Shown here: positions 1-64,000 of the stretch, in pieces
Layout: each line of letters begins with the position of its first letter
Numbering within the stretch: the first letter of the stretch is position 1
Assembly: GCF_030813495.1 (NCBI RefSeq)
Contig: NZ_JAUSUI010000009.1
Location: 62,001 to 126,000 of the forward strand
Reading direction: 5' to 3'
DNA: 64,000 nucleotides
From: Ancylobacter polymorphus
GTDB lineage: Bacteria; Pseudomonadota; Alphaproteobacteria; Rhizobiales; Xanthobacteraceae
Notes under the pieces: generated by a model
What the model saw: the letters and a program-made list of their open reading frames with translations, nothing else
What the model was told of the DNA's origin: nothing
The model's database searches: none
Translations under genes and position numbers: made by a program

Positions 1-257
1 AAGCGATGGCGAGCGGGCGCCCGGTACTGGCCTTCGGGCGCGGCGGGGCCACGGAGACGGTGATCGAGGGCAAGACCGGCCTGCTGTTCCACCAGCAGAC
101 CGCCGACGCCATCATTGATGCGGTGCAGCGCTTCGAGGCGGGCGCGGTGGATGGCGCGCCGGAGGATTACCGCGCCCATGTCGCCGGTTTCGGCCGCGAG
201 CGGTTCGAGAGCCGGATCAAGTCCTTCATTGACGAACGCCTTGCCGGGACACGATAG
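1..257 (+). CDS. glycosyltransferase, C-terminal end only
   Basis: This is the 3' end of a gene that begins before the window. The visible residues contain the E-A-M-A-S-G-R-P-V-L-A pattern followed by a G-G-x-x-E-x-V motif, which is the nucleotide-sugar binding part of GT4-type (group 1) glycosyltransferases. The protein probably adds a sugar to a lipid-linked polysaccharide precursor at the cytoplasmic membrane. It lies just upstream of a polysaccharide export lipoprotein on the same strand, so it is probably part of the exopolysaccharide operon. The donor and acceptor sugars cannot be inferred. Confidence 0.8.
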   Translation, partial: AMASGRPVLAFGRGGATETVIEGKTGLLFHQQTADAIIDAVQRFEAGAVDGAPEDYRAHVAGFGRERFESRIKSFIDERLAGTR

Positions 258-294
258 GGTGGGCCCGGTCGCGAAGACGGAGTGCGAGAACGCG

Positions 295-885
295 ATGAGC
301 GTGGGTCGTTGGAAGCGCATGAGCCCCGCAGGGCTGATGCTCCTTGTCGTGCCGCTGTTTCTGTCGCTGGCGGGCTGCGCGACGGCGCCGAGCGCGCCTC
401 CGCCGGCGGCGGACGCCGCCACCGCCACCGAATATGTCCTCGGCACCGGCGACAAGCTGCGCCTCACCGTGTTCAACGAACCGACGCTGTCGGGCGAGTT
501 CGAGGTGAATTCCGGCGGCTTCATCTCCGTGCCGCTGATCGGCAACATCAAGGCGCAGGGTGAGACGGCGCATGGGCTGGAGACCGCCATCACGCAGAAG
601 CTGGCCGGCGGTTACATGCGCGATCCCCGGGTCAATATCGAGGTCCTGCAGTACCGGCCGTTCTACATCATCGGCGAGGTCGCCAAGCCCGGCGAATATC
701 CCTATCGCAACGGCATGAACATCATGAGCGCCGTCGCCGTGGCGGGCGGCTTCACCTACCGGGCGAATGATACCACGGTCACCATTCGCCGGGCGGGCCA
801 GACGCAGGACTATTCCTATCCCGTCACCACGACGACCATGGTGCTGCCCGGCGATATCGTGCGGGTGGGCGAGAGGCTGTTCTGA
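295..885 (+). CDS. polysaccharide export lipoprotein (Wza/ExoF type, short)
   Basis: A 196-residue protein. The ATG at 295 places a short basic N-terminus before a hydrophobic segment and a lipobox, L-A-G-C, near residue 28, so it is a lipoprotein signal peptide. The mature part has the poly-export domain (Y-x-L-G-x-G-D-K-L-R-L-T-V-F) followed by one SLBB-like segment (Y-I-I-G-E-V-x-K-P-G-E-Y-P). Proteins of this family form the periplasmic and outer-membrane channel for capsular or exopolysaccharide export and work with a Wzc-type copolymerase, present here at 6005-8227. It is shorter than E. coli Wza and lacks the C-terminal outer-membrane helix, which is common in rhizobial homologues. The same strand carries a glycosyltransferase end just upstream. 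Confidence 0.88.
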   Translation: MSVGRWKRMSPAGLMLLVVPLFLSLAGCATAPSAPPPAADAATATEYVLGTGDKLRLTVFNEPTLSGEFEVNSGGFISVPLIGNIKAQGETAHGLETAITQKLAGGYMRDPRVNIEVLQYRPFYIIGEVAKPGEYPYRNGMNIMSAVAVAGGFTYRANDTTVTIRRAGQTQDYSYPVTTTTMVLPGDIVRVGERLF

Positions 886-900
886 CGGGGTCTTGCCCGC

Positions 901-2397
901 TCACTCGGCGGTGTCGAAGCGCCGGCTCCAGCTCTGGGCGAGCCCGGCACCCAGTATCGCCCAATAGGTCAGCGCCACCGCCTGTATCTGCAGGCTGAAA
1001 TCGAACGCCGCATGCGAGAGCACGGTGACGCTGGCCGCGAGCGCGACGAGGCTGATCGGATGCGGGCTCTCGCGCCGCAGCATGTTGGCGAGCGTCACCG
1101 CCAGCAGGGTGGCTACAAGGGCGGCGAGCAGGAGCGTGGCGGGAATGCCGAGCTCGAACAGCAGTTCGATATAGGTGTTGTGCGCCTTGTCCCAGTGATG
1201 CCAGGGCGAGAAGGCTTCCGCCCCGCGATAGACCGCGAACATGCGGTCGAAACTGCCATAGCCGAAGCCGGTCAGCGGCGCGTCGCGCACCGCGTCGAGC
1301 GTGCGGGCCGCCACCGCCCAGCGGGGATCGCGGGCGCCGGGCAAGGCGAAGCGTTCGCCGAGATCGTCGCCGAACAGTGCCAATGTGGCGAACAGCACGG
1401 CCAGCACCGGGGTGGCGAGCACCAGCACCAGCCAGCGCCGGCGGCTGGAGGCCAAGGCCAGCAGCATGAGCGTTAGAATCCCGCCCATGCCGGCAATGAA
1501 CCCCGCGCGCGACACGGTGAGCACGAGGGCGACGCCGATGAGGGCGGCCCCGGCAAGGATCGGCAGGGCGGAGCGCAGCGTGGTCTCGACGAAGGCCGTC
1601 GCCCGCACCGCCAGCGGCAGGCTGCGCCGCCCGCCCGCGCGGCGATAGACATCGATCAGCAGGCCGATCGTGGCGATCAGCCCGATGCCGGCATAGGTGG
1701 CGTAGCTGTTCTTGTTGACGAAGCTGGAGGTCAGCTGCCCGCCATAGGCCTTCTTTTCGAACCACAGCAGCAGGTCCGGTGTCAGCGCGTGCTGGAGCAG
1801 GCCGAAAAGGGCATAGAAGACCGCGATCACCACCAGCGCGCGCAGGAAAAGGTCTGCCCGCCGCCCGTCGCGGCAAAGCTGGAGCGCGAGATAGAACGCG
1901 ATTCCATGGGTGAGCAGCACGACCAGCCCGCGCAGCCCGGCATCCGGCGTGACCGAGATGCGACCCGCCACCGGACCGGCGCCGGGCAGGGGCTGCAGGG
2001 TGTCCGCCGTCATCTGCCAGAACGGGTTCTGCCAGCCCGGCGGCGCAACGGGGGAGAGCTGGAACAGGATCCAGCCGACGAGCACGCTTCCGCCAAGCAG
2101 CATCCACCACAGGCGCCGGGGCGCCACGGGGTGGCGGGCGCCGCTGACCAGCCGCCCCGCTTCGAACACAATGAGCAGCAGGGCGAACAGCGCGGAATTC
2201 GCGCCCCAGGCGACGAGGCGGTTGCTGCCGAGCAGAAACGGCACCCAGGCGAGGGCGAGAACGAGGCCGGCAAAGACGAGGTCATTATAGGTTTCCGCCC
2301 GGGTGCGGCGGGCGAGAAAGCCCGAGCCGCGCGCCCCGCCGGATGCGCCGGGCCCCGACATGCTGGGCGCGCTGCGGGAGGCGGCGGGCGGGCTCAT
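901..2397 (-). CDS. O-antigen ligase / Wzy-type polymerase family membrane protein
   Basis: A 498-residue polytopic membrane protein with about ten to twelve hydrophobic segments. A large periplasmic loop in the second half includes the G-F-G-Y-G-S-F and H-N-T-Y-I-E-L-L-F-E-L-G patterns typical of the O-antigen ligase (Wzy_C) family. These proteins polymerise or transfer undecaprenyl-linked glycans on the periplasmic face of the inner membrane. Its start codon overlaps the stop of the upstream phosphatase gene (ATGA, 2394-2397), so the two are probably translationally coupled. Whether it acts as a polymerase or a ligase cannot be decided from sequence; the setting among export genes favours exopolysaccharide polymerisation. 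Confidence 0.85.
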   Translation of the reverse strand: MSPPAASRSAPSMSGPGASGGARGSGFLARRTRAETYNDLVFAGLVLALAWVPFLLGSNRLVAWGANSALFALLLIVFEAGRLVSGARHPVAPRRLWWMLLGGSVLVGWILFQLSPVAPPGWQNPFWQMTADTLQPLPGAGPVAGRISVTPDAGLRGLVVLLTHGIAFYLALQLCRDGRRADLFLRALVVIAVFYALFGLLQHALTPDLLLWFEKKAYGGQLTSSFVNKNSYATYAGIGLIATIGLLIDVYRRAGGRRSLPLAVRATAFVETTLRSALPILAGAALIGVALVLTVSRAGFIAGMGGILTLMLLALASSRRRWLVLVLATPVLAVLFATLALFGDDLGERFALPGARDPRWAVAARTLDAVRDAPLTGFGYGSFDRMFAVYRGAEAFSPWHHWDKAHNTYIELLFELGIPATLLLAALVATLLAVTLANMLRRESPHPISLVALAASVTVLSHAAFDFSLQIQAVALTYWAILGAGLAQSWSRRFDTAE

Positions 2398-3170
2398 GTG
2401 TGGATTACCCGCGCCGTCTCGCCTTCCAGCACGATGCAGGACAGGCGGTGGGTGAGATAGGCCCCGGTGTCGACATTGATGCGGTTGGCATGCATCTCCA
2501 CCGCCATGACCGGCGTATGGCCGTGGACGATACGCTTGCCGTGGTCACGCGTGGAGTGGAGAAACGGGTCGCGGATCCAGATCAGGTCCTCTTGCGTCTG
2601 CCGGTCGAGCGGCACGCCGGGCCGGATACCGGCATGGCAGAAGAAATAGTCGCCGATCGCGCGGCTGACCGGCAGCTGGCGGAGAAAATCGAGATGCGCA
2701 GGCGGGATGGCGGCGAGCGCGGCCTCGCGCAGCTGCGCGTCGCGCTCCGGGCCGGTGATGTCGCGCACGGAGACGCCATAGGAAAACAGCGTCTCCACCC
2801 CGCCCATCCGCAGCCAGGGCTCCCAGTCTGCCTCGCCCGCCAGGGCGGCCAGAAAGGTGGCTTCATGATTGCCCCGCAAACAGGTCCATGACCCGTCGCG
2901 GCTGTCGTCCCTGCCCGTGGCGAGCCGGTCGACCACCGCCGCGCTGGCTTCCCCCCGGTCGATATAGTCGCCGAGAAACACGATATGGCACGGGCCGGGA
3001 TGGCTGGCTCTGTCGGCGGCAATGGCGGCGAGCAGGGCGCGCAGCAGATCGTCCCGCCCGTGAATGTCGCCAATGGCGTAGACACGCGCCCCGTCAGGAA
3101 CGCGTGCCGGGGCGGGTGGGCGCGAGGCCGCGCGGAAGCGGGAGAACAACATGCCGAGGCCGAGACTCAT
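2394..3170 (-). CDS. calcineurin-like metallophosphoesterase
   Basis: A 258-residue protein with the metallophosphoesterase signature in order: G-D-I-H-G-R near residue 34, G-D-Y-I-D-R-G near residue 70, G-N-H-E near residue 103 and a late H-G-H-T-P. These residues bind the two metal ions of PPP-type phosphatases of the ApaH/PrpE group. The start at 3170 (M-S-L-G-L-G) was preferred over one 19 codons upstream because the domain begins soon after it. It is coupled through an ATGA overlap to the O-antigen ligase-like gene. Its substrate is unknown. A phosphatase beside a tyrosine-kinase polysaccharide locus suggests a role in controlling polymer production, but PPP folds are not the usual partner of Wzc kinases. 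Confidence 0.85.
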   Translation of the reverse strand: MSLGLGMLFSRFRAASRPPAPARVPDGARVYAIGDIHGRDDLLRALLAAIAADRASHPGPCHIVFLGDYIDRGEASAAVVDRLATGRDDSRDGSWTCLRGNHEATFLAALAGEADWEPWLRMGGVETLFSYGVSVRDITGPERDAQLREAALAAIPPAHLDFLRQLPVSRAIGDYFFCHAGIRPGVPLDRQTQEDLIWIRDPFLHSTRDHGKRIVHGHTPVMAVEMHANRINVDTGAYLTHRLSCIVLEGETARVIHT

Positions 3171-3257
3171 CTGGCCGCCCGTGGGCGGCGCCGCGCCGCG
3201 CACCCTACCAGCCGCCGGCGCGCGCACAAGCGCCGGCCCGGAAGCGGCGGGCCGGCC

Positions 3258-4559
3258 TCAATAAGCCAGGGTAACGCCCGCGAGAACGAGGTTGCGGACG
3301 TAATCTTCGGCACCGTTGATGTTGTTGAAATTGGTGTCGAAGTTCGTATAGGTATAATTGACCTTCGCTGTGGCGAAGCGGTTGATGGAATAGCGCAGTT
3401 CTGCGCCGATGACATACTGGTTGTCGACGCGGGGGAACTCGTCATAATCCTGGTTGAGATAGTCGATCCAGCCTGACATGACGATGTTGCGGCGGAACTC
3501 GTAGTCGAGCCGTACCCCGGCGGACGAACTCACCACCGCCGAGCCGCTGATGCCGGCAAATTCATAGTTCGAGGTGATCACCTGCTGGCCGGCGGTGAAG
3601 GTCGCGGTGAGCAGCGGCGACACGAACCATTGCAGATTGGCGCCGAAGGTCAGGCCGGAACTGCCGGAGAGGTCGCCATTGTCGGAGGCCCAGTTGTAGT
3701 AGCCGACGAAGGCCTCGCCGCGCGTCAGGCGCGACGGCTCGATCTTGATGCCGGTGATGACCCTGTACTCGGCGGCGTTATAGTCCGAGTCCTGCATCTC
3801 GTACCAGTGATAGGACCCGCCGACGAACAGGCTGGTGAGCGGGCTGAGCTCATAGCCGAGGCGACCTGCGAGATTATAATCGCTGCCGTTGCGATAGGCC
3901 TGGTCGGAGGGCTGGCCGTTCAGCCAGGCATCGTAGTCGCGGTAGCGGTAGTCGAAGCCGCCCGTCGCCCACATGCGGTTGAACTGTTTGTCGAAATTGA
4001 CGCCGGCCGTCACCTGTTCATAGGGAAGCGGGTCGCCAAGCTTGTTCACATTGGTCTCGTCGTCGCCCGGCAATTCGTTGAGATGGGCGTAGCGGGCATA
4101 GCCGCCAATGGTGAAATCGCTGCTGACATCGATGCGCCCGCGCGCACCGGCGGCGTAATTCTCATAGTCCGCACTGCTGTAGCGGGCGTAGCTCGTGCTC
4201 TCGAAATAACCGTCGAAAGCGAGGAAATGGCGCGCCCAGTCCGACTGCAGGTCGAAGGCCGGGCGGACGGTAAAGAGCCAGCTTTCCTTCTCGTTGCTGT
4301 TGGCGGCGGTGATGTTGGTGTCATAGCCGGTTTCCAGCTTCAGCGTCGGAAACAGCACGAAGGAGCCCACGGGCACGCCGAGCGGGAGATAGTTCACCGG
4401 CTGGCGGTCGAGAACCGCCGCCCGCGCCGGATCGACTTCCACGGCCTGGCGGGTGCTTGGCGGCGCGTCCTGGGCCGGTGCCGCGCCGGGCACGGCAAGG
4501 GCGGCGAGGCCGAGCACGCCTGCGGCACGGGAGAGAGCCCTTATGAGATGAATCCTCAT
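3258..4559 (-). CDS. outer-membrane beta-barrel protein of the exopolysaccharide locus
   Basis: A 433-residue protein with an N-terminal signal peptide ending near A-P-A-Q, then a short linker and many alternating, aromatic-rich strands (for example Y-R-Y-R-D-Y-D and Y-T-Y-T-N-F-D-T-N-F) that end in a hydrophobic aromatic C-terminus (L-A-Y). This is the pattern of an outer-membrane beta-barrel. Similar barrels are found in alphaproteobacterial exopolysaccharide clusters and may help polymer cross the outer membrane. The start at 4559 overlaps the stop of the upstream gene (ATGA), so translation is probably coupled. A longer upstream reading in this frame is an overlap with the neighbouring gene and was not used. 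Confidence 0.8.
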   Translation of the reverse strand: MRIHLIRALSRAAGVLGLAALAVPGAAPAQDAPPSTRQAVEVDPARAAVLDRQPVNYLPLGVPVGSFVLFPTLKLETGYDTNITAANSNEKESWLFTVRPAFDLQSDWARHFLAFDGYFESTSYARYSSADYENYAAGARGRIDVSSDFTIGGYARYAHLNELPGDDETNVNKLGDPLPYEQVTAGVNFDKQFNRMWATGGFDYRYRDYDAWLNGQPSDQAYRNGSDYNLAGRLGYELSPLTSLFVGGSYHWYEMQDSDYNAAEYRVITGIKIEPSRLTRGEAFVGYYNWASDNGDLSGSSGLTFGANLQWFVSPLLTATFTAGQQVITSNYEFAGISGSAVVSSSAGVRLDYEFRRNIVMSGWIDYLNQDYDEFPRVDNQYVIGAELRYSINRFATAKVNYTYTNFDTNFNNINGAEDYVRNLVLAGVTLAY

Positions 4560-5167
4560 GAGGGGCTCGGCGTCGCTGGGGTCACGGGATTGTCCGTCTG
4601 CCCCGGGGTCGGCGTGTCGCTGCCGGACGAGCCGGCGGCGCTGCGCGGCGTGCCGGCCGCCGCGGCGTTGAACGCGCCCGTCAGCACTGCCGCCATCTGG
4701 CTGGAAAGCCCGCCCTGGCCGCCCGGCTGCGCCGTTGCGGCCTGCACCGCCGTCTGGATGGCGCCGGCCGCCCCGCTGCGCCCGTCGCCCTTGAGAGCGG
4801 AATAGGCCTGGCCGAGGCCGGTGCCGAGAACGGCGACCGCGCCGGTATTGCCGGCGGCGCCAGCTTCGACCGCGGCCGAGATGATCGCTGCGGCGATGGC
4901 GGCCACCTGCGTGTCGGTCGCGGCGCCTTCGGCCAGCCATTGCAGCGCCAGCGCCTTTTGCGGGCCGCTGAGGCCGGAGCTCATGATCGCCTTGACCTGA
5001 TCGGCCGCGCTCGATGTTCCCTCGGCTGAGACCACCACGTTGAGAACCGCCTGCTCGGCGGCAGACAGCGCGGCCTGGGCGGGACCGGGCAGCAAAAGGC
5101 CGGCGGCGGGCACAAAAGCACCCGCTGTCGCCATCACCGCCAGGATGCGCGCCGCTTTGCCGATCAT
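4556..5167 (-). CDS. secreted Ala/Gly-rich protein of unknown function
   Basis: A 203-residue protein with a clear signal peptide (M-I-G-K-A-A-R followed by a hydrophobic stretch and an A-Q-A cleavage site near residue 32). The mature part is rich in alanine and serine, predicted helical, and ends in a Ser/Thr/Pro-rich tail. I do not recognise the family. It is followed, with a 4-bp overlap, by the barrel gene, so the two are likely to act together in the periplasm or at the outer membrane, for example in polymer secretion. That role is inferred from position only. Confidence 0.65.
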   Translation of the reverse strand: MIGKAARILAVMATAGAFVPAAGLLLPGPAQAALSAAEQAVLNVVVSAEGTSSAADQVKAIMSSGLSGPQKALALQWLAEGAATDTQVAAIAAAIISAAVEAGAAGNTGAVAVLGTGLGQAYSALKGDGRSGAAGAIQTAVQAATAQPGGQGGLSSQMAAVLTGAFNAAAAGTPRSAAGSSGSDTPTPGQTDNPVTPATPSPS

Positions 5168-5349
5168 GCCCCGTCCGCCTCAGCTGCCCATGGTCAAAAT
5201 ACCAGAGCCCATGCTGCACTGCCACCCGTCCCGAGACGGTTTCGGACGATTCCAGGCCCTTTTCGGCTGGAGAATCCGATAGTTGCCGGCTTACCTAGCG
5301 TCTGTGCGGTGCTGTGGTGTGGGGGGAGGGGAGATGGTGCGGTGCGGCG

Positions 5350-6015
5350 TCAGGGAGCGGCTCCCACCTCCTCCAGGAAGACCCGGCGCTGGGCGGCGGG
5401 AAGCGGGGCCAGCAGCTGCTGCCAGGAGTGCAGGAACGGGTCCGGAAAGCGCCTCAGGAAGGCGATGTCATAGGCGAGGGCGCGCTTGCTCTCGGGGCTG
5501 GCGAACATCCACCGCCGGGCGAGGAACCGGGCCCGGCGCATCATCTCGGCATATTCGTAGGGCCCGGTGAGCCGCGAGAGGTCCCAGGCGGCCATGGACG
5601 TCGGGCGAAGGGCGAGGGCGGGCCAGGTCAGCTCGGCAAGGTCCATCCAGGCGGCCGGCTCGACGGGATCGACCGCGAGCGCCGCCGCGATTTCCTCCAC
5701 TCCGTTCGCCGCCGGCGGGTCGAGGCGGCGCCCGGCGCGGAAGCTGAGAAGGCGCGCTTTGTCGCGCAGCCCCGCTTCGTCCAGGAAGGGCGCCACGGCC
5801 GCGCGCAGCTGCGCCGCTTCCTCGGCGCGGGCGGGCGCAGCAGGCGCCGCGGTGCCGGCGGCCGCATCGCGCTCGATGCCCCACTCGATCGCACCCAGCC
5901 GGGCGAAGGCGACGCCTTTCACCAGCACGGCGCCGGCGAGGGCGATCAGCACCAGCGAGAACGCGGCGCGCCCCACCCTTGCGCCGCCGTGGCGCCGCTC
6001 CGCCTCAGCCGACAT
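5350..6015 (-). CDS. membrane-anchored protein of unknown function in the exopolysaccharide operon
   Basis: A 221-residue protein with a basic N-terminus, one transmembrane segment at about residues 16-37 and a periplasmic alanine-rich, probably helical domain with several W and R residues. The ATG at 6015 was chosen over one 15 codons upstream because it lies close to the end of the kinase gene; the two overlap by 11 bp. The family is not recognised. The operon position, directly after the tyrosine kinase, suggests an accessory part of the polysaccharide export machinery. Confidence 0.65.
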   Translation of the reverse strand: MSAEAERRHGGARVGRAAFSLVLIALAGAVLVKGVAFARLGAIEWGIERDAAAGTAAPAAPARAEEAAQLRAAVAPFLDEAGLRDKARLLSFRAGRRLDPPAANGVEEIAAALAVDPVEPAAWMDLAELTWPALALRPTSMAAWDLSRLTGPYEYAEMMRRARFLARRWMFASPESKRALAYDIAFLRRFPDPFLHSWQQLLAPLPAAQRRVFLEEVGAAP

Positions 6016-8227
6016 AGTATTTCTTGTAATAGGCGGAGGAATGATAGGAATAGCGCCCATATTTCGGCGCCCCGCGCAGGTCGATCATGTTGAGCGCGAT
6101 GCCGCAGATCTTGCGCTCGCCCGGAATGCGCTCGATCGCGTCCCGCACGAATTCGCGCGACGTGGCGTTCCAGCGCACGACGAACAGCACCTTGTCCACC
6201 ACCGGCGCGAGGACGGCGGCGTCCACCACCGGGCCGATGGGCGGGGCGTCCATCACCACGAGGTCGAAGCTCTGCCGCAGCTGCTCGATGAGGTGCTGCA
6301 TCCGCGCCGAGCCCAGCAGGTCGGGCGGGTTCTGCGACTTGCCGCCGGCGCCCAGCACAAAGATGCCGGAGGCGTCGTGGCGGTACAGCAGCCCGTCCGG
6401 CGCGGCGGTCTGCGCCAGCCATTCCACCAGGCCCGGCTTGTCGTCGAGGCCGAATTGCTGGGTGAGGGAAGGCCGCCGCAGATCGCAGTCGACGAGCACC
6501 ACCCGCTTGCCGGAGCTGGCGGCGGAGGCCGCCATGGCCAGCGCGATCGAGGTCTTGCCTTCGGAGGGCGAGGCGGAGGTGATCTCGACGACGCGGGGCG
6601 GGTTGTCGACATCCGACATCTGCACCCCCGCCCGCAGGCTGCGGATGGACTCGCTGAAGCGCGAGAGCGGCTTGGCGGCGAGGAAATCCACCACCGGGAT
6701 GGTGCCCCTGGTCTTCTCGCCTTCGGCAAGGTTCACCCACTCGACCGAACTCAGCACCGGCAGGCCGGTGGCCTCCTCCAGCTGGCGCGGGCTGCTGAAG
6801 CCGGCATTGAGCAGATCGAGCAGCGCGGCGAGCCCGATGCCGAGCACCAGTCCCAGCGCCGTGCCGGCGGCGAGGAACAGCGATTTGCGCGGGAAGGAGG
6901 GGCTGCCCGACGCCAGCGCCGGGGTGATGATCCGCGCGTCGCGAATATCCATTTCCGATTGCTCGGAGGTGACCTTCGACTGGTTCAGGAAAGTCTCGTA
7001 GAGCGTGCGGTTGGCGGCGGCGTCGCGCTCCAGTTCGCGCAGCTTCACCGCGAGCGCGTTGTCGCTGGTGTTCTGCCCCGAGGCGGCGGCGACATTGGCC
7101 GCCATCGCCGCCGCACGCGTGCGGGCCACATCGTAGTCGTTTTCGAGATTGGCGACGATGCGGTTGATCTCGGCGCTGATCTGGCGCTCGATCTCCCGCC
7201 GTTCCGCGCGGACATTCACCACCAGCGGGTGGCGCTCGCCATAGCGGGTGACGAGGTCGGCCTCGCGTCCGCTCACCTCGGCGTGGCGTCCGCGCAGATT
7301 GGTCACCACGCCGGAGCGGATGACATCGGGCAGCGTGGCGAGATTGCCGCCTTCGTCGAGAATTTTCTTGGCCTGCTCGTATTTGGCCTGTTTCTCTGCC
7401 GCTTCCGTCTCCACCTGCACCAGTTCGGCGCTGATCTCGGAGAGCTGCTGCTCATTGAGCGAGCGGGCACCGACCGAGACGAGATTATGCTCCGTGCGGA
7501 ACTGCGACACCGCCTCTTCCGAGCGGCGCAGCGCCTCGCGCAGCTTCTGCAGCCGGTCGTTCAGCCAGTCCGAGGCGCGGCGGGCGGCATCGAAGCGGGT
7601 TTCCAGCTGGTCGACGATGAAGGCGTCGGCAACGGCATTGGCGAGACGGGCCGCGCGATTGGGGTCGGTCGAGGTGACCGAGATCTGCAGGATGTAGGAG
7701 CGCCCCACGCGCTCGACCAGCAGCGCGCCGCGCAGCCGGTAGATGGAAGCGCGTATATCGTCGGGAATGGCGGCGGCGCCCGGCTCGGCGGGGCGTTCCG
7801 GCTCGGTGGTCGCGCGGCTGCCGCCGAACAGGCCGGAAAGCACCGAGCGCCAGGAGCGCCCCGGCGCCTGGCTGCCGAATTCCGGATCGGCGACCAGATT
7901 TTCCTTCTCCACCACCCGCCGCAGCAGGTTGAGCGATTCGATGATGGAAATCTGGTTCTCGATATTCGAGGCCGCCGCCACCGACGCGGCATCCATGCCG
8001 CTGAGCTGATCGCCCAGCACCGAGCGCGAGGAGGGGTCCAGCAGGATTTCGGCGGTGCTGGTGTAGCGGGGGGTGAGCAGCAAGGCCGTGCCCAGCGCCA
8101 GCGCCATCGTCAGCACGGCGATGAAGCCGATCAGCAGGCGGCGGCGGACAAGGAAGTCCACGACCTGATGAAGATCGATGCGATCGTCATCCTCCGCCGC
8201 CGGGGCTCGGTTAATCTGTCCGTGCAT
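6005..8227 (-). CDS. polysaccharide copolymerase with tyrosine autokinase domain (Wzc/ExoP type)
   Basis: A 740-residue inner-membrane protein. It has a Wzz-type N-terminal domain with a first transmembrane segment near residues 28-50, a long periplasmic coiled-coil region, a second transmembrane segment near residue 440, and a C-terminal BY-kinase. The kinase shows Walker A (S-P-S-E-G-K-T-S), Walker A' (V-V-L-V-D-C-D-L-R-R-P) and Walker B (L-V-V-M-D-A-P-P). The last residues form a tyrosine-rich tail (Y-G-R-Y-S-Y-H-S-S-A-Y-Y-K-K-Y-Y-V-G), the usual autophosphorylation cluster. Such proteins set chain length and drive export with Wza-type channels. Kinase and copolymerase are fused in one chain. 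The start at 8227 was preferred over one nine codons upstream. Confidence 0.92.
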   Translation of the reverse strand: MHGQINRAPAAEDDDRIDLHQVVDFLVRRRLLIGFIAVLTMALALGTALLLTPRYTSTAEILLDPSSRSVLGDQLSGMDAASVAAASNIENQISIIESLNLLRRVVEKENLVADPEFGSQAPGRSWRSVLSGLFGGSRATTEPERPAEPGAAAIPDDIRASIYRLRGALLVERVGRSYILQISVTSTDPNRAARLANAVADAFIVDQLETRFDAARRASDWLNDRLQKLREALRRSEEAVSQFRTEHNLVSVGARSLNEQQLSEISAELVQVETEAAEKQAKYEQAKKILDEGGNLATLPDVIRSGVVTNLRGRHAEVSGREADLVTRYGERHPLVVNVRAERREIERQISAEINRIVANLENDYDVARTRAAAMAANVAAASGQNTSDNALAVKLRELERDAAANRTLYETFLNQSKVTSEQSEMDIRDARIITPALASGSPSFPRKSLFLAAGTALGLVLGIGLAALLDLLNAGFSSPRQLEEATGLPVLSSVEWVNLAEGEKTRGTIPVVDFLAAKPLSRFSESIRSLRAGVQMSDVDNPPRVVEITSASPSEGKTSIALAMAASAASSGKRVVLVDCDLRRPSLTQQFGLDDKPGLVEWLAQTAAPDGLLYRHDASGIFVLGAGGKSQNPPDLLGSARMQHLIEQLRQSFDLVVMDAPPIGPVVDAAVLAPVVDKVLFVVRWNATSREFVRDAIERIPGERKICGIALNMIDLRGAPKYGRYSYHSSAYYKKYYVG

Positions 8228-8519
8228 CAGGTCCCATCCAGAGACGGCGAACAATCGCGGCCTGCGAGGCCCGCGCGGCGGGCGGCGCAGGCTGCCGCCC
8301 GCAACAACTATATGAAAGCGGTGGGGTATGCCTAGAGAGACGCGGCCCGTGCCCTCCGCACCGCAGCGGACCGAGGGCGCTGCGGCGGATCCGTCTCATC
8401 TGCGCCTCTTCAATTTATTACATTTATAATCTTTGTCAGAACTCTCTTTTGTGCCGCGTTGCTGTGGAATTGAGGGGGGTGCCTGCCTATTGTGCCGGCG
8501 ACGAACAGAAGAGAGACGC
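8228..8519. other. divergent intergenic region between the kinase operon and hmuT
   Basis: About 290 bp separate two divergent operons, so both promoters must lie here. The hmuT side holds a markedly AT-rich stretch at about 8409-8436 that includes TATAAT at 8425-8430 on the plus strand, but no convincing -35 at the right distance. No clear Fur, Irr or RirA operator was recognised, although iron control of the haem genes would be expected. No gene is seen. Confidence 0.4.
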
Positions 8520-9482
8520 ATGATGCTACGGCGCGTACCGATCACGAGTGTCCCTGCGAGGGTGCTGCTGGCTATGGGCCTGCTGGCGTTGACCGTCATC
8601 GGCCAGGGGCCGGCGGCGCACGCCGCCTCCGCTTCCTCGCCCCAGCGCATCCTCGCCATTGGCGGCGCTGTTACCGAGACGCTGTATGCGCTGGGGCTCG
8701 AGGACCGGGTGGTCGCCGTCGACACGTCGAGCACCTATCCCCCGCGCGCCCTCGCCGAGAAGCCCAATGTCGGCTACATGCGCGCGCTCTCGCCCGAAGG
8801 TGTGCTGTCCGTCGGGCCCGATCTCATCATCGCGCTCGACGGGGCCGGCCCGCCGGATGCGGTGAAGGTGCTGAAGAGCGCCGCCATCCCCTTCGAGACG
8901 TTGCCGGAAGCGCGGGACGAGGCCGGCGTGCTCGCCACCATCCGCCGTGTCGCCGCGCTGGCCGGCGTGCCGGAGCGCGGCGAGGTGCTGGCGGGCGAGG
9001 TGGCGGCGGATTTCGCCGCGCTGGCGGCGCTTCGCGCCCGCATCCCCGCGCCGCGCAGCGCCGTCTTCGTGCTTTCGGCATCGGGGACGGCGCCGGTCGT
9101 CGGCGGGGCCGGCACGGGCGCGCAGGCGATGTTCGCCCTCGCCGGCGTCACCAACGCCATGACCGGGCTCAATGGCTACAAGCCGGCGGTCGGCGAGGCG
9201 GTGCTGGGCGCCGATCCCTATGCCATCGTGCTGATGAAGGATCAGAACCACGCGGTCTCCGACGACGCGGTGAAGGCGATGCCGGCTTTTGCCGGCACCT
9301 CGGCGATCGAGGCCGGCCGTCTCTACCGCATGGATGGCGGCTATCTCCTCAGCTTCGGGCCGCGCACGCCGCAGGCGGCGCGCGATCTCGCCGCGCTGAT
9401 CTATCCTGAGCTGGCGCTGCCGCCGCTGCCGGCCCATGCCGCCAACGCGGCCTCCGCCCCCAGCGCGTCCGGCACACCGTGA
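8520..9482 (+). CDS. hmuT: haem ABC transporter, periplasmic haem-binding protein HmuT
   Basis: A 320-residue protein with a signal peptide (hydrophobic core L-L-A-M-G-L-L-A-L-T-V-I, cleavage near A-H-A-A). The fold is that of a BtuF-like class III substrate-binding protein: R-I-L-A-I-G-G-A-V-T-E-T-L-Y-A-L-G, then the D-T-S-S-T-Y-P motif, and a central helix before the second lobe. The start (ATG-ATG at 8520) follows an AGAGAGA purine run. It opens the operon hmuT-hmuU-hmuV and is divergent from the kinase gene. With the TonB-dependent receptor at 12056 and the haem oxygenase at 11433 it forms a complete haem-iron pathway. The protein binds haem in the periplasm and hands it to HmuUV. Confidence 0.9.
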   Translation: MMLRRVPITSVPARVLLAMGLLALTVIGQGPAAHAASASSPQRILAIGGAVTETLYALGLEDRVVAVDTSSTYPPRALAEKPNVGYMRALSPEGVLSVGPDLIIALDGAGPPDAVKVLKSAAIPFETLPEARDEAGVLATIRRVAALAGVPERGEVLAGEVAADFAALAALRARIPAPRSAVFVLSASGTAPVVGGAGTGAQAMFALAGVTNAMTGLNGYKPAVGEAVLGADPYAIVLMKDQNHAVSDDAVKAMPAFAGTSAIEAGRLYRMDGGYLLSFGPRTPQAARDLAALIYPELALPPLPAHAANAASAPSASGTP

Positions 9483-10567
9483 GCATGGCCGTCTCTCCTG
9501 CCGCCGGAGCCCTGGCGTTCCGGCCGCGCCGCGCGTCCGTCGTCCTCGGCCTGTGCGCCGGTCTGGTCGCACTGGCCTTCCTGGCCTCACTGGCCATCGG
9601 ACCGGTCACCATCGCCCCCGGCCGCATCCTCGACATTCTCGCCGCCGCGCTGGCCGGCGAGCGGGCGAGCGGCGCGGCGCTGCGCGAGGCGGTGATCGTG
9701 CTCGACGTGCGCCTGCCGCGCACCTTGCTCGGCCTGCTGGTCGGCGGCGGCATCGCGCTCGCAGGCGCGGTGACGCAGGGCATTTTCCGCAACCCGCTCG
9801 CCGATCCGGGGCTTATCGGCATTTCCAACGGCGCCGCGCTGGCGGCCGCGGCGTGGATCGTCGCCGGTAGCCATGTCGCCGGCTATCTGCCGCTGGCGCT
9901 GGCCGATCTCGGCCTGCCGGTGATGGCCTTTTGCGGCGCGCTCGTCGCCACGGTGGCGCTTTACGCGATTTCGACGCATGAGGGCCGCACCTCGGTGGTC
10001 ACCATGCTGTTCGCCGGCATCGCCATTGCGGCGCTGGCCGCCGCCGGCACCGGCCTCCTCGTCTTCGCCGCCTCCGATCAGCAATTGCGCGATTTCACCT
10101 TCTGGTCCTTCGGTTCGCTCGGCGGCGCGACCTGGGCGAAAGTGGCGGCGCTGCTGCCCTTCATGGCGCTGCTGGTGCTGATCTCCACCCGTCTTCCCAG
10201 GGCGCTGGACGCGCTGGCGCTCGGCGAGGCGGAGGCGTTCCATGTCGGCATCGATGTGCAGCGGGCGAAATGGCTGGCCATTCTCGGCATCGCCGCCGGG
10301 GCGGGGGCCTCGGTGGCGGTGGCGGGGGTGATCGGCTTCATCGGCCTCGTCGTTCCCCATCTCATCCGGCTGATGGTCGGCCCCGGCCACCGCCTGCTGC
10401 TGCCCTGCGCCGGGCTGCTCGGCGGGGCGCTGCTGCTGGGGGCGGATGTGGTGGCGCGCACCGTGGTCAGCCCCGCCGAACTGCCGCTCGGCGTCGTCAC
10501 CGCCGGCTTCGGCGCGCCGTTCTTCCTCTGGCTGCTGCTGCGCAAGCGCGCGGCGCTGATGGGGTGA
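9479..10567 (+). CDS. hmuU: haem ABC transporter permease HmuU
   Basis: A 362-residue FecCD-family permease with about nine to ten transmembrane segments. Family signatures include R-L-P-R-T-L-L-G-L-L-V-G-G, N-P-L-A-D-P-G-L-I-G-I-S-N-G-A and the late G-F-I-G-L-V-V-P-H-L-I-R. The GTG start at 9479 overlaps the hmuT stop (GTGA); an ATG two codons later is an alternative. The protein forms the inner-membrane channel for haem, driven by HmuV. Its position between the binding protein and the ATPase is the standard order for this transporter. Confidence 0.92.
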   Translation: MSMAVSPAAGALAFRPRRASVVLGLCAGLVALAFLASLAIGPVTIAPGRILDILAAALAGERASGAALREAVIVLDVRLPRTLLGLLVGGGIALAGAVTQGIFRNPLADPGLIGISNGAALAAAAWIVAGSHVAGYLPLALADLGLPVMAFCGALVATVALYAISTHEGRTSVVTMLFAGIAIAALAAAGTGLLVFAASDQQLRDFTFWSFGSLGGATWAKVAALLPFMALLVLISTRLPRALDALALGEAEAFHVGIDVQRAKWLAILGIAAGAGASVAVAGVIGFIGLVVPHLIRLMVGPGHRLLLPCAGLLGGALLLGADVVARTVVSPAELPLGVVTAGFGAPFFLWLLLRKRAALMG

Positions 10568-10571
10568 GAAG

Positions 10572-11336
10572 ATGTATTGTGCCCACGACATCGGCTTTTC
10601 CGCCGGCGGGCGGCACCTGCTTGAGGCGGCCTCGGTCGCGGTGCGGCCCGGCACGGTCACGGTGCTGATCGGCCCGAATGGCGCCGGCAAGTCGACCCTG
10701 TTCAAGCTGATGGCGGGCGAGCGGCGCCCGCAGCGCGGGCAGGTGACGCTGGACGGCATCGATCTCGCCGGGCTGCGGCCGGCGCAGCTCGCCCGGCTGC
10801 GCGCGGTACTGCCGCAGAGCGTGCATGTGGCTTTTCCCTTCACCGTCGCGGAAGTGGTCGGCATCGGCGCCGCCCGTGGCCGCGACCTGCCGGCGCGCAT
10901 CGGCCGGGCGCTGGCGCGGGTCGAGCTCGGCGCTCTCGCCAGCCAGAACTATGAGCTTCTCTCCGGCGGCGAAAAGCAGCGTGTGCAGCTCGCCCGCGCG
11001 CTGGTGCAATTGGAGGCCAGCGAGGGGCCGGGCTATCTGCTGCTCGACGAGCCGACCGCCAGCCTCGACCTCGCCCAGCAATTGCTGGTGCTGCGGCTGA
11101 TGCGCGATCTCGCGGCCGAGGGCGCCGGCATCCTCGCCGTGCTGCACGATCTCAACCTCGCCGCCATGGTGGCGGACGAGATCGTCGCGCTGAAGCAGGG
11201 CCGCGTCGCCGTGCGCGGCACGCCGGAACAGGTGCTGACGCAGGCGTGCATCGCCGACCTCTATGGCGTGGATGTACGGGTCGGCTGGGCGCCGCCGACC
11301 CCCTTCCTGCTGCCGCAGGCGGCCTCGCGCGCTTGA
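10572..11336 (+). CDS. hmuV: haem ABC transporter ATPase HmuV
   Basis: A 254-residue ABC ATPase with Walker A G-P-N-G-A-G-K-S-T, a Q-loop in V-L-P-Q-S, the ABC signature L-S-G-G-E-K-Q-R, Walker B Y-L-L-L-D-E-P-T-A-S-L-D and the switch histidine in V-L-H-D-L-N. It starts four bases after hmuU and is the last gene of the operon. It powers haem import through HmuU. The stop codon lies inside the first copy of a 14-bp tandem repeat. Confidence 0.93.
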   Translation: MYCAHDIGFSAGGRHLLEAASVAVRPGTVTVLIGPNGAGKSTLFKLMAGERRPQRGQVTLDGIDLAGLRPAQLARLRAVLPQSVHVAFPFTVAEVVGIGAARGRDLPARIGRALARVELGALASQNYELLSGGEKQRVQLARALVQLEASEGPGYLLLDEPTASLDLAQQLLVLRLMRDLAAEGAGILAVLHDLNLAAMVADEIVALKQGRVAVRGTPEQVLTQACIADLYGVDVRVGWAPPTPFLLPQAASRA

Positions 11337-11382
11337 ATTGGCGCGCTTGAATTGGTGCAGATGAATTCGCGCGCATGAAAAA
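11327..11382. repeat. 14-bp tandem repeat spanning the hmuV stop codon
   Basis: Four units with a 14-bp period are visible: GCGCGCTTGAATTG twice without a mismatch (11327-11340 and 11341-11354), then GTGCAGATGAATTC and GCGCGCATGAAAAA as degenerate copies. The first unit includes the TGA stop of hmuV. It looks like a local duplication rather than a regulatory array. Confidence 0.7.
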
Positions 11383-11407
11383 GCCCCGCCCGGGGACCGG
11401 GCGGGGC
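11376..11407 (-). terminator. intrinsic terminator of the haem oxygenase transcript
   Basis: A perfect 11-bp GC-rich stem (11383-11393 with 11397-11407) has a GGA loop. Read on the minus strand it is followed by a run of five T residues, so it should terminate the haem oxygenase mRNA. On the plus strand it may also slow hmuV read-through, but without a T run. Confidence 0.8.
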
Positions 11408-11432
11408 TGGGATTGGGCGGTGCGAATGAGTG

Positions 11433-12017
11433 TCAGGCGGCGAGTTCGCGCCCGACCAGCGTCTCCACATGCAGGAAGGCTTCGGTGGCGGCGGCCTCGA
11501 TCCGCGCTTCTTCTTCCGGTGTCAGTTCCACCTCATTGAGCGCGGCGGTGAAGCGGCGCCAGTGCAGCGCCCGCCCTTCCGGGTGGCCGGCGAGATGGCG
11601 CGCGCCATGCTCGGCGGTGAAGCCGAGCTTCGCCGCTTCCTTGGCAAGGATGGCGGCGCCCATATTGGAGCCTTCGACCACATAGAGCCAGCCGAGCGCC
11701 TCGGCGAGGCTGAGCGCCGGGCCGAGATCGGCTTCGGGCGGCGTCATTCCGAGATCGACGAAGTCCTGTTCCAGCGCCTCAAGGCGGGAGCGCTCGGCGA
11801 GGTCCGGCAGCAATTCCTGCAGCGCGGCATCGGCATAGAGCGTCTCCACCCGGCGGTGCAGGTGGTACTGGAACTTCAGGAAGCGGGCATAGTTTTCGGC
11901 GCTGGCGAAGGGCGCCGCCTGCATCACCCCGTTATCCACCCGCTCATGCGCGGCATTGGACACGGCCTTGAGCCGCTTGGCCCGGCTCGGCGCTTCCACA
12001 TCGGTGGCAATGGACAT
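11433..12017 (-). CDS. hemO: haem oxygenase, bacterial HemO/PigA type
   Basis: A 194-residue protein. The ATG at 12017 follows a GAGAGGAG ribosome-binding site. It has the family landmarks of the Neisseria/Pseudomonas HemO group: A-A-H-E-R-V-D-N with the likely axial histidine near the N-terminus, F-L-K-F-Q-Y-H-L-H-R-R-V-E-T-L-Y, then G-W-L-Y-V-V-E-G-S-N-M-G-A-A and H-G-A-R-H-L-A-G-H-P. The enzyme opens imported haem to biliverdin, iron and carbon monoxide in the cytoplasm. It converges on hmuV and is followed by a strong terminator; the receptor gene lies 38 bp upstream on the same strand, so the receptor and the oxygenase may be cotranscribed. Confidence 0.92.
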   Translation of the reverse strand: MSIATDVEAPSRAKRLKAVSNAAHERVDNGVMQAAPFASAENYARFLKFQYHLHRRVETLYADAALQELLPDLAERSRLEALEQDFVDLGMTPPEADLGPALSLAEALGWLYVVEGSNMGAAILAKEAAKLGFTAEHGARHLAGHPEGRALHWRRFTAALNEVELTPEEEARIEAAATEAFLHVETLVGRELAA

Positions 12018-12055
12018 CAACTGCTCCTCTCATCCCGCCCGGCGACGGGACCGTT

Positions 12056-14287
12056 TCACTTCACATAGAGCGGGTCGGCGACGGAAGCGACTTCGCCGCC
12101 GCCGAACCGCACCGTCAGCGCTCCCTTCACCGTCAGGCCGGCGCTTGGCAGGAAGTTCTCATATTGGGTGTATTGCTCGTTGAGCAGGTTCTCGACCGAC
12201 AGACGCCACAGCATGTTCTCGTTGGGCTGATAGCCGGCATAGACGCTGACCAGATTGAAGCTGTCGGTCGGCTCGAACACCGAATTGACCGGCAGGTCGG
12301 AAGCGGTGACGGCGGCCACGGCGGTCCAGCGCACGGCGACGGTGAGCTTTTCTTCCAGGAAGCGGAAGCCGAGTGTCGCGGTGACCTGATCGGGCTGGAT
12401 GCTGGAGAGCGGCTGCCCGGCATAGATGCCGGACGTGACCTCGCCTTCCGAGATCTGGCCGGCCAGGCCGAGGAACCATTTGCGGGCATCATAGGTGCCC
12501 TCGAACTCGAAGCCCTTCAGCCGCGCTTCCTGCACGTTCTGATACTGCGCATAGCCCGGCACGCCCCAATTATAGGGGAAGCAGGTGGTCGGGCGGCCGG
12601 GAATCGGGCAGATGGTGCCGGTGGAATCGCCGAACTCGACCAGTTCGATATAGTTTTCCACATCGTTCTGGTAGTAGTTCAGCTTGGCCCGCAGCTTGTC
12701 GCCGGCGACGAACAGGTCGTCCTTCTTGATGTTGATGCCGACTTCCTTGTTCTTGCCGATTTCAGCCTGCAGGCCGGGATTGGGCAGGAAGTAGAACATC
12801 GTGCCGCCGGTGTTGAACGGCAGCGGATGCGGGCCGGAGACCAGCGCTTCGGTCACGGTCGGGGCGCGGTAACCCTCGGCATAGGTGCCGTAGAGGGTCA
12901 GCCACGACCAGGGGGTGACGCCGAGGGTGAATTTGGGCGAGAGACGCTCGCCGCTGGTGCCACCATCGTCGGAATTGAGCGAATAGGCATCGTAACGCAG
13001 GGCCGCGATCGCTTCCAGCCAGGTGGAATAATTGCCCTTCCACTGCACGAAGGCGCCGCCGACGCCGCGATCGCCCGAGGGGTTGTAGCCCTCGCCGAAA
13101 CCGTAATCGTCGGTGTTGTCGATCTGGTCCTGGAAATAGTCGCCACCGAAGGTGATGGCGTTGTTCCAGCCGGCGGCATCAAAGCGGCTGGTATTGTTGG
13201 CGTCGAAGCCCACCGTGTCGATGACGAAGCTGCGCGGATCGCCCACGGCGCCGGTGATCGGGTTGGAGGAGCCGGAAACCTTCACCTGATCCTGGTCGAC
13301 CTGGTTCCAGTAGACCGAGCTGCGCCAGTCAAACAGGTTGTCGCCGGGGTTCTGGTAGTTCCAGGCGGCCGTCACCGTGCGGTTGGTCGCCTGCGTCGAG
13401 TATTCCGTCGCGGCATTGGCATCGGCGCTGGTGGTGAACTGGGTGTCGTAGTTCAGCGCGGAGAGCTTGATCTCGTGGAAGTCGGCCGGGCGGAAGGTCG
13501 CCTTGGCGATGCCGGTCCAGGTCTCGAAGCCGCTGTCCGGCACCACGTCGCCATTGCCGTCATGGTAGTTGTCGGCGTCGCGATAGGTGCCGCCGATGAA
13601 CAGGTCGACATTCTGGCCGACCTTCGCCGCGCCGAGCACCGAGCCATAGCCCATGAAGCCGTTGCCGGCGGCCTCGCCGGTGGCTTCCACGCCCCAGCTC
13701 TTGCCGGGAGCGATGATGTCCTCGGCGTCCTTGGTCCGCATGGTGACGACGCCGCCAATGGCACCGGAGCCGTAGATGTTCGACACCGGGCCGCGCACCA
13801 CATCGACATCGGCGATGAGGCCGGGTTCGACGAAGAAGCCGCCGGCACCGGCATGGCCGAGCTGGTTGAAGTTCTGCCGCGCGCCGTCGACGATCACCGC
13901 CACGCGGCCGAAATCCTGCAGGCCGCGAATATTGATCTGCGTCTGGCTGGTATTGGCGTTCTGGATCGCCGTCGTGCCGGGCATGCCCTGGAACAGGTCC
14001 GCCGTGCGCTCCGGCATCAGCGCTTCAAGCTGCTCCGAGCGCCGCACGGTGACGCCGGCCAGCGTGTCGATCCAGCTCTCGGCGGTGCGGGTGGCGACGA
14101 CGGTGATGGGATCGAGCTCGACGAACTCCTCCGTCTCGACCACGGCGGCGGTGGAGGCCGGGGCCTGCGCGCTCGCCTGCTGCGCCATGGCCGGCGCGGC
14201 CGCCAGCAGAGCGAGCCAGGAAACGCCCCAACCTGCCGTCCGTGCCATTGCCGAGAGGGGGCGGTGCCCCCGGTTCGTCTTGCGCAT
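12056..14287 (-). CDS. TonB-dependent haem/haemoprotein receptor
   Basis: A 743-residue outer-membrane receptor. The ATG at 14287 gives a signal peptide ending near A-P-A-M-A-Q. A TonB-box-like segment (D-P-I-T-V-V-A-T-R) is followed by the plug domain (T-S-Q-T-Q-I-N-I-R-G-L-Q-D-F-G-R and V-V-R-G-P-V-S-N-I-Y-G-S-G-A-I-G-G-V-V) and a 22-strand barrel with an E-N-L-L-N-E-Q-Y motif near the end. The plug resembles the haem/haemoglobin receptor family. With hmuTUV and the haem oxygenase nearby, haem is the likely cargo. A second start 23 codons upstream was rejected because the signal peptide begins here. Confidence 0.88.
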   Translation of the reverse strand: MRKTNRGHRPLSAMARTAGWGVSWLALLAAAPAMAQQASAQAPASTAAVVETEEFVELDPITVVATRTAESWIDTLAGVTVRRSEQLEALMPERTADLFQGMPGTTAIQNANTSQTQINIRGLQDFGRVAVIVDGARQNFNQLGHAGAGGFFVEPGLIADVDVVRGPVSNIYGSGAIGGVVTMRTKDAEDIIAPGKSWGVEATGEAAGNGFMGYGSVLGAAKVGQNVDLFIGGTYRDADNYHDGNGDVVPDSGFETWTGIAKATFRPADFHEIKLSALNYDTQFTTSADANAATEYSTQATNRTVTAAWNYQNPGDNLFDWRSSVYWNQVDQDQVKVSGSSNPITGAVGDPRSFVIDTVGFDANNTSRFDAAGWNNAITFGGDYFQDQIDNTDDYGFGEGYNPSGDRGVGGAFVQWKGNYSTWLEAIAALRYDAYSLNSDDGGTSGERLSPKFTLGVTPWSWLTLYGTYAEGYRAPTVTEALVSGPHPLPFNTGGTMFYFLPNPGLQAEIGKNKEVGINIKKDDLFVAGDKLRAKLNYYQNDVENYIELVEFGDSTGTICPIPGRPTTCFPYNWGVPGYAQYQNVQEARLKGFEFEGTYDARKWFLGLAGQISEGEVTSGIYAGQPLSSIQPDQVTATLGFRFLEEKLTVAVRWTAVAAVTASDLPVNSVFEPTDSFNLVSVYAGYQPNENMLWRLSVENLLNEQYTQYENFLPSAGLTVKGALTVRFGGGEVASVADPLYVK

Positions 14288-14883
14288 CTCTGTCCATCCC
14301 CAATCGAGCGTCCGCCGGACGACACGACTTCCCCAGCGGACGCCGGGAGCCCGCATCCCTGTTCGGTGGCGCCGAACGCAGAGTTAATGTCGAGGCGGGA
14401 CGGTTAATGGAAGTAAATAGTTGAGTCAAATCACGTATTAATTTGATTTTTAGAACTTAAAAACTGATCCGGAGCGTATAATATTTCTAAAGAGTGCGAG
14501 TTTTGGATGGTTTTAATGTCAGTAATCGATTCGCATTAGAGGAATTAAAGAAAGTCTGCCGTTCGATAGGGCAGAAGGGCGGCAGAGTGAGGAAATGCAA
14601 GGAGTGGCGCGCCCCGCCGCGACGGCGAAGGCGGCGGCGCGCCCGGGCGACGGCATCCGCCGCCCCGGCTGAGGGGCCGCGCCCGGCGCTCACGTCCCGC
14701 GATCAATGGACAAGGGGGCGAGCCGGCCAGCCGCGTCCGCGAATCACTCGCCGCCAGCGAAGCGGGGGGGGGGGGCAGCAGCGCGCCATGCCACTCGCCA
14801 GCTTATGGTATCACCAAAGGGTGGGCGGCTTGCGGAAGACGGCGACAGCGGGGTCACGCTCCGGCCGTGGGAGAGGATGCGGG
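14288..14883. other. intergenic region with AT-rich promoter zone and poly-G tract
   Basis: Nearly 600 bp lie between the divergent receptor gene and the membrane protein at 14884. Positions 14400-14560 are strikingly AT-rich. They hold an imperfect palindrome, TTTTTAGAACTTAAAAA (14447-14463), and on the plus strand TATAAT at 14477-14482. On the minus strand, TTGACT with a possible -10 about 17 bp later could drive the receptor gene. The palindrome has one TTCTAAA half-site seen in rhizobial Irr boxes but not the other half, so the call is weak. From about 14600 to 14780 the DNA is very GC-rich and low in complexity. No protein is supported here. Confidence 0.4.
14764..14775. repeat. poly-G homopolymer tract (12 G)
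   Basis: Twelve consecutive G residues lie about 110 bp upstream of the membrane-protein start at 14884. Such tracts slip during replication and are typical of phase-variable loci. No such length occurs elsewhere in the window. It could also be a sequencing artefact. Confidence 0.6.
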
Positions 14884-15630
14884 ATGAAAGACAGCGTGCG
14901 GATCGTGATCTTCGCCCTTGCCAATGTGCTGCTCGGCATCTGCATCGGCTTTGCGCTGGCCGCCAGTTTCTGGGACCGGCTGCTGGTGGGCATCAACGAC
15001 GCCAACATCTCGAACTGGCTCGGCTTCACCGGGGCGATCCTCGCCGCCCTCGCCACTGTCACCGCAGGCGCGCTCGCCTATCTCGGCGTGCTCTACAGCC
15101 ATTCCGCCAGCACGCGCGACGATGCCGTGCACCGCATCACCGGCTATCTCGCCGGCCTGCGCAACCTCTATGCCAGCTGGCTCGAACTGAAGGACATGCC
15201 GGAGACGGACCCCAGCCGCCCGCTCAAGGTCCACACCCTGCAGAGCGAACTCGTCCGGCCGGAAGTCACCGTCGCGCTGTATGATTCGATCTTGCAGGAG
15301 GACCAGGTTCCGGTCTTCGTGTTCTGCAACACGCTGCGCGTCGCGCTGACCAACGGCCATCCGCATCAGCACAATGCGATGGCCATCGTCCTGTTCATCT
15401 TCGAGGATGTCACCCGGGCCCTGACCGTCCGCAAGCGGCTGCTGGAGGAGGGCACCCCGCTGCGCAAGGTGCAGGGCACCAGGTTCCTCACGCCCGAACC
15501 CTATATCAAGGCGCTCTCCAGCGGGCAGACGGACGAACTCGCGGCCAAGAAGGCCTGGGTCTATGTCGAACCCGGCGAGGCGCCGGCCGCCGTGCCGGAA
15601 GCCCCCATCTCGATGGCCAGCCGCTCCTAG
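14884..15630 (+). CDS. hypothetical membrane protein with two N-terminal transmembrane segments
   Basis: A 248-residue protein. Two hydrophobic segments at about residues 7-28 and 45-68 are followed by a soluble cytoplasmic domain of about 175 residues. The family is not recognised. The ATG at 14884 was chosen because it follows GGATGCGG and opens directly into the first transmembrane helix; the open frame continues upstream through low-complexity GC-rich DNA and the poly-G tract, which does not look coding. The downstream class III enzyme is convergent, so the gene appears to stand alone. Confidence 0.65.
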   Translation: MKDSVRIVIFALANVLLGICIGFALAASFWDRLLVGINDANISNWLGFTGAILAALATVTAGALAYLGVLYSHSASTRDDAVHRITGYLAGLRNLYASWLELKDMPETDPSRPLKVHTLQSELVRPEVTVALYDSILQEDQVPVFVFCNTLRVALTNGHPHQHNAMAIVLFIFEDVTRALTVRKRLLEEGTPLRKVQGTRFLTPEPYIKALSSGQTDELAAKKAWVYVEPGEAPAAVPEAPISMASRS

Positions 15631-15642
15631 GCGTCGGCCGCC

Positions 15643-16881
15643 TCAGAGCCTCACGGCCATCGCCTCGATCCGCGCCAGCACCTCGGCGATCTCCGCGTCG
15701 GTGACGGTGAGCGGCAGCGAGAGGCCGATGGAGGCATCGTCCTTGGCGGTGGTCGACAGCCCCTCGGCGAAGGCGCAGGCGACCAGGCGCTCGGCAAAGG
15801 CCGGGCCCGGCGGATGGCCGGCGCGGTCGGGAGCGAACGCGACCGCCCGCAGCAGCCCGAGCCCGCGTATCCCGCTGACGCAGGGCCGGCGCGTGGCGAT
15901 GGCGGCGATCCCCTCGCGCAGCGTCTGCCCGGCCGCCTCGGCGCGGGCGACCAGAGCGTCGCGGGCGATGATCTCCAGCGCGGTCAGCGCCGCCCGTGTG
16001 GTGAGCGGGTTCTTCTCATGGGTGTAATGGCCGAGTTCCAGTTCGGGCGCGACATCGAGCCGGGCATCGCCGATCACCGCCGCGAGCGGCACCATGCCGC
16101 CGCCCAGCGCCTTGCCGAGCACGGCGAGGTCCGGCACCGCGCCGAAATGCTCGAAGGCGAAGAAGCGGCCGGTCTTGCCGAGGCCGGAGGGAATCTCGTC
16201 GAAGATCAGCTTGGTCCCCTGCGCGTCGCACAGGGCGCGGATCTGCGGCCACAGATCGGCCGGGGGCACATGGCAGTTCGCCCGCATCGGCTCGGCGATG
16301 ACCGCCGCGATGCGCCCGGTGGCGAGATGACGGGCGATCTCCTCCAGCATCCGCGCCGGCCCATCCTCGCCCGCCCAATAGGGCGTGACATGGTGGCGGC
16401 CCGGCAGAAAGGCGCCGAGGCGCGGGTCCGGCGCCGCCGAAGAGAGCCCGAAGGCGCCGAAGCCATGGCCGTGATAGGCGCCTTCGAGCGACACCGTCTC
16501 CGATCGGCCGGTGGCGACCCGCGCCAGCTTGATGGCGATCTCGATCGCGTCCGAGCCGCCGGTGGCGAACAGCACCCGCGCTGGCGGAGCGGGCCAGCGC
16601 GCGCGCAGCGCTTCCGCCAGCGCCACGGCGGGCGGATTGGTGTAGCGGCGCGGGGCGAAGGCGAGGTCGTCCAGCTGCGCCTTCAGCGCCGCCACGATTT
16701 CCGGGTTTCCATGGCCGAGATGGTGCACGGTGTTGCCGTGCAGGTCGACGAAGCGTCGGCCGTCCGTATCTTCCAGCCAGATACCTCGGGCGGCTCTGAG
16801 CGCGCCGAGGCTCGGCGTGGAGCCGTGCTGGTGGAAGAAGGCCGCGCTGTCGCGGGCAAGCAGATCGTCGGTCTCGGTCAT
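15643..16881 (-). CDS. class III PLP-dependent aminotransferase-family enzyme, PbfA-like
   Basis: A 412-residue protein with the class III aminotransferase fold: G-G-S-D-A-I-E-I-A-I-K-L-A-R, G-A-Y-H-G-H-G, F-D-E-I-P-S-G-L-G-K-T-G-R and the PLP lysine in L-G-K-A-L-G-G-G. The N-terminal H-G-N-T-V-H-H-L-G and R-R-Y-T-N patterns remind me of (R)-1-hydroxy-2-aminoethylphosphonate ammonia-lyase (PbfA), which uses this fold for elimination rather than transamination. No phosphonate transport or degradation gene is in view, so the specific role is tentative; an omega-amino-acid aminotransferase is the alternative. Confidence 0.75.
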   Translation of the reverse strand: MTETDDLLARDSAAFFHQHGSTPSLGALRAARGIWLEDTDGRRFVDLHGNTVHHLGHGNPEIVAALKAQLDDLAFAPRRYTNPPAVALAEALRARWPAPPARVLFATGGSDAIEIAIKLARVATGRSETVSLEGAYHGHGFGAFGLSSAAPDPRLGAFLPGRHHVTPYWAGEDGPARMLEEIARHLATGRIAAVIAEPMRANCHVPPADLWPQIRALCDAQGTKLIFDEIPSGLGKTGRFFAFEHFGAVPDLAVLGKALGGGMVPLAAVIGDARLDVAPELELGHYTHEKNPLTTRAALTALEIIARDALVARAEAAGQTLREGIAAIATRRPCVSGIRGLGLLRAVAFAPDRAGHPPGPAFAERLVACAFAEGLSTTAKDDASIGLSLPLTVTDAEIAEVLARIEAMAVRL

Positions 16882-17004
16882 GGCGCGTCTCGGTGGGCGG
16901 CGGCCTTCGGCAGTCTAGCAGCGCCGGGCGTGTGCCTTCTCAATGAGAAACGCAACGGCGTCACGACGCTTTGGCAGGCCGTTGCGACAATGGCCATCAC
17001 GGCG

Positions 17005-17019
17005 GCACCCGCTGTGTGC
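17005..17019 (+). promoter_or_regulatory. candidate NtrC binding site upstream of nasTS
   Basis: GCAC-N7-GTGC (GCAC at 17005-17008, GTGC at 17016-17019) matches the core of the NtrC consensus TGCACC-N5-GGTGCA. It lies about 75 bp upstream of a sigma-54 promoter, the usual spacing for an enhancer site. Confidence 0.5.
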
Positions 17020-17081
17020 GACCGTGTGCCGCCCGCAGGAAAGCGACATTTGCGCCGCCTGGGCACGGCTCGACGCCCCGC

Positions 17082-17097
17082 TGGCCTGCAAATTGCT
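17082..17097 (+). promoter_or_regulatory. sigma-54 promoter of nasT-nasS
   Basis: TGGCCTGCAAATTGCT fits the sigma-54 consensus TGGCACG-N4-TTGCW at the invariant GG and GC with the correct spacing. Transcription would start near 17108, about 15 bases before the nasT GTG. This points to nitrogen control through NtrC. Confidence 0.65.
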
Positions 17098-17123
17098 GAT
17101 ACGTGGCAAAATGAGGGTGGCTG

Positions 17124-17702
17124 GTGCTGCGCGTATTGGTGATCGACCAGAATCGAAAACGGGCCGAGATCGTCGAGGCCGCGTTGCGGGCAGACCCCGA
17201 TGTGGACGTGCAGATTGCCGCCGTCAGCTCAGGCCAATTGCTGCCCTTGCTGCGGCAGGCCGCGCCGGATGTCCTGATCGTCGACCTCGATCTGCCCGAT
17301 CGCGACACAATCGAACAATTGCGCATCGCCAACCGGGAGTTTGCCCGGCCGGTGGTGCTGTTCGTCGATGAGAGCGACACGGAGGCGATGCGAACGGCGG
17401 TCAGCGCGGGGGTCAGCGCCTATGTGGTGGATGGGCTGCAGCCGCGCCGGGTCAAGGCCGTGCTGGAGGTTGCCGTCGCGCGCTTCCAGGAATTTGAACG
17501 TCTGCGCCGCGAACTCGATCTCGCGCGGACCAGCCTTGCCGAGCGCAAGCTGATCGACCGGGCCAAGGGCATATTGATGCGGGCGCGCGGCATGAACGAG
17601 GAGGACGCCTATAATCTGCTGCGCTCCAAGGCGATGAAGGACCAGAAGAAAGTGGCGGAGATCGCCCAGTCCGTCATCACGGCGTCGGAGCTGCTGAAAT
17701 GA
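17124..17702 (+). CDS. nasT: nitrate/nitrite response antiterminator NasT (receiver plus ANTAR)
   Basis: A 192-residue protein. Residues 1-120 form a receiver-like domain with the acidic pocket V-I-D-Q-N and the D in I-V-D-L-D-L-P. The C-terminus is an ANTAR RNA-binding domain: L-I-D-R-A-K-G-I-L-M-R-A-R-G-M-N-E-E-D-A-Y with the conserved A and R/G pattern, then L-R-S-K-A-M. NasT binds paired hairpins in the leader of nitrate assimilation operons and prevents termination; nasS, the next gene, holds it inactive without nitrate. GTG at 17124 is the only start that fits the domain. The operon has a candidate sigma-54 promoter. The stop overlaps nasS (ATGA). Confidence 0.92.
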   Translation: MLRVLVIDQNRKRAEIVEAALRADPDVDVQIAAVSSGQLLPLLRQAAPDVLIVDLDLPDRDTIEQLRIANREFARPVVLFVDESDTEAMRTAVSAGVSAYVVDGLQPRRVKAVLEVAVARFQEFERLRRELDLARTSLAERKLIDRAKGILMRARGMNEEDAYNLLRSKAMKDQKKVAEIAQSVITASELLK

Positions 17703-18841
17703 GGATCCGCGCCGGCTTCATTCCTCTGGTTGATGCGGCGGTGCTGGTGGCGGCAGCCGATCAGGGCTTCGCCGCCGCCGAGGGCATCGAGCTTGAACTC
17801 GTGCGCGAGGTGTCCTGGTCGAATGTCCGTGACAAGCTGACGCTCGGCCATTTCGAGGCGGCCCATATCCTCGCGCCCTTGGCGATCGCCATCAGCCTCG
17901 GTCTCGACTATGCCCGCGTACCGCTCTCGACCCTGGTGTCGCTGAACCAGAACGGCAGCTCCTTCCTCCTGGGCAACGAGACCTTCCGGGCGCTGGAAGA
18001 GGAGGCGCGGGGCGAGCCCATTGGCGATCCCCACGTCTCCGGTGCCGCACTGAAGCGGCTGGTGGCGGCCCGCGCCGCGCGGGGCGAAGGACAGCTCGTC
18101 TTCGCCATGACCTTTCCGTTCTCCCCGCACAACTATCTGCTGCGCTACTGGATGGGAGCGGCCGGCATCGACCCGGATCGCGATGTCCGCCTCATCGTCA
18201 TGCCCCCGCCCTACATGGTCGACGCCCTGTTGAGCGGGCATGTCCACGGCTTCTGCGTGGGCGCGCCCTGGCCGAGCGTTGCGGTGGAAGTCGGCATGGG
18301 CCGCATCCTGCATTTCGGCTCGGACATCGTCGCGAACAGTCCGGAGAAGGTTCTGGCCACGCGCGCCAGCTTCGTCGCGGAACATCGCGAGGCGGCGCTG
18401 GCGCTCACCCGCGCGCTCATCCGCGCCACCGCCTGGTGCGGTGCGCCGGAGAATCGGCTGGCCCTTGCCCATCTTCTGGCCGCACCGGAACGGCTCAATG
18501 TCGGGGCGGATCTGGTCCTGCGCTCGCTCGAAGGGCGCCTGCGGATCGACCTGCAGGGCACGGTACGGGAGTATTCGCGCTACATGGTGCTCGAAAGTGC
18601 GGCAGCGCGGCCGGATGTGCGTCAGGCGCTCTGGCTTTATGCGCAGATGGTTCGCTGGGGCCAGGCCAAGCTCGATGAGGCCGGGCGCATCGCCGTGGAA
18701 AGGTGTTATTCGCCGGAAATACATGATCTCGCGCTCGAAAGCATGTCCGGGGTCGACCGCGGCGACGGCATCGGCGCGTTCGCCGGCCCGGTCTTCGACC
18801 CGCACGATCTGTCGACTTATCTCGCAGAAATCGGCAGCTGA
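17699..18841 (+). CDS. nasS: nitrate sensor NasS (cytoplasmic NrtA-like protein)
   Basis: A 380-residue protein of the NrtA/CmpA binding-protein family that begins directly with the first strand (M-R-I-R-A-G-F-I-P-L-V-D) and has no signal peptide, so it stays in the cytoplasm. It shares with NrtA the L-R-Y-W-M-G-A-A-G-I-D-P-D-R-D-V and F-C-V-G-A-P-W patterns. NasS binds nitrate or nitrite and releases NasT, allowing antitermination. It overlaps nasT by four bases. The target leader lies immediately downstream, at 18959-19070. Confidence 0.9.
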   Translation: MRIRAGFIPLVDAAVLVAAADQGFAAAEGIELELVREVSWSNVRDKLTLGHFEAAHILAPLAIAISLGLDYARVPLSTLVSLNQNGSSFLLGNETFRALEEEARGEPIGDPHVSGAALKRLVAARAARGEGQLVFAMTFPFSPHNYLLRYWMGAAGIDPDRDVRLIVMPPPYMVDALLSGHVHGFCVGAPWPSVAVEVGMGRILHFGSDIVANSPEKVLATRASFVAEHREAALALTRALIRATAWCGAPENRLALAHLLAAPERLNVGADLVLRSLEGRLRIDLQGTVREYSRYMVLESAAARPDVRQALWLYAQMVRWGQAKLDEAGRIAVERCYSPEIHDLALESMSGVDRGDGIGAFAGPVFDPHDLSTYLAEIGS

Positions 18842-18933
18842 CCAATTGGTGGGCAGCATCCGCCTAATAAACACTCTTGCGCAGAGTTAAGACTGCTTCG
18901 AAACTGATGATCAGGTTGCGGCCCTGCCAAGTG

Positions 18934-19047
18934 CTGGCCGTCTGACCCAGAGTATTCGCCGCCCCATGATGTGGGCGGGCATCTATCGCGCCCAACGAAG
19001 GGCGCTTTCATAAGCATCGCCGCTGCGAGCCTGGTCGTCTGACCCGG
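18934..19047 (+). repeat. 17-nt direct repeat flanking the NasT-responsive hairpins
   Basis: CTGGCCGTCTGACCCAG (18934-18950) recurs as CTGGTCGTCTGACCCGG (19031-19047) with two differences. One copy precedes the hairpins and the other forms the terminator loop. The second copy contains GGTC-GTCT-GACC and could fold on itself. The function is unknown. Confidence 0.6.
18959..19005 (+). promoter_or_regulatory. NasT (ANTAR) target hairpins in the nrtA leader
   Basis: Two hairpins follow each other. The second, 18988-19005, is a perfect 6-bp stem GCGCCC/GGGCGC with a six-base loop AACGAA, which has the A1 and G4 bases known from ANTAR target loops. The first, 18959-18978, has a 6-bp stem CCGCCC/GGGCGG and a loop of eight bases (six if a C-U closing mismatch is allowed); its loop lacks the expected G4. 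They lie just before a terminator and downstream of nasS. Confidence 0.7.
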
Positions 19048-19070
19048 ATGCGCAGCGGCGTTTTTGTTTT
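19018..19070 (+). terminator. leader terminator controlled by NasT
   Basis: A perfect 10-bp stem (CGCCGCTGCG at 19018-19027 with CGCAGCGGCG at 19051-19060) is followed directly by TTTTTGTTTT. It stands 19 bases before the nrtA start region, so without antitermination the structural operon should be silent. Confidence 0.88.
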
Positions 19071-19088
19071 TCGCCCAGGGGGAGCGAC

Positions 19089-20408
19089 ATGACAGGTCCT
19101 ACGAAGTCGAACGGCACCACCACGCGCGGCGGGTTCACGCGGCGGGGCATCCTGCGGGCCGCGTCCGCGACCGCCGTGCTGGCCGCCGCGAAAACCGCCT
19201 TCCCGTTCGGGGCGCATGTGGCCGAGGCCGCCGGCCCGGAGACCACGCGGGCCGTGCTCGGCTATATCGCGCTCACCGATGCGTCGCCCCTCATCATCGC
19301 CAAGGAGATGGGCCTCTTCGCCAAATACGGCATGCCGGATGTCGAGGTGAACAAGCAGGCGAGCTGGGGCACCACGCGCGACAATCTCGTGCTCGGCTCT
19401 CAAGGGTCGGGCATTGACGGCGCGCATATCCTGACGCCGATGCCCTATCTCATCTCGGCCGGCAAGGTGACGCAGAACAACGTCCCGCTGCCAATGTACA
19501 TCCTCGCCCGGCTCAATCTCGATGCGCAGGCCATCTCGGTCGCGAAGGAGTATGCGAGCCTCGGGGTCGGCGTCGATGCGGGCCCGCTCAAGGACGCGTT
19601 CGCCAAGAAGAAGGCCGCCGGCCAGGCCGCCAAGGTCGCCGTGACCTTTCCCGGCGGCACGCATGATCTCTGGATGCGCTACTGGCTCGCCGCCGCCGGC
19701 ATCGACCCCGACCGGGATGTCGAGACCATCGTCGTGCCGCCCCCGCAGATGGTGGCGAACATGAAGGTCGGCACCATGGACGCGTTCTGCGTCGGCGAGC
19801 CCTGGAACGAGCAGCTGGTCAACCAGGGCATCGGCTTCACCGCCTGCAACACCGCCGAACTGTGGAACCTCCACCCCGAAAAGAGCCTCGCCATGCGCGC
19901 GGACTGGGTGGATGCCAATCCGAAGGCGACCCAGGCGCTGATGATGGCCGTGCTGGAAGCCCAGCAATGGTGCGACGACATGGCGAACAAGGAGCAGATG
20001 GCCGAGATCATCGGCAAGCGCGCCTGGTTCAACGTGCCCAAGAAGGACATCATCGACCGCATCAAGGGCAATTACGACTACGGCAATGGCCGCGTCGAAC
20101 CCAACAGCCCGTATTTCATGAAGTTCTGGCGCGACCACGCCTCCTATCCCTTCCAGAGCCATGAAGTGTGGTTCCTCACCGAAGATATTCGCTGGGGCAA
20201 GCTGCCGCCCGAGACCGACGTCAAGGCTATGGTCGCGAAGGTGAACCGGCAGGACCTTTGGAAGGACGCCGCGACCCAGCTGGGCGTGAAGGACATTCCC
20301 GCCTCCACCTCGCGGGGCGTCGAAACCTTCTTCGACGGCAAGGTCTTCGATCCCGACAAGCCCGGTGACTATCTCGCCAGCCTCACGATCAAGCGCGTCA
20401 CCGCGTGA
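19089..20408 (+). CDS. nrtA: nitrate ABC transporter substrate-binding protein
   Basis: A 439-residue NrtA/CmpA-family protein. It carries a twin-arginine signal (T-R-R-G-I-L-R-A-A-S, hydrophobic stretch, cleavage near A-E-A-A), so it is exported folded by the Tat system. The binding-domain landmarks include L-R/M-R-Y-W-L-A-A-A-G-I-D-P-D-R-D-V and F-C-V-G-E-P-W-N, shared with nasS. It has a good ribosome-binding site (GGGGAGC). It is the first gene after the NasT-controlled terminator and delivers nitrate or nitrite to NrtB. Confidence 0.92.
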   Translation: MTGPTKSNGTTTRGGFTRRGILRAASATAVLAAAKTAFPFGAHVAEAAGPETTRAVLGYIALTDASPLIIAKEMGLFAKYGMPDVEVNKQASWGTTRDNLVLGSQGSGIDGAHILTPMPYLISAGKVTQNNVPLPMYILARLNLDAQAISVAKEYASLGVGVDAGPLKDAFAKKKAAGQAAKVAVTFPGGTHDLWMRYWLAAAGIDPDRDVETIVVPPPQMVANMKVGTMDAFCVGEPWNEQLVNQGIGFTACNTAELWNLHPEKSLAMRADWVDANPKATQALMMAVLEAQQWCDDMANKEQMAEIIGKRAWFNVPKKDIIDRIKGNYDYGNGRVEPNSPYFMKFWRDHASYPFQSHEVWFLTEDIRWGKLPPETDVKAMVAKVNRQDLWKDAATQLGVKDIPASTSRGVETFFDGKVFDPDKPGDYLASLTIKRVTA

Positions 20409-20430
20409 CCGCGAGCCGCAGGAGAACCGC

Positions 20431-21372
20431 ATGAGCGTTCCGGCCCGAGACAATGTCCCGACTCTCGACAGCGCTGCCGTGCGGGAGAGCCTTCCTCTCG
20501 GCGGCACCAAGGTTGCCCCGTTCCCCAAAGTCCAGGCTCTGTCGGTCGCCACGACCCGCACGCGACCTCGGGGTGCGCGTCTTCTAAAGCTCGCCCGCAC
20601 CGTCGCGGGCGAGGTCGTGCCGCCACTCATCCCGCTCCTTGTCCTGCTCGGCGTGTGGGAATTGCTGTGCGCGGGCCCCGATGCGGCACTGCCGCCGCCC
20701 TCGCGCGTGCTGGCCGATACGTGGGAACTGATTACCGACCCCTTCTATGACCGGGGCGGGCTCGACAAGGGCCTGTTCTGGCATCTGCTCGCAAGCCTCC
20801 AGCGTGTGCTTCTCGGCTATTCGCTGGCGGCGGTCGGCGGGGTGGCGGTGGGCACGCTCATCGGCCAGTCGCAATGGGCGATGCGCAGCCTCGATCCGCT
20901 GTTCCAGGTGCTGCGCACCGTACCGCCTCTCGCCTGGCTGCCGCTGGCGCTCGCGGCGTTCAAGAGCGGCGAGCCGTCCGCCATCTTCGTGATCTTCATT
21001 ACCGCGGTGTGGCCGATCGTCATCAACACCGCCGTCGGTATCCGCAATATTCCCGAAGACTACCGAAATGTGGCGCGGGTGCTTCAGCTCAATCCGCTGG
21101 AATACGCCGTCAAGATCATGATCCCTGCCGCCGCCCCGTATATTTTCACGGGGCTGCGCATCGGCATCGGCCTGTCCTGGCTGGCCATCGTCGCGGCGGA
21201 GATGCTGATCGGCGGCGTCGGCATCGGCTTCTTCATCTGGGATGCCTGGAACTCCTCGCTGATCAGCGACATCATCGTCGCGCTGATCTATGTCGGGATC
21301 ATCGGCTTCTTCCTGGATCGTTCCGTTGCGCTGGTCGGGGTGCTCGTCACCCGCGGCACCGCCACCTCCTGA
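20431..21372 (+). CDS. nrtB: nitrate ABC transporter permease
   Basis: A 313-residue permease. The ATG at 20431 follows AGGAGAA. After a cytoplasmic N-terminus of about 55 residues there are six transmembrane segments, and the BPD-type loop reads E-D-Y-R-N-V-A-R-V-L-Q-L-N-P-L-E-Y. This is the usual form of NrtB/SsuC-like permeases. It forms the channel for nitrate with the ATPase encoded 12 bases downstream. Confidence 0.92.
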   Translation: MSVPARDNVPTLDSAAVRESLPLGGTKVAPFPKVQALSVATTRTRPRGARLLKLARTVAGEVVPPLIPLLVLLGVWELLCAGPDAALPPPSRVLADTWELITDPFYDRGGLDKGLFWHLLASLQRVLLGYSLAAVGGVAVGTLIGQSQWAMRSLDPLFQVLRTVPPLAWLPLALAAFKSGEPSAIFVIFITAVWPIVINTAVGIRNIPEDYRNVARVLQLNPLEYAVKIMIPAAAPYIFTGLRIGIGLSWLAIVAAEMLIGGVGIGFFIWDAWNSSLISDIIVALIYVGIIGFFLDRSVALVGVLVTRGTATS

Positions 21373-21384
21373 GGAGACCGAAGC

Positions 21385-22182
21385 ATGGCCAGCGCCTATC
21401 TCTCCATCGAACAGGTCGGCAAGTCGTTCACGCGCGGGGGAAGCACGACGCAGGTGCTTGCCGACATCGACCTGAAGGTCGGCCGCGGCGAGTACATCTC
21501 GATCATCGGCCATTCCGGCTGCGGCAAATCCACCTTGCTCAACATCGTGGCCGGGCTCACCCCGGTGAGCACCGGTGCGGTTCTCCTCGACAATAGCGAG
21601 GTGAACGCGCCGGGCCCGGACCGCGCCGTGGTGTTCCAGAACCACTCGCTGCTGCCCTGGCTCACCGTCTACGACAATGTGCGCCTCGCGGTCGACAAGG
21701 TGTTTCGCGGTCGCAAGAGCGCGGCCGAGCGCCACGACTGGACGATGCACAATCTCGATCTGGTGCAGATGGCCCATGCCCGCACCCGGCGCCCGTCGGA
21801 GATTTCCGGCGGCATGAAGCAGCGTGTCGGCATCGCCCGCGCCCTCGCCATGGAACCCAAGGTGCTGCTGCTCGACGAACCCTTCGGCGCGCTCGATGCG
21901 CTCACCCGCGCCCATCTCCAGGACTCGGTGATGCAGATCCACGCCAGCCTCGGCAACACGGTGATGATGATCACCCATGATGTCGACGAGGCCGTGCTGC
22001 TCTCCGACCGCATCGTGATGATGACCAATGGGCCCGCTGCGCGTATCGGCGAGATTCTCGACGTGCCATTGGCGCGCCCGCGCGAGCGCCTCGATCTCGT
22101 GGCGGACCCGACCTATCTGCGCTGCCGGGCAGCGGTGCTGAAGTTCCTCTACGAGCGTCATCGCCTGGTCGAGGCGGCGTGA
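21385..22182 (+). CDS. nrtC: nitrate ABC transporter ATP-binding protein
   Basis: A 265-residue ABC ATPase: Walker A G-H-S-G-C-G-K-S-T, Q-loop V-F-Q-N-H-S-L-L-P-W, signature I-S-G-G-M-K-Q-R, Walker B V-L-L-L-D-E-P-F-G-A-L-D, switch T-H-D-V-D-E-A. The M-K-Q-R and Q-N-H-S-L-L-P-W forms are typical of NrtC/NrtD/SsuB proteins. It has no C-terminal NrtA-like domain, so it resembles NrtD in length. It overlaps the next gene by four bases. Confidence 0.92.
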   Translation: MASAYLSIEQVGKSFTRGGSTTQVLADIDLKVGRGEYISIIGHSGCGKSTLLNIVAGLTPVSTGAVLLDNSEVNAPGPDRAVVFQNHSLLPWLTVYDNVRLAVDKVFRGRKSAAERHDWTMHNLDLVQMAHARTRRPSEISGGMKQRVGIARALAMEPKVLLLDEPFGALDALTRAHLQDSVMQIHASLGNTVMMITHDVDEAVLLSDRIVMMTNGPAARIGEILDVPLARPRERLDLVADPTYLRCRAAVLKFLYERHRLVEAA

Positions 22183-23411
22183 GGTCGGTCATGCACGCCG
22201 CCGCGCCCGAGCGCCTCCTCATCATCGGCCATGGAATGGCGAGCACGCGCCTCGTCGAGGAACTGGTGGAGCGTGTTCCCGGCCGCTTCAAAATCACGCT
22301 TCTCGGTGCCGAGCCGCGCCCGGCCTATAACCGCATCCTGCTCTCGCCGGTTCTGGCGGGCGAGCGGGCGCCGGACGATATCCTCATCCATCCGGCCGAC
22401 TGGTATGCCCGCCATGGCGTCGCCCTGCACTGCGGCATCCCGGCAACCGCCATCGACGCCGGCGCGCGCCGCGTCGCGACCTCTGACGGCCGGTCGTTCG
22501 ATTATGACCGGCTGGTGATCGCCACGGGGTCCAGCCCCCTGATGCCTGCGCTGCCCGGCGCCGGTCTGCCGGGTGTCGTCAGCTTCCGCGATGTCGAGGA
22601 TGTCGCCGCCATGCTCGACAGGGCCGGCGAGGGTCGGCACGCCGTGGTGATTGGCGGTGGCCTGCTCGGTCTTGAGGCGGCGCATGGCCTCGCCCAACGA
22701 GGCATGGCGGTGACCGTGCTGCATCTCATGCCGCATCTGATGGAGCGTCAGCTCGACGCCGAGGCCGCCGGCCTGCTCCGGGGCGCCCTGGAAAGCCGGG
22801 GCCTGTCCATATGCACCGGCATGACGGCGCAGGAAATTCTGGGCACCGACCACGTCTCGGGCGTGCGCCTCGCCGATGGCCGCTGCCTCATGGCCGATCT
22901 CGTCGTGCTGGCGATCGGCGTTCGGCCGCGCGTGGACCTCGCCCGCAGCGCAGGTCTCGCCGTGGCGCGCGGTATCGTCGTCGACGACGCGCTGCGCACC
23001 AGCGCGCCCGGCATCTATGCGCTGGGCGAGTGCGCCGAGCATTGCGGCACCTGCCACGGGCTCGTGGCGCCGCTCTACGAGATGGCCCGTTCTCTCGCCG
23101 CCCATCTTTCGGGCTCCGAAGCCCTCTACTGCCCCTCGCCCACGGCGACACGGCTGAAGGTGAGCGGCATCGATGTGTTCTCCGCTGGCGACTTCACGGA
23201 AGGGCCGGAAGTCGAGGACATTGTGCTGCGCGATTTCCGGCTTGGCCATTACGCCCGGCTGACGGTCCGCGGCGACCGCCTCGTCGGCGCCGTCCTCTAT
23301 GGCAACACGGGCGACGCGCCCTTCTTCGCCGATCTCATTCAGAGCGGGCGGAGCATTTGCGCCATGCGCGACACGCTGATCTTTGGCCCGGCCTTGTGCG
23401 CGGCGGCCTGA
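22179..23411 (+). CDS. FAD/NAD(P)-dependent oxidoreductase of nitrate assimilation (NirB N-terminal/NasB-like)
   Basis: A 410-residue two-dinucleotide-fold flavoprotein. The FAD motif at the N-terminus (L-L-I-I-G-H-G-M-A-S-T-R) and the NAD motif (A-V-V-I-G-G-G-L-L-G-L-E-A-A-H-G-L) frame R-P-A-Y-N-R-I-L-L-S, a pattern of the FAD domain of the NirB nitrite reductase. A second FAD-binding G-I-Y-A-L-G-E-C-A-E-H-C-G-T-C-H follows. It probably passes electrons from NAD(P)H to the nitrate or nitrite reductase encoded beside it. GTG at 22179 overlaps the nrtC stop; the ATG at 22191 is an alternative start. Confidence 0.85.
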   Translation: MRSVMHAAAPERLLIIGHGMASTRLVEELVERVPGRFKITLLGAEPRPAYNRILLSPVLAGERAPDDILIHPADWYARHGVALHCGIPATAIDAGARRVATSDGRSFDYDRLVIATGSSPLMPALPGAGLPGVVSFRDVEDVAAMLDRAGEGRHAVVIGGGLLGLEAAHGLAQRGMAVTVLHLMPHLMERQLDAEAAGLLRGALESRGLSICTGMTAQEILGTDHVSGVRLADGRCLMADLVVLAIGVRPRVDLARSAGLAVARGIVVDDALRTSAPGIYALGECAEHCGTCHGLVAPLYEMARSLAAHLSGSEALYCPSPTATRLKVSGIDVFSAGDFTEGPEVEDIVLRDFRLGHYARLTVRGDRLVGAVLYGNTGDAPFFADLIQSGRSICAMRDTLIFGPALCAAA

Positions 23412-23432
23412 CAAATCCTGCTGAGGGTGCCC

Positions 23433-25226
23433 ATGAGCGCGGATTTCACGGTCGAACAGAAGAACTACCTCGGGGGGTTTGTCTCCGGCATCGCGGCGTT
23501 GCGCAGCTCGCGCGGGCTGCCGCCGATCGGCGGGGCGAAGGGCCCCCACGCGACCTCGCCCACGCCAATGCCCGAGCCGGCGGGACCGGACGCGGCCAGC
23601 CATCGCGCGATGGCGCGCGTCGAGGCCGCCGGGAAGAAGCTGGCCGATGCCGAGCGCGCCAAGCGCGAGGAACTGGGCCTCGATTCCTACCCGCGTATGG
23701 TCAAGGCCGCCCGGGAGGGCGTCTTTCCCAAGGGCGATGACGTGCTGCGCTGGCGCTATCACGGGCTGTTCTTCGTCGGCCCGACCCAGCAGAGCTATAT
23801 GGTGCGGCTGCGCATCCCCAACGGGATCCTGACGCATTGGCAGCTGGCCGGCATGGCCGATATCGCCGAGGCCCATGCCGGCCCCTATGCCCATGTCACC
23901 ACCCGCGCCAATCTCCAGATCCGCGAGGTGCCGGCGAGCGATGGCATTGCCGTGCTGGAAAAGCTCGTCGGGCTCGGCCTCACCTGCAAGGGGACGGGGG
24001 CCGACAATATCCGCAACGTCACCGGCACGCCGACGGCGGGAATCGATCCGCAGGAACTGATCGACACCCGCCCCTATGCGCTGGAATGGCACCACCACAT
24101 CCTCAATGAGCGGGCCATGTACGGCCTGCCGCGCAAGTTCAACGTGGCGTTCGACGGCGCCGGCCTGATCGCCGCGCTGGAGGACACCAACGACATCGGC
24201 TTGCAGGCTGTCGAGGTGACGGAGGGCCACGGCGTCGCGCCGGGCGTCTGGTTCCGCCTCGCCCTGGGGGGGATTACCGGCCACAAGGATTTCGCCCGCG
24301 ACACCGGCGTCATCGTTCCGCTGCAGGACGCCACCCGCGTCGCCGACGCCATCGTCCGCGTGTTCATCGACCGGGGCGACCGCAGCAACCGGAACAAGGC
24401 GCGGCTCAAATATGTGCTCGATGAGCTCGGCTTCGATGCCTTCCTGGCCGAGGTCGAGGCAAAGCTCGGCGCGCCGCTGACCCGTGCCCCCGCCGGCGCC
24501 ATCGCCGCCCGGCCGGACGCGGGACGGCAGACCCATATCGGCGTGCACCGGCAGAAGCAGGCCGGGCTCAACTGGATCGGGATCGTCCTCCCCGTTGGGC
24601 GCATGAATGTCGACCAGATGCGCGGCATCGCCCGCATCGCGCGCGACCTCGGCGACGGCGAGCTGCGTCTCACCGTCTGGCAGAACCTGCTGATCCCGGG
24701 CGTGAAGGATATGGATGTGCCGCTCGCCGTCGCCGCCCTGGAGGCGCTGGGCATCGGCATCTCCGCCAGCGCGGTGCGGGCGGGGCTGGTGGCGTGTACG
24801 GGGAGCGAAGGCTGCAAGTTCGCCGCCGCCCCCACCAAGCGCAACGCCGAGGAAATCGCGGCGTGGTGCGACGGGCGCATCCGCGTCGACCAGCCCGTGA
24901 ACATCCATCTGACCGGCTGCCACCACTCCTGCGCCCAGCATTACATCGGCGATATCGGGCTGCTGGGTGCCCGCGTGTCCGTCTCCGACGAGGGCGACAC
25001 GGTGGATGGCTACAATGTGCTGGTGGGCGGCGGCTTCGGCCCGGACGCCGCCATCGGCCGTGAGGTCTTCGCCAAGGTGAAGGCCGAGGACATGCCCCCT
25101 CTGATCGAACGCATGCTCGGGGTGTGGATCGAACGACGGGCCTCGGCCGATGAGAGCTTTGCCCAGTTCTCCCGCCGCCACGAGGTCGCGGAGCTCGCGG
25201 CCATGTTCCGCCCGGAGATGACGTGA
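23433..25226 (+). CDS. nirA: assimilatory nitrite reductase, sirohaem/4Fe-4S (NirA type)
   Basis: A 597-residue nitrite/sulfite reductase-family protein with two ferredoxin-like half domains and two sirohaem-binding domains. The cluster ligands are visible near the C-terminal third as C-T-G-S-E-G-C-K and C-H-H-S-C-A-Q-H. R-W-R-Y-H-G-L-F, T-R-A-N-L-Q-I-R and R-N-V-T-G-T-P match the substrate and sirohaem sites. It reduces nitrite to ammonium in the cytoplasm. The ATG at 23433 was preferred to a GTG two codons upstream. It overlaps the following flavoprotein gene by one base. Confidence 0.92.
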   Translation: MSADFTVEQKNYLGGFVSGIAALRSSRGLPPIGGAKGPHATSPTPMPEPAGPDAASHRAMARVEAAGKKLADAERAKREELGLDSYPRMVKAAREGVFPKGDDVLRWRYHGLFFVGPTQQSYMVRLRIPNGILTHWQLAGMADIAEAHAGPYAHVTTRANLQIREVPASDGIAVLEKLVGLGLTCKGTGADNIRNVTGTPTAGIDPQELIDTRPYALEWHHHILNERAMYGLPRKFNVAFDGAGLIAALEDTNDIGLQAVEVTEGHGVAPGVWFRLALGGITGHKDFARDTGVIVPLQDATRVADAIVRVFIDRGDRSNRNKARLKYVLDELGFDAFLAEVEAKLGAPLTRAPAGAIAARPDAGRQTHIGVHRQKQAGLNWIGIVLPVGRMNVDQMRGIARIARDLGDGELRLTVWQNLLIPGVKDMDVPLAVAALEALGIGISASAVRAGLVACTGSEGCKFAAAPTKRNAEEIAAWCDGRIRVDQPVNIHLTGCHHSCAQHYIGDIGLLGARVSVSDEGDTVDGYNVLVGGGFGPDAAIGREVFAKVKAEDMPPLIERMLGVWIERRASADESFAQFSRRHEVAELAAMFRPEMT

Positions 25227-26872
25227 TGAGCGTTCAGCCGCCGCCCTTCCTGACGCCGCTTCTGCCGGACAATGCGCCCTTCAGCCCCGCCCAGCGCGCC
25301 TGGCTCAACGGCTTTTTTGCCGGTCTCCTCTCGCTTGAAGGCCAAGGCGCCGCGCCGCTCGCGCCCGAACAGGCGAAGGCGCTGATGCCCGGCGTCGATC
25401 TCGCCTCCCCGTCCGCCGCGCCGGGCGATGGCGATGACGGCGCCGCCCCCTGGCACGACCCCTCGCTTCCGCTTGCCGAGCGCATGGACATGGCGGCCGG
25501 CCGTCCGCTGCGCCGGCGCATGATGGCGGCCATGGCCCAGCAGGATTGCGGCCAGTGCGGCTACAATTGCGAGGACTATTCCAACGCGCTCGCCGCCGGC
25601 AGCGAGACGCGGCTCAATCTCTGCCAGCCCGGCGGCAAGGACACGCTGCGCATGCTGAAGAAGCTGGCGGCGGAAGGGGAGGGGTCGGCGCAGGCGCCCC
25701 CGCCCGCCATGGGCGCAGCGGCGTCGGCACGGGCGGAGCATGCGGCACCGGCGGCGCCCCTGCCGGGCTATTCGCGCGATCATCCGGTCAAGGCGATCTT
25801 CCTGTCGCGCCGCCGGCTCAACGCCGGGGCGTCGGCCAAACAGACCTGGCACCTCGACTTCCGCCTTCCCGCCGGGCTGGACTATGCCGCCGGCGACAGT
25901 TTCGGCCTGCTGCCGGTGAACGCGCCCGAACTGGTCGAGGCGGTGATGGCCCGGCTCGGGCTCGCCAGCGATTCACGCCTCGACGGGCGCCCGATACGCG
26001 ACATGCTTCTGAGGGAGAAGGCGCTCGGTGCCGCGCCGGACGCGCTTTTCACCCTGCTCGCCGAGACGACGGCCGCGCCGGACGAGAAAGTGAAGCTCGC
26101 CCGCCTCGCCGAAGGGGAGGATCCCGATGGCGACCTCGACACCACCGATGTCCTCGCCGCGCTCGACAAATGCGCGACCGTGCCGGAAGCGGGCGCCTTC
26201 CTCGCCGCGCTCGACCCCCTCCAGCCGCGGCTCTACTCCATCTCCTCCAGCCCGAAGGCGTCACCCGGCCAGCTGAGCCTGACGGTGGACACGGTCCGCT
26301 ACGATATTGGCGCCCGCACGCGCCTCGGTGTCGCCTCGACCTTCCTTGCCGACCGGATCGAACCCGGCACCGAACTGCCGGTCTATGTGCAGAAGGCGCA
26401 TGGTTTCGCCCTGCCGGCGTCCGGCGACGTGCCGATCATCATGGTGGGGCCCGGCACCGGCATCGCGCCCTTCCGCGCCTTCCTGCAGGAGCGGCTCGCG
26501 ATGCGGGCCACCGGCGGCGCCTGGCTGTTCTTCGGCCATCAGCGGCGCGACAGCGACTTCTTCTATGAGGAGGAACTCGGCGGCCTTCAGGCCACGGGAA
26601 CGCTCACGCGCCTGTCTCTGGCCTGGTCGCGTGACGCCGGCCCCAAGGTCTATGTGCAGGACCGGATGCGGGAGGAGGGCGCGGCCCTGTTCGAGTGGCT
26701 CGAGCGTGGGGCGCATTTCTACATCTGCGGCGATGCCAAGCGCATGGCGGCCGATGTCGACAAGGCCCTGCACGCCGTGGTCGAGCAGCACGGCCCCCGC
26801 GATGCCGCCGGCGCCAAGGCCTATATCGCCGCGCTGAAAGCCTCCGGTCGCTACCAGGCCGACGTGTATTGA
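25226..26872 (+). CDS. CysJ-like NADPH:flavin reductase with added Cys-rich iron-sulfur motif
   Basis: A 548-residue protein. Residues about 100-135 hold D-C-G-Q-C-G-Y-N-C followed by L-N-L-C-Q-P-G-G, four cysteines in a cluster-like C-x2-C-x3-C ... C arrangement. The rest is a sulfite reductase alpha/cytochrome P450 reductase-type FAD and NADPH module: R-L-Y-S-I-S-S-S-P, G-V-A-S-T-F-L-A-D, G-P-G-T-G-I-A-P-F-R-A-F and Y-I-C-G-D-A-K-R-M, ending in Y. No flavodoxin domain is present. The N-terminal P-A-Q-R-A-W-L-N-G-F-F-A-G is like the start of NirA next door (V-E-Q-K-N-Y-L-G-G-F). It probably supplies electrons to NasA or NirA. Confidence 0.82.
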   Translation: MSVQPPPFLTPLLPDNAPFSPAQRAWLNGFFAGLLSLEGQGAAPLAPEQAKALMPGVDLASPSAAPGDGDDGAAPWHDPSLPLAERMDMAAGRPLRRRMMAAMAQQDCGQCGYNCEDYSNALAAGSETRLNLCQPGGKDTLRMLKKLAAEGEGSAQAPPPAMGAAASARAEHAAPAAPLPGYSRDHPVKAIFLSRRRLNAGASAKQTWHLDFRLPAGLDYAAGDSFGLLPVNAPELVEAVMARLGLASDSRLDGRPIRDMLLREKALGAAPDALFTLLAETTAAPDEKVKLARLAEGEDPDGDLDTTDVLAALDKCATVPEAGAFLAALDPLQPRLYSISSSPKASPGQLSLTVDTVRYDIGARTRLGVASTFLADRIEPGTELPVYVQKAHGFALPASGDVPIIMVGPGTGIAPFRAFLQERLAMRATGGAWLFFGHQRRDSDFFYEEELGGLQATGTLTRLSLAWSRDAGPKVYVQDRMREEGAALFEWLERGAHFYICGDAKRMAADVDKALHAVVEQHGPRDAAGAKAYIAALKASGRYQADVY

Positions 26873-26883
26873 CGGGGCGACGG

Positions 26884-29571
26884 ATGACCGCGTTCACACA
26901 TCCCGCTCCGGTTCGCACCACCTGTCCCTATTGCGGCACGGGATGCGGGGTTCTGGGGGGAGCGTCGCCCGTGACCAAGGGCGATCCGGCCCACCCGGCC
27001 AATTACGGGCGGGTCTGCAGCAAGGGAGCGGCGCTGGGCGAAACGCTCGCGCTGGATCGACGGCTGCTTCACCCGGTGGTGAATGGCGCCCGCGCCAGCT
27101 GGGACGAGGCGCTCGATCTGGTGGCGACCCGCTTTCGCACCGCGATCGAGACTCATGGCCCGGAATCCGTGGCCTTCTACGGCTCGGGTCAGCTTCTGAC
27201 CGAGGATTATTATGTCGCCAACAAGCTGATGAAAGGCTTCATCGGCGCCGCCAACATCGACACCAATTCCCGGCTCTGCATGGCCTCCTCGGTCGCCGGC
27301 CATGTGCGCGCCTTCGGCGAGGACATCGTTCCCGGCTGCTACGAGGATCTGGACGAGGCCGACCTCGTCGTGCTCGTCGGCTCCAATGCCGCCTGGTGCC
27401 ACCCGATCCTGTTCCGTCGCCTCACCGATGCACGGACCCGGCGCGGCACAAGGCTGGTGGCGATCGATCCGCGCCGCAGCGCGACCGCCGCCGATTGCGA
27501 TCTGTTCCTGCCGCTCCGCCCCGGCACCGATGTGCTGCTGTTCAACGGGCTTCTGGCCCATCTCGCCCGCGTCGGCGCGCTCGATACGGCTTACATCGAG
27601 CGTTCGACCGCCGGCTTTACTGCCGCACTCGCCGCGGCACGCGACGACGCACCGGACATCGGCACGGTGGCGCGGGGATGCGGGCTCGATCCGGCGCAGA
27701 TCGACGCGTTCTACGCCGCCTTCGCCGCGACCCGTCGCGTCGTCACCGTCTATTCGCAGGGCGTGAACCAGTCCTCGCAGGGCACGGACAAGGTCAACGC
27801 CATCATCAACTGCCATCTCGCCACCGGGCGGATCGGCGGGCCGGGGATGGGGCCCTTCTCCTTCACCGGCCAGCCCAATGCGATGGGCGGGCGCGAGGTC
27901 GGGGGTCTCGCCAATCAGCTCGCCGCCCATGCCGGCTTCGCCGATGCCGACGACCTCGCCCGTGTGCGCGATTTCTGGTGCGCCCCACGCCTTGCCGAGC
28001 GCCCCGGTCTCAAGGCGATCGATCTGTTCGCGGCGCTGGGCGAGGGCCGCATCCGCGCCCTCTGGGTGATGGGCACCAACCCGGCCGTGAGCCTTCCCGA
28101 TGGCGGGCGGGTGCGGGCGGCCCTGGCGGCCTGCGACTTCCTCGTCGTCTCCGATTGCGTCGTCGGCACCGACACGGCGCGCCATGCCGACGTGCTGCTG
28201 CCGGCCGCCGCCTGGGGCGAGAAGGCCGGCACCGTCACCAATTCCGAGCGCCGTATCTCCCGCCAGCGTGCCTTCATGCCGCTGCCGGGCGAGGCGCGGC
28301 CCGACTGGTGGATGCTGACCGAAGTCGCCAGGCGGCTCGGCCACGGCGACGCCTTCCCCTATAAGACCCCCGCGGACATCTTCCGCGAGCATGCCGCGCT
28401 GTCCGGCTTTCGCACCGGGCGCCGCCTGTTCGACATCTCCGGCCTCGCCGCTCTCTCCGACGCCGCCTATGAGGCGCTCGATCCCGTGCAATGGCCGGTG
28501 CCGGCCGGGCAGAAAGACGGCACGGCGCGGCTGTTCACCCAGGGGCGCTTCCCCACGGCGGATGGCCGGGCGCGCCTCATTCCCGTCCGGCAGGCCGCCC
28601 CCGCCAACGCCCCCTCCCTGGGGGCGCCGCTGGTGCTGAACACCGGGCGGCTGCGCGACCAGTGGCACACCATGACCCGCACCGGCGACGTGCCGCGCCT
28701 GAGGATGCAGGCGCCCGAGGCGTTCGTCGCCGTCCATCCCACGGACGCGGCGGCGGCAGGGCTGCGGGCGGGCGCCCTGGCCGAGGTCACGAGCGCCTGG
28801 GGCAGGGCGGTCGCTCGGGTCAGCATCGGCGATGACGTTGCGACCGGCCAGATCTTCATGCCGATGCACTGGACGGACGAGGCCATGCCCGGCGGATCGC
28901 CCGGCCGGGTGGCGAATCCGGCCTGCGACCCGATTTCCGGCCAGCCGGAGTTGAAGCACACGCCCGTACGGCTCGCCCCGGTGGCGCTGGGCTGGGAGGG
29001 GCTGCTCCTCTCGCGCCGCCGCCTGCGGCCCGAGGCGATCGAGCATTGGTCGCGCACGCCCATCGAGGGCGGGCACGCCTACCGGCTGGCGGGGGCGGGA
29101 TCGGCACAGGACGACCTTGATCGCGTGCTCGCCCTTCTCGGCGACAGAAGCGGGCGGGCCGAACTGCGCGATGCAAGGCGCGGCGTGTTTCGCTGTTCGA
29201 CGACGGATGAGACGGGCCGGCTGCTGGATTGCCTGATGATGGGCGCGCCCGGCACGTTGCCCGATCCGGGCTGGCTTCTCGCGACCTTCGCCTCCGACGC
29301 CCCGCTGGAGGCGGGCACCCGCCGAAACCTGCTGACCGCGCGCGGCGGCGTTCCGGCGCCGGCGACCGGGGACATCGTCTGTTCCTGCTTCGGCATCGGC
29401 GCCGACGCGATCCTCGACGCCGTCCGCGCGGGTTCCCGCACGACGGCCGAGCTCGGCAAGGTTCTGAAATGCGGCACGAATTGCGGCTCCTGTCTTCCCG
29501 AGCTGCGTCAGCTCCTTGCGCTTCAGCCAGGCATCCAAACACGCGAGCAGCCATGCCCTTCCTTGTCCTGA
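26884..29571 (+). CDS. nasA: assimilatory nitrate reductase, molybdopterin catalytic subunit
   Basis: An 895-residue member of the bis-MGD oxidoreductases. The N-terminal 4Fe-4S site reads C-P-Y-C-G-T-G-C ... V-C-S-K-G. It then has the molybdopterin domains with N-S-R-L-C-M-A-S-S, whose cysteine is the expected Mo ligand, G-R-I-G-G-P-G-M-G-P-F and the C-terminal N-T-G-R-L-R-D-Q-W-H-T-M-T-R-T motif. A BFD-like [2Fe-2S] domain ends the protein (C-S-C-F-G-I-G ... C-G-T-N-C-G-S-C). This is the NasA form that takes electrons from a separate flavoprotein. It reduces nitrate to nitrite in the cytoplasm. The ATG at 26884 lies 11 bases after the flavoprotein stop. Confidence 0.94.
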   Translation: MTAFTHPAPVRTTCPYCGTGCGVLGGASPVTKGDPAHPANYGRVCSKGAALGETLALDRRLLHPVVNGARASWDEALDLVATRFRTAIETHGPESVAFYGSGQLLTEDYYVANKLMKGFIGAANIDTNSRLCMASSVAGHVRAFGEDIVPGCYEDLDEADLVVLVGSNAAWCHPILFRRLTDARTRRGTRLVAIDPRRSATAADCDLFLPLRPGTDVLLFNGLLAHLARVGALDTAYIERSTAGFTAALAAARDDAPDIGTVARGCGLDPAQIDAFYAAFAATRRVVTVYSQGVNQSSQGTDKVNAIINCHLATGRIGGPGMGPFSFTGQPNAMGGREVGGLANQLAAHAGFADADDLARVRDFWCAPRLAERPGLKAIDLFAALGEGRIRALWVMGTNPAVSLPDGGRVRAALAACDFLVVSDCVVGTDTARHADVLLPAAAWGEKAGTVTNSERRISRQRAFMPLPGEARPDWWMLTEVARRLGHGDAFPYKTPADIFREHAALSGFRTGRRLFDISGLAALSDAAYEALDPVQWPVPAGQKDGTARLFTQGRFPTADGRARLIPVRQAAPANAPSLGAPLVLNTGRLRDQWHTMTRTGDVPRLRMQAPEAFVAVHPTDAAAAGLRAGALAEVTSAWGRAVARVSIGDDVATGQIFMPMHWTDEAMPGGSPGRVANPACDPISGQPELKHTPVRLAPVALGWEGLLLSRRRLRPEAIEHWSRTPIEGGHAYRLAGAGSAQDDLDRVLALLGDRSGRAELRDARRGVFRCSTTDETGRLLDCLMMGAPGTLPDPGWLLATFASDAPLEAGTRRNLLTARGGVPAPATGDIVCSCFGIGADAILDAVRAGSRTTAELGKVLKCGTNCGSCLPELRQLLALQPGIQTREQPCPSLS

Positions 29572-29966
29572 CCCTGGTGCTTGTTCTCTCCGTCACCCTC
29601 AGCTTGCCGAGCTTTCTGGTTCTGCTCGGAGGACAGAATGAGCGGGTATCTGCCGTGACGGCCACGTTAGGGACCTCGGCGCTGATGGGCTCGCTGCTGC
29701 TTCTCGGCGCCCATGTGGGCTGGCCATACGCCACGATCGCGCTGGCCGCGGCCCTTGCCTTCGGGCGCTTCGTCTACGCGCCGCGCGCGTGTCTCACTCA
29801 CGCCCTTGGTGCTGGCGCCGGCTTCGCTCTCCTGCTTGCAGGGATCGCCATGGGCGGAGGGCCCACCCACGCCCGATGGGTCCTGGGCCTCTCCCCATTG
29901 ATCTCCGTAAGCGCAACATCCGCCCCCGTGGTGCAGGCTGTGGCATCGCCTGCGCACAGCAAGTGA
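29553..29966 (+). CDS. small polytopic membrane protein of unknown function at the end of the nas operon
   Basis: A 137-residue hydrophobic protein with about four membrane segments (residues 2-22, 33-52, 54-72 and 80-100 by eye) and a Ser/Ala-rich tail. The family is not recognised. Its ATG lies inside nasA, with an overlap of 19 bases, which suggests translational coupling and a role linked to nitrate assimilation. It is the last chromosomal gene before the island. Confidence 0.55.
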   Translation: MPFLVLTLVLVLSVTLSLPSFLVLLGGQNERVSAVTATLGTSALMGSLLLLGAHVGWPYATIALAAALAFGRFVYAPRACLTHALGAGAGFALLLAGIAMGGGPTHARWVLGLSPLISVSATSAPVVQAVASPAHSK

Positions 29967-30037
29967 CGGATTGCATTTCGGGGCTGTCTCGACGGCCTGG
30001 CCTTCCGGCGCAAAACCTGAGCCTTCCAAGGGATCAA

Positions 30038-30050
30038 GAAATGGCGCACC
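30038..30050 (+). repeat. left attachment site core (direct repeat)
   Basis: GAAATGGCGCACC is identical to 45719-45731. It is 72 bp after the last gene of the nas operon and marks the junction between chromosome and island. Confidence 0.78.
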
Positions 30051-30095
30051 GCGCCGGATGAAGATGATAACTATGCCTACGCGATAGCCCTCTAA
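30051..30095 (+). pseudogene. displaced 3' end of the recombinase gene
   Basis: Read in the frame that the recombinase would keep if the two attachment cores were joined, this stretch gives A-P-D-E-D-D-N-Y-A-Y-A-I-A-L followed by TAA. It therefore looks like the natural last 14 codons of the recombinase, separated from the rest of the gene by integration. It has no start codon here and is not expressed as a protein. Confidence 0.6.
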
Positions 30096-30131
30096 AATCG
30101 CATTTTGAGCGTTTGCGGAGGGGCTTCCCAC

Positions 30132-30914
30132 CTAATGCGCAACAGCCTTTGACACCGCCTCGACAGCATTCACCAAGGCCGGGAGTAGGCCAGTAACCTT
30201 TGCAACAGCGACTGGAGCTGCCGCAACCAAGGCGGCATCGACGAATTTCGTTGTCCTTTCGCTCAACCACTTTCCGAAAGTGACGGCCAAACCGAGAAGT
30301 TTTGCAGTTCGCGACCTTACAAGCTCCTTGTCGGGGCTGGATTTTTCCAGCTCCCTTTCAATCACCCCTATATCATCCAGTGCATTTCGGAGCTGATCAC
30401 GTTCAGCACTGTGATCTTCTTGGTCAGGTGGCCCGTTGTGCCCCCGCCATGCGAGTTCGCGCTCAAGGTCGTCAATATGATCTCGGAGGACACGAAGCGC
30501 TGTGCGTGCATCGGACATCGCGTCTGTTTCCCCGGCAGCGCCGGGCTTTACGATATGAGCAAAGTCGGTGTTTTCCAGCAGCATTGCTTTGATTTTCGGA
30601 CGGACGAGCCGCCCAACGCTTTCGGCAGGAGAAAAACCGTTGAGGATGGGTGCGCCAAGCTCCTGAACAACGGCTGAGATATTGCGCATCCGATAGCGAA
30701 TCGCTGCGTCGTTCCTCTGAGCAAGAGCGCCACTTAACAACGTCTGCGCAAGCGGCTCGGATCGATCATCCGAGCCGTGAATCTGGAGGCGAAGCAGCAG
30801 CACGTAGACTTCGACCGACCGCCGAAGCTCCTCGTCGGTCCATGAGGTACTCGCGCTCTCAATAGTTCTTCGTGCCATAGAGTCAGATCGCGCCATCGGC
30901 GATTGTGAAATCAT
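30132..30914 (-). CDS. unknown protein, last gene of the defence operon
   Basis: A 260-residue protein. Residues about 25-105 (W-T-D-E-E-L-R-R-S-V-E-V-Y ... R-Y-R-M-R-N-I-S-A-V-V-Q-E-L-G-A-P) resemble the small N-terminal domain found on several restriction-type HNH endonucleases, but no HNH or other nuclease domain follows. The middle is charged and probably coiled coil. The last 55 residues are hydrophobic or amphipathic and rich in A and V, perhaps membrane-seeking. It follows the AIPR gene by 48 bp on the same strand. A role in defence is inferred from position and from the N-terminal domain. Confidence 0.6.
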   Translation of the reverse strand: MISQSPMARSDSMARRTIESASTSWTDEELRRSVEVYVLLLRLQIHGSDDRSEPLAQTLLSGALAQRNDAAIRYRMRNISAVVQELGAPILNGFSPAESVGRLVRPKIKAMLLENTDFAHIVKPGAAGETDAMSDARTALRVLRDHIDDLERELAWRGHNGPPDQEDHSAERDQLRNALDDIGVIERELEKSSPDKELVRSRTAKLLGLAVTFGKWLSERTTKFVDAALVAAAPVAVAKVTGLLPALVNAVEAVSKAVAH

Positions 30915-30962
30915 CCTTGAAAATCAAGTGACATGCCTCCTTATTGGTCCATTGCGAGGGCC

Positions 30963-33029
30963 TCAATCAAGGCTGATGCCCTCTGACCGTGCTTTCTCGA
31001 TAGTATCCAACAGGACGGCGCACTGTTTTTCTGTCGGAATTCTCAGCGGCATCTGCATGGCGACGTTCAATATGCCGATCTCCTTTGGCGTCAGCAGACG
31101 CTTGGCAGCAAGCGTATCATGCACAGTGACCCACTTAGCGGCCGGGATCGCAAAGACCTTCGTCTGCGCCTCAATGCCATTATCCACCTTCTGGGTATTC
31201 CGGGCAGCCCGCTTTTCAGCCACATGATCGTCTCCGGACAGGCATTCGCCATCGAACTCATCCGGCAGAAGGTCGGCAAACTCTTCCATATTTTCCAGCA
31301 TCCGCGCCCAGCAGGTCTCACGCTTGGCCCATTCCGAAATGTTCGAAATACCCTGCATCGGGCGCAGGAGGTCATCGTTCACGCGGGAAGCCACAACCGC
31401 GATGGTGCTTTCCAGAACAGGACTTATCGCCTGCGCATTCCAGATCCGCTGAAAATCGAGACTTTTTTTCTCCCGCCTGGTCAGCTCGCTGAGAACGGCC
31501 AGCGTATAGGCGACGATGTTGGCGCGATAACCGTTGTTGTACCACGGCTGCGCTGACACAATCCGTTCGGTCGCACGAAATATGATCCCTCGCGCAACCG
31601 CGCGTTTGAAGTACGCTTCGTTGAAGCTGTCAGACGACTTGTCCCATTCCTTGCCGATTCGGGAGGCGTAGCGGGCGAAGTTCTTTTCGGCCCCGAGGTT
31701 CACGTATCGCGGATGGTCATCCCAGACGTTCTCGAACTTCGCAAGATCCGTCTTGGTCAGCATCTGCGGCTTCGGATTTTCCGCTTTGAAGCGCTTCTGC
31801 TCGGCAGGGGTGAGTTTGGCCTGCGCATCCGCATACTGACCACGGGCGCGTTCATAAAACCACTTGGTTTCCCGCTGCGCACCTTTGCCCGCAGGCGCCC
31901 ATAGGCGCCGGGAAAACTCCTCCATACGGATATGATACGCATGGTTTGAGAAGAAATCCGCAGCCTGAACCCGGTTCTGGGTATTGGCATACTCGGAAAT
32001 GCGCGGAACGACCTTCTCGCTCTCCTCGTTGTCAATCACTGACAACTTCATCTGCACGAATATCTGCGTGAGGTCAGCTTTGTCTTTCCTGCGGGTGTGG
32101 AATAGCGACGCGGTGGTCTGGCCGCCATTCACAATCTGAAGGTCGGTTATCTTAATGATCTGGAGGCCATCGCCAGTCCGCTTCGTTTCGACCCCCTGGG
32201 CCGTGGCCGTGATGCCGTTGTTGTAGGCGAAGAACATACCCGGCTCGGTGATGATAGTCGTGCGAATGCCTTGGTTAACCTTCGCTCTGGCCTGAAGGAA
32301 CGTGCGGACGTTCTGCTCCAGCAGCCTCGCGCCGAACTTCTCGTATATTGTGGAAAGGATCGGTCCCGGCATGACAACGAGATAGGATTGATACGCACCT
32401 GTGCCCAAATGGGCGGGGAGGCAGGATATGCCGGTTCCGAACATAGCTTCGAAGTCCAGGTCCAGCGCCTCTTTGTGGCTGCGGGAACTTCGCTGGCGGT
32501 GGAGGCGAGAGATATCCCAGATGTGAAAGCTCGTTGCGATACCGGCTATTTCGGTATCCGGCAGCGCCTGAATACGGTCGCTCAAGGTACGCTCGGAAAC
32601 GAGAATAAGATTGAGATGCCGGATCAGCGATTTCCTGTCAGCGATCTGCCTTGCGAGGCCATATTCCGGCGATGTGATTTCCAGACCAGCCGCCAGATTC
32701 TTCCGCAGACTGGCGTCGAAGAAATTAGCCAAACGCTTGAACGCGGCGTCAACATCGGTGCGGGTAAGTGATGCCAGCTCGGTGCGGCCGTCGAAGTCGG
32801 CCACGAAAAGGTTCAGACCGCCTTCGTCGTTAAACCAGTATCCGTCCACACGCATACCGCGCTGCGCCCGATAGTGCGCGAACTCAAAGCCTTCCGTGAA
32901 CCCCGTCTCTGTCAACTCGCGGGACACGACATCCATGAATTCGGCCAGCAGGAAGCTTCCATTCGCCTCGGCCCCGGCCAACAAATCCTGACGGAAATCA
33001 TGGAAGAACTCTTCGGCGGTCGTTTCCAA
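30963..33029 (-). CDS. AIPR family protein (abortive-infection phage resistance)
   Basis: A 688-residue protein. The central A-Y-N-N-G-I-T-A-T-A and I-V-N-G-G-Q-T-T-A-S-L patterns, followed by a V-P-R-I-S-E-Y-A-N-T-Q-N-R-V-Q-A-A-D segment, are the landmarks of the AIPR (PF10592) family, known from abortive-infection and restriction contexts. The biochemical activity of the family is not settled; nuclease action is possible. It follows the PD-(D/E)XK gene without a gap (stop and start abut at 33029/33030) and belongs to the same operon. Confidence 0.88.
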   Translation of the reverse strand: METTAEEFFHDFRQDLLAGAEANGSFLLAEFMDVVSRELTETGFTEGFEFAHYRAQRGMRVDGYWFNDEGGLNLFVADFDGRTELASLTRTDVDAAFKRLANFFDASLRKNLAAGLEITSPEYGLARQIADRKSLIRHLNLILVSERTLSDRIQALPDTEIAGIATSFHIWDISRLHRQRSSRSHKEALDLDFEAMFGTGISCLPAHLGTGAYQSYLVVMPGPILSTIYEKFGARLLEQNVRTFLQARAKVNQGIRTTIITEPGMFFAYNNGITATAQGVETKRTGDGLQIIKITDLQIVNGGQTTASLFHTRRKDKADLTQIFVQMKLSVIDNEESEKVVPRISEYANTQNRVQAADFFSNHAYHIRMEEFSRRLWAPAGKGAQRETKWFYERARGQYADAQAKLTPAEQKRFKAENPKPQMLTKTDLAKFENVWDDHPRYVNLGAEKNFARYASRIGKEWDKSSDSFNEAYFKRAVARGIIFRATERIVSAQPWYNNGYRANIVAYTLAVLSELTRREKKSLDFQRIWNAQAISPVLESTIAVVASRVNDDLLRPMQGISNISEWAKRETCWARMLENMEEFADLLPDEFDGECLSGDDHVAEKRAARNTQKVDNGIEAQTKVFAIPAAKWVTVHDTLAAKRLLTPKEIGILNVAMQMPLRIPTEKQCAVLLDTIEKARSEGISLD

Positions 33030-34007
33030 TCAGGGCCTCCGGAACATATCGGCTTCATCGCAGGAGAACGGAGCTATCGCTTCCAGCATGACGTCGTAGG
33101 AAACCTTGGTGATGCCGGGCGGCAGCTCCGAGCGGATCAGGCGGGGAAACCCATCGGTCACGCGGTATCCTTGAAGACCGCCGACAATGAAACGTGGAGC
33201 ATCGTATTCTGCGAGCGGCACGTACCCCATGCCTGCGAGTTTGTCGGCAAACTGCTCGATGGCATCGGCATCCGCAAGCTCACTATCGATCAGGCCGACA
33301 ATGCCGTTCAATGACAATGCCTGGTCAGCATCGGATTGACTGCTCAGGCGCTGGGTCAGGAGAAACAGCTCGTCAGCAAGCGATTCCAATTGATCCTCGG
33401 ACGAAATGCGGACGGTGCTACGTTCGCGACCCGAAAGCGATTTCACCTCGATGGCCCGGTCGCCGAAAATGAAATCTTGATGGGAATCGTCAGGACCGCA
33501 CCACGCATCGACGGCGGCGACCTGCGGCAGTGTATCCTTATAGAGAAGGCGCAGGACGTGCAGTTCGCCGAACAGGCCGCGAATCTCTTCTGGTGAGAGC
33601 AGGCGGGCATTGCGTCCAGCAAGAAACGCCTTCCAGCGCCGCAGATGGGCAAGTGCGACGGCCAGTGCCGCCGCCGGGTCCGCGACATCCTTGAGGCTGC
33701 TAATGAGTGTTTCGCATAGGCCAAGAAACAGATCGCTGTCGATATGACGGGCGAGCGTGAGAACGAAACGCTGTTGTCCGGCACGATCACCGTTGCGAAG
33801 ATCAACGCCGATACCATGCAGAGAAACAACATCACGGCGGAACTGTGCGGTGTGATCGCCATCCAGCTCGATAATCAGCAGGCACTGCGCTCCGGCATCC
33901 CGTCCCCAGAAGATGGAAACTCCCGTGGTTCCCGCGACGCGGAGAACACTGAGATCAGCCGACGGTATCGTAATAGCGTCCCATGGCACCGACCTACTCA
34001 TCGTCAT
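33030..34007 (-). CDS. PD-(D/E)XK-motif nuclease-like protein (DUF4420 type)
   Basis: A 325-residue protein. The nuclease core is visible as E148 in G-L-F-G-E-L-H-V-L, D178 in S-H-Q-D-F-I-F and E187-V-K189 in A-I-E-V-K-S, the order of a PD-(D/E)XK active site. It is probably the cutting subunit of the restriction-like system. Two ATG codons (34007 and 34001) lie inside the end of the Z1 gene; 34007 follows a GACGAGG ribosome-binding site and was chosen, giving a 14-bp overlap. Sequence recognition elements are not obvious. Confidence 0.85.
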   Translation of the reverse strand: MTMSRSVPWDAITIPSADLSVLRVAGTTGVSIFWGRDAGAQCLLIIELDGDHTAQFRRDVVSLHGIGVDLRNGDRAGQQRFVLTLARHIDSDLFLGLCETLISSLKDVADPAAALAVALAHLRRWKAFLAGRNARLLSPEEIRGLFGELHVLRLLYKDTLPQVAAVDAWCGPDDSHQDFIFGDRAIEVKSLSGRERSTVRISSEDQLESLADELFLLTQRLSSQSDADQALSLNGIVGLIDSELADADAIEQFADKLAGMGYVPLAEYDAPRFIVGGLQGYRVTDGFPRLIRSELPPGITKVSYDVMLEAIAPFSCDEADMFRRP

Positions 34008-36675
34008 AGTCCTCGTCGGCATCCGGATCGTCATCCATCGAGCCGTACATCTCCTCCATCCAGACCTTGTTGGCGATCACTTCGATCTCATAGTCGGTTC
34101 CGTACAGACCGTCTGGGAAGCTCAGCCCCCATGCGGGAACTCTGTATCCAGCCAAGTCAGGATTATCGGTCGGCTCCAGAACATGAATCATCAGCAGCGG
34201 TTTATTTCGGATCATGCGGTAATGAACGTCAGAGGGCTTTTTCTTTCTGGACTTCGTGTCCTCGGACGCCAGAATTTCGGCATCTGAAATTTGATCTTCT
34301 GTAAGGCCAAGCTTCTCGTCGCCTCGACTGGCGACACGGTATCCTGAAATCTGCCATTTATCGGACGTGGCATCCTTTGCAGCCGTTCGGTCCTGTGCGC
34401 CTAGGCGATATGCCGCCGGGTCGCCAGGCCCTTTAGAGATAAGCAGCACATCGGCCTTGGCGAATTTAGGCGCGATTTTGAGAAGGTACTCAACTGCGTC
34501 CGCTTTCCGCTTCCGCGCCGATTTATGTGCCTTGAACCGCAGCAGGAACTCATCGACTTTCCCGACATCAACGTCAGGAATGAACCACCCCTTTTCTGTC
34601 GGTTGCACTGTGCCGCCAAACCCGTCGCGCCAGTATTCCGCGATCAGCTCCTCGTTCTCCAAGTTGATTTTGGTATCAAGAGGAAGCAGCCAACTCTCCT
34701 GAAGTGTGCCAGTGAGGTTCTGGTTGAGAACAACCTTTTCACCACTGCGCATCTTGTTCGCGGCGGTTACCATCAGGCTGTCCGGGTGGGACTTCACGTA
34801 GAGGCCGAAATCCCTCGGACTCATTTCGGCCTGACGCATCCGCGTGATCTGCTGACGCAGCTCCTCGGATGCCAGTGCGATATGCTTATACCAGTTGATT
34901 GAGTCATTCGGCAGCCAGACGCGGCATACATCCTCGTAACCCGGTCGATAGCCGAACCAGCGGCCCATCTGCATCAGCGTGTCGTACATCTTGGTGTTAC
35001 GGTACATGTAACTGACTGTCAGACCTTCAATCGTAAGGCCGCGTGATAGGCTGAGACCGCCAATAGCGATTGCGGTCAGACCGATGCCATCCTTGTCGTA
35101 CTTCGCGAAATCGAGAACCTCGTCGCTCTTGCTGTTGACGACGTAGGTCCGCATGTTCTCGAATACGCCCCAGAGAGCGGCTTTCACTTCGTCCCAAGTG
35201 TAGTGTCGCCCGCCAAATTCGTTGGCGGTGAACTCGACGTCGAACGCGGCACGCAGACGGGCCATGTGTTCGTTTTTCGATGATGCGGCTTCCGGCATCA
35301 TGTAGTTGGCCTTTACGGCCTCCCGCATCCGGTCGAGGCGCAAACCGATGAAGCTCCGCACCTCTTTTTGAACGGATACGAAGCGGGACACATTGATCAG
35401 CATGGAGCAGTGTTTCCGCTCCTGACCTCTGAGGTTGCGGATGGCTCGCGCGACAATGAACTGATCCAGCGCACGATAGAGGCTGGGTGGGAGTTCCGCG
35501 ACCGGAAAACCGTTCTTATGAATGAATGGGAGGTATTCCTCGCAGTCCTCGATTTGCCGGAGGATAGCACTGCTGCTCTCGTCGTTCAGAAAAACCTTGT
35601 CCGGCCCGAAATATGTGGTCGGCGCGTCCAGCGAGTGAATGAAGTCGCTCGGAAACAGCTCCTCGTAGGCATCTTTGTCGAAAGCGTCGGGGTCGATGAA
35701 TATGTTGGCGAACGGTGTGGCCGTATATCCGACGTAACAATTCTTGGTGAACAGCCGCAGAATCTTCCTTATCCACGCGTTGGTTGCGGTCGGATTGATA
35801 TCAGGCTTGTTCGTGTTGATTGATGCGTTGTCAGCTTCGTCGTCGATGACCAGCATAGGGACATCGGCAATGCGGTCGCGCCCTTTCGCATTCAGCTCCC
35901 GCAACCAGATGTGCAGAGCTTCAAGCGTCTTCACATTCTTTTTGATCACAAGAATGACAGGATTCTTGAAATCGTTCAGTTGTGCGCCACTGACATTCGC
36001 AGTCTGCTTGTTGAAATCTGAGTTTATGTTCGTGAGCGTGACAGGGTTCGGGTAGTTTCTGTCCAGCCCGACACCGATGTTGACGCGATTTTCCGGATCG
36101 CTGGACCGGCCGACAAATCCTTCATCGACACGCTGCTGAGTCTGCTTGCGCAGATTGTTGTGAATGCCCGCAATGACGATGATGAACTTGTATCCGGCAT
36201 CGGCAGCCTTCGCGATCACGCCCATGTAGTTGGCAGTCTTGCCGGACTGGACATGGCCGATGACCAGACCACGGCGTTTCCATTCGCCTTCGCTGGTCGG
36301 GTCCTGGAGCAGGCCGAGAATTTTTGAACCGTCAGCGTTGAGGAGGGTGTTCACAACGGTGGGCTTCCAGCCCTGACCGCGAAGGTAGGCACCATAAGCA
36401 TCCGCATAAGTGGTGCCGATCTCACGCTTGTGAATCCAGTCCTCGTCGTGCGCGGCATCGACATCGATCAGTGAAACGCCCGCGTTCATGCGCGACGGTA
36501 TTGCCGTCTCGGCTTCAGTGATGATGCTCTGAAGATCGCCGGAGTAGCCGAGCAGCGGCGCGAGGAGAGCCGCTTTCGCTGCGATCTCGTCGCGACACGG
36601 CAGGCCGTCCAGATCGTCGAACGCGCCGATCAGTGCAGCAAGAACAACCTTCTCCTTATCGCCCTGTGCGCTCAA
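33994..36675 (-). CDS. Z1 domain superfamily II helicase-like ATPase
   Basis: An 893-residue protein. Walker A lies at residues 139-147 (I-G-H-V-Q-S-G-K-T) and a DEAD-like Walker B at 276-282 (V-I-D-D-E-A-D). The segment between and after them matches the Z1 domain (PF10593). A long C-terminal half ends in an acidic tail (D-D-D-P-D-A-D-E-D-Y-D-D-E). Z1 ATPases are known to occur with MutL/MORC-type ATPases and DNA methylases in restriction-like operons. It probably moves on or remodels DNA. The start overlaps the stop of the GHKL ATPase gene (ATGA, 36672-36675). Confidence 0.9.
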   Translation of the reverse strand: MSAQGDKEKVVLAALIGAFDDLDGLPCRDEIAAKAALLAPLLGYSGDLQSIITEAETAIPSRMNAGVSLIDVDAAHDEDWIHKREIGTTYADAYGAYLRGQGWKPTVVNTLLNADGSKILGLLQDPTSEGEWKRRGLVIGHVQSGKTANYMGVIAKAADAGYKFIIVIAGIHNNLRKQTQQRVDEGFVGRSSDPENRVNIGVGLDRNYPNPVTLTNINSDFNKQTANVSGAQLNDFKNPVILVIKKNVKTLEALHIWLRELNAKGRDRIADVPMLVIDDEADNASINTNKPDINPTATNAWIRKILRLFTKNCYVGYTATPFANIFIDPDAFDKDAYEELFPSDFIHSLDAPTTYFGPDKVFLNDESSSAILRQIEDCEEYLPFIHKNGFPVAELPPSLYRALDQFIVARAIRNLRGQERKHCSMLINVSRFVSVQKEVRSFIGLRLDRMREAVKANYMMPEAASSKNEHMARLRAAFDVEFTANEFGGRHYTWDEVKAALWGVFENMRTYVVNSKSDEVLDFAKYDKDGIGLTAIAIGGLSLSRGLTIEGLTVSYMYRNTKMYDTLMQMGRWFGYRPGYEDVCRVWLPNDSINWYKHIALASEELRQQITRMRQAEMSPRDFGLYVKSHPDSLMVTAANKMRSGEKVVLNQNLTGTLQESWLLPLDTKINLENEELIAEYWRDGFGGTVQPTEKGWFIPDVDVGKVDEFLLRFKAHKSARKRKADAVEYLLKIAPKFAKADVLLISKGPGDPAAYRLGAQDRTAAKDATSDKWQISGYRVASRGDEKLGLTEDQISDAEILASEDTKSRKKKPSDVHYRMIRNKPLLMIHVLEPTDNPDLAGYRVPAWGLSFPDGLYGTDYEIEVIANKVWMEEMYGSMDDDPDADEDYDDE

Positions 36676-38147
36676 GCGAATCCCCCCTTAATGTAATTCT
36701 CCACGATCTCCACGTAATCGTCAAAGAGTCGTGTCGATCTGACAATATCCCTGAATGCATCCGCATCCCCTGGCCCGTCACCCCACAGGGCGCGTTTGAG
36801 GTCATCAAGGCGGTCTTTCATATCATCGACTGGCGGCCTCTGGTTCACATCGCGAGGGTGCGTCGAATAATCCGAGTAGATCATCTCGACGGGCAGTGAT
36901 GCCGCAACGGCCTCCAGCAGAAGGTCGAGGTGGCGCACACCTTCGCCGTCCAGTTTCTCGTGCAGGCGCTGTGCCAGCGGATGCGTCCTGTTCAGGGCAT
37001 ACCGGATGCCGGTCTTGTCGGCATATCGCTCCCATAGCGGCGCGGAGATTTCATGGAAGAGTTTCTGCCCGCGCCCTCGGTGAACGGTTGTGCTTGCCCC
37101 TGAAACCTGAGCGATAATCTGCCGGAGTCGTTCCCGTACCGGCAGCGGCGGACGGGATCGCGACTTCTTGATGTCGATAGTCCACGCCTCATCGAGGCTG
37201 TTTGGAAAGTCGATCTGAACACGGGCCAGCTTGGTCGCTTCCCCCTTCGGTATCAGCCTGAACCAGTCACCCCACGCCATCAGCCTGCCGTTGCGGTAGA
37301 TGTAGGCTCCCTGATTGGAGATGAAATCGCTGCGGTTCTGATAGAAATCGTATTCGCGGGCCGTGAGGTTTGAATGGTGCGGAAGGATGTACGGTTGCAG
37401 ATGCACCGCTGCCGATCCGATCCGCACAATCTCTTCCGGCAGATGCCTGGTATGAGTGTTTTTGCGGCAGAATGGGTCAAAGGCTTCGACCGGATGCCCG
37501 TTCACCGTGATCGCGATGCGGCCCCGACCTCGGATTTCACCGGCAAGAAAACGGTGGAAGACGAGCGCCAGATGCTTTTCCAGCACGTCCAGCTTCTCAT
37601 TTACGATCTCATCCCGGCGGTTGCAGGTTTCATCTTCCAGCAGCCGATCCATTTCCCGCCAGATGACGGCGGTGCCGTGTGCGCCAAGGTGGTCCACATA
37701 GGGTAGAGCCGCGATATCCTCTTCGTCGAGAATGCTGAGAATCCAGTCATCCGCCTGGTCGATAACGTCGAGATTCCATTCAGCCCCTGACAGGCTGCCA
37801 TCCTTCGTGCTCACGACGGTGAGGGAGCGGCATTGTGAGAAAGAGGCGGTTTTGAGGCCGAGACCGAACCGACCCAAATCTTTTGGTGATCTCTGTGTGC
37901 GCGGGTTTGCGGCACCGTGCCGCATGGCTGCAAGAAGCTCGACTGCATCCATTCCATGCCCGTCATCAAGGATGACGAGGGCGGGCTGTAAAGCTGCCGA
38001 CTCGCAAAAGATACTGATTTTCGACGCATCAGCGGAAATACTGTTGTCGATGAGGTCTGCAACCGCGGCTTCAAGCGAATAGCCCAAATCACGCAATGAT
38101 GCGGAGAGGCATGCCGCACTCGGGGGCAGGCGTTCGGGGCGTGCCAT
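36672..38147 (-). CDS. GHKL ATPase of the MutL/MORC-like restriction group
   Basis: A 491-residue protein. The ATP-binding fold is clear: N-box with D-L-I-D-N-S at about residues 31-36, D-D-G-H-G-M at 61-66 and G-R-F-G-L-G-L-K-T-A-S from residue 92. A transducer-like domain follows, and the C-terminus has no known nuclease motif. Bacterial MORC-like ATPases are thought to act as ATP-gated DNA clamps or scaffolds in restriction systems. It overlaps Vsr upstream by one base (TGATG) and Z1 downstream by four. Confidence 0.88.
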   Translation of the reverse strand: MARPERLPPSAACLSASLRDLGYSLEAAVADLIDNSISADASKISIFCESAALQPALVILDDGHGMDAVELLAAMRHGAANPRTQRSPKDLGRFGLGLKTASFSQCRSLTVVSTKDGSLSGAEWNLDVIDQADDWILSILDEEDIAALPYVDHLGAHGTAVIWREMDRLLEDETCNRRDEIVNEKLDVLEKHLALVFHRFLAGEIRGRGRIAITVNGHPVEAFDPFCRKNTHTRHLPEEIVRIGSAAVHLQPYILPHHSNLTAREYDFYQNRSDFISNQGAYIYRNGRLMAWGDWFRLIPKGEATKLARVQIDFPNSLDEAWTIDIKKSRSRPPLPVRERLRQIIAQVSGASTTVHRGRGQKLFHEISAPLWERYADKTGIRYALNRTHPLAQRLHEKLDGEGVRHLDLLLEAVAASLPVEMIYSDYSTHPRDVNQRPPVDDMKDRLDDLKRALWGDGPGDADAFRDIVRSTRLFDDYVEIVENYIKGGFA

Positions 38148-38566
38148 CAGGAAGCCCCGCGAATTTCGGTGGATAGCTGCCGTACGATCCGGTTAGCATC
38201 GGCTTTCAGATCGCATTCCCAGACGATGATGACCGTCCAGCCTGCCGCCTCAAGTTCGACCTTGTTCCGATTATCTCTTTCCACATTCCCATCAAACTTT
38301 GCCTGCCAGAACTCAATTCTGGTGGAGGGTGTGGTCGCACTGCGGCACCCCTCATGTCGATGCCAGAAGCAGCCATGAACAAAGACGACGGTGCGGTATT
38401 TCGGCAAAACGATATCAGGCTTACCCGGAAGGTCTTTTGAATAAAGCCGAAACCGGAAACCCGCACGATGGAGCAGCGACCGGAGTCGCTTTTCAGGGGC
38501 GGTGTCGCGTCCTCTGATCCGCGACATGTTCCAGCTCCGCCGCTCCGCCGAAATTGTGTCCGCCAT
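38147..38566 (-). CDS. vsr: very short patch repair (Vsr) endonuclease
   Basis: A 139-residue Vsr protein: N-terminal R-S-W-N-M-S-R-I-R-G-R-D-T, L-P-G-K-P-D-I-V-L-P with the catalytic aspartate, F-V-H-G-C-F-W-H-R-H with the cluster of histidine and cysteine residues, and W-E-C-D-L. Vsr nicks beside T:G mismatches that arise when 5-methylcytosine deaminates, so it fits the cytosine methyltransferase encoded just before it. Both neighbours overlap it by one base. Confidence 0.95.
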   Translation of the reverse strand: MADTISAERRSWNMSRIRGRDTAPEKRLRSLLHRAGFRFRLYSKDLPGKPDIVLPKYRTVVFVHGCFWHRHEGCRSATTPSTRIEFWQAKFDGNVERDNRNKVELEAAGWTVIIVWECDLKADANRIVRQLSTEIRGAS

Positions 38567-40200
38567 CAGTTGTCGTCCGGCACAGCATGAAGGACCTCGG
38601 CGACTATATCAGCGATCTGTCGGGCGAGTTGCGGCGGCACAGCGTTGCCGACCTGATGATACTGCTCAGTGCGCGGGCCTGCGAAGAAATAGTTGTCTGG
38701 GAATGTCTGGAGCCGCGCCGCTTCACGAACCGTCAGGCTCCGGCACTGAGCGGGATCGTAATGGATGAAGTAATGCCCGTCCTTGGAGATATGCGATGTA
38801 ATTGTCGTTGAAACTTGGCCTGCGAGTTGCACCCGAAATCTGTCCGAAAACATCTTGCCTGTCCGACCTTCCTCGACATTTTTATGGTCGGGAAGCAGAT
38901 TTGTCGGGAAATCGGCCAGCTTCGGGCTGCGACCTGTTTTTTCTGCAAAGGTCGCGGCATAAAGATAGCGGCGTAAGTCAGATCCCATGTGGCTTCGTGC
39001 CTCGTGCGAAGTCAACACAGACAGCCTGCTGTCATAGAGGCTCCGCAGCACATCATGTGGAGGCTTGCGCATATTGTATTGGGATGACGATACGGCGCGG
39101 GGCGAACTGACCTCAATCAAATTATGGAAATCGAGCGCTTTTGCGACATCGCCAGCATAGACCGCGCCATTAAGCTGACGGCGGACATTCATGCTTGAGA
39201 TGGCCCGAAGCTCACTGAGCCATGCAGCAGGGCTGTCTTTCGCTTTCGAAAGTCCACTGCGTATCGAAGGCAGTGATCCTATCGTTTCCTGAACCGTGGG
39301 GGCGACCATCTTTTTCAGTGATCTGGGACGAACCTTCAGGTCACTGCGGATGCCGACTATAAACATCCGGTGACGTGCCTGTGGGATTCCATATTCTTCT
39401 GCGCGAACCACGAAAAGGCGCGGGTCCACATCCCCTTCCGCCATATCCGGCTCAGTGAGCGAATACAGCCTGTAGGAAAGATCATCCGGCGCTCCGGGAA
39501 TGGCAGTTCCGGGATGTGAAAGGTCGCGAACGATCCGGGTTATTGCCGACTTGCCGTCGATGGTCGCGGAAAGCAATCCCTTTACGTTCTCCATTACGAA
39601 CACCGGCGGACGATGATCTACGATGATGCGGAGGTACTCCAGATAAAGGGTGTGCCGCTCATCCTGCGCGAAATCGGTACGACCCATCATCCGCGAACGG
39701 CCCACCAACGAATAGGCTTGGCACGGCGGTCCTCCAACGAGCGCCCATCGCCTGCTATCGCCAACACGATCGCGGATGATCTTTTTCACTTCCGCATGGG
39801 ATTCCGGCCCAAGGGAGATGCAGAAGGCCGATGCAACTGCATGGGCATGAGCCTGGGGGTGCAGCCGATACAACTCCTCTAGCGTTATGCCACCCTTGAG
39901 GAACGTATAATAGTCATCCGGCGCTTCTCCGTCAGGAAACTGGCGGATGAAATGACGAAGAAGAAGCGTCTTATGTGAGAATATGTCTCTCTCTATCGAC
40001 GCAACACTATTGAAGCAGGGCCTGCCTCTTTCATCTGAACTCAGAGCAAAGCCTTCGCCGAGGCCGCCGGGGCCGGCAAATACATCAACAACGGGGAATG
40101 CTGCGTTTCGCCACGCCTGTCCAGGCCACATTACCCCGGGGGCAGCGCGTACGGGTAGTTCCTCAACCATTGGATTAACTGCGAGCATGCCGACAATCAT
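38566..40200 (-). CDS. DNA (cytosine-5) methyltransferase
   Basis: A 544-residue m5C methyltransferase with motif I (D-V-F-A-G-P-G-G-L), motif IV (G-G-P-P-C-Q-A-Y-S, catalytic cysteine 160), motif VI (V-M-E-N-V-K-G), motif VIII (Q-A-R-H-R) and motif X (Q-V-G-N-A-V-P-P). The target-recognition region between VIII and IX is long, about 170 residues, so the target site cannot be guessed. It should protect host DNA. The ATG at 40200 overlaps the stop of the Phd-like gene (ATGA); an ATG at 40188 is also possible. It is followed by vsr. Confidence 0.93.
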   Translation of the reverse strand: MIVGMLAVNPMVEELPVRAAPGVMWPGQAWRNAAFPVVDVFAGPGGLGEGFALSSDERGRPCFNSVASIERDIFSHKTLLLRHFIRQFPDGEAPDDYYTFLKGGITLEELYRLHPQAHAHAVASAFCISLGPESHAEVKKIIRDRVGDSRRWALVGGPPCQAYSLVGRSRMMGRTDFAQDERHTLYLEYLRIIVDHRPPVFVMENVKGLLSATIDGKSAITRIVRDLSHPGTAIPGAPDDLSYRLYSLTEPDMAEGDVDPRLFVVRAEEYGIPQARHRMFIVGIRSDLKVRPRSLKKMVAPTVQETIGSLPSIRSGLSKAKDSPAAWLSELRAISSMNVRRQLNGAVYAGDVAKALDFHNLIEVSSPRAVSSSQYNMRKPPHDVLRSLYDSRLSVLTSHEARSHMGSDLRRYLYAATFAEKTGRSPKLADFPTNLLPDHKNVEEGRTGKMFSDRFRVQLAGQVSTTITSHISKDGHYFIHYDPAQCRSLTVREAARLQTFPDNYFFAGPRTEQYHQVGNAVPPQLARQIADIVAEVLHAVPDDN

Positions 40201-40376
40201 CCCCCAGATCGCTTGGCATTCGCTTCAGACGCAAGCAGCAACCGTTGAAATTCTTCAACGCTGACAACAACGACAACTGGCCTCCCATGCTTTTCAACCT
40301 GGACTGGCCCCGCTCTAGCGCGGTCGAGCAAAAGTCCAAAACTGTTCTTGGCGTCCTTCGCAGACATGGTCTGCAT
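40197..40376 (-). CDS. Phd/YefM-family antitoxin-like protein, first gene of the defence operon
   Basis: A 59-residue protein with the family pattern M-S-A-K-D-A-K-N-S-F-G-L-L-L-D-R-A-R-A-G-P-V-Q-V-E-K-H-G-R and V-V-V-V-S-V-E-E-F-Q-R-L. The N-terminal half of such proteins binds DNA as a repressor; the C-terminal half, which binds a toxin, is short here. No toxin gene is adjacent. Its stop overlaps the methyltransferase start. The ATG at 40376 follows GGGGTGG. It is a candidate autoregulator of the operon. Confidence 0.8.
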   Translation of the reverse strand: MQTMSAKDAKNSFGLLLDRARAGPVQVEKHGRPVVVVVSVEEFQRLLLASEANAKRSGG

Positions 40377-40402
40377 TCGTTCCACCCCATCATGAATGAG
40401 CC

Positions 40403-40430
40403 ATTTTAGCTACTTTGGAGGCTTTTACAA
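40403..40430 (-). promoter_or_regulatory. candidate sigma-70 promoter of the defence operon
   Basis: On the minus strand, TTGTAA (40430-40425) and TAAAAT (40408-40403) are 16 bases apart, upstream of the Phd-like start at 40376. The expected mRNA start near 40396 gives a short leader. An operator for the Phd-like protein may overlap it, but no perfect palindrome is seen. Confidence 0.5.
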
Positions 40431-40779
40431 CTATAGGCAATGCTGCCGCATCAATTTGTCTGATGCCCCCCCACGACCGAAGCGGTTGCGGTTGGTGCAA
40501 CAGGAGAAGTGCCGGGGCATCTATCGATCATGCCACTTCCGTGCCGCCAAAGGGTTGCTTGGGGGCGCTGCCCCCTGGCGCGGCGCAAGGGATCGCTGAC
40601 GCTCGGTCGGAACGGTATCCCCGGCCTTCCTCCACGTCGTTCCGCCGTTCCGTGCAGGCCGGGTGATCCCCCTCCGTCCCGCCCGCCCTTGCGCCTTACA
40701 CCCCCCGGTCTCGCCGACGGGCAAGGGTTCAGGAGCGGCGCTTCGCTGCTCTGAACCCCAAGCTCCGAGGAACAGAGAC
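40431..40779 (+). other. long non-coding leader of ardA with hairpins
   Basis: About 350 bp precede ardA. Two strong hairpins stand out: GGGGGC-GCT-GCCCCC at 40561-40575, and a larger one at 40725-40758 with an 8-bp outer stem GGGTTCAG/CTGAACCC and further inner pairing. The second one lies 20 bases before the ardA start. No convincing protein is encoded. The region may hold a structured promoter or single-strand promoter, as seen upstream of early-transferred anti-restriction genes. Confidence 0.5.
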
Positions 40780-41307
40780 ATGACCAACGCAGCCGAAAGT
40801 AATCCCCGCATCTACGTCGCCTGCCTTGCCGCGTATAATAACGGCTACCTGCATGGTGCCTGGATTGACGCGGATCAGGATGCAGATGAGATCAGAAGCG
40901 AGATCGCGGCCATGCTCGCGCGCTCGCCGATCGTCAGCGCGGAGGAATATGCCATCCATGACTACGAGGGATTCGAGGGCGTCGCGATCGAGGAATATGC
41001 CGGCATCGAGAGGGTGGCGCGGATCGGCGCGTTCATCGCCGAGCATGGCGCTTTAGGCGCGGGCTTGCTGAAGGAGTTCAGCGGGGACACCGAACAAGCC
41101 GAAACCGCCTTGCGCGACTGCTATCATGGACAGTTCACCAGCCTTGCCGACTACATGGAAGAGCTGACCACCGAGACGGTCACGATCCCCGACGCCCTGC
41201 GCTACTATATCGACTGGCAAGTGATGGCACGTGATGCCGAGATGGGAGGGGACTTCTTCACCGTCGAAACCGCGCATGACGAGGTGCATGTCTTTTCACA
41301 CCGCTAA
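40780..41307 (+). CDS. ardA: anti-restriction protein ArdA
   Basis: A 175-residue acidic protein. It begins near P-R-I-Y-V-A-C-L-A-A-Y-N-N-G-Y-L-H-G-A-W-I-D-A, the start pattern of ArdA, and contains the E-E-Y-A-I-H-D-Y-E-G-F segment. ArdA folds as a DNA mimic and blocks type I restriction enzymes, letting incoming DNA survive. The ATG at 40780 follows CGAGGAAC and was chosen over a longer frame that runs into the leader. It lies next to the island's own restriction-like operon, transcribed divergently. Confidence 0.92.
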   Translation: MTNAAESNPRIYVACLAAYNNGYLHGAWIDADQDADEIRSEIAAMLARSPIVSAEEYAIHDYEGFEGVAIEEYAGIERVARIGAFIAEHGALGAGLLKEFSGDTEQAETALRDCYHGQFTSLADYMEELTTETVTIPDALRYYIDWQVMARDAEMGGDFFTVETAHDEVHVFSHR

Positions 41308-41317
41308 AAGACCGCCG

Positions 41318-41347
41318 TTGTCTTGCCTGCCTTGGTAGGCAAGACAA
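41318..41347 (+). terminator. strong hairpin after ardA
   Basis: A perfect 11-bp stem TTGTCTTGCCT/AGGCAAGACAA with an 8-base loop begins 11 bases after the ardA stop. There is no T run, so it may protect the mRNA 3' end or be a weak or factor-assisted terminator. Confidence 0.55.
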
Positions 41348-41385
41348 GGTGAAGACGGATTAAGCATAGCAGTGATCGCATTACA

Positions 41386-41409
41386 CGCTCAAGTTATCTA
41401 AATAGAGCG
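41386..41409. promoter_or_regulatory. inverted repeat upstream of the DUF6499 gene
   Basis: CGCTC and GAGCG flank an AT-rich core (41386-41390 and 41405-41409) about 80 bp before the start at 41489. The size and symmetry fit an operator for a dimeric regulator. The protein that binds it is not known. Confidence 0.35.
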
Positions 41410-41488
41410 ACTACAATGACGCTTTCACATCCGCGACCATCTCCGTCCGGGCTTTGTCCTGCACCGCCCCGGATAGGGAGGTGAGGCC

Positions 41489-41704
41489 ATGCTGAGTATC
41501 GACTGGCGCTCGCCGGCGGCCTACGCGTACACAAAAACCATTTCCGCCGCCGGTTTTGCTTGGGAATATCTTCGTCGCAACGACGACTACCGGGACGATT
41601 TCCAGTCCGCCAGCGCGGACGGAGGCCCCGGCGCTGACCGACTCGAACACTTCATTCGGCGCTGGGGGTTACGATTTCCCAAGCGACCCCGACGCACCGC
41701 CTGA
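41489..41704 (+). CDS. DUF6499 transcriptional-regulator domain protein (first half of a frameshifted gene)
   Basis: A 71-residue protein with D-W-R-S-P-A-A-Y-A-Y and F-A-W-E-Y-L-R-R-N-D-D-Y-R, the DUF6499 pattern. The start follows GGGAGGTGAG. The sequence R-R-W-G-L-R-F continues naturally in the +1 frame as P-S-D-P-D-A-P-P-E, which points to a switch at TTT-CCC-A (41675-41681). In Mesorhizobium ICEs a DUF2285-type excision activator (FseA) is made by +1 ribosomal frameshifting between two such genes. In the zero frame translation stops at 41702-41704. Confidence 0.75.
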   Translation: MLSIDWRSPAAYAYTKTISAAGFAWEYLRRNDDYRDDFQSASADGGPGADRLEHFIRRWGLRFPKRPRRTA

Positions 41705-42272
41705 ACGGGAACCTCCGGTCTGGTCGCCGCTATTGCAGCCGCGAGCCATCATGCTGTCGCCCGTGGAACATCCAAGCGGCCAGGCAGTACCGATGATCGT
41801 GCTCGCGCATATCGACGGCCTTGAACTGCGTCAGGCCGAAGATGGCTGGCACGGCATCTGACAGGCCGATGGCGTCGTGCATCAATTCTGGCTGCGCGAC
41901 GCCGTGCCGGACGCCGCCGCCTTCTATGCCGCATCTCTGCCGATGGATTCCTATCTGGAGCTTCGCGCCCACGCCGCGCGGCGTCTCTGGCGCGCACTGA
42001 CCGGACGCCCGCCAGGCGCGGACTTCCGGGCGCTGCCCGCCCAACTCCGGCAATGGCATATCCTGTCGCTGCGGGCGCTCGACGCCCGGCTGCGCGGCGA
42101 GAGCTATCGCGGCATCGCCGAAGTCCTGCTCGGCTTCCACGGCAGCAAAGAGGATTGGGAGATCGACCCGAGCAAGAACAAGGTGCGCCGCCTCGTCGCG
42201 CATGGCGTCAAGATGATGCGCGGCGGCTATCGCTTGTTGCTGCATTATCCGATCAAGCCGGATACGCGCTGA
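41678..42272 (+). pseudogene. DUF2285 half of the frameshifted regulator, interrupted by an in-frame TGA
   Basis: This is the +1-frame continuation of the DUF6499 gene. The first part runs P-S-D-P-D-A-P-P-E to D-G-W-H-G-I, where TGA (41859-41861) interrupts it. The same frame then resumes with V-V-H-Q-F-W-L-R-D and a full DUF2285 domain (R-A-L-D-A-R-L-R-G-E-S-Y-R-G-I-A-E-V-L-L-G ... V-K-M-M-R-G-G-Y-R). A TGG codon changed to TGA would explain it. The C-terminal part could start anew at the GTG at 41877 and give a 131-residue DUF2285 protein. If FseA-like, the lesion may have reduced excision. Confidence 0.7.
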
Positions 42273-42285
42273 CGGCATCAATCCG

Positions 42286-42573
42286 TCAGGGTCTATTGGC
42301 CGCCGCCTGTTCCAATATGCGCCGATAGCCTTCGCGCGATAGCCATTGCGCGCGTTCGAGATGGCTTTGCCAGCAACGGCGGGTGCGCAGTTCATCAGCG
42401 ACCGGATCGCGATGCAGCACGATTTGCGCGACTTCCTGCCATTCCGCGTTCTCTGCCTTGGCGTCCAGCAACCGCATGTACGTCACGAAATGCCGTTCGT
42501 CATAGGGCGTAATCGCATCGCCGGTCGGCGCTTCGTCATCCACGTCGGGATCGAGTTCGACAGGTGTTTTCAT
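42286..42573 (-). CDS. small DUF2285-type DNA-binding protein
   Basis: A 95-residue protein. After an acidic N-terminus (L-D-P-D-V-D-D-E-A-P) comes Y-D-E-R-H-F-V-T-Y-M-R-L-L-D-A and W-Q-E-V-A-Q-I-V-L-H-R-D-P, then S-H-L-E-R-A-Q-W-L-S-R-E-G-Y-R. This resembles short DUF2285 proteins common in alphaproteobacterial integrative elements. ATG at 42573 with an AGGGAG ribosome-binding site. It converges on the split regulator with a 13-bp gap. A regulatory role is inferred. Confidence 0.7.
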   Translation of the reverse strand: MKTPVELDPDVDDEAPTGDAITPYDERHFVTYMRLLDAKAENAEWQEVAQIVLHRDPVADELRTRRCWQSHLERAQWLSREGYRRILEQAAANRP

Positions 42574-43034
42574 CTTCACTCCCTCTACCTTTGGAGAGGG
42601 ATGGTCTGCGGTGCGCCCCCGCAAATATCCTCTCTGACTCCTGGTGATCGGGGAGTTAGTAACCGTGACTAGACGGCCCCATGGCCTTTAGTTCGAAGAA
42701 CCTGTTGCATACGCCACAGGCTCCCCGACCATAGGGTCAAGGAGTGTGGTGCCGTCACGGCCGGCACCAACCGCTAGTCAGGGGTTACTACGCCCCCGGA
42801 ACAGCGCGTCACTGCTCCTAGCCCACGCTTATCCGAAACGGGCGGAAAAGTCTCTCCCTATTCGGTGTAGCAGACGCCGAGCCGCTGAAAACTCTCATCT
42901 TTTCGGTCTCATAGGGGTGCCGCCAGCGCATAGGCGCAAATGCGGCACGCTACCCGCCGCCGATCCCTCGCCATGGTTCGCCTAGTTCCGGGGCCTAAAG
43001 CGCCCCGGAATCCACCAGAACCAAGGAGGGTTCC
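42574..43034. other. non-coding structured region of the island
   Basis: This 460-bp stretch has no convincing gene but several inverted repeats. TAGTAACCGTGACTAG (42657-42672) pairs with CTAGTCAGGGGTTACTA (42774-42790); CGGGGAG (42649-42655) pairs with CTCCCCG (42721-42727); and GGTGCCG/CGGCACC forms a hairpin at about 42748-42768. This could be a transfer or replication origin, a recombination accessory site or a structured RNA. Nothing decides between these. Confidence 0.45.
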
Positions 43035-43352
43035 ATGTGCACAGAGCGCCGCCGCGCCCGCAAGGGGCGACCGCGACAGTCGATCCCCGAACCACTTCCC
43101 GACGATCTGTTCGATTACGCCGACGATCCCACGCCGGACGGCCGGGCACAAGCTGCCGACGCGCCCCTTCTCGGCCCGGACGGCCAGAGGATGCGCGTAA
43201 CCGACGATTTGCCCGATGATGTTCCTGTCACCGAGGCCGAGATTGACGTGTTCGAGCGTTGGTTCGGCGATGTGTTCGACGAACTCTTGAACCCGAGAAA
43301 GCCGGATGACAGCTTGCATTTCCTATCACACACTGATAGGAAAAAGATGTGA
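43035..43352 (+). CDS. hypothetical protein upstream of the TumE/TumA pair
   Basis: A 105-residue, strongly acidic protein with a basic first ten residues and no recognised domain. The ATG at 43035 follows AAGGAGGG. Its stop overlaps the tumE start (GTGA), so it belongs to the operon leading to the recombinase. The last codons form one arm of a hairpin that includes the tumE ribosome-binding site. Confidence 0.6.
   Translation: MCTERRRARKGRPRQSIPEPLPDDLFDYADDPTPDGRAQAADAPLLGPDGQRMRVTDDLPDDVPVTEAEIDVFERWFGDVFDELLNPRKPDDSLHFLSHTDRKKM
43319..43343 (+). promoter_or_regulatory. hairpin covering the tumE ribosome-binding site
   Basis: A perfect 10-bp stem TTTCCTATCA/TGATAGGAAA with a CACAC loop ends six bases before the GTG of tumE. 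The AGGAAA in the right arm is the likely Shine-Dalgarno sequence. The same palindrome could be a DNA operator. Confidence 0.65.
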
Positions 43353-43702
43353 ACGCGGATCGTGATCCGAGCCTCGACACGCTTCTGGACCTCGACGGAC
43401 AGATGCTCTTTGTCGATCCCGAAGGCGGCTATTGGGTGAAGTTTGTCGTCACCCGCGTTCCGGCCTCGCCGGAAAAGCCGCACGGCCTCGATTATTCGCT
43501 CACGCTTCACGGGCCTTCGGGCGAACGGCTGGTCGGCTTCGATAACGCCCATCCGGTCGGCCGAGGCAGGAGGGGCGAGCCGATGGACCATAGGCATCGC
43601 CTCCAGACCGTGAAGCCTTACGCCTACGAGGATACGGCCACGCTGTTGGCCGACTTCTGGCAGGCGGTGGACGCGGTGTTGAAGGAGCGAGGTGCCCTAT
43701 GA
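43349..43702 (+). CDS. tumE: TumE-family toxin (DUF6516)
   Basis: A 117-residue protein with G-Q-M-L-F-V-D-P-E-G-G-Y-W-V-K-F, H-G-L-D-Y-S-L-T-L-H and D-H-R-H-R, then L-L-A-D-F-W, the pattern I know for DUF6516/TumE. Family toxins are small cytoplasmic proteins paired with an HTH antitoxin; the mode of action is unsettled. GTG start at 43349 with a sequestered ribosome-binding site. It overlaps tumA by four bases. Confidence 0.78.
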   Translation: MNADRDPSLDTLLDLDGQMLFVDPEGGYWVKFVVTRVPASPEKPHGLDYSLTLHGPSGERLVGFDNAHPVGRGRRGEPMDHRHRLQTVKPYAYEDTATLLADFWQAVDAVLKERGAL

Positions 43703-44093
43703 CCACATTGAAAGTCGGGATTGCCGACTATGAAGAAATGAAGGCCCGCACCATGCGGATTGCCAAGGGCGAGGAAAAGCCCGCGCCCGGCGATCCGAAG
43801 GTGTGGTTCACCTCGACCGAATCCTTCGCCAAGGTGCTGTCGGCAGGGAACCGCGAGTTGCTTCGCGTCATCGCCGAGAAAGCCCCGGCATCGCTGGAAG
43901 AACTGGCGGAAATCACCGGCCGGGCCGGTTCCAATCTGTCACGCACCCTCAAAACGATGGAGAGCTACGGCCTTGTGCGGCTTGAGCCGGGCCACGGCCG
44001 CAAGCTCGCGCCCAAGGTGGTCCATGACCGCGTGGAGCTGGCGCTGCCCCTGATCGACCGCCCCAAGGCGAAGAAGGCTATGGGAGACCGGCC

Positions 44094-44097
<4 letters not shown>
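43699..44097 (+). CDS. tumA: TumA-family HTH antitoxin/transcriptional regulator
   Basis: A 132-residue protein. Residues about 50-100 form a winged helix-turn-helix of the MarR/HVO_A0114 kind (L-L-R-V-I-A-E-K-A-P-A-S-L-E-E-L-A-E-I-T, N-L-S-R-T-L-K-T-M-E). It should neutralise TumE and repress the operon. It overlaps tumE upstream and the recombinase downstream by four bases each, so all four genes are probably translated together. Confidence 0.8.
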
Positions 44098-45799
<1,702 letters not shown>

Positions 45800-45917
45800 C
45801 TGGGCGCGAGGAATGCGCCTGTGCCGCGTCTTCATAATCGAAGCGCCGGCCCCCGGCAACGGGGGCGCGGGAGGTTTCATGGGGAGAGGGGGCGCAACCT
45901 CACGCCGGGAGCCCCGT

Positions 45918-47150
45918 CTATGCCGGGCGGGCGCCGGCGAGCAGCGCCCGGATTTGCGCGGGCAGGGCCGCCGCGCCGCCGGGATTGAGCTCCACACCCT
46001 CCGTGTCCGCCCGCAGCGCGGCGGCGAGGAGGTCGGCGACCAAAGCCATGTCGGACGCGCCGAGCCCCAGCGTCGCCATGAACTGTGTGCCGACCCGCAG
46101 CGCGCTGCGTTCCGGCCGGGTGATGTCGGGGCACAGGCCGATGATGATGCCGCTCTCCGCCAGTGCCGCCACCAGCCCGCGCGGTTCGGCCGAGGGCGCG
46201 ATGGGGATCAGCATCTGGTGCGTATGGCCCGCCTCCGGCGCGAGCACCGGCAGGCCGCGCGCGCGGCAGGCCTGCGCGAGGGCCGCCGTATTGGCGACGA
46301 TGCGGCGGGCATAATCGGCCGCCCCGGTGCGCATGGCGGTGAGCAGGCGCAGCAGCGGCGGCAGCAGGGCGGCGTTATAATTGGCGAGAAAGCGCGCATC
46401 CAGCAGCCGCGCCAGCGCCTCGCCCTGCGCCGGATCGCGGCCGAGGATCAGCCCGTGCGGCAGGCCGGGAAGGGTCTTGTAGGTCGAGGTGACAAGCACA
46501 TCGACGCCGGCCTCCAGCGGGTTGGGATAGGTGCCGCCGGCGATCAGCCCGGCGACATGCGAGGCGTCGAACACGGTGGTGGCGCCCACCGCCCGCGCCG
46601 CCGCGACCACGGGCGCGATGTCGTCCGCGCGTAGCATGACACTGCGCCCGAGCATGACGAGGCGCGGGCGCCGCGCTTCCACCCTCCCCGCCGCGCCTGT
46701 CGCATCGAGGCACAGGCCGGCGGCATCGAAGGGAAGTTCCTCGCAGGCGAGCCCGGCAAGCTCCGGCGTGCCGCCGCGCCGCTGGCTCAGATGCCCGCCC
46801 TGCGCCTTGTCAGGCGCCAGCATCAGGTCGCCCGGGCGGGCGAAGGCGTGGAACACCGCGAGATTGCACAGCGTCGCGCTCGGCAGGCGCGGCTCGGCCC
46901 AGGCGGCGTTGAACAGGGCGCAGGCCTCCTGCCGCACCGCCACCTCGAATTGCGAGACGATCTCGGTGCCGGGCTGCTCCTTGTCGAAGCTCGGCCCCAT
47001 GGAGGGCATGGCGCCGAGGCCCGGTGCAAAGGCCGCCAGCACGTCCGGGGAGGGCAGGTTGGCGCCGGCATAGAGCACCAGCCGCGCGCGGGTCAGCGTC
47101 TCGGCATGGCGGGCGGCGGCGGCGAAGAGTGCGTCATGGTCCGGGGTCAT
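45918..47150 (-). CDS. serine hydroxymethyltransferase-like PLP enzyme
   Basis: A 410-residue fold type I PLP protein of the SHMT family: [11 protein letters not shown] near the N-terminus, [22 protein letters not shown] and the lysine in [13 protein letters not shown]. In true GlyA this last motif reads T-T-T-H-K-T-L-R-G-P-R-G-G, so the histidine and several substrate residues differ. It is therefore likely to be a specialised paralogue rather than the housekeeping enzyme. No neighbouring gene reveals a pathway; moeB-like is divergent. Confidence 0.78.
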
Positions 47151-47243
47151 GGAACGGAGATAGCCGCTAATCGCCGCGCGGCCAATGCGGCCTCGCCACG
47201 CAGAGTGTGGCGGGCGGGCGGCGGGTTGTTATATAGCTCGGCC

Positions 47244-48092
47244 ATGACAGACACACCCGCCGCCTCTGCCCCGCCGCCGCGCGCGCCGCTGTTCTCCCCC
47301 GAGGAGGTGGAGCGCTATGCCCGCCATCTCGTGCTCGCTGAAATCGGCGGGCCGGGCCAGCAGATGCTGAAAAAGGCGCGAATGCTGGTCGTGGGCGCGG
47401 GCGGGCTCGGCGCGCCGGCGCTGATGTATCTCGCCGCTGCCGGGGTCGGCCATCTCACCGTCATCGACGATGACGAGGTGTCGCTGTCCAATCTGCAGCG
47501 TCAGGTCATCCACACGACCCAGGCCATCGGCCGGCGCAAGACCGACAGCGCGGGCGCGTTCATCGCCGCGCTCAACCCGCATGTGGGGTTCGAGGGGATC
47601 ACGGCCCGGCTCACCGCGGAAAATGCGCTGGGGCTGGTGGGCGCGGCCGATGTGGTGATCGACGGTTCGGACAATTTCGCCACCCGCTATCTCGTCTCGG
47701 ATGCCTGCGCGCTGGCCGGCGTGCCGCTGGTCTCCGCTGCGCTGGGCCGTTTCGACGCCACGGTGACGACGCTGCGCCCGCATGAGAAGGCGGCAGACGG
47801 CACGCCGAACCCGACCTATCGCTGCCTGTTCCCGGAGCCGCCGCCGGCGGGGCTGGTGCCCAGCTGCGCCGAGGCCGGCATTCTCGGCGCGGTGGCCGGG
47901 GTGGCCGGCACGCTGGTGGCACTGGAGGCGGTGCGCGCCGTGGTCGGCTTCGGCGAGGGGCTGGTTGGGCGGCTGCTGATGATCGACACGCTCACCATGC
48001 GCTTCGAGACGCTGAGCTATGGCTGGGACCCGGACAACCCGCTGACCGGGGAGAACCCGACGATCCGCGATTTGTCGGGGCACGCGGGCTGA
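47244..48092 (+). CDS. MoeB/ThiF-family adenylyltransferase
   Basis: A 282-residue E1-like protein. R-Y-A-R-H-L-V-L-A-E-I-G-G-P-G-Q opens the domain, followed by the ATP motif V-V-G-A-G-G-L-G-A-P, D-D-D-E-V-S-L-S-N-L-Q-R-Q, D-G-S-D-N-F-A-T-R-Y and the late R-C-L-F-P-E ... S-C-A-E-A-G-I-L-G. These proteins adenylate the C-terminus of a small sulfur carrier such as MoaD or ThiS. There is no rhodanese domain. MoeB, needed for the molybdopterin of nitrate reductase, is the likeliest role, but ThiF cannot be excluded. Confidence 0.85.
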   Translation: MTDTPAASAPPPRAPLFSPEEVERYARHLVLAEIGGPGQQMLKKARMLVVGAGGLGAPALMYLAAAGVGHLTVIDDDEVSLSNLQRQVIHTTQAIGRRKTDSAGAFIAALNPHVGFEGITARLTAENALGLVGAADVVIDGSDNFATRYLVSDACALAGVPLVSAALGRFDATVTTLRPHEKAADGTPNPTYRCLFPEPPPAGLVPSCAEAGILGAVAGVAGTLVALEAVRAVVGFGEGLVGRLLMIDTLTMRFETLSYGWDPDNPLTGENPTIRDLSGHAG

Positions 48093-48125
48093 CGGGCGGC
48101 GGGCTCCGCATGGCCTCAAGGGGCC

Positions 48126-48224
48126 GTCATCCCGGCCGAGCGTAGCGAGAGCCGGGATCGGGGTTATCGTTGCGCGCGATCATGCGGCGCGATCCCGGAT
48201 CGGCCTTCAGTCGTCCGGGATGAC
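48126..48224. repeat. dispersed palindromic repeat (RPE/REP-like)
   Basis: The outer arms GTCATCCCGG (48126-48135) and CCGGGATGAC (48215-48224) enclose further palindromic parts, including GCGTAGCGAGAGCCGGGATC. The left third matches an inverted copy at 60584-60619. It lies between two gene ends. Confidence 0.7.
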
Positions 48225-48307
48225 AACGTGCCGGACGAAGGGGTCGCGGCATGCTCAGGTGCGCGCGGCGTCCTCGACGCGCGCAGGCGCCCGCCCTCAG
48301 TCCCGCC

Positions 48308-49309
48308 CTACAGCATCGCCGGCAGCACCCGGTCGGGCGGGCGGTGGCCGTCCATGAACGCCTTGATGTTGACGATCACCTTCTCGCCGGTGTCGACGCG
48401 GGCCTCCACCGTGGCCGAGCCCATATGCGGCAGCAGCACCACCTTGCCGGCGCGGGCGAGCTTGAGCAGCTTCGGGCTCACCGCCGGCTCGCGCTCGAAC
48501 ACGTCGAGCCCGGCTCCGGCGATCTCGCCCTGCTCGATCATGCGGATCAGCGCATGCTCGTCGATCACCTCGCCGCGCGCGGTATTGACGATATAGGCGT
48601 CGCGCCGCACCAGCTTCAGCCGGCGGGCGGAGAGCAGGTGGAAGGTGGCCGGCGTGTGCGGGCAATTGATGGAGAGAATGTCCATCCGCGCCAGCATCTG
48701 GTCGAGGCTGTCCCAATAGGTCGCTTCCAGATCTTCCTCGATCTGCGCGGGGAGGGGGCGGCGGTTGTGGTAGTGGATCTGCAGGCCGAAGGCGCGGGCG
48801 CGGCGCGCCACCGCCTGGCCGATGCGCCCCATGCCGATGATGCCGAGCCGCTTGCCCCAGATGCGGTGGCCCAGCATCCAGGTCGGCGACCAGCCGGGCC
48901 AGGCGCCGTCATCGCTGGTGATCAGCGCCGCCCCCTCGGTGAGCCGGCGCGGCACGGCGAGAATCAGCGCCATGGTCATGTCGGCGGTGTCCTCGGTGAG
49001 GACGCCGGGCGTGTTGGTGATGGTGATGCCGCGCTCGGTGGCGGCGGTGACATCGATATGATCGACGCCATTGCCGAAATTGGCGATCAGCTTGAGGTTC
49101 GGCCCCGCCGCCTCGATGACGCGGGCGTCGATGCGGTCGCAAATGGCCGGCACCAGCACATCGGCGGTGGCGACGGCCTCCGCGAGCGCGGCCTGGCTCA
49201 TCGGCACGTCGTCGACATTGAGCCGCGCATCGAACAATTCGCGCATGCGGGTTTCGATCTTGTCGGGCAGCTTTCGTGTCACGACGACCAGCGGCTTCCT
49301 GCGGGCCAT
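48308..49309 (-). CDS. D-2-hydroxyacid dehydrogenase (glyoxylate/hydroxypyruvate reductase-like)
   Basis: A 333-residue member of the D-isomer-specific family. The NAD(P) motif is G-I-I-G-M-G-R-I-G-Q-A-V followed by N-R-R, which favours NADP. The catalytic arginine lies in N-T-A-R-G, the histidine in L-L-P-H-M-G-S-A-T, and A-N-F-G-N-G-V-D-H-I-D is the usual substrate loop. The likely substrates are glyoxylate or hydroxypyruvate. The ATG at 49309 was chosen because the preceding 38 codons do not fit the family. Confidence 0.88.
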   Translation of the reverse strand: MARRKPLVVVTRKLPDKIETRMRELFDARLNVDDVPMSQAALAEAVATADVLVPAICDRIDARVIEAAGPNLKLIANFGNGVDHIDVTAATERGITITNTPGVLTEDTADMTMALILAVPRRLTEGAALITSDDGAWPGWSPTWMLGHRIWGKRLGIIGMGRIGQAVARRARAFGLQIHYHNRRPLPAQIEEDLEATYWDSLDQMLARMDILSINCPHTPATFHLLSARRLKLVRRDAYIVNTARGEVIDEHALIRMIEQGEIAGAGLDVFEREPAVSPKLLKLARAGKVVLLPHMGSATVEARVDTGEKVIVNIKAFMDGHRPPDRVLPAML

Positions 49310-49507
49310 GTTGCTCCCCGTACAAATCACCGTGGCGATCAAGCTCCCGTTAACGCTACGGGCCCCACACTTGCGCCAAAACCGGGCGAGCCGTTCCTTA
49401 GCAGACAGGTCCGGGAAACACAAAAATGCACCGATTGGCGGTGCAGGCGTGTTTCCACGATCGCGCTGCGCGACAGCGCCGCCCGATGGCGAAGGATGAT
49501 TGAGACG

Positions 49508-50107
49508 ATGCGTGACAACAAGCTTCGAGGCCGAACGAAGCTGCCGATGACGATTGCCGTGCTGGCCGGTCTGGCCTCACTGTCCACCTCACTGCACTCA
49601 CCGGTCATGGCGCAGGAGGCGGCGCAGGAGGGGGTGAAGGACGCCGCGCCGGCCGACGCGGCGGGGCCGGTGGGGCGCACCAGCGGCCTGCCCGTGCCGC
49701 GTTTCGTCAGCCTCAAGGCCGACAAGGTGAATGTGCGCTCCGGCCCCACCCGCGACCATGGCGTCGCCTGGGTGTTCACGCGCGCCGGACTACCCGTTGA
49801 AATCACAGCCGAATTCGAGACCTGGCGGCGCATCCGCGACGCCGACGGCGCCGAGGGCTGGGTGTATCATTCCATGCTGTCGGGCCGGCGCACCGCGCTG
49901 GTCAATCCGTGGAAGTCCGGCGAGGAAGTCTCCCTCTATGCCGAACCTACCGCCAAGTCGCCCGTCCGCGCCCGGCTGGAAGCCGGCGTGCTCGGCAAGG
50001 TCGAGCATTGCGACGGCAAATGGTGCCGCTTCTTCGACAATGGCTTCGACGGTTTCATCGAGCAGGAGCGCCTCTGGGGCGTCTATCCCGGCGAGAAATT
50101 GGAGTAG
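49508..50107 (+). CDS. secreted SH3-domain protein
   Basis: A 199-residue protein with a signal peptide ending at V-M-A-Q and a low-complexity linker, then two bacterial SH3 (SH3b) repeats: V-S-L-K-A-D-K-V-N-V-R-S-G-P and V-S-L-Y-A-E-P. Such domains usually bind peptidoglycan peptides. Y-H-S-M-L-S-G-R-R-T and W-C-R-F-F are typical of the alphaproteobacterial family. An ATG four codons upstream is also possible. Confidence 0.85.
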   Translation: MRDNKLRGRTKLPMTIAVLAGLASLSTSLHSPVMAQEAAQEGVKDAAPADAAGPVGRTSGLPVPRFVSLKADKVNVRSGPTRDHGVAWVFTRAGLPVEITAEFETWRRIRDADGAEGWVYHSMLSGRRTALVNPWKSGEEVSLYAEPTAKSPVRARLEAGVLGKVEHCDGKWCRFFDNGFDGFIEQERLWGVYPGEKLE

Positions 50108-50132
50108 GGGTAAGGCGTTAGGCATTGCTGCC

Positions 50133-50984
50133 TCAGGCGAAACGACGCGCGCCCGCCACGCAGAGCACGACGAGCAGCGTCGCCGCGATCATGGTTGCCG
50201 AGACCTGCTCGCCCACCAAGAGTGCCGCCAAAGCCAGCCCGAAGAAGGGCTGAAGCAGCTGCAGCTGGCCCACCGCCGCGATGCCGCCCAGCGCGAGCCC
50301 GCGATACCAGAAGACGAATCCGACCAGCATGCTGAACACCGAGACATAGGCGAGGCCCGCCCAGGCGGCCACGCTCACCGGCGCCAGCGTGCCCGGCCGC
50401 GTTGCTACCGCCACCGCCAGCATCAGCGGCAGCGCCAGAAGCAGCGCCCAGGAAATCACCTGCCAGCCGCCGAGACGGCGCGATAGTTTGGCGCCTTCGG
50501 CATAGCCGAGCCCGCACAGCAGCACCGCGCCAACCATGAGCAGGTCGCCAACAACCGAGCTCGGCACTCCATTGCCCAGCGCGAAGCCCGCGACGGTGGC
50601 CGCCCCGACGACGGAGAACAGCCAGAAGGCCGGCTTCGGCCGCTCGCCGCCGCGGAGCACGCCGAACAGCGCCGTCGCCAGCGGCAGCAGCCCGATGAAG
50701 ACGATGGAGCGCGCGGCGGTGATGTGTTCCAGTGCCAGGGCGGTGAGCAGGGGAAACCCGATCACTACCCCGGCCGCCACCACCGTCAGCGGCCCGATAT
50801 CGGCGCGTGCGGGCCGCTTCTGCGGCAGCAGGAGCAGCAAGCCGGCGCCCAGCAATGCGGCGATGACCGCGCGCGCGGAAGTGAGGAACAGCGGCGTGAA
50901 GCCGCTGACGGCGATGCGCGTCGCCGGCAGCGAGCCGCTGAAGATGACCACGCCGATCAGTCCGCTCCACCATCCACGCGCCAC
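50133..50984 (-). CDS. EamA/DMT-family metabolite exporter
   Basis: A 283-residue protein with ten hydrophobic segments in two EamA repeats (first beginning near residue 5, second near residue 145), typical of the drug/metabolite transporter family. The divergent MocR-type gene beside it, separated by 85 bp, is probably its regulator; such pairs are common. The substrate may be an amino acid or a related compound. Confidence 0.88.
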   Translation of the reverse strand: MARGWWSGLIGVVIFSGSLPATRIAVSGFTPLFLTSARAVIAALLGAGLLLLLPQKRPARADIGPLTVVAAGVVIGFPLLTALALEHITAARSIVFIGLLPLATALFGVLRGGERPKPAFWLFSVVGAATVAGFALGNGVPSSVVGDLLMVGAVLLCGLGYAEGAKLSRRLGGWQVISWALLLALPLMLAVAVATRPGTLAPVSVAAWAGLAYVSVFSMLVGFVFWYRGLALGGIAAVGQLQLLQPFFGLALAALLVGEQVSATMIAATLLVVLCVAGARRFA

Positions 50985-51045
50985 ATCAGGCTCCTTTTCT
51001 CGACAGCTCTCCTCCTAAGCGTGGAAGGATGGCGCTGACAGCCAC

Positions 51046-51087
51046 GGTTCCGTATGATGGAGCCGAACAGTGAGGGCATACGGAGCC
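51046..51087. promoter_or_regulatory. candidate MocR operator
   Basis: GGTTCCGTATG (51046-51056) and CATACGGAGCC (51077-51087) form an inverted repeat with one mismatch, and CCATAC recurs just after. It lies between the divergent EamA and MocR genes and reaches into the start of the latter. Confidence 0.55.
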
Positions 51088-52494
51088 ATACAGTTGATGC
51101 CGCCCGAGATTCTAACGGCTCCGCCAGCCGGGCGCACGGAAATGGTGATGCTCGCGATCCGGCGCCTGATCGCCAGCCAGTCCCTGCTGCCAGGGGACAA
51201 GCTGCCTTCCATCCGCAAGCTGGCGCGGGAGAAGGCGGTTTCGCCCTCCACCGTGGTCGAGGCCTATGACCGTCTCGCCGCCGAGGGGCTGATCCGCCCC
51301 CGCGCCGGATCGGGGTTTTATGTCGCGGCCGGCGCCCCGCCCGGGCGGGCGGGCGATACGCACGCGCCGCTCGACCGCGCCGTCGATCCTTTCTGGGTCT
51401 CGCGACAATCCCTGGACGCCGGGAGGGAGACGCTCCGGCCCGGCTGCGGCTGGCTCCCGCCGGCCTGGATGCCGCTCGCCGCCATCCGCCGTGCGCTGCG
51501 CGCGACGGCAAAGACGGCCGATGCCACGCTGGTGGAATACGGTTCCACCCGCGGCTCACCGGCTTTGCGCCGGCTGCTGGTCCGCCCCTTCGCCGCCGAG
51601 GGCATCGAGGCCGGGCCGGAAGATGTGCTGCTGACCAGTTCCGGCACGCAGGCCATCGACCTCATCTGCCGGCACCTGCTGCGGCCGGGCGATGCGGTGC
51701 TGGTGGACGACCCCTGCTATTTCAATTTTCGCGCGCTGCTGCAGGCACATGCGGTGCGCATTGTCGGCGTACCCTATACACCTTCCGGTCCCGACATAAG
51801 CCGGTTCGAGGAGGCGCTCGCCCTCCACCGGCCGCGCCTCTATCTCACCAATGCCGCGCTGCATAACCCCACGGGCGCCAGCCTGTCGCCGCGCGCCGCC
51901 CATCAGCTTCTGGCCGCGGCGGCCGCTCATGACCTCACCATCGTCGAGGACGAGATCTTCGCCGATTTCGAGCCGGAACGCTCGGTGCGCCTTGCCGCCC
52001 TCGACGGGTTGAACCGGGTGATCCGGGTCGGCAGCTTCTCCAAGACGCTCTCGGCGTCGATCCGCTGCGGCTACATCGCCGCCCGGCCGGACCTCGCCGA
52101 GGCACTGGTCGACCTGCAACTGGCGACGGGCTTTGGCGGCCCGAGTCCGCTTGCCGCCGAACTGGTGTTCCGCACCCTCAGCGACGGCAGCTATTACCGT
52201 CATCTCAGCAGCCTTCAGGGCCGGCTGACGCGCCGCCGCCGCGAGGCCATCGCCGCGCTGGCCACATGCGACGTGCATCCGTGGACGCTGCCTCGGGGCG
52301 GCTTCTATCTCTGGTGCCGGCTTCCGCGTGCCACCGATGCGTCCGAACTCGCGCAGCGTGGGCTGCGGGAAGGCATGGTCCTTGCGCCGGGCAATGTCTT
52401 CAGCGTCAGCCGGACGGCGGCGGATTTCATGCGCTTCAACGTTACCCAGATGCCTTCCGAGGTCCTGGCCTTTCTGCGGCGCGCGCTTGGATAA
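51070..52494 (+). CDS. MocR/PdxR-type transcriptional regulator (GntR HTH plus aminotransferase domain)
   Basis: A 474-residue protein. Residues about 18-85 are a GntR winged helix (L-P-S-I-R-K-L-A-R-E-K-A-V-S-P-S-T-V-V-E-A-Y-D-R-L). The rest is a class I aminotransferase-like domain with the PLP lysine in S-F-S-K-T-L-S-A-S and H-N-P-T-G. These proteins sense PLP or an amino-acid adduct and control nearby genes. GTG at 51070 has a GGAG site eight bases before it; the ATG at 51097 is an alternative. Confidence 0.9.
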   Translation: MRAYGAIQLMPPEILTAPPAGRTEMVMLAIRRLIASQSLLPGDKLPSIRKLAREKAVSPSTVVEAYDRLAAEGLIRPRAGSGFYVAAGAPPGRAGDTHAPLDRAVDPFWVSRQSLDAGRETLRPGCGWLPPAWMPLAAIRRALRATAKTADATLVEYGSTRGSPALRRLLVRPFAAEGIEAGPEDVLLTSSGTQAIDLICRHLLRPGDAVLVDDPCYFNFRALLQAHAVRIVGVPYTPSGPDISRFEEALALHRPRLYLTNAALHNPTGASLSPRAAHQLLAAAAAHDLTIVEDEIFADFEPERSVRLAALDGLNRVIRVGSFSKTLSASIRCGYIAARPDLAEALVDLQLATGFGGPSPLAAELVFRTLSDGSYYRHLSSLQGRLTRRRREAIAALATCDVHPWTLPRGGFYLWCRLPRATDASELAQRGLREGMVLAPGNVFSVSRTAADFMRFNVTQMPSEVLAFLRRALG

Positions 52495-52619
52495 GGAAAT
52501 CGCCGTCCGGCGCATCGCTCAGTTGCCATGATGTCGGCATTCCCTCGGCGTTGGCATCGCCGCTGCCAGCAAATGCGTCAAAACAAGTGTTGGATGCGAA
52601 CGGGCGGCGTCAGGCGTTG

Positions 52620-52725
52620 GACGGTGTTGATGCCGCCGGCGGAAAGTGCGTCTCCCGTGACCTCGTTTGGGCCTATGCGAAGGGCGTCACCCTGGACTTC
52701 TCCCGGCCTGGTAAGCCCGCCGCCG
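52620..52725 (+). pseudogene. IS3-family transposase remnant (OrfB integrase core fragment)
   Basis: A short stretch reads V-S-R-D-L-V-W-A-Y-A-K-G-V-T-L-D-F-S-R-P-G-K-P, which is the conserved part of the DDE core before the catalytic glutamate in IS3-family OrfB proteins. The flanks have lost the frame. No inverted repeats remain. The rest of 52495-52878 holds no gene. Confidence 0.7.
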
Positions 52726-52878
52726 TGATGAAGGCCGGGAACTCCAGCCTCCGGCGGTCCAAAAATGGTCTCGGATCAACGAAACTTAGGCTTCGCTTCT
52801 AAGTCGGAGGAAAAAGGTCTCAGGTCAACCGGGCTCAGCATATCGCGGCCCGGCTGGGGCGCGACCCGCGGCTCCGGC

Positions 52879-54204
52879 TTACTTTGCCGCGCTGAACGGC
52901 CCAAGCTTGGCGTCGGATAAGCTCCGAGCCAAGGACCGAATAAGAGCCGGAGACGAAAGATGATCGGCCAACTCCGCATCCGTCGCCGTATCGTAGCTTT
53001 CGACCGCTTTCTCCCATCGGTCGAACGCCAGCTTTCGATAAGGCGCGGCCGCCATCTCCGTGCGGAACGCAACGATGTAGGAGGCAAAAATAACCGCGAC
53101 ACATCCCGATAGCGCAATGCCCGCTAACCTATGCTTGCGGCTTAAATCGAGCAATATCAGGATGATGCCGATCAAGATCGGAACGGCAGAAAAATAGTAT
53201 CGCGAAGACGCGGCCTGCTCCACAGGCAAGGTCGAGCGCCCCACAGCGATGAGAGCGCAACTGCCGAGGCCAAACAACATAAGCGAAATTGCAAAGGACG
53301 AGCGAGCTATATCCCGTCGCACGAGAAAAACCATCCAACATGACACGAGGATCAAAATTAGACCCGTGATCATCAAGAGATGCATATCCGACACGGATAC
53401 AGGAGCAGAAGTGGAAATGGCTGTAGGAGAGAAAGAAAGTCCGTTTCCTACGGCAGAGAACATGCGTAGAATAGAATTTCCGATATCGACGCCGATACTA
53501 ACTCGACCCCAGTCTTTGACCGTATAAAGGATAAATAGAAATCCAAGCACGCAGAAGAATAACGCTCGTTTAAACATGCGATGCGAAATAAATATAAAGA
53601 AGCAGCAAATCCAGACAAAAAACCCATTGCTAAAAGAAAGTGATGCCAATATAGAGAATATTGTTGAAATTATGATATAAGATACGCCTTTCTTTGGGGC
53701 GATGTAGGTTGCAATAATGAAGCAGAATAAAAGAGACGTTGAATTTATTATCCAGGGTGCAAGTATATTTTCCCAATTATGAAGATTAAAAAGTAAAGAA
53801 GAAACGCCAATGCATGCAGCAATGCGATATATAGGATTGGCGTCTTGCGTCGATGCAACAATAGCTGTAATGAAGAGTGCAGAAAACAATAAGAATGAAT
53901 GTCCTATAAAAAGAGTTATATAGAGAGAATAGGAAAATAAAGCTGCATCAATTATTGTCGAAAGTCTGTAGAATATGACCGAGTGCCCCTGTTCTTTGAC
54001 TAATAAATAATAAAAAGACCAGTCTCCGTGCGAAATGCGAATTGCATCTGGCACCGTTCTCCACTCATCAAAATATGGTGTATTGTTAAATATTTCATTG
54101 AAATAGAAAATAAAAGGTAGAGAAAATATAAGTACAATCATTATCGCCAGAATAAATAATATCAATGTCTCATTGATCTCCTTCAATTCTTTGTATCCGC
54201 GCAT
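52879..54204 (-). CDS. AT-rich polytopic membrane protein of unknown function
   Basis: A 441-residue protein with about ten to eleven transmembrane segments and a periplasmic loop near the N-terminus (P-Y-F-D-E-W-R-T-V-P-D-A and K-E-Q-G-H-S-V-I-F-Y-R-L). This layout is like GT-C type membrane glycosyltransferases or O-antigen modification proteins, but the family is not recognised. The first 270 codons are very AT-rich compared with the surroundings, while the last 100 are GC-rich. It lies among transposase remnants beside tRNA-Leu, so it was probably acquired horizontally. Confidence 0.7.
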   Translation of the reverse strand: MRGYKELKEINETLILFILAIMIVLIFSLPFIFYFNEIFNNTPYFDEWRTVPDAIRISHGDWSFYYLLVKEQGHSVIFYRLSTIIDAALFSYSLYITLFIGHSFLLFSALFITAIVASTQDANPIYRIAACIGVSSLLFNLHNWENILAPWIINSTSLLFCFIIATYIAPKKGVSYIIISTIFSILASLSFSNGFFVWICCFFIFISHRMFKRALFFCVLGFLFILYTVKDWGRVSIGVDIGNSILRMFSAVGNGLSFSPTAISTSAPVSVSDMHLLMITGLILILVSCWMVFLVRRDIARSSFAISLMLFGLGSCALIAVGRSTLPVEQAASSRYYFSAVPILIGIILILLDLSRKHRLAGIALSGCVAVIFASYIVAFRTEMAAAPYRKLAFDRWEKAVESYDTATDAELADHLSSPALIRSLARSLSDAKLGPFSAAK

Positions 54205-54394
54205 TTAAAGGCTCCAGAAAGTGATATGATGAGCTTAGTGGATGGCGTGTGGCAAAGCCAAGTGCGTTGTTGAGGTTGCGGCCAGTTGTCCCGACCGGCT
54301 CTATGGGACGTTCTGGACGTGCCAAAAATCCTCCGCCGATGCCGTTTGCCAGACACTATCCGCTCTGGACTTCGTCCATTTCTCCCGAGGAGCC

Positions 54395-54540
54395 TCATAA
54401 CGCATTGATCCGAATGCGGACGGTAGCGAGCTTGAGGGCTGCGAGGACGTTTTCCGGGCGCCGGTCGTGGCGGCTGGCGAGGTCGCGCATCTGCTTGATC
54501 CTGTTGACGGCGCGTTCAACGAGGTTCCTCTGGCTTTAGA
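54395..54540 (-). pseudogene. IS5-family transposase C-terminal fragment
   Basis: The minus strand encodes R-N-L-V-E-R-A-V-N-R-I-K-Q-M-R-D-L-A-S-R, then R-R-P-E-N-V-L-A-A-L-K-L-A-T-V-R-I and a stop. This is the usual C-terminus of IS5-group (IS427-like) transposases. The upstream part is missing; it joins abruptly to the integrase fragment at about 54540. The 190 bp between it and the AT-rich gene hold no recognisable gene. Confidence 0.75.
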
Positions 54541-54691
54541 GCCATGGGCTGGCCTGTGCGCTCCCCGATATGGAGACGGGCACGAAGTCGGCGCCGAGCG
54601 GCACCTCCAGCGTCACGCCGACCAGTCGCGGCCGAATGTCCGCCGGGATTCGCTGGACGAATGGGTAATGGGAAGAATTTTTGCGCTTCAT
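54536..54691 (-). pseudogene. tyrosine integrase N-terminal fragment
   Basis: A 51-codon stretch starts M-K-R-K-N-S-S-H-Y-P-F-V-Q-R-I-P-A-D-I-R-P-R-L and continues E-V-P-L-G-A-D before running into foreign sequence and a stop. The R-I-P-A-D-I-R and L-G-x-x patterns match the start of many phage-type integrases (R-V-P-A-D-L ... S-L-G-T). It points away from the tRNA-Leu gene 110 bp away, the normal arrangement for an integrase at its attachment site. Confidence 0.55.
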
Positions 54692-54801
54692 CGGCGCCAC
54701 AAGCCAAAGACCCATCGTTGCACACCGTTGTTACACAGTGCGACACCGACAGGACTTTGAAAAGGCTTGACCTTTTGATACCGCGCAATTCTGCGGTATG
54801 C

Positions 54802-54886
54802 TGGTGCCCAGGAGAGGACTCGAACCTCCACGGTGTTACCCACTGGTACCTGAAACCAGCGCGTCTACCAATTCCGCCACCTGGGC
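54802..54886 (-). tRNA. tRNA-Leu (anticodon CAG)
   Basis: An 85-nt class II tRNA including an encoded CCA. Acceptor stem GCCCAGG/CCTGGGC with discriminator A; anticodon loop TTCAGGT with CAG; long variable arm GTGGGTAACACC; T-arm GTTCGAGTC. It decodes CUG. A palindrome (ATACCGC/GCGGTAT, 54778-54799) lies just beyond its 3' end. Confidence 0.97.
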
Positions 54887-55159
54887 ATGTGCCTTGCGGC
54901 ACGGCGGCGAGAGATAGTCGGGTGGACTCCCTCTTGTCAACGCACCTTTCACAGAAGATCCCAGCTAGCGGTGGAAATCTCGCTGATCCACCTTCTGGCG
55001 GCGCCCCCGCTATGGCGGCGTCATCTCGGCGCCCCGGCTTGCCTTCCCGCGTTCCGCCTGCGCGCAAAAGCCCGCGGCGCTCTCACGCGGAGCGCTGGAC
55101 GCTGCCGCAGCGGCGCGCTAATCGTCGTGGCATGCCAATGCCGGGCCGGGAGACGTCAC

Positions 55160-56182
55160 ATGGTCGACACCACGAAGGAACTGCCGCTGGAGAGCGAGGC
55201 TGAACTGGCCCGGCGCCCGGCGCCGATGGAACGGCTGGTGACGATCTATGGCGGCTCCGGTTTCGTTGGCCGCCACGTGGTGCGCGCCCTGGCGCGGCTG
55301 GGCTGGCGGGTCCGCGTGGCGGTGCGTCGGCCGGACCTCGCGGGCCATCTGCAGCCGCTCGGTGCCGTCGGGCAGATCGCCCCGGTGCAGGCCAATCTGC
55401 GCTATCCCGCCTCCGTGCTGCGGGCGGCGGAAGGCGCGGAAGTGGTGATCAACCTCGTGGGCGTGCTGCATGAGAGCGGCCGTCAGAGCTTCGAGGCCGT
55501 GCATAACTTCGGCGCGCGGCAGGTGGCGCTGGCGGCGCGGGAAGTCGGCGCGCGGCTGATCCATATGTCTGCCATCGGCGCCTCGGCCGATTCGGACGCG
55601 CTCTATGCCCGTAGCAAGGCGGCGGGCGAGGCGGCGGCGCTGGAAGCCGTTCCCGGCGCTGTGGTGATGCGCCCGTCCATCGTGTTCGGCCCGGAAGACG
55701 ATTTCTTCAATCGCTTCGCCGCCATGGCGCGGCTCTCGCCGGCGCTGCCGCTGATCGGTGGCGGCGGAACGCGCTTCCAGCCTGTGTTCGTCGGCGATGT
55801 CGCCGAGGCCTTCGCCCGCGCGGTGGACGGTCAGGCGCGGCCGGGCACGGTCTATGAACTCGGCGGGCCGGAAGTGCTGACCTTCAAGCAGCTGATGGAG
55901 CTGCTGCTGGCCGAGATCGACCGCAAGCGCCTGCTGCTGCCGATGCCGGCCGGGCTCGCCGCCTTCAATGCCCGCTTCCTCGAAATGCTGCCCAATCCGC
56001 TGCTGACCCGCGACCAGGTGCGCCTGCTCGGCTACGACAATGTGGTCTCCGACGCCGCCAAGGCGGAAGGGCGGACCCTGGAAGGGCTCGGCATCACGCC
56101 CAGCGCTCTCGGGGGCATCCTGCCCGGCTATCTCTGGCGTTACCGCAAGGCCGGCCAGTTCTCGCGCCCGGAAGCCGCCTGA
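55160..56182 (+). CDS. NDUFA9-like NAD(P)-binding protein (atypical short-chain dehydrogenase)
   Basis: A 340-residue protein. After about 23 residues comes the Rossmann motif Y-G-G-S-G-F-V-G-R-H-V-V-R-A-L, then L-V-G-V-L-H-E-S, H-M-S-A-I-G-A, Y-A-R-S-K-A-x-G-E and R-P-S-I-V-F-G-P-E-D. This is the extended SDR group that includes the complex I assembly or accessory subunit NDUFA9 and its alphaproteobacterial relatives. It probably binds NADPH without a catalytic role. The ATG at 55160 or one at 55226 may be used. Confidence 0.83.
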   Translation: MVDTTKELPLESEAELARRPAPMERLVTIYGGSGFVGRHVVRALARLGWRVRVAVRRPDLAGHLQPLGAVGQIAPVQANLRYPASVLRAAEGAEVVINLVGVLHESGRQSFEAVHNFGARQVALAAREVGARLIHMSAIGASADSDALYARSKAAGEAAALEAVPGAVVMRPSIVFGPEDDFFNRFAAMARLSPALPLIGGGGTRFQPVFVGDVAEAFARAVDGQARPGTVYELGGPEVLTFKQLMELLLAEIDRKRLLLPMPAGLAAFNARFLEMLPNPLLTRDQVRLLGYDNVVSDAAKAEGRTLEGLGITPSALGGILPGYLWRYRKAGQFSRPEAA

Positions 56183-56202
56183 TCGACGCGAACACCGCCA
56201 AT

Positions 56203-56238
56203 GAAAAGCCGCCGACGCGCCCGCGCCGGCGGCTTTTT
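56203..56238. terminator. bidirectional terminator between the NDUFA9-like gene and uppP
   Basis: Stem GCCGCCG (56208-56214) with CGGCGGC (56227-56233), followed by TTTTT on the plus strand and preceded by AAAA, so it can end transcripts from both sides. Confidence 0.85.
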
Positions 56239-56257
56239 CATGTGACGTGCGCCGGGC

Positions 56258-57064
56258 TTAGCCCACCAGCGCCAGCGCCACCAGCCCGACCCCGCCCACC
56301 CCGATGCGCCACCAGCCGAACGGTGCGAAGCCATGGCGGGAGACGAAGGCGATGAGCCCGCGCACCACGGCGAGCGCGGCGATGAAGGCGGCGATGAAGC
56401 CGACCGCGATGATCGTCATGTCGTCGGCATTCAGCGCGTCGCGGTTCTTGTAGAGGTCATAGGCGAAGGCGCCGGTCATCGTCGGCAGAGCGAGGAAGAA
56501 GGAGAATTCCGCTGCCGCCGGCTTGCTCGCGCCAAGCAGCAGGCCACCGACAATGGTGGACCCCGAGCGCGACACGCCGGGAATCATGGCCAGGCACTGG
56601 ATGAAGCCGATCTTCAGCGCCAGCAGGGGCGGGAAGGCCATGGCGTCGGTGTGCACCGGCTTCACCTTCAGCGTGTCCACCCAGAGCAGAATGATGCCGC
56701 CGAGGATCAGCATGATGCAGATCAGCGCCGGCGTCTCGAACAGCACGCTCTTGATGAAGCCGTGGGCGAAGGCGCCGATGACCGCTGCCGGCAGGAAGGC
56801 GATGAGGATGCCGAACACGAAATTGCGCGAGCGCGGGCTCGTCGGCAGGGTGATCAGCACATCGAAGAAGCGGCGGAAATAGACCACCAGCAAGGCGAGG
56901 ATGGCGCCGAGCTGGATGACGACCTCGAACACCTTCCCCTCGCTCTCAAAACCGAGGAAATGCCCGGCGAGCAGGATATGGCCGGTGGAGGAGACGGGCA
57001 GGAACTCGGTAAAGCCTTCCAGAAGGCCGAGAAGGAAGGCTTCGAGCAGAGTGCCGAATGACAT
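56258..57064 (-). CDS. uppP: undecaprenyl-diphosphatase UppP/BacA
   Basis: A 268-residue membrane protein. The two active-site motifs are visible: [16 protein letters not shown] near residue 14 and [10 protein letters not shown] near residue 160. The enzyme removes a phosphate from undecaprenyl diphosphate on the periplasmic side and so recycles the lipid carrier for peptidoglycan and polysaccharide synthesis. Over-production gives bacitracin resistance in known cases. The start at 57064 follows the family; a longer upstream frame is not supported. Confidence 0.95.
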
Positions 57065-57306
57065 GAGGCTTATCCGTGGGGAAGGGGCGATGAGCGGTGG
57101 GCGGGGGCCGGGGCGGCGCGGGCGCATCCTGTCCGCTTCGCGCCGGCTTCGCAACGTGACGCAATGGAAGCCCTGGGCAAGGGCCGGCAAATAAACTCCC
57201 GTTGCGGCCGATCGCCGGCTCGGGCAGACATGAATCCGCCTCAACTGGCGGCTCCCCTTGCCGTTGGTCGGCGTTGCCCGGAAACGGCGGCGTTTGGGAG
57301 TTTTTC

Positions 57307-58356
57307 ATGAAGAGAATGGTGGCGGGCGCCCTGCTGTGGCTGGCGCTCGCGGGTGCCGCGGTCGCGCAGGACCGCGGATTCGTGACGACGAATGTGAATT
57401 TGCGGGCGGGGCCCGGTGTGGATTACCCCGTGGTGGTGGTGCTCGCCGAAGGCGCGCCGCTGGCGATTTTCGGCTGCCTTGGCGATTACAGCTGGTGCGA
57501 TGTCGGCATTGACGACATGCGTGGCTGGGTGGCAGCGCAGTATATCGAAACGGTCTATGGCGGTCGGCGGGTCGAGTTCTATGACTACGCCCCGACCATT
57601 GGCGTGCCGATCATCGCTTTCAGCTTCAATGATTATTGGGGCCGCTATTATCGCGGACGGCCCTGGTATTCGACCTATGACCGCTGGGGCCCGCCCTATC
57701 GGCCGGGGCCGTATCCGGGCCCGGGGCCGGGCTGGGGTCCACCGCCTCCGGGCGGCTGGGGACCTCCGCCTCCCGGCGGGTGGGGTCCGCGTCCGCCGAA
57801 CTGGGGCCCGGGCCATCCCGGCTGGGGTGCGCCGGGTCGGCCCGGTGGTCCCGGCGGCCCCGGTTGGGGCGGTCCGGGCAAGCCGGGTGGTCCGGGTGGT
57901 CCCGGCGGTCCCGGTTGGGGCGGCCCCGGCAAGCCGGGTGGCCCTGGCGGTCCGGGTGGTCCCGGTAATCCCGGCGGTCCCGGTTGGGGCGGCCCCGGCA
58001 AGCCGGGCGGTCCGGGTGGTCCGGGCGGTCCCGGTAATCCCGGCGGTCCCGGTTGGGGCGGCCCCGGCAAGCCGGGCGGCCCGGGTGGTCCGGGTGGTCC
58101 GGGTGGTCCCGGTAATCCCGGCGGCCCCGGTTGGGGTGGCCCCGGCAAGCCGGGTGGTCCCGGAGGTCCGGGTAATCCGGGCGGTCCGGGCCGTCCCGGT
58201 AATCCCGGTGGTCCCGGCTTTGGTGGTCCGGGCGGGCCGGGCGGGCCGGGCGGCCCTGGCGCCGGCCGGCCGCCGCAGGGTGGTCCGCCGCCGGGGGGGC
58301 GTCCCCCGCAGGGGCAGGCGCCCTGCGCGCCGGGTGCCCCCGGCTGCAATATCTGA
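57307..58356 (+). CDS. secreted SH3-domain protein with collagen-like Gly-Pro repeats
   Basis: A 349-residue protein. A signal peptide ends at A-V-A-Q. An SH3b domain follows (T-N-V-N-L-R-A-G-P-G-V-D-Y-P ... G-W-V-A-A-Q-Y-I), then a Y/W-rich linker (N-D-Y-W-G-R-Y-Y-R-G-R-P-W-Y). From about residue 140 to 325 the chain is almost entirely G-P-G-G, G-P-G-K and G-P-G-N repeats with G-W-G insertions. The SH3 part resembles DUF1236/SH3 proteins of Rhizobiales. The tail is collagen-like but lacks strict G-x-y phasing because of G-W-G-G units. It may span the cell wall or form a surface layer. Confidence 0.8.
   Translation: MKRMVAGALLWLALAGAAVAQDRGFVTTNVNLRAGPGVDYPVVVVLAEGAPLAIFGCLGDYSWCDVGIDDMRGWVAAQYIETVYGGRRVEFYDYAPTIGVPIIAFSFNDYWGRYYRGRPWYSTYDRWGPPYRPGPYPGPGPGWGPPPPGGWGPPPPGGWGPRPPNWGPGHPGWGAPGRPGGPGGPGWGGPGKPGGPGGPGGPGWGGPGKPGGPGGPGGPGNPGGPGWGGPGKPGGPGGPGGPGNPGGPGWGGPGKPGGPGGPGGPGGPGNPGGPGWGGPGKPGGPGGPGNPGGPGRPGNPGGPGFGGPGGPGGPGGPGAGRPPQGGPPPGGRPPQGQAPCAPGAPGCNI
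57838..58260 (+). repeat. tandem repeat coding for Gly-Pro-rich tail
   Basis: Units close to CCCGGTTGGGGCGGCCCCGG and variants of GGTGGTCCGGGC recur many times with lengths of about 60-80 bp. Repeats this similar are prone to recombination and length change. Confidence 0.85.
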
Positions 58357-58553
58357 CAAGAATGGCCCGGCGGTATCCACACCGTCGGGTCCTCCCCGTC
58401 ACCGACTTGAAATAATGCCGCCGCTCCTGTAGAGGGTGCGGCCTTCAAGAACCGCCCGGCTACAAGGGCTGCCGTGGCGGTTCGAACGCTCACACTAGAT
58501 TGGGCCGGGACATCCCCTCGCGGGAGCGCCGCCGGCCGTGGAGATCGAGCCAA

Positions 58554-58754
58554 ATGCCCAAGATGAAGACCAAGTCCGGAGCGAAGAAGCGCTTCAAGCT
58601 CTCCGGCACCGGCAAGGTGATCATGGCCCAGGCCAATAAGCGCCACGGCATGATCAAGCGCACCAACAAGCAGATCCGCGACCAGCGCGGCACCACGGTC
58701 ATGTCTGAGCGTGATGCCTTCAACGTTCGCAAGTTCTTTCTGCCCAACGGCTGA
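58554..58754 (+). CDS. rpmI: 50S ribosomal protein L35
   Basis: A 66-residue basic protein: [21 protein letters not shown], the standard L35 start, and the end R-K-F-F-L-P-N-G. It joins the large ribosomal subunit. It is followed after 31 bp by rplT. infC does not precede it, unlike in E. coli. Confidence 0.97.
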
Positions 58755-58785
58755 CGCCCCCTAGCCAGTCCCAGGAGATTTCCCC

Positions 58786-59154
58786 ATGGCACGTGTCAAA
58801 CGCGGCGTCACTTCCCACGCCAAGCACAAGAAGGTGCTGAAGGCGGCGAAGGGCTATTTCGGCCGCCGCAAGAATACCATCCGCGTCGCGAAGCAGGCCG
58901 TCGAGAAGGCGCAGCAGTACGCCTATCGCGACCGCAAGGTGAAGAAGCGCAATTTCCGCGCGCTCTGGATCCAGCGCATCAACGCCGCGACCCGCGAACT
59001 CGGCTTCACCTATGGCCGATTTATCGACGGTCTCGGCAAGGCCGGGATCGAGGTCGACCGCAAGGTGCTCTCGGATATCGCCATCCACGAGCCCGCCGCC
59101 TTCGCGGCGCTGGTCGAGCAGGCCAAGGCCGCGCTGGAAAAGCAGGCCGCCTGA
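58786..59154 (+). CDS. rplT: 50S ribosomal protein L20
   Basis: A 122-residue protein starting [24 protein letters not shown], the conserved L20 N-terminus that binds 23S rRNA. Its length is normal for alphaproteobacteria. L20 is needed early in 50S assembly and can repress its own operon in other bacteria. A terminator follows. Confidence 0.97.
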
Positions 59155-59185
59155 CCTTTCCCGAACCGCCGGGACCGAAAGCTGG

Positions 59186-59215
59186 AAAGCCCCGCGCGCA
59201 AGCGTTGGGGCTTTT
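59186..59215 (+). terminator. intrinsic terminator after rplT
   Basis: Stem AAAGCCCC (59186-59193) with GGGGCTTT (59207-59214) and a TTTT end. It separates the ribosomal pair from pheS. Confidence 0.85.
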
Positions 59216-59286
59216 CGCGTTAGAGCGGCTTTGCGCCCCGCGCGCGGGCCGTTATAAGCCGCCCATACTCGCCGATAAAACCACGT

Positions 59287-59370
59287 CATGGCTAGGTTAG
59301 CACCGGCCATCCACGGCTTCCCCCGCCCGTCCGGGCCAAGCACGTGGATCCCCGGGCCGGTTCCGGGAAT
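59287..59370. repeat. degenerate dispersed palindromic repeat
   Basis: The segment starting GTCATGG and ending GGTTCCGGGAATGAC has the shape of alphaproteobacterial RPE elements (GTCAT ... ATGAC with CCCGGG cores), but the copies are diverged. It lies between rplT and pheS. Confidence 0.4.
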
Positions 59371-59418
59371 GACGGCAGGTTCCTGTTGACCGATGTTTGC
59401 AGCCGAGAAGAGACGATC

Positions 59419-60519
59419 ATGTCTGTTGCCGCCCTTCCCGATCTCGACGCGCTGGAGCGCGAACTGGCCGCTGGCATTGCGGGCGCGGCGGACGAGCCGG
59501 CGCTGGAGGCGATCCGCGTCGCCGCGCTGGGCAAGAAGGGCTCCGTGTCCGAACTGCTCAAAAGCCTCGGCGGCATGAGCCCCGAGGAGCGCAAGAGCGC
59601 CGGCCCGGCCATTAATGGCCTGCGCGACCGGCTGAACGAGGCGCTCGCCGCCCGACGCGCCGACCTCAAGGCGGCAGCACTGGCCAAGCGCCTGGAGACG
59701 GAGCGGGTGGATGTGACGCTTCCCGTGCGTGAGACCCCGGCGGAGCAGGGGCGCCTGCACCCGATCAGCCAGGTGATCGACGAACTTACCGCCATCTTCG
59801 CCGATATGGGCTTCGCGGTGGCGGAAGGGCCCGATATCGAGGACGACTTCCACAACTTCACCGCGCTGAACTTCCCCGAAGGACACCCGGCGCGGGAGAT
59901 GCACGACACCTTCTATCTGCCGACGAAGGAAGACGGTTCGCGCCTGGTGCTGCGTACCCACACCTCTCCGGTGCAGGTGCGCACCATGCTGTCCAAGAAG
60001 CCGCCGATCCGCGTCATCTGCCCCGGCCGAACCTATCGCTCGGACAGCGACCAGACCCATACGCCGATGTTCCATCAGGTCGAGGGGCTCGTCATCGACA
60101 AGGGGTCGAATCTCGGCCACCTCAAATGGATTCTCGAAGAGTTCTGCAAGGCGTTCTTCGAGGTGGACAATGTGAAGATGCGGTTCCGCCCGTCCTTCTT
60201 CCCCTTCACCGAACCGTCCATGGAAGTGGACATTCAGTGCGACCGCTCGCGCCCGGGCGAGATCCGCTTCGGCGAGGGCTCGGACTGGCTGGAGATTCTC
60301 GGCTGCGGCATGGTGCATCCGAATGTGCTGCGCAATTGCGGGCTCGACCCGGACGAGTATCAGGGCTTCGCCTGGGGCATGGGCATCGACCGCATCGCCA
60401 TGCTGAAATATGGCATGCCGGACCTGCGCGCCTTCTTCGAGGCCGATGTCCGCTGGCTTGCCCATTACGGCTTCCGCCCGCTCGACTTCCCGACACTGGC
60501 GGGCGGGCTTTCGGCCTGA
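59419..60519 (+). CDS. pheS: phenylalanyl-tRNA synthetase alpha subunit
   Basis: A 366-residue class II aminoacyl-tRNA synthetase subunit. After an N-terminal coiled coil come [43 protein letters not shown] (motif 2 region), and [10 protein letters not shown] (motif 3). Together with PheT it charges tRNA-Phe. The ATG at 59419 follows GAAGAGACG. pheT follows after 121 bp, which include a dispersed repeat. Confidence 0.97.
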
Positions 60520-60583
60520 TCCACCTCCCGGATGGCGATCGGCTGATCCGGGACCGCCTTCCGCGCCTCAACCGTCCTAATAC

Positions 60584-60619
60584 GATCCCGGCTCTCCGCT
60601 TCGCTCCGGCCGGGATGAC
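60584..60619. repeat. dispersed palindromic repeat (inverted copy)
   Basis: The sequence from GATCCCGGCTCTCCGC to GGCCGGGATGAC is the reverse complement of the left part of the repeat at 48126. It lies between pheS and pheT and would be transcribed as a hairpin in their mRNA. Confidence 0.75.
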
Positions 60620-60640
60620 GCCTGACAAAGGGCTTGTCCG

Positions 60641-63058
60641 ATGAAATTCACCCTCTCCTGGCTGCGCGAGCATCTTTCCGGCGACTATGGGCTCGACGAC
60701 GTGACCGGCGCGCTCAACCGCATCGGGCTGGAAGTGGAAGGCGTCGAGGACAAGGCGGCCAAGCTCAAGGGCTTCACCATCGCCTATGTCCTCTCCGCCG
60801 TTCAGCACCCCAACGCGGACAAGCTGCGCGTGTGTCTGGTCGACACTGGCACCGGCGACCCGGTGCAGGTGGTGTGCGGCGCGCCGAACGCCCGCACCGG
60901 CATGAAGAGCGTGTTCTCCCCGCCCGGCACCTATATTCCCGGCAAGGACATCACGCTCGGCATCGGCTCGATTCGCGGCGTTGAGAGCCGGGGCATGCTG
61001 TGCTCGGCGGCCGAGCTTCAGTTGTCGGAAGATCATGACGGCATCATCGACCTGCCGGACGATGCTCCGGTCGGCGCAACTTACGTCGACTGGATCGGCC
61101 TCGACGATCCCGTCATCGAAATCGCGGTGACGCCGAACCGGGCCGATGCGCTCGGCGTGCACGGCATCGCCCGCGACCTCGCCGCCGCCGGTCTCGGCCG
61201 GCTGGTGGAAGACGCGATCGCTCCGGTGCCGGGCACTTATCCCTGCCCGGTGTCCGTCACCCTCGCGGAAGGTGCCCCGTGCCCGGCCTTCGCGCTGCGG
61301 CTGGTGCGCGGGGTTAAAAACGGCCCTTCGCCGGAGTGGCTGCAGGCCAAGCTGCGCGCCATTGGTCTCAGGCCTATCAATGCGTTGGTGGACGTCACCA
61401 ACCTGCTCACCTTCGACCAGAACCGGCCCCTGCATGTGTTCGACGCCAAGAAGGTGCACGGCAATCTGGTCGTGCGCCGCGCGCAGGCGGGTGAGAGCCT
61501 GCTCGCGCTCGACGGCAAGACCTATGCGCTCGACGCCACCATGTGCGTCATCGCCGACGACAAGGGCGTGGAATCGCTCGCCGGCGTGATGGGCGGCGAG
61601 GAGTCCGGCTGCGACGACGAAACCGTTGACGTTCTTGTCGAATCCGCGCTGTGGGAGCCGATCAACATCGCCCAGACCGGCCGCAAGCTGGGGCTGAATT
61701 CCGATGCCCGCTTCCGTTTCGAGCGCGGCATCGATCCTGCGTTCACCCTCCCCGGATTGGAACTGGCGACACGGCTGATCCTCGATCTGTGCGGCGGCGA
61801 GGCATCCGACATCGTGCTGGCGGGCGCGATTCCTGACACCACACGGGTGATCGACTTCCCGCTGGAGCTGACCGAAAAACTGACCGGTCTGGTCGCCAGT
61901 GAGACCGAACAGGCCGACACGCTCAAGTCGCTCGGCTTCGCCGTGGAGGGCACCTCCGGCACGGTGCGCGTCACCCCGCCGAGCTGGCGCGGCGACATCG
62001 AGGGCAAGGCCGATCTGGTCGAGGAGGTCATCCGCATCGTCGGCCTCGACCGCGTGCCCTCGCTGCCTTTCCCGCGCGACGAGACCGCGCGCAAGCCGGT
62101 GCTGACCACGCCGCAGCTGCGCACCCGCAAGGCGAAGCGCGCGCTCGCTGCGCGCGGGCTGGTGGAGGCCGTCACCTGGTCCTTCGTGCCGAAGCCGCAG
62201 GCGGAGCTGTTTGGCGGCGGACAGCCGGCGCTCGCGCTCGCCAACCCGATCGCCGCCGACCTCTCGGACATGCGCCCGAGCCTGCTGCCGGGGCTGGTGC
62301 GTTCCGCGCAGGCCAATGCCGATCGCGGCTTCGGCGATGTCGCGCTGTTCGAGGTCGGGCAGGTGTTCAAGGGCGACCGCCCGCAGGACCAGTTCATCGC
62401 GGCGACGGGTCTGCGCCGCGCCACGGCGAAGCCGACCGGCGCCGGCCGGCACTGGGCCGGCAAGGCGGCGGGCGTCGATGCGTTCGACGCCAAGGCGGAC
62501 GCGCTGGCGCTGCTCGCCGCCTGCGGCGCGCCGGTGGCGAATCTGCAGATCTCGACCGACGCGCCGGCCTGGTTCCACCCCGGCCGTTCCGGCACCTTCC
62601 GTCTCGGCCCGAATGTGATCGGCCATTTCGGCGAACTGCATCCCTCCGTGCTGGAGGTGCTCGACGCCGCAGGGGACGGCAAGTCGCCGCTGGTGGCCTT
62701 CGAGGTGCTGCTTGACCGCATCCCCGAGCCCAAGGCCAAGGCGACGCGGGTGAAGCCGCTGCTGGAGCTTTCGGCGTTCCAGCCGGTGGAGCGCGACTTC
62801 GCCTTCGTGGTGGCGCGGGGCGTCGCGGCCGGCGACATGGTGAAGGCGGCGGCCGGCGTCGACCGCAAGCTGATCACCGGCGTGAATGTGTTCGACCTCT
62901 ATGAGGGGCCGGGGATCGACGCGGACAAGAAGTCGGTGGCTCTTTCCGTCACTTTGCAGCCGCGCGAGAAGACGCTGACCGATGCCGAGATCGATGCGGT
63001 AGCGGCGAAGATCGTCGCCGAGGTGACGAAGAAGACCGGCGCCACGCTGCGCGGCTGA
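60641..63058 (+). CDS. pheT: phenylalanyl-tRNA synthetase beta subunit
   Basis: An 805-residue protein, the normal length. It starts [12 protein letters not shown] and has the tRNA-binding domain ([19 protein letters not shown]), the B3/B4 editing domain ([16 protein letters not shown]), the B5 domain, the catalytic-like core and a C-terminal anticodon-binding fold. It corrects mis-charged Tyr-tRNA-Phe and binds tRNA. Confidence 0.97.
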
Positions 63059-63076
63059 CGACTTGGAAGGTGGGCG

Positions 63077-64000
63077 TCAGGCCGGGCCGTCGCCAAACAG
63101 GCGTAGCGCCCGGCCGGCGGCGGCCTCGCCGGAGACCCAGGCGCCGGCCAGCGTGCCCCAGCCGGTTTCCGGCACATAGTCGCCGGCCAGGAAAATGCGG
63201 TTCTGCACCGTGTCCGTGAAGATGCGGCGCTGCGCCCCCTGGCCGGGCAAGGCCGGGCTTAGCGCGCCGCGGATCAGTGGGTCCTGCCCCCAGCGCGAGG
63301 CCACCACCTCGGAAACCGCCGTTTCCGCGCCGGGGAAATTGGCGCGCAGCCAGGCCTGGGCCAGCGGCAGGGCGGCCTCCGCCCCCTTCTCGGCGATGGC
63401 GCGGGCTGCCGCGTCGCTGAAGGTGAGCACATGCAGCTCGCCGCCATGGACGCGGCCGCGCAGCAGCGCCGGGGCGCCAGCATTGGCCTTGACCAGCACC
63501 GTTTCGTTCGGCTGCAGGCCGAGCGGATTGCCGGCAAGGCGGAACGCCACCTGTTCGAGATAACCGGCGGGAATCGCCCGCAGTGCCGTTACCAGCCGTG
63601 TCGGCAGCACCGGATTGAAGCGGATCGCGCCCGCCGCCAGCACGGGCGCCGGCACGGCGAGCACGACGGCACGGGCGCGGATCGGCGTGCGCTGCCCGCG
63701 CACGCTCACGCTGTGAAAGCGCCCGCCATTGGTGATGAGCGTGACCGGCGCGTCCCTTTGCACATTCACCCAGGCGCCGAGCGCCTCCATCAGCGCGCCG
63801 ACGCCGAACGGGCTCGTCGTGTCGTCCGGCCGGGCGTCCCGGCGGGCGAGATCGAGCGCGGAGAGGGCGGCGAGGGTGCGCCCGCAGCTCAGGGGGCCGA
63901 GAAATTGCGCCACCGTGGCGGCCCAGGGCCCGTCCGAGCCGGGTGTGCCCTTGGCCGGCGGCGGGGCGCTGGCGAGGGCCTGCGCCGCCGCCACATCCTT
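63077..64000 (-). CDS. FAD-dependent amine oxidase-family protein, C-terminal part
   Basis: A partial gene whose start lies beyond the window. The visible 307 residues include V-S-V-R-G-Q-R-T-P-I-R-A-R-A-V-V-L-A-V-P, the substrate-domain strands and the C-terminal FAD motif R-I-F-L-A-G-D-Y-V-P-E-T-G-W-G-T-L-A-G-A-W-V-S-G-E. These are features of flavin-containing amine oxidoreductases. It converges on pheT, with 18 bases between the stops. The substrate is unknown; carotenoid or squalene desaturase-like members also share this end. Confidence 0.75.
   Translation of the reverse strand, partial: KDVAAAQALASAPPPAKGTPGSDGPWAATVAQFLGPLSCGRTLAALSALDLARRDARPDDTTSPFGVGALMEALGAWVNVQRDAPVTLITNGGRFHSVSVRGQRTPIRARAVVLAVPAPVLAAGAIRFNPVLPTRLVTALRAIPAGYLEQVAFRLAGNPLGLQPNETVLVKANAGAPALLRGRVHGGELHVLTFSDAAARAIAEKGAEAALPLAQAWLRANFPGAETAVSEVVASRWGQDPLIRGALSPALPGQGAQRRIFTDTVQNRIFLAGDYVPETGWGTLAGAWVSGEAAAGRALRLFGDGPA

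Follow-up and report, generated by a model that had tools for sequence, protein, structure and literature searches.

We identified a locus that likely represents an excision switch of the FseA/QseM type known from ICEMlSym(R7A), located on a cut-down integrative element, with its putative FseA box most likely rewired to a recombinase operon by a deletion and the switch itself probably turned off by an in-frame TGA. The locus lies in a 64,000-nt stretch of Ancylobacter polymorphus DNA (hereafter the window), and its features are given in Table 1. The fseA gene belongs to the published FseA family, whose members use a +1 programmed frameshift and activate ICE excision; as regards the frameshift, only the host is new. 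New within the literature searched are the box before the recombinase operon, the proposed deletion between two boxes and the leader RNA of qseM.

Table 1. Coordinates of the features of the island and its excision switch, in positions of the window.
Feature	Position	Strand	Evidence or remark
Integrated island, about 15.7 kb	30038..45731		End repeats, G+C, homology breaks
Cargo, Mza-like anti-phage defence cluster	30963..40200	-	PADLOC and Pfam matches
ArdA antirestriction protein	40663..41307	+	PF07275, E 8.1e-41; upstream neighbour of fseA
fseA part 1, DUF6499 (PF20109)	41489..41704	+	Zero frame; PF20109, E 8.2e-25
+1 frameshift site TGG-GGG-TTA-CGA-TTT-CCC-A	41663..41681	+	Predicted slip at TTT 41675-41677
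fseA part 2, middle domain and DUF2285 (PF10074)	41676..42272	+	+1 frame; PF10074, E 2.9e-31
In-frame TGA replacing conserved TGG (Trp)	41859..41861	+	TGG in 82/82 other close rows
qseM-like antiactivator, lone DUF2285	42286..42573	-	PF10074, E 1.7e-7; convergent with fseA
Hairpin TGCGG-GGGCGCA-CCGCA between leader RNA and qseM	42607..42623	-	Pattern search
Structured RNA, putative qseM leader (model R1)	42644..42806	-	Covariation; about 163 nt
FseA-box-like inverted repeat GTGCCGC-N18-GCGGCAC	42917..42948		In promoter block, about 42905-42982
Small protein, 105 aa, first operon gene, in the place of rdfS	43035..43352	+	Homologues just upstream of related recombinases
TumE-like/DUF6516 protein	43349..43702	+	PF20126, E 7.3e-9; DUF6516 in plasmid annotations; 4-nt overlap with preceding gene
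Helix-turn-helix (HTH) protein	43699..44097	+	PF25212, E 2.5e-20; 4-nt overlap
Large serine recombinase	44094..45788	+	PF00239, PF07508, PF13408; 4-nt overlap; 3' end overruns tRNA
tRNA-Arg (CCG), integration site	45723..45799	-	Right end repeat at its 3' end

The island is bounded by a 13-nt direct repeat, GAAATGGCGCACC, present at 30038-30050 and 45719-45731, and the right copy coincides with the 3' end of the tRNA-Arg gene. Its G+C content was 0.54-0.63 per kb up to 45 kb, compared to 0.64-0.74 in the 10 kb to the left, with a step at about 30.0 kb. Homology to another genome of the same genus (G002) extends on the left side to window position 30031, with one gap, and starts again on the right side at 45732 in the tRNA; between these flanks G002 carries about 32 kb, including a related recombinase. 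The cargo consists of MzaE/AIPR, MzaD/DUF4420, MzaC/Z1, the GHKL ATPase MzaB, Vsr and a C5 methyltransferase. The presence of MzaB, MzaC, MzaD and MzaE (PADLOC) together with the methyltransferase and Vsr in one cluster makes it a predicted Mza-like defence system. Among those ORFs of the island that were scanned with Pfam or PADLOC, no relaxase or T4SS was found.

The two halves of fseA lie in different frames. The first is a 71-codon frame starting at ATG 41489 and ending with the stop TGA at 41702-41704, and its motif AWEYLRRN fits the AWEFLRRN-like motif of the FseA family. The slip site consists of TTT (41675-41677), CCC (41678-41680) and A (41681), with the codons TGG-GGG-TTA-CGA for W-G-L-R immediately 5' of it; passages of PMC10359603 likewise give UGGGGG as encoding WGL in this family. 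From there the +1 frame begins with TTC-CCA-AGC-GAC, reads F-P-S-D-P-D-A-P-P-E and stays open until TGA 41859-41861; past this codon it resumes at GTG 41877 and runs to 42272. ORF reading and Pfam matches confirmed the passage from DUF6499 to DUF2285 in the +1 frame at TTT-CCC-A, which had been proposed in the preliminary description of this DNA. At TTT-C, tRNA-Phe would move from TTT to TTC and thereby join the DUF6499 half to the DUF2285 half, and an FseA product would be possible only if ribosomes slip by +1. Judged from the sequence, such slippage at TTT-C presumably takes place in vivo.

The same description had regarded the frameshift as programmed and under the same control as that of Mesorhizobium FseA, and had named as the contrary outcome that most homologues show one frame with one base less. 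To examine the offset we compared 110 sequences, comprising the loci L035-L141 (107), L001, L006 and the window. A DUF6499 and DUF2285 pair was found in 106 of them, and the halves were offset by +1 in 104 of these 106 pairs. With three rows removed (the window, L038 as a copy of it and L053 as a duplicate), the offset was present in 101/103 pairs, a count that still holds a few repeats, such as L051 and L094. No pair was found in four of the 110 sequences (L047, L048, L060 and L136), in the case of L136 because its contig begins inside the gene. Both halves were in one register in only 2/106 scored pairs, namely L086, with one base less before the slip site, and L134, which is altered otherwise. 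The L086 gene (L086:9611-10387), from Neomegalonema, thus forms a single frame and is a natural frameshift-free FseA.

The codon at the slip site was conserved as well. After L045 and L134 (2 of the 106 pairs) were set aside for their lack of a W-G motif, 92 distinct rows with this motif were obtained, 91 of which were +1. All 91 distinct +1 rows, window included, have TTT as slip codon, followed by C in 83 and by T in 8. By comparison, TTT makes up 26% of the Phe codons (3052/11,693) in ORFs of at least 200 aa from the same loci and the window, and where these genes have a conserved Phe at three further positions, it was used in 8/83, 1/74 and 18/69 rows. An invariant TTT at the slip codon only is as predicted for a programmed site. 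The homologue rows were collected with the window as the query sequence, are related to one another and in a few cases are the same place twice; due to this sampling near the window, the rate of 101/103 is higher than the family-wide rate of about 61% (of 4709 FseA homologues) that require +1 PRF according to passages of PMC10359603. In the annotation of the Ketogulonicigenium plasmid pYP1, DUF6499 and DUF2285 appear as separate overlapping CDS adjoining a lone DUF2285 gene, and on the other side are an HTH gene, RepA and ParA. Taken together, the conservation and the published family strongly support a programmed +1 frameshift and the parallel to Mesorhizobium FseA.

Adjoining fseA is a gene for a lone DUF2285 protein without DUF6499, as is typical of the QseM family. 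For its start we preferred ATG 42573, a matter of choice, the longest ORF beginning at TTG 42624. Parts of PMC10359603 describe QseM as a lone-DUF2285 protein that binds DUF6499. By analogy, the QseM of the window would hold the frameshift-made FseA in check. Among 77 named loci, which are of unequal length and in many cases cut by contig ends, a qseM relative was found in 68, ArdA was matched upstream of fseA in 45, and the DNA before qseM was conserved in 64 (in 59 from the RNA on, in five at the box only).

This conserved DNA includes a structured RNA. The hairpin that separates it from qseM occurs as a pattern at 66 places in the fetched loci and the window, with 34 distinct sequences carrying the RNA stretch before it. 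The alignment (A1) was made from 32 of these 34, with L067 and L077 left out. The resulting structure is branched and has 49 pairs, of which 14 show changes on both sides, and 96.7% of the cells are paired (32 sequences, 31 distinct). None of 500 shuffles, which do not preserve the relatedness of the sequences, scored as high on any of five measures, and slid versions of the structure scored far lower. At the place of the RNA, no Rfam family reached its gathering score in the window or in ten chosen loci. Matches to the model were obtained in 15 of 101 related genomes and, in a sample taken from the class, in 32 of 289; both counts include the genome of the window. With blastn, the RNA was found in 228 of 72,556 plasmid records, 185 of those typed as conjugative, and in 2 of 50,697 phage records. 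The genes behind it encode QseM, small proteins without known role, pilin-like proteins (judged from translations), HTH and MarR-family regulators, and others. In L150 and L161 (G017:C23:207977 and 209177) two copies of the RNA lie 1.2 kb apart, each directly before a pseudopilin-like gene, and a group II intron domain (RF00029, 67.6 bits) was observed within the copy of the RNA region at L112:3379-3451.

The RNA is likely a cis-acting leader. We consider it somewhat unlikely that the element is instead a trans-acting sRNA related to sRNA-Xcc1 (RF02221), or a DNA structure. All 87 positions of the sRNA-Xcc1 model do align to 42638-42730 on the same strand, in a match of 32.5 bits that is below the gathering score of 53; the element of the window is, in contrast to sRNA-Xcc1, about twice as long and precedes genes. 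The genes behind it run in the same direction, are of many kinds and are frequently short, and several of its pairs are G-U on the qseM strand; both observations count against this alternative. RF02221 was over its cut-off in none of 61 genomes, with weak matches in 2 and none in the window's own genome. The structured RNA before qseM is not described in the portions of the qseM literature consulted (PMC10359603, PMC11963761, PMC8627217). As a leader, this uncatalogued structured RNA on an antiactivator gene could help decide which cells turn donor.

Upstream of the recombinase operon we found an inverted repeat that is the only match in the window even if one mismatch is allowed (0.12 expected). 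The published FseA box, as passages of PMC10359603 present it, has two hexamers in inverted orientation, separated by 16 bp, and adjoins the -35 element of rdfS; the repeat of the window can be read as such a box. By homology, FseA would bind it at 42917-42948, and from this analogy we infer FseA binding here. The repeat was exact in 50 of the 77 loci and the promoter block was found in 61; in 60 of these 61 an rdfS-like motif follows (scored as a peptide motif at most 500 nt from the block), the remaining locus, L085, ending at the block. In the window no rdfS stands behind the box; its place is taken by an operon of four genes, the last of which encodes a large serine recombinase. The box lies directly before this coupled operon, so FseA would switch on the recombinase itself, along with the small protein, the TumE-like protein and the HTH protein. 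The small protein had no Pfam match and is a candidate directionality factor or recombinase partner. A simple sigma-70 promoter scan found no promoter at the recombinase-side box, and the promoter/terminator scan was uninformative.

The box and the recombinase operon recur together on other replicons, namely on contig C29 of genome G120 (G120:C29), on Brevundimonas pBH3a and on Enterobacter pCAV1668-85, where they stand behind trbG, trbI and DUF2274. In 7/7 plasmid records matching the first operon gene, the box was about 40 nt upstream by coordinates (two of the seven were inspected). The box is present in 12 plasmid records altogether, and the five outside the first-gene set are Paracoccus TOH p2 and four from Ketogulonicigenium (one inspected). 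On Paracoccus TOH p2 the box stands before a small gene and an HTH gene, and a recombinase gene is inverted behind them. Among the 24 loci L201-L224 fetched with the recombinase or the small gene, which include some places twice, the box was present only in L201, L213 (the window's own) and L214 (G120:C29). If the box before serine recombinase operons, present on alpha- and gammaproteobacterial replicons, is a second FseA box, FseA would directly control the integrase, beyond the directionality factor alone.

The contig G120:C29 also suggests how the box came to stand before this operon. It carries, in this order, fseA, qseM, the RNA with a box, RepA, a relaxase (DUF3363), other genes, TraG, Trb-type genes, a second box, a small gene, an HTH gene and the recombinase. 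The two boxes are direct repeats, 87% identical over 70 nt. Inside the box of the window there is a mosaic junction, with the left flank of the rdfS-side box of G120:C29 and the right flank of the recombinase-side box. In the most likely reconstruction, the island began as an ICE carrying two promoters of this kind, and recombination between their boxes removed everything in between, including the conjugation genes (T4SS, relaxase) as well as rep/par and rdfS. This would be a concrete route for conjugative elements shrinking to defence-carrying islands. The alternative history, a recombinase module with its own FseA box joined to an fseA-qseM fragment without an internal ICE deletion, appears unlikely to us, if by no means negligible. 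The recombinase operon and box do occur on other replicons, for example pBH3a and pCAV1668-85, and many related recombinases have no box, but G120:C29 holds both boxes in direct repeat and in the right order, and the window has exactly that order minus the middle.

The state of the switch in this strain depends on the TGA at 41859, which does break the second frame, as had been noted before. Rows below 55% identity in DUF2285 were excluded; of the 83 left, 82 have TGG at this codon and the window has TGA, and the stop is thus private to the window copy. In-frame stops ahead of the end of the match also occur in five other copies: at positions other than this one in L059, L068 and L137, and at codon 193, near the end, in L036 and L040. 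A conserved programmed stop was thereby ruled out. Sequence after the TGA was compared to L065 (Sphingomonas endophytica NS334), the nearest relative of the window in the sample, giving a dN of 0.041 and a dS of 0.364; of the amino-acid changes, one could be assigned to the window lineage and four to that of L065, and four were ambiguous. This constraint without decay suggests that the TGA is either a recent nonsense mutation or an assembly error.

In contrast to the FseA family, the frame is not open after the shift, and without read-through the TGA would bar full-length FseA, which probably leaves the strain with a switch that is off. As it stands, the fseA gene of the window is an FseA relative by descent that is probably inactive, and excision would have been lost with it. 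As suggested earlier, the TGA may plausibly have locked the island in place, in that it replaces a Trp codon kept by all 82 close relatives; this reading is weakened by the fact that the TGA may be an assembly error and that rdfS, relaxase and T4SS genes were not found anyway. Elsewhere in the genome (G000:C3:10368-11510) there is a divergent second fseA that has TTT-CCC as its slip site and is accompanied by a same-strand QseM-like gene. This fseA (C3:10368-11100) has no internal stop and might act in trans.

An intact switch, with the TGA introduced by mistake during sequencing or assembly, is fairly improbable. The difference is a single base and the sequence behind it shows no decay, but the sequence bears no mark of error and other copies (L059, L068, L137) have in-frame stops too. 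Much less probable still is that the TGA acts as a second throttle, read through at a low rate as Trp by tRNA-Trp, with FseA needing two recoding events. UGA followed by C is a leaky context, the base after the TGA is C, the codon stands exactly at a Trp position and the sequence after it is still constrained; as a private change (82/82 others TGG) it is no selected family feature, and the in-frame stops of other copies are at different gene positions. That fseA is a plain pseudogene, in which an ordinary indel produced the offset and a nonsense mutation came later, can practically be dismissed. The TGA in the second frame and the two pairs in one register (L086, L134) speak for it, but the offset, the TTT codon and the W-G context are common to nearly all homologues scored, in many genera. 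The offset of 101/103 other pairs likewise ruled out a simple frameshift mutation, and simple mutation remains for the TGA alone. Two further ideas were considered. A QseM-like match on contig C3, flagged with one TGA, had prompted the question of whether TGA is read as an amino acid in this genome, but as read from the translation this TGA lies upstream of the intact frame and gives no support. For a link between fseA decay and an adjoining related serine recombinase there were too few loci, the gene being intact in L077, fused in L086, altered in L134 and truncated by the contig end in L136.

A broader model can be offered tentatively, and we regard it as somewhat less than even in its favour. 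Frameshift-made FseA would drive the promoter for rdfS and transfer and also, directly, that of the serine recombinase operon, and the paired boxes would be recombination points at which conjugation genes are shed, giving self-regulated mini-islands with defence cargo. The antiactivator side would be set by the structured leader RNA of about 163 nt before qseM, which belongs to a class that no Rfam family matches at threshold and that is found before unrelated genes on plasmids and ICEs of alphaproteobacteria. By word matching in open-licence PMC, which compares no sequences, we found no description of a qseM-leader RNA or of a second FseA box; the texts consulted included PMC5882170, PMC5009743 and, for sRNA-Xcc1, PMC2996969.

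Compared to the ICE on G120:C29, the island has the same fseA, qseM, RNA, FseA-box promoter and recombinase operon (serine recombinase 82%). The ICE, on the other hand, has two FseA-box promoters with the conjugation genes between them, its fseA keeps the conserved Trp, it has no TumE-like match and its HTH gene matches in two pieces. The qseM gene resembles that of ICEMlSym(R7A) in encoding a lone DUF2285 protein adjoining fseA, and differs in being preceded by a covarying structured RNA. FseA (Msi172-Msi171) of ICEMlSym(R7A) from Mesorhizobium japonicum is among the closest known counterparts of the system described here; shared features are DUF6499 and DUF2285 linked through a +1 frameshift, a site at which TGGGGG encodes WGL, an antiactivator of the lone-DUF2285 kind on the element, and an inverted-repeat box within a promoter block found before rdfS in relatives. 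The window differs from it by the in-frame TGA and by an island on which no rdfS, T4SS or relaxase was found, and its box precedes a serine recombinase operon instead.
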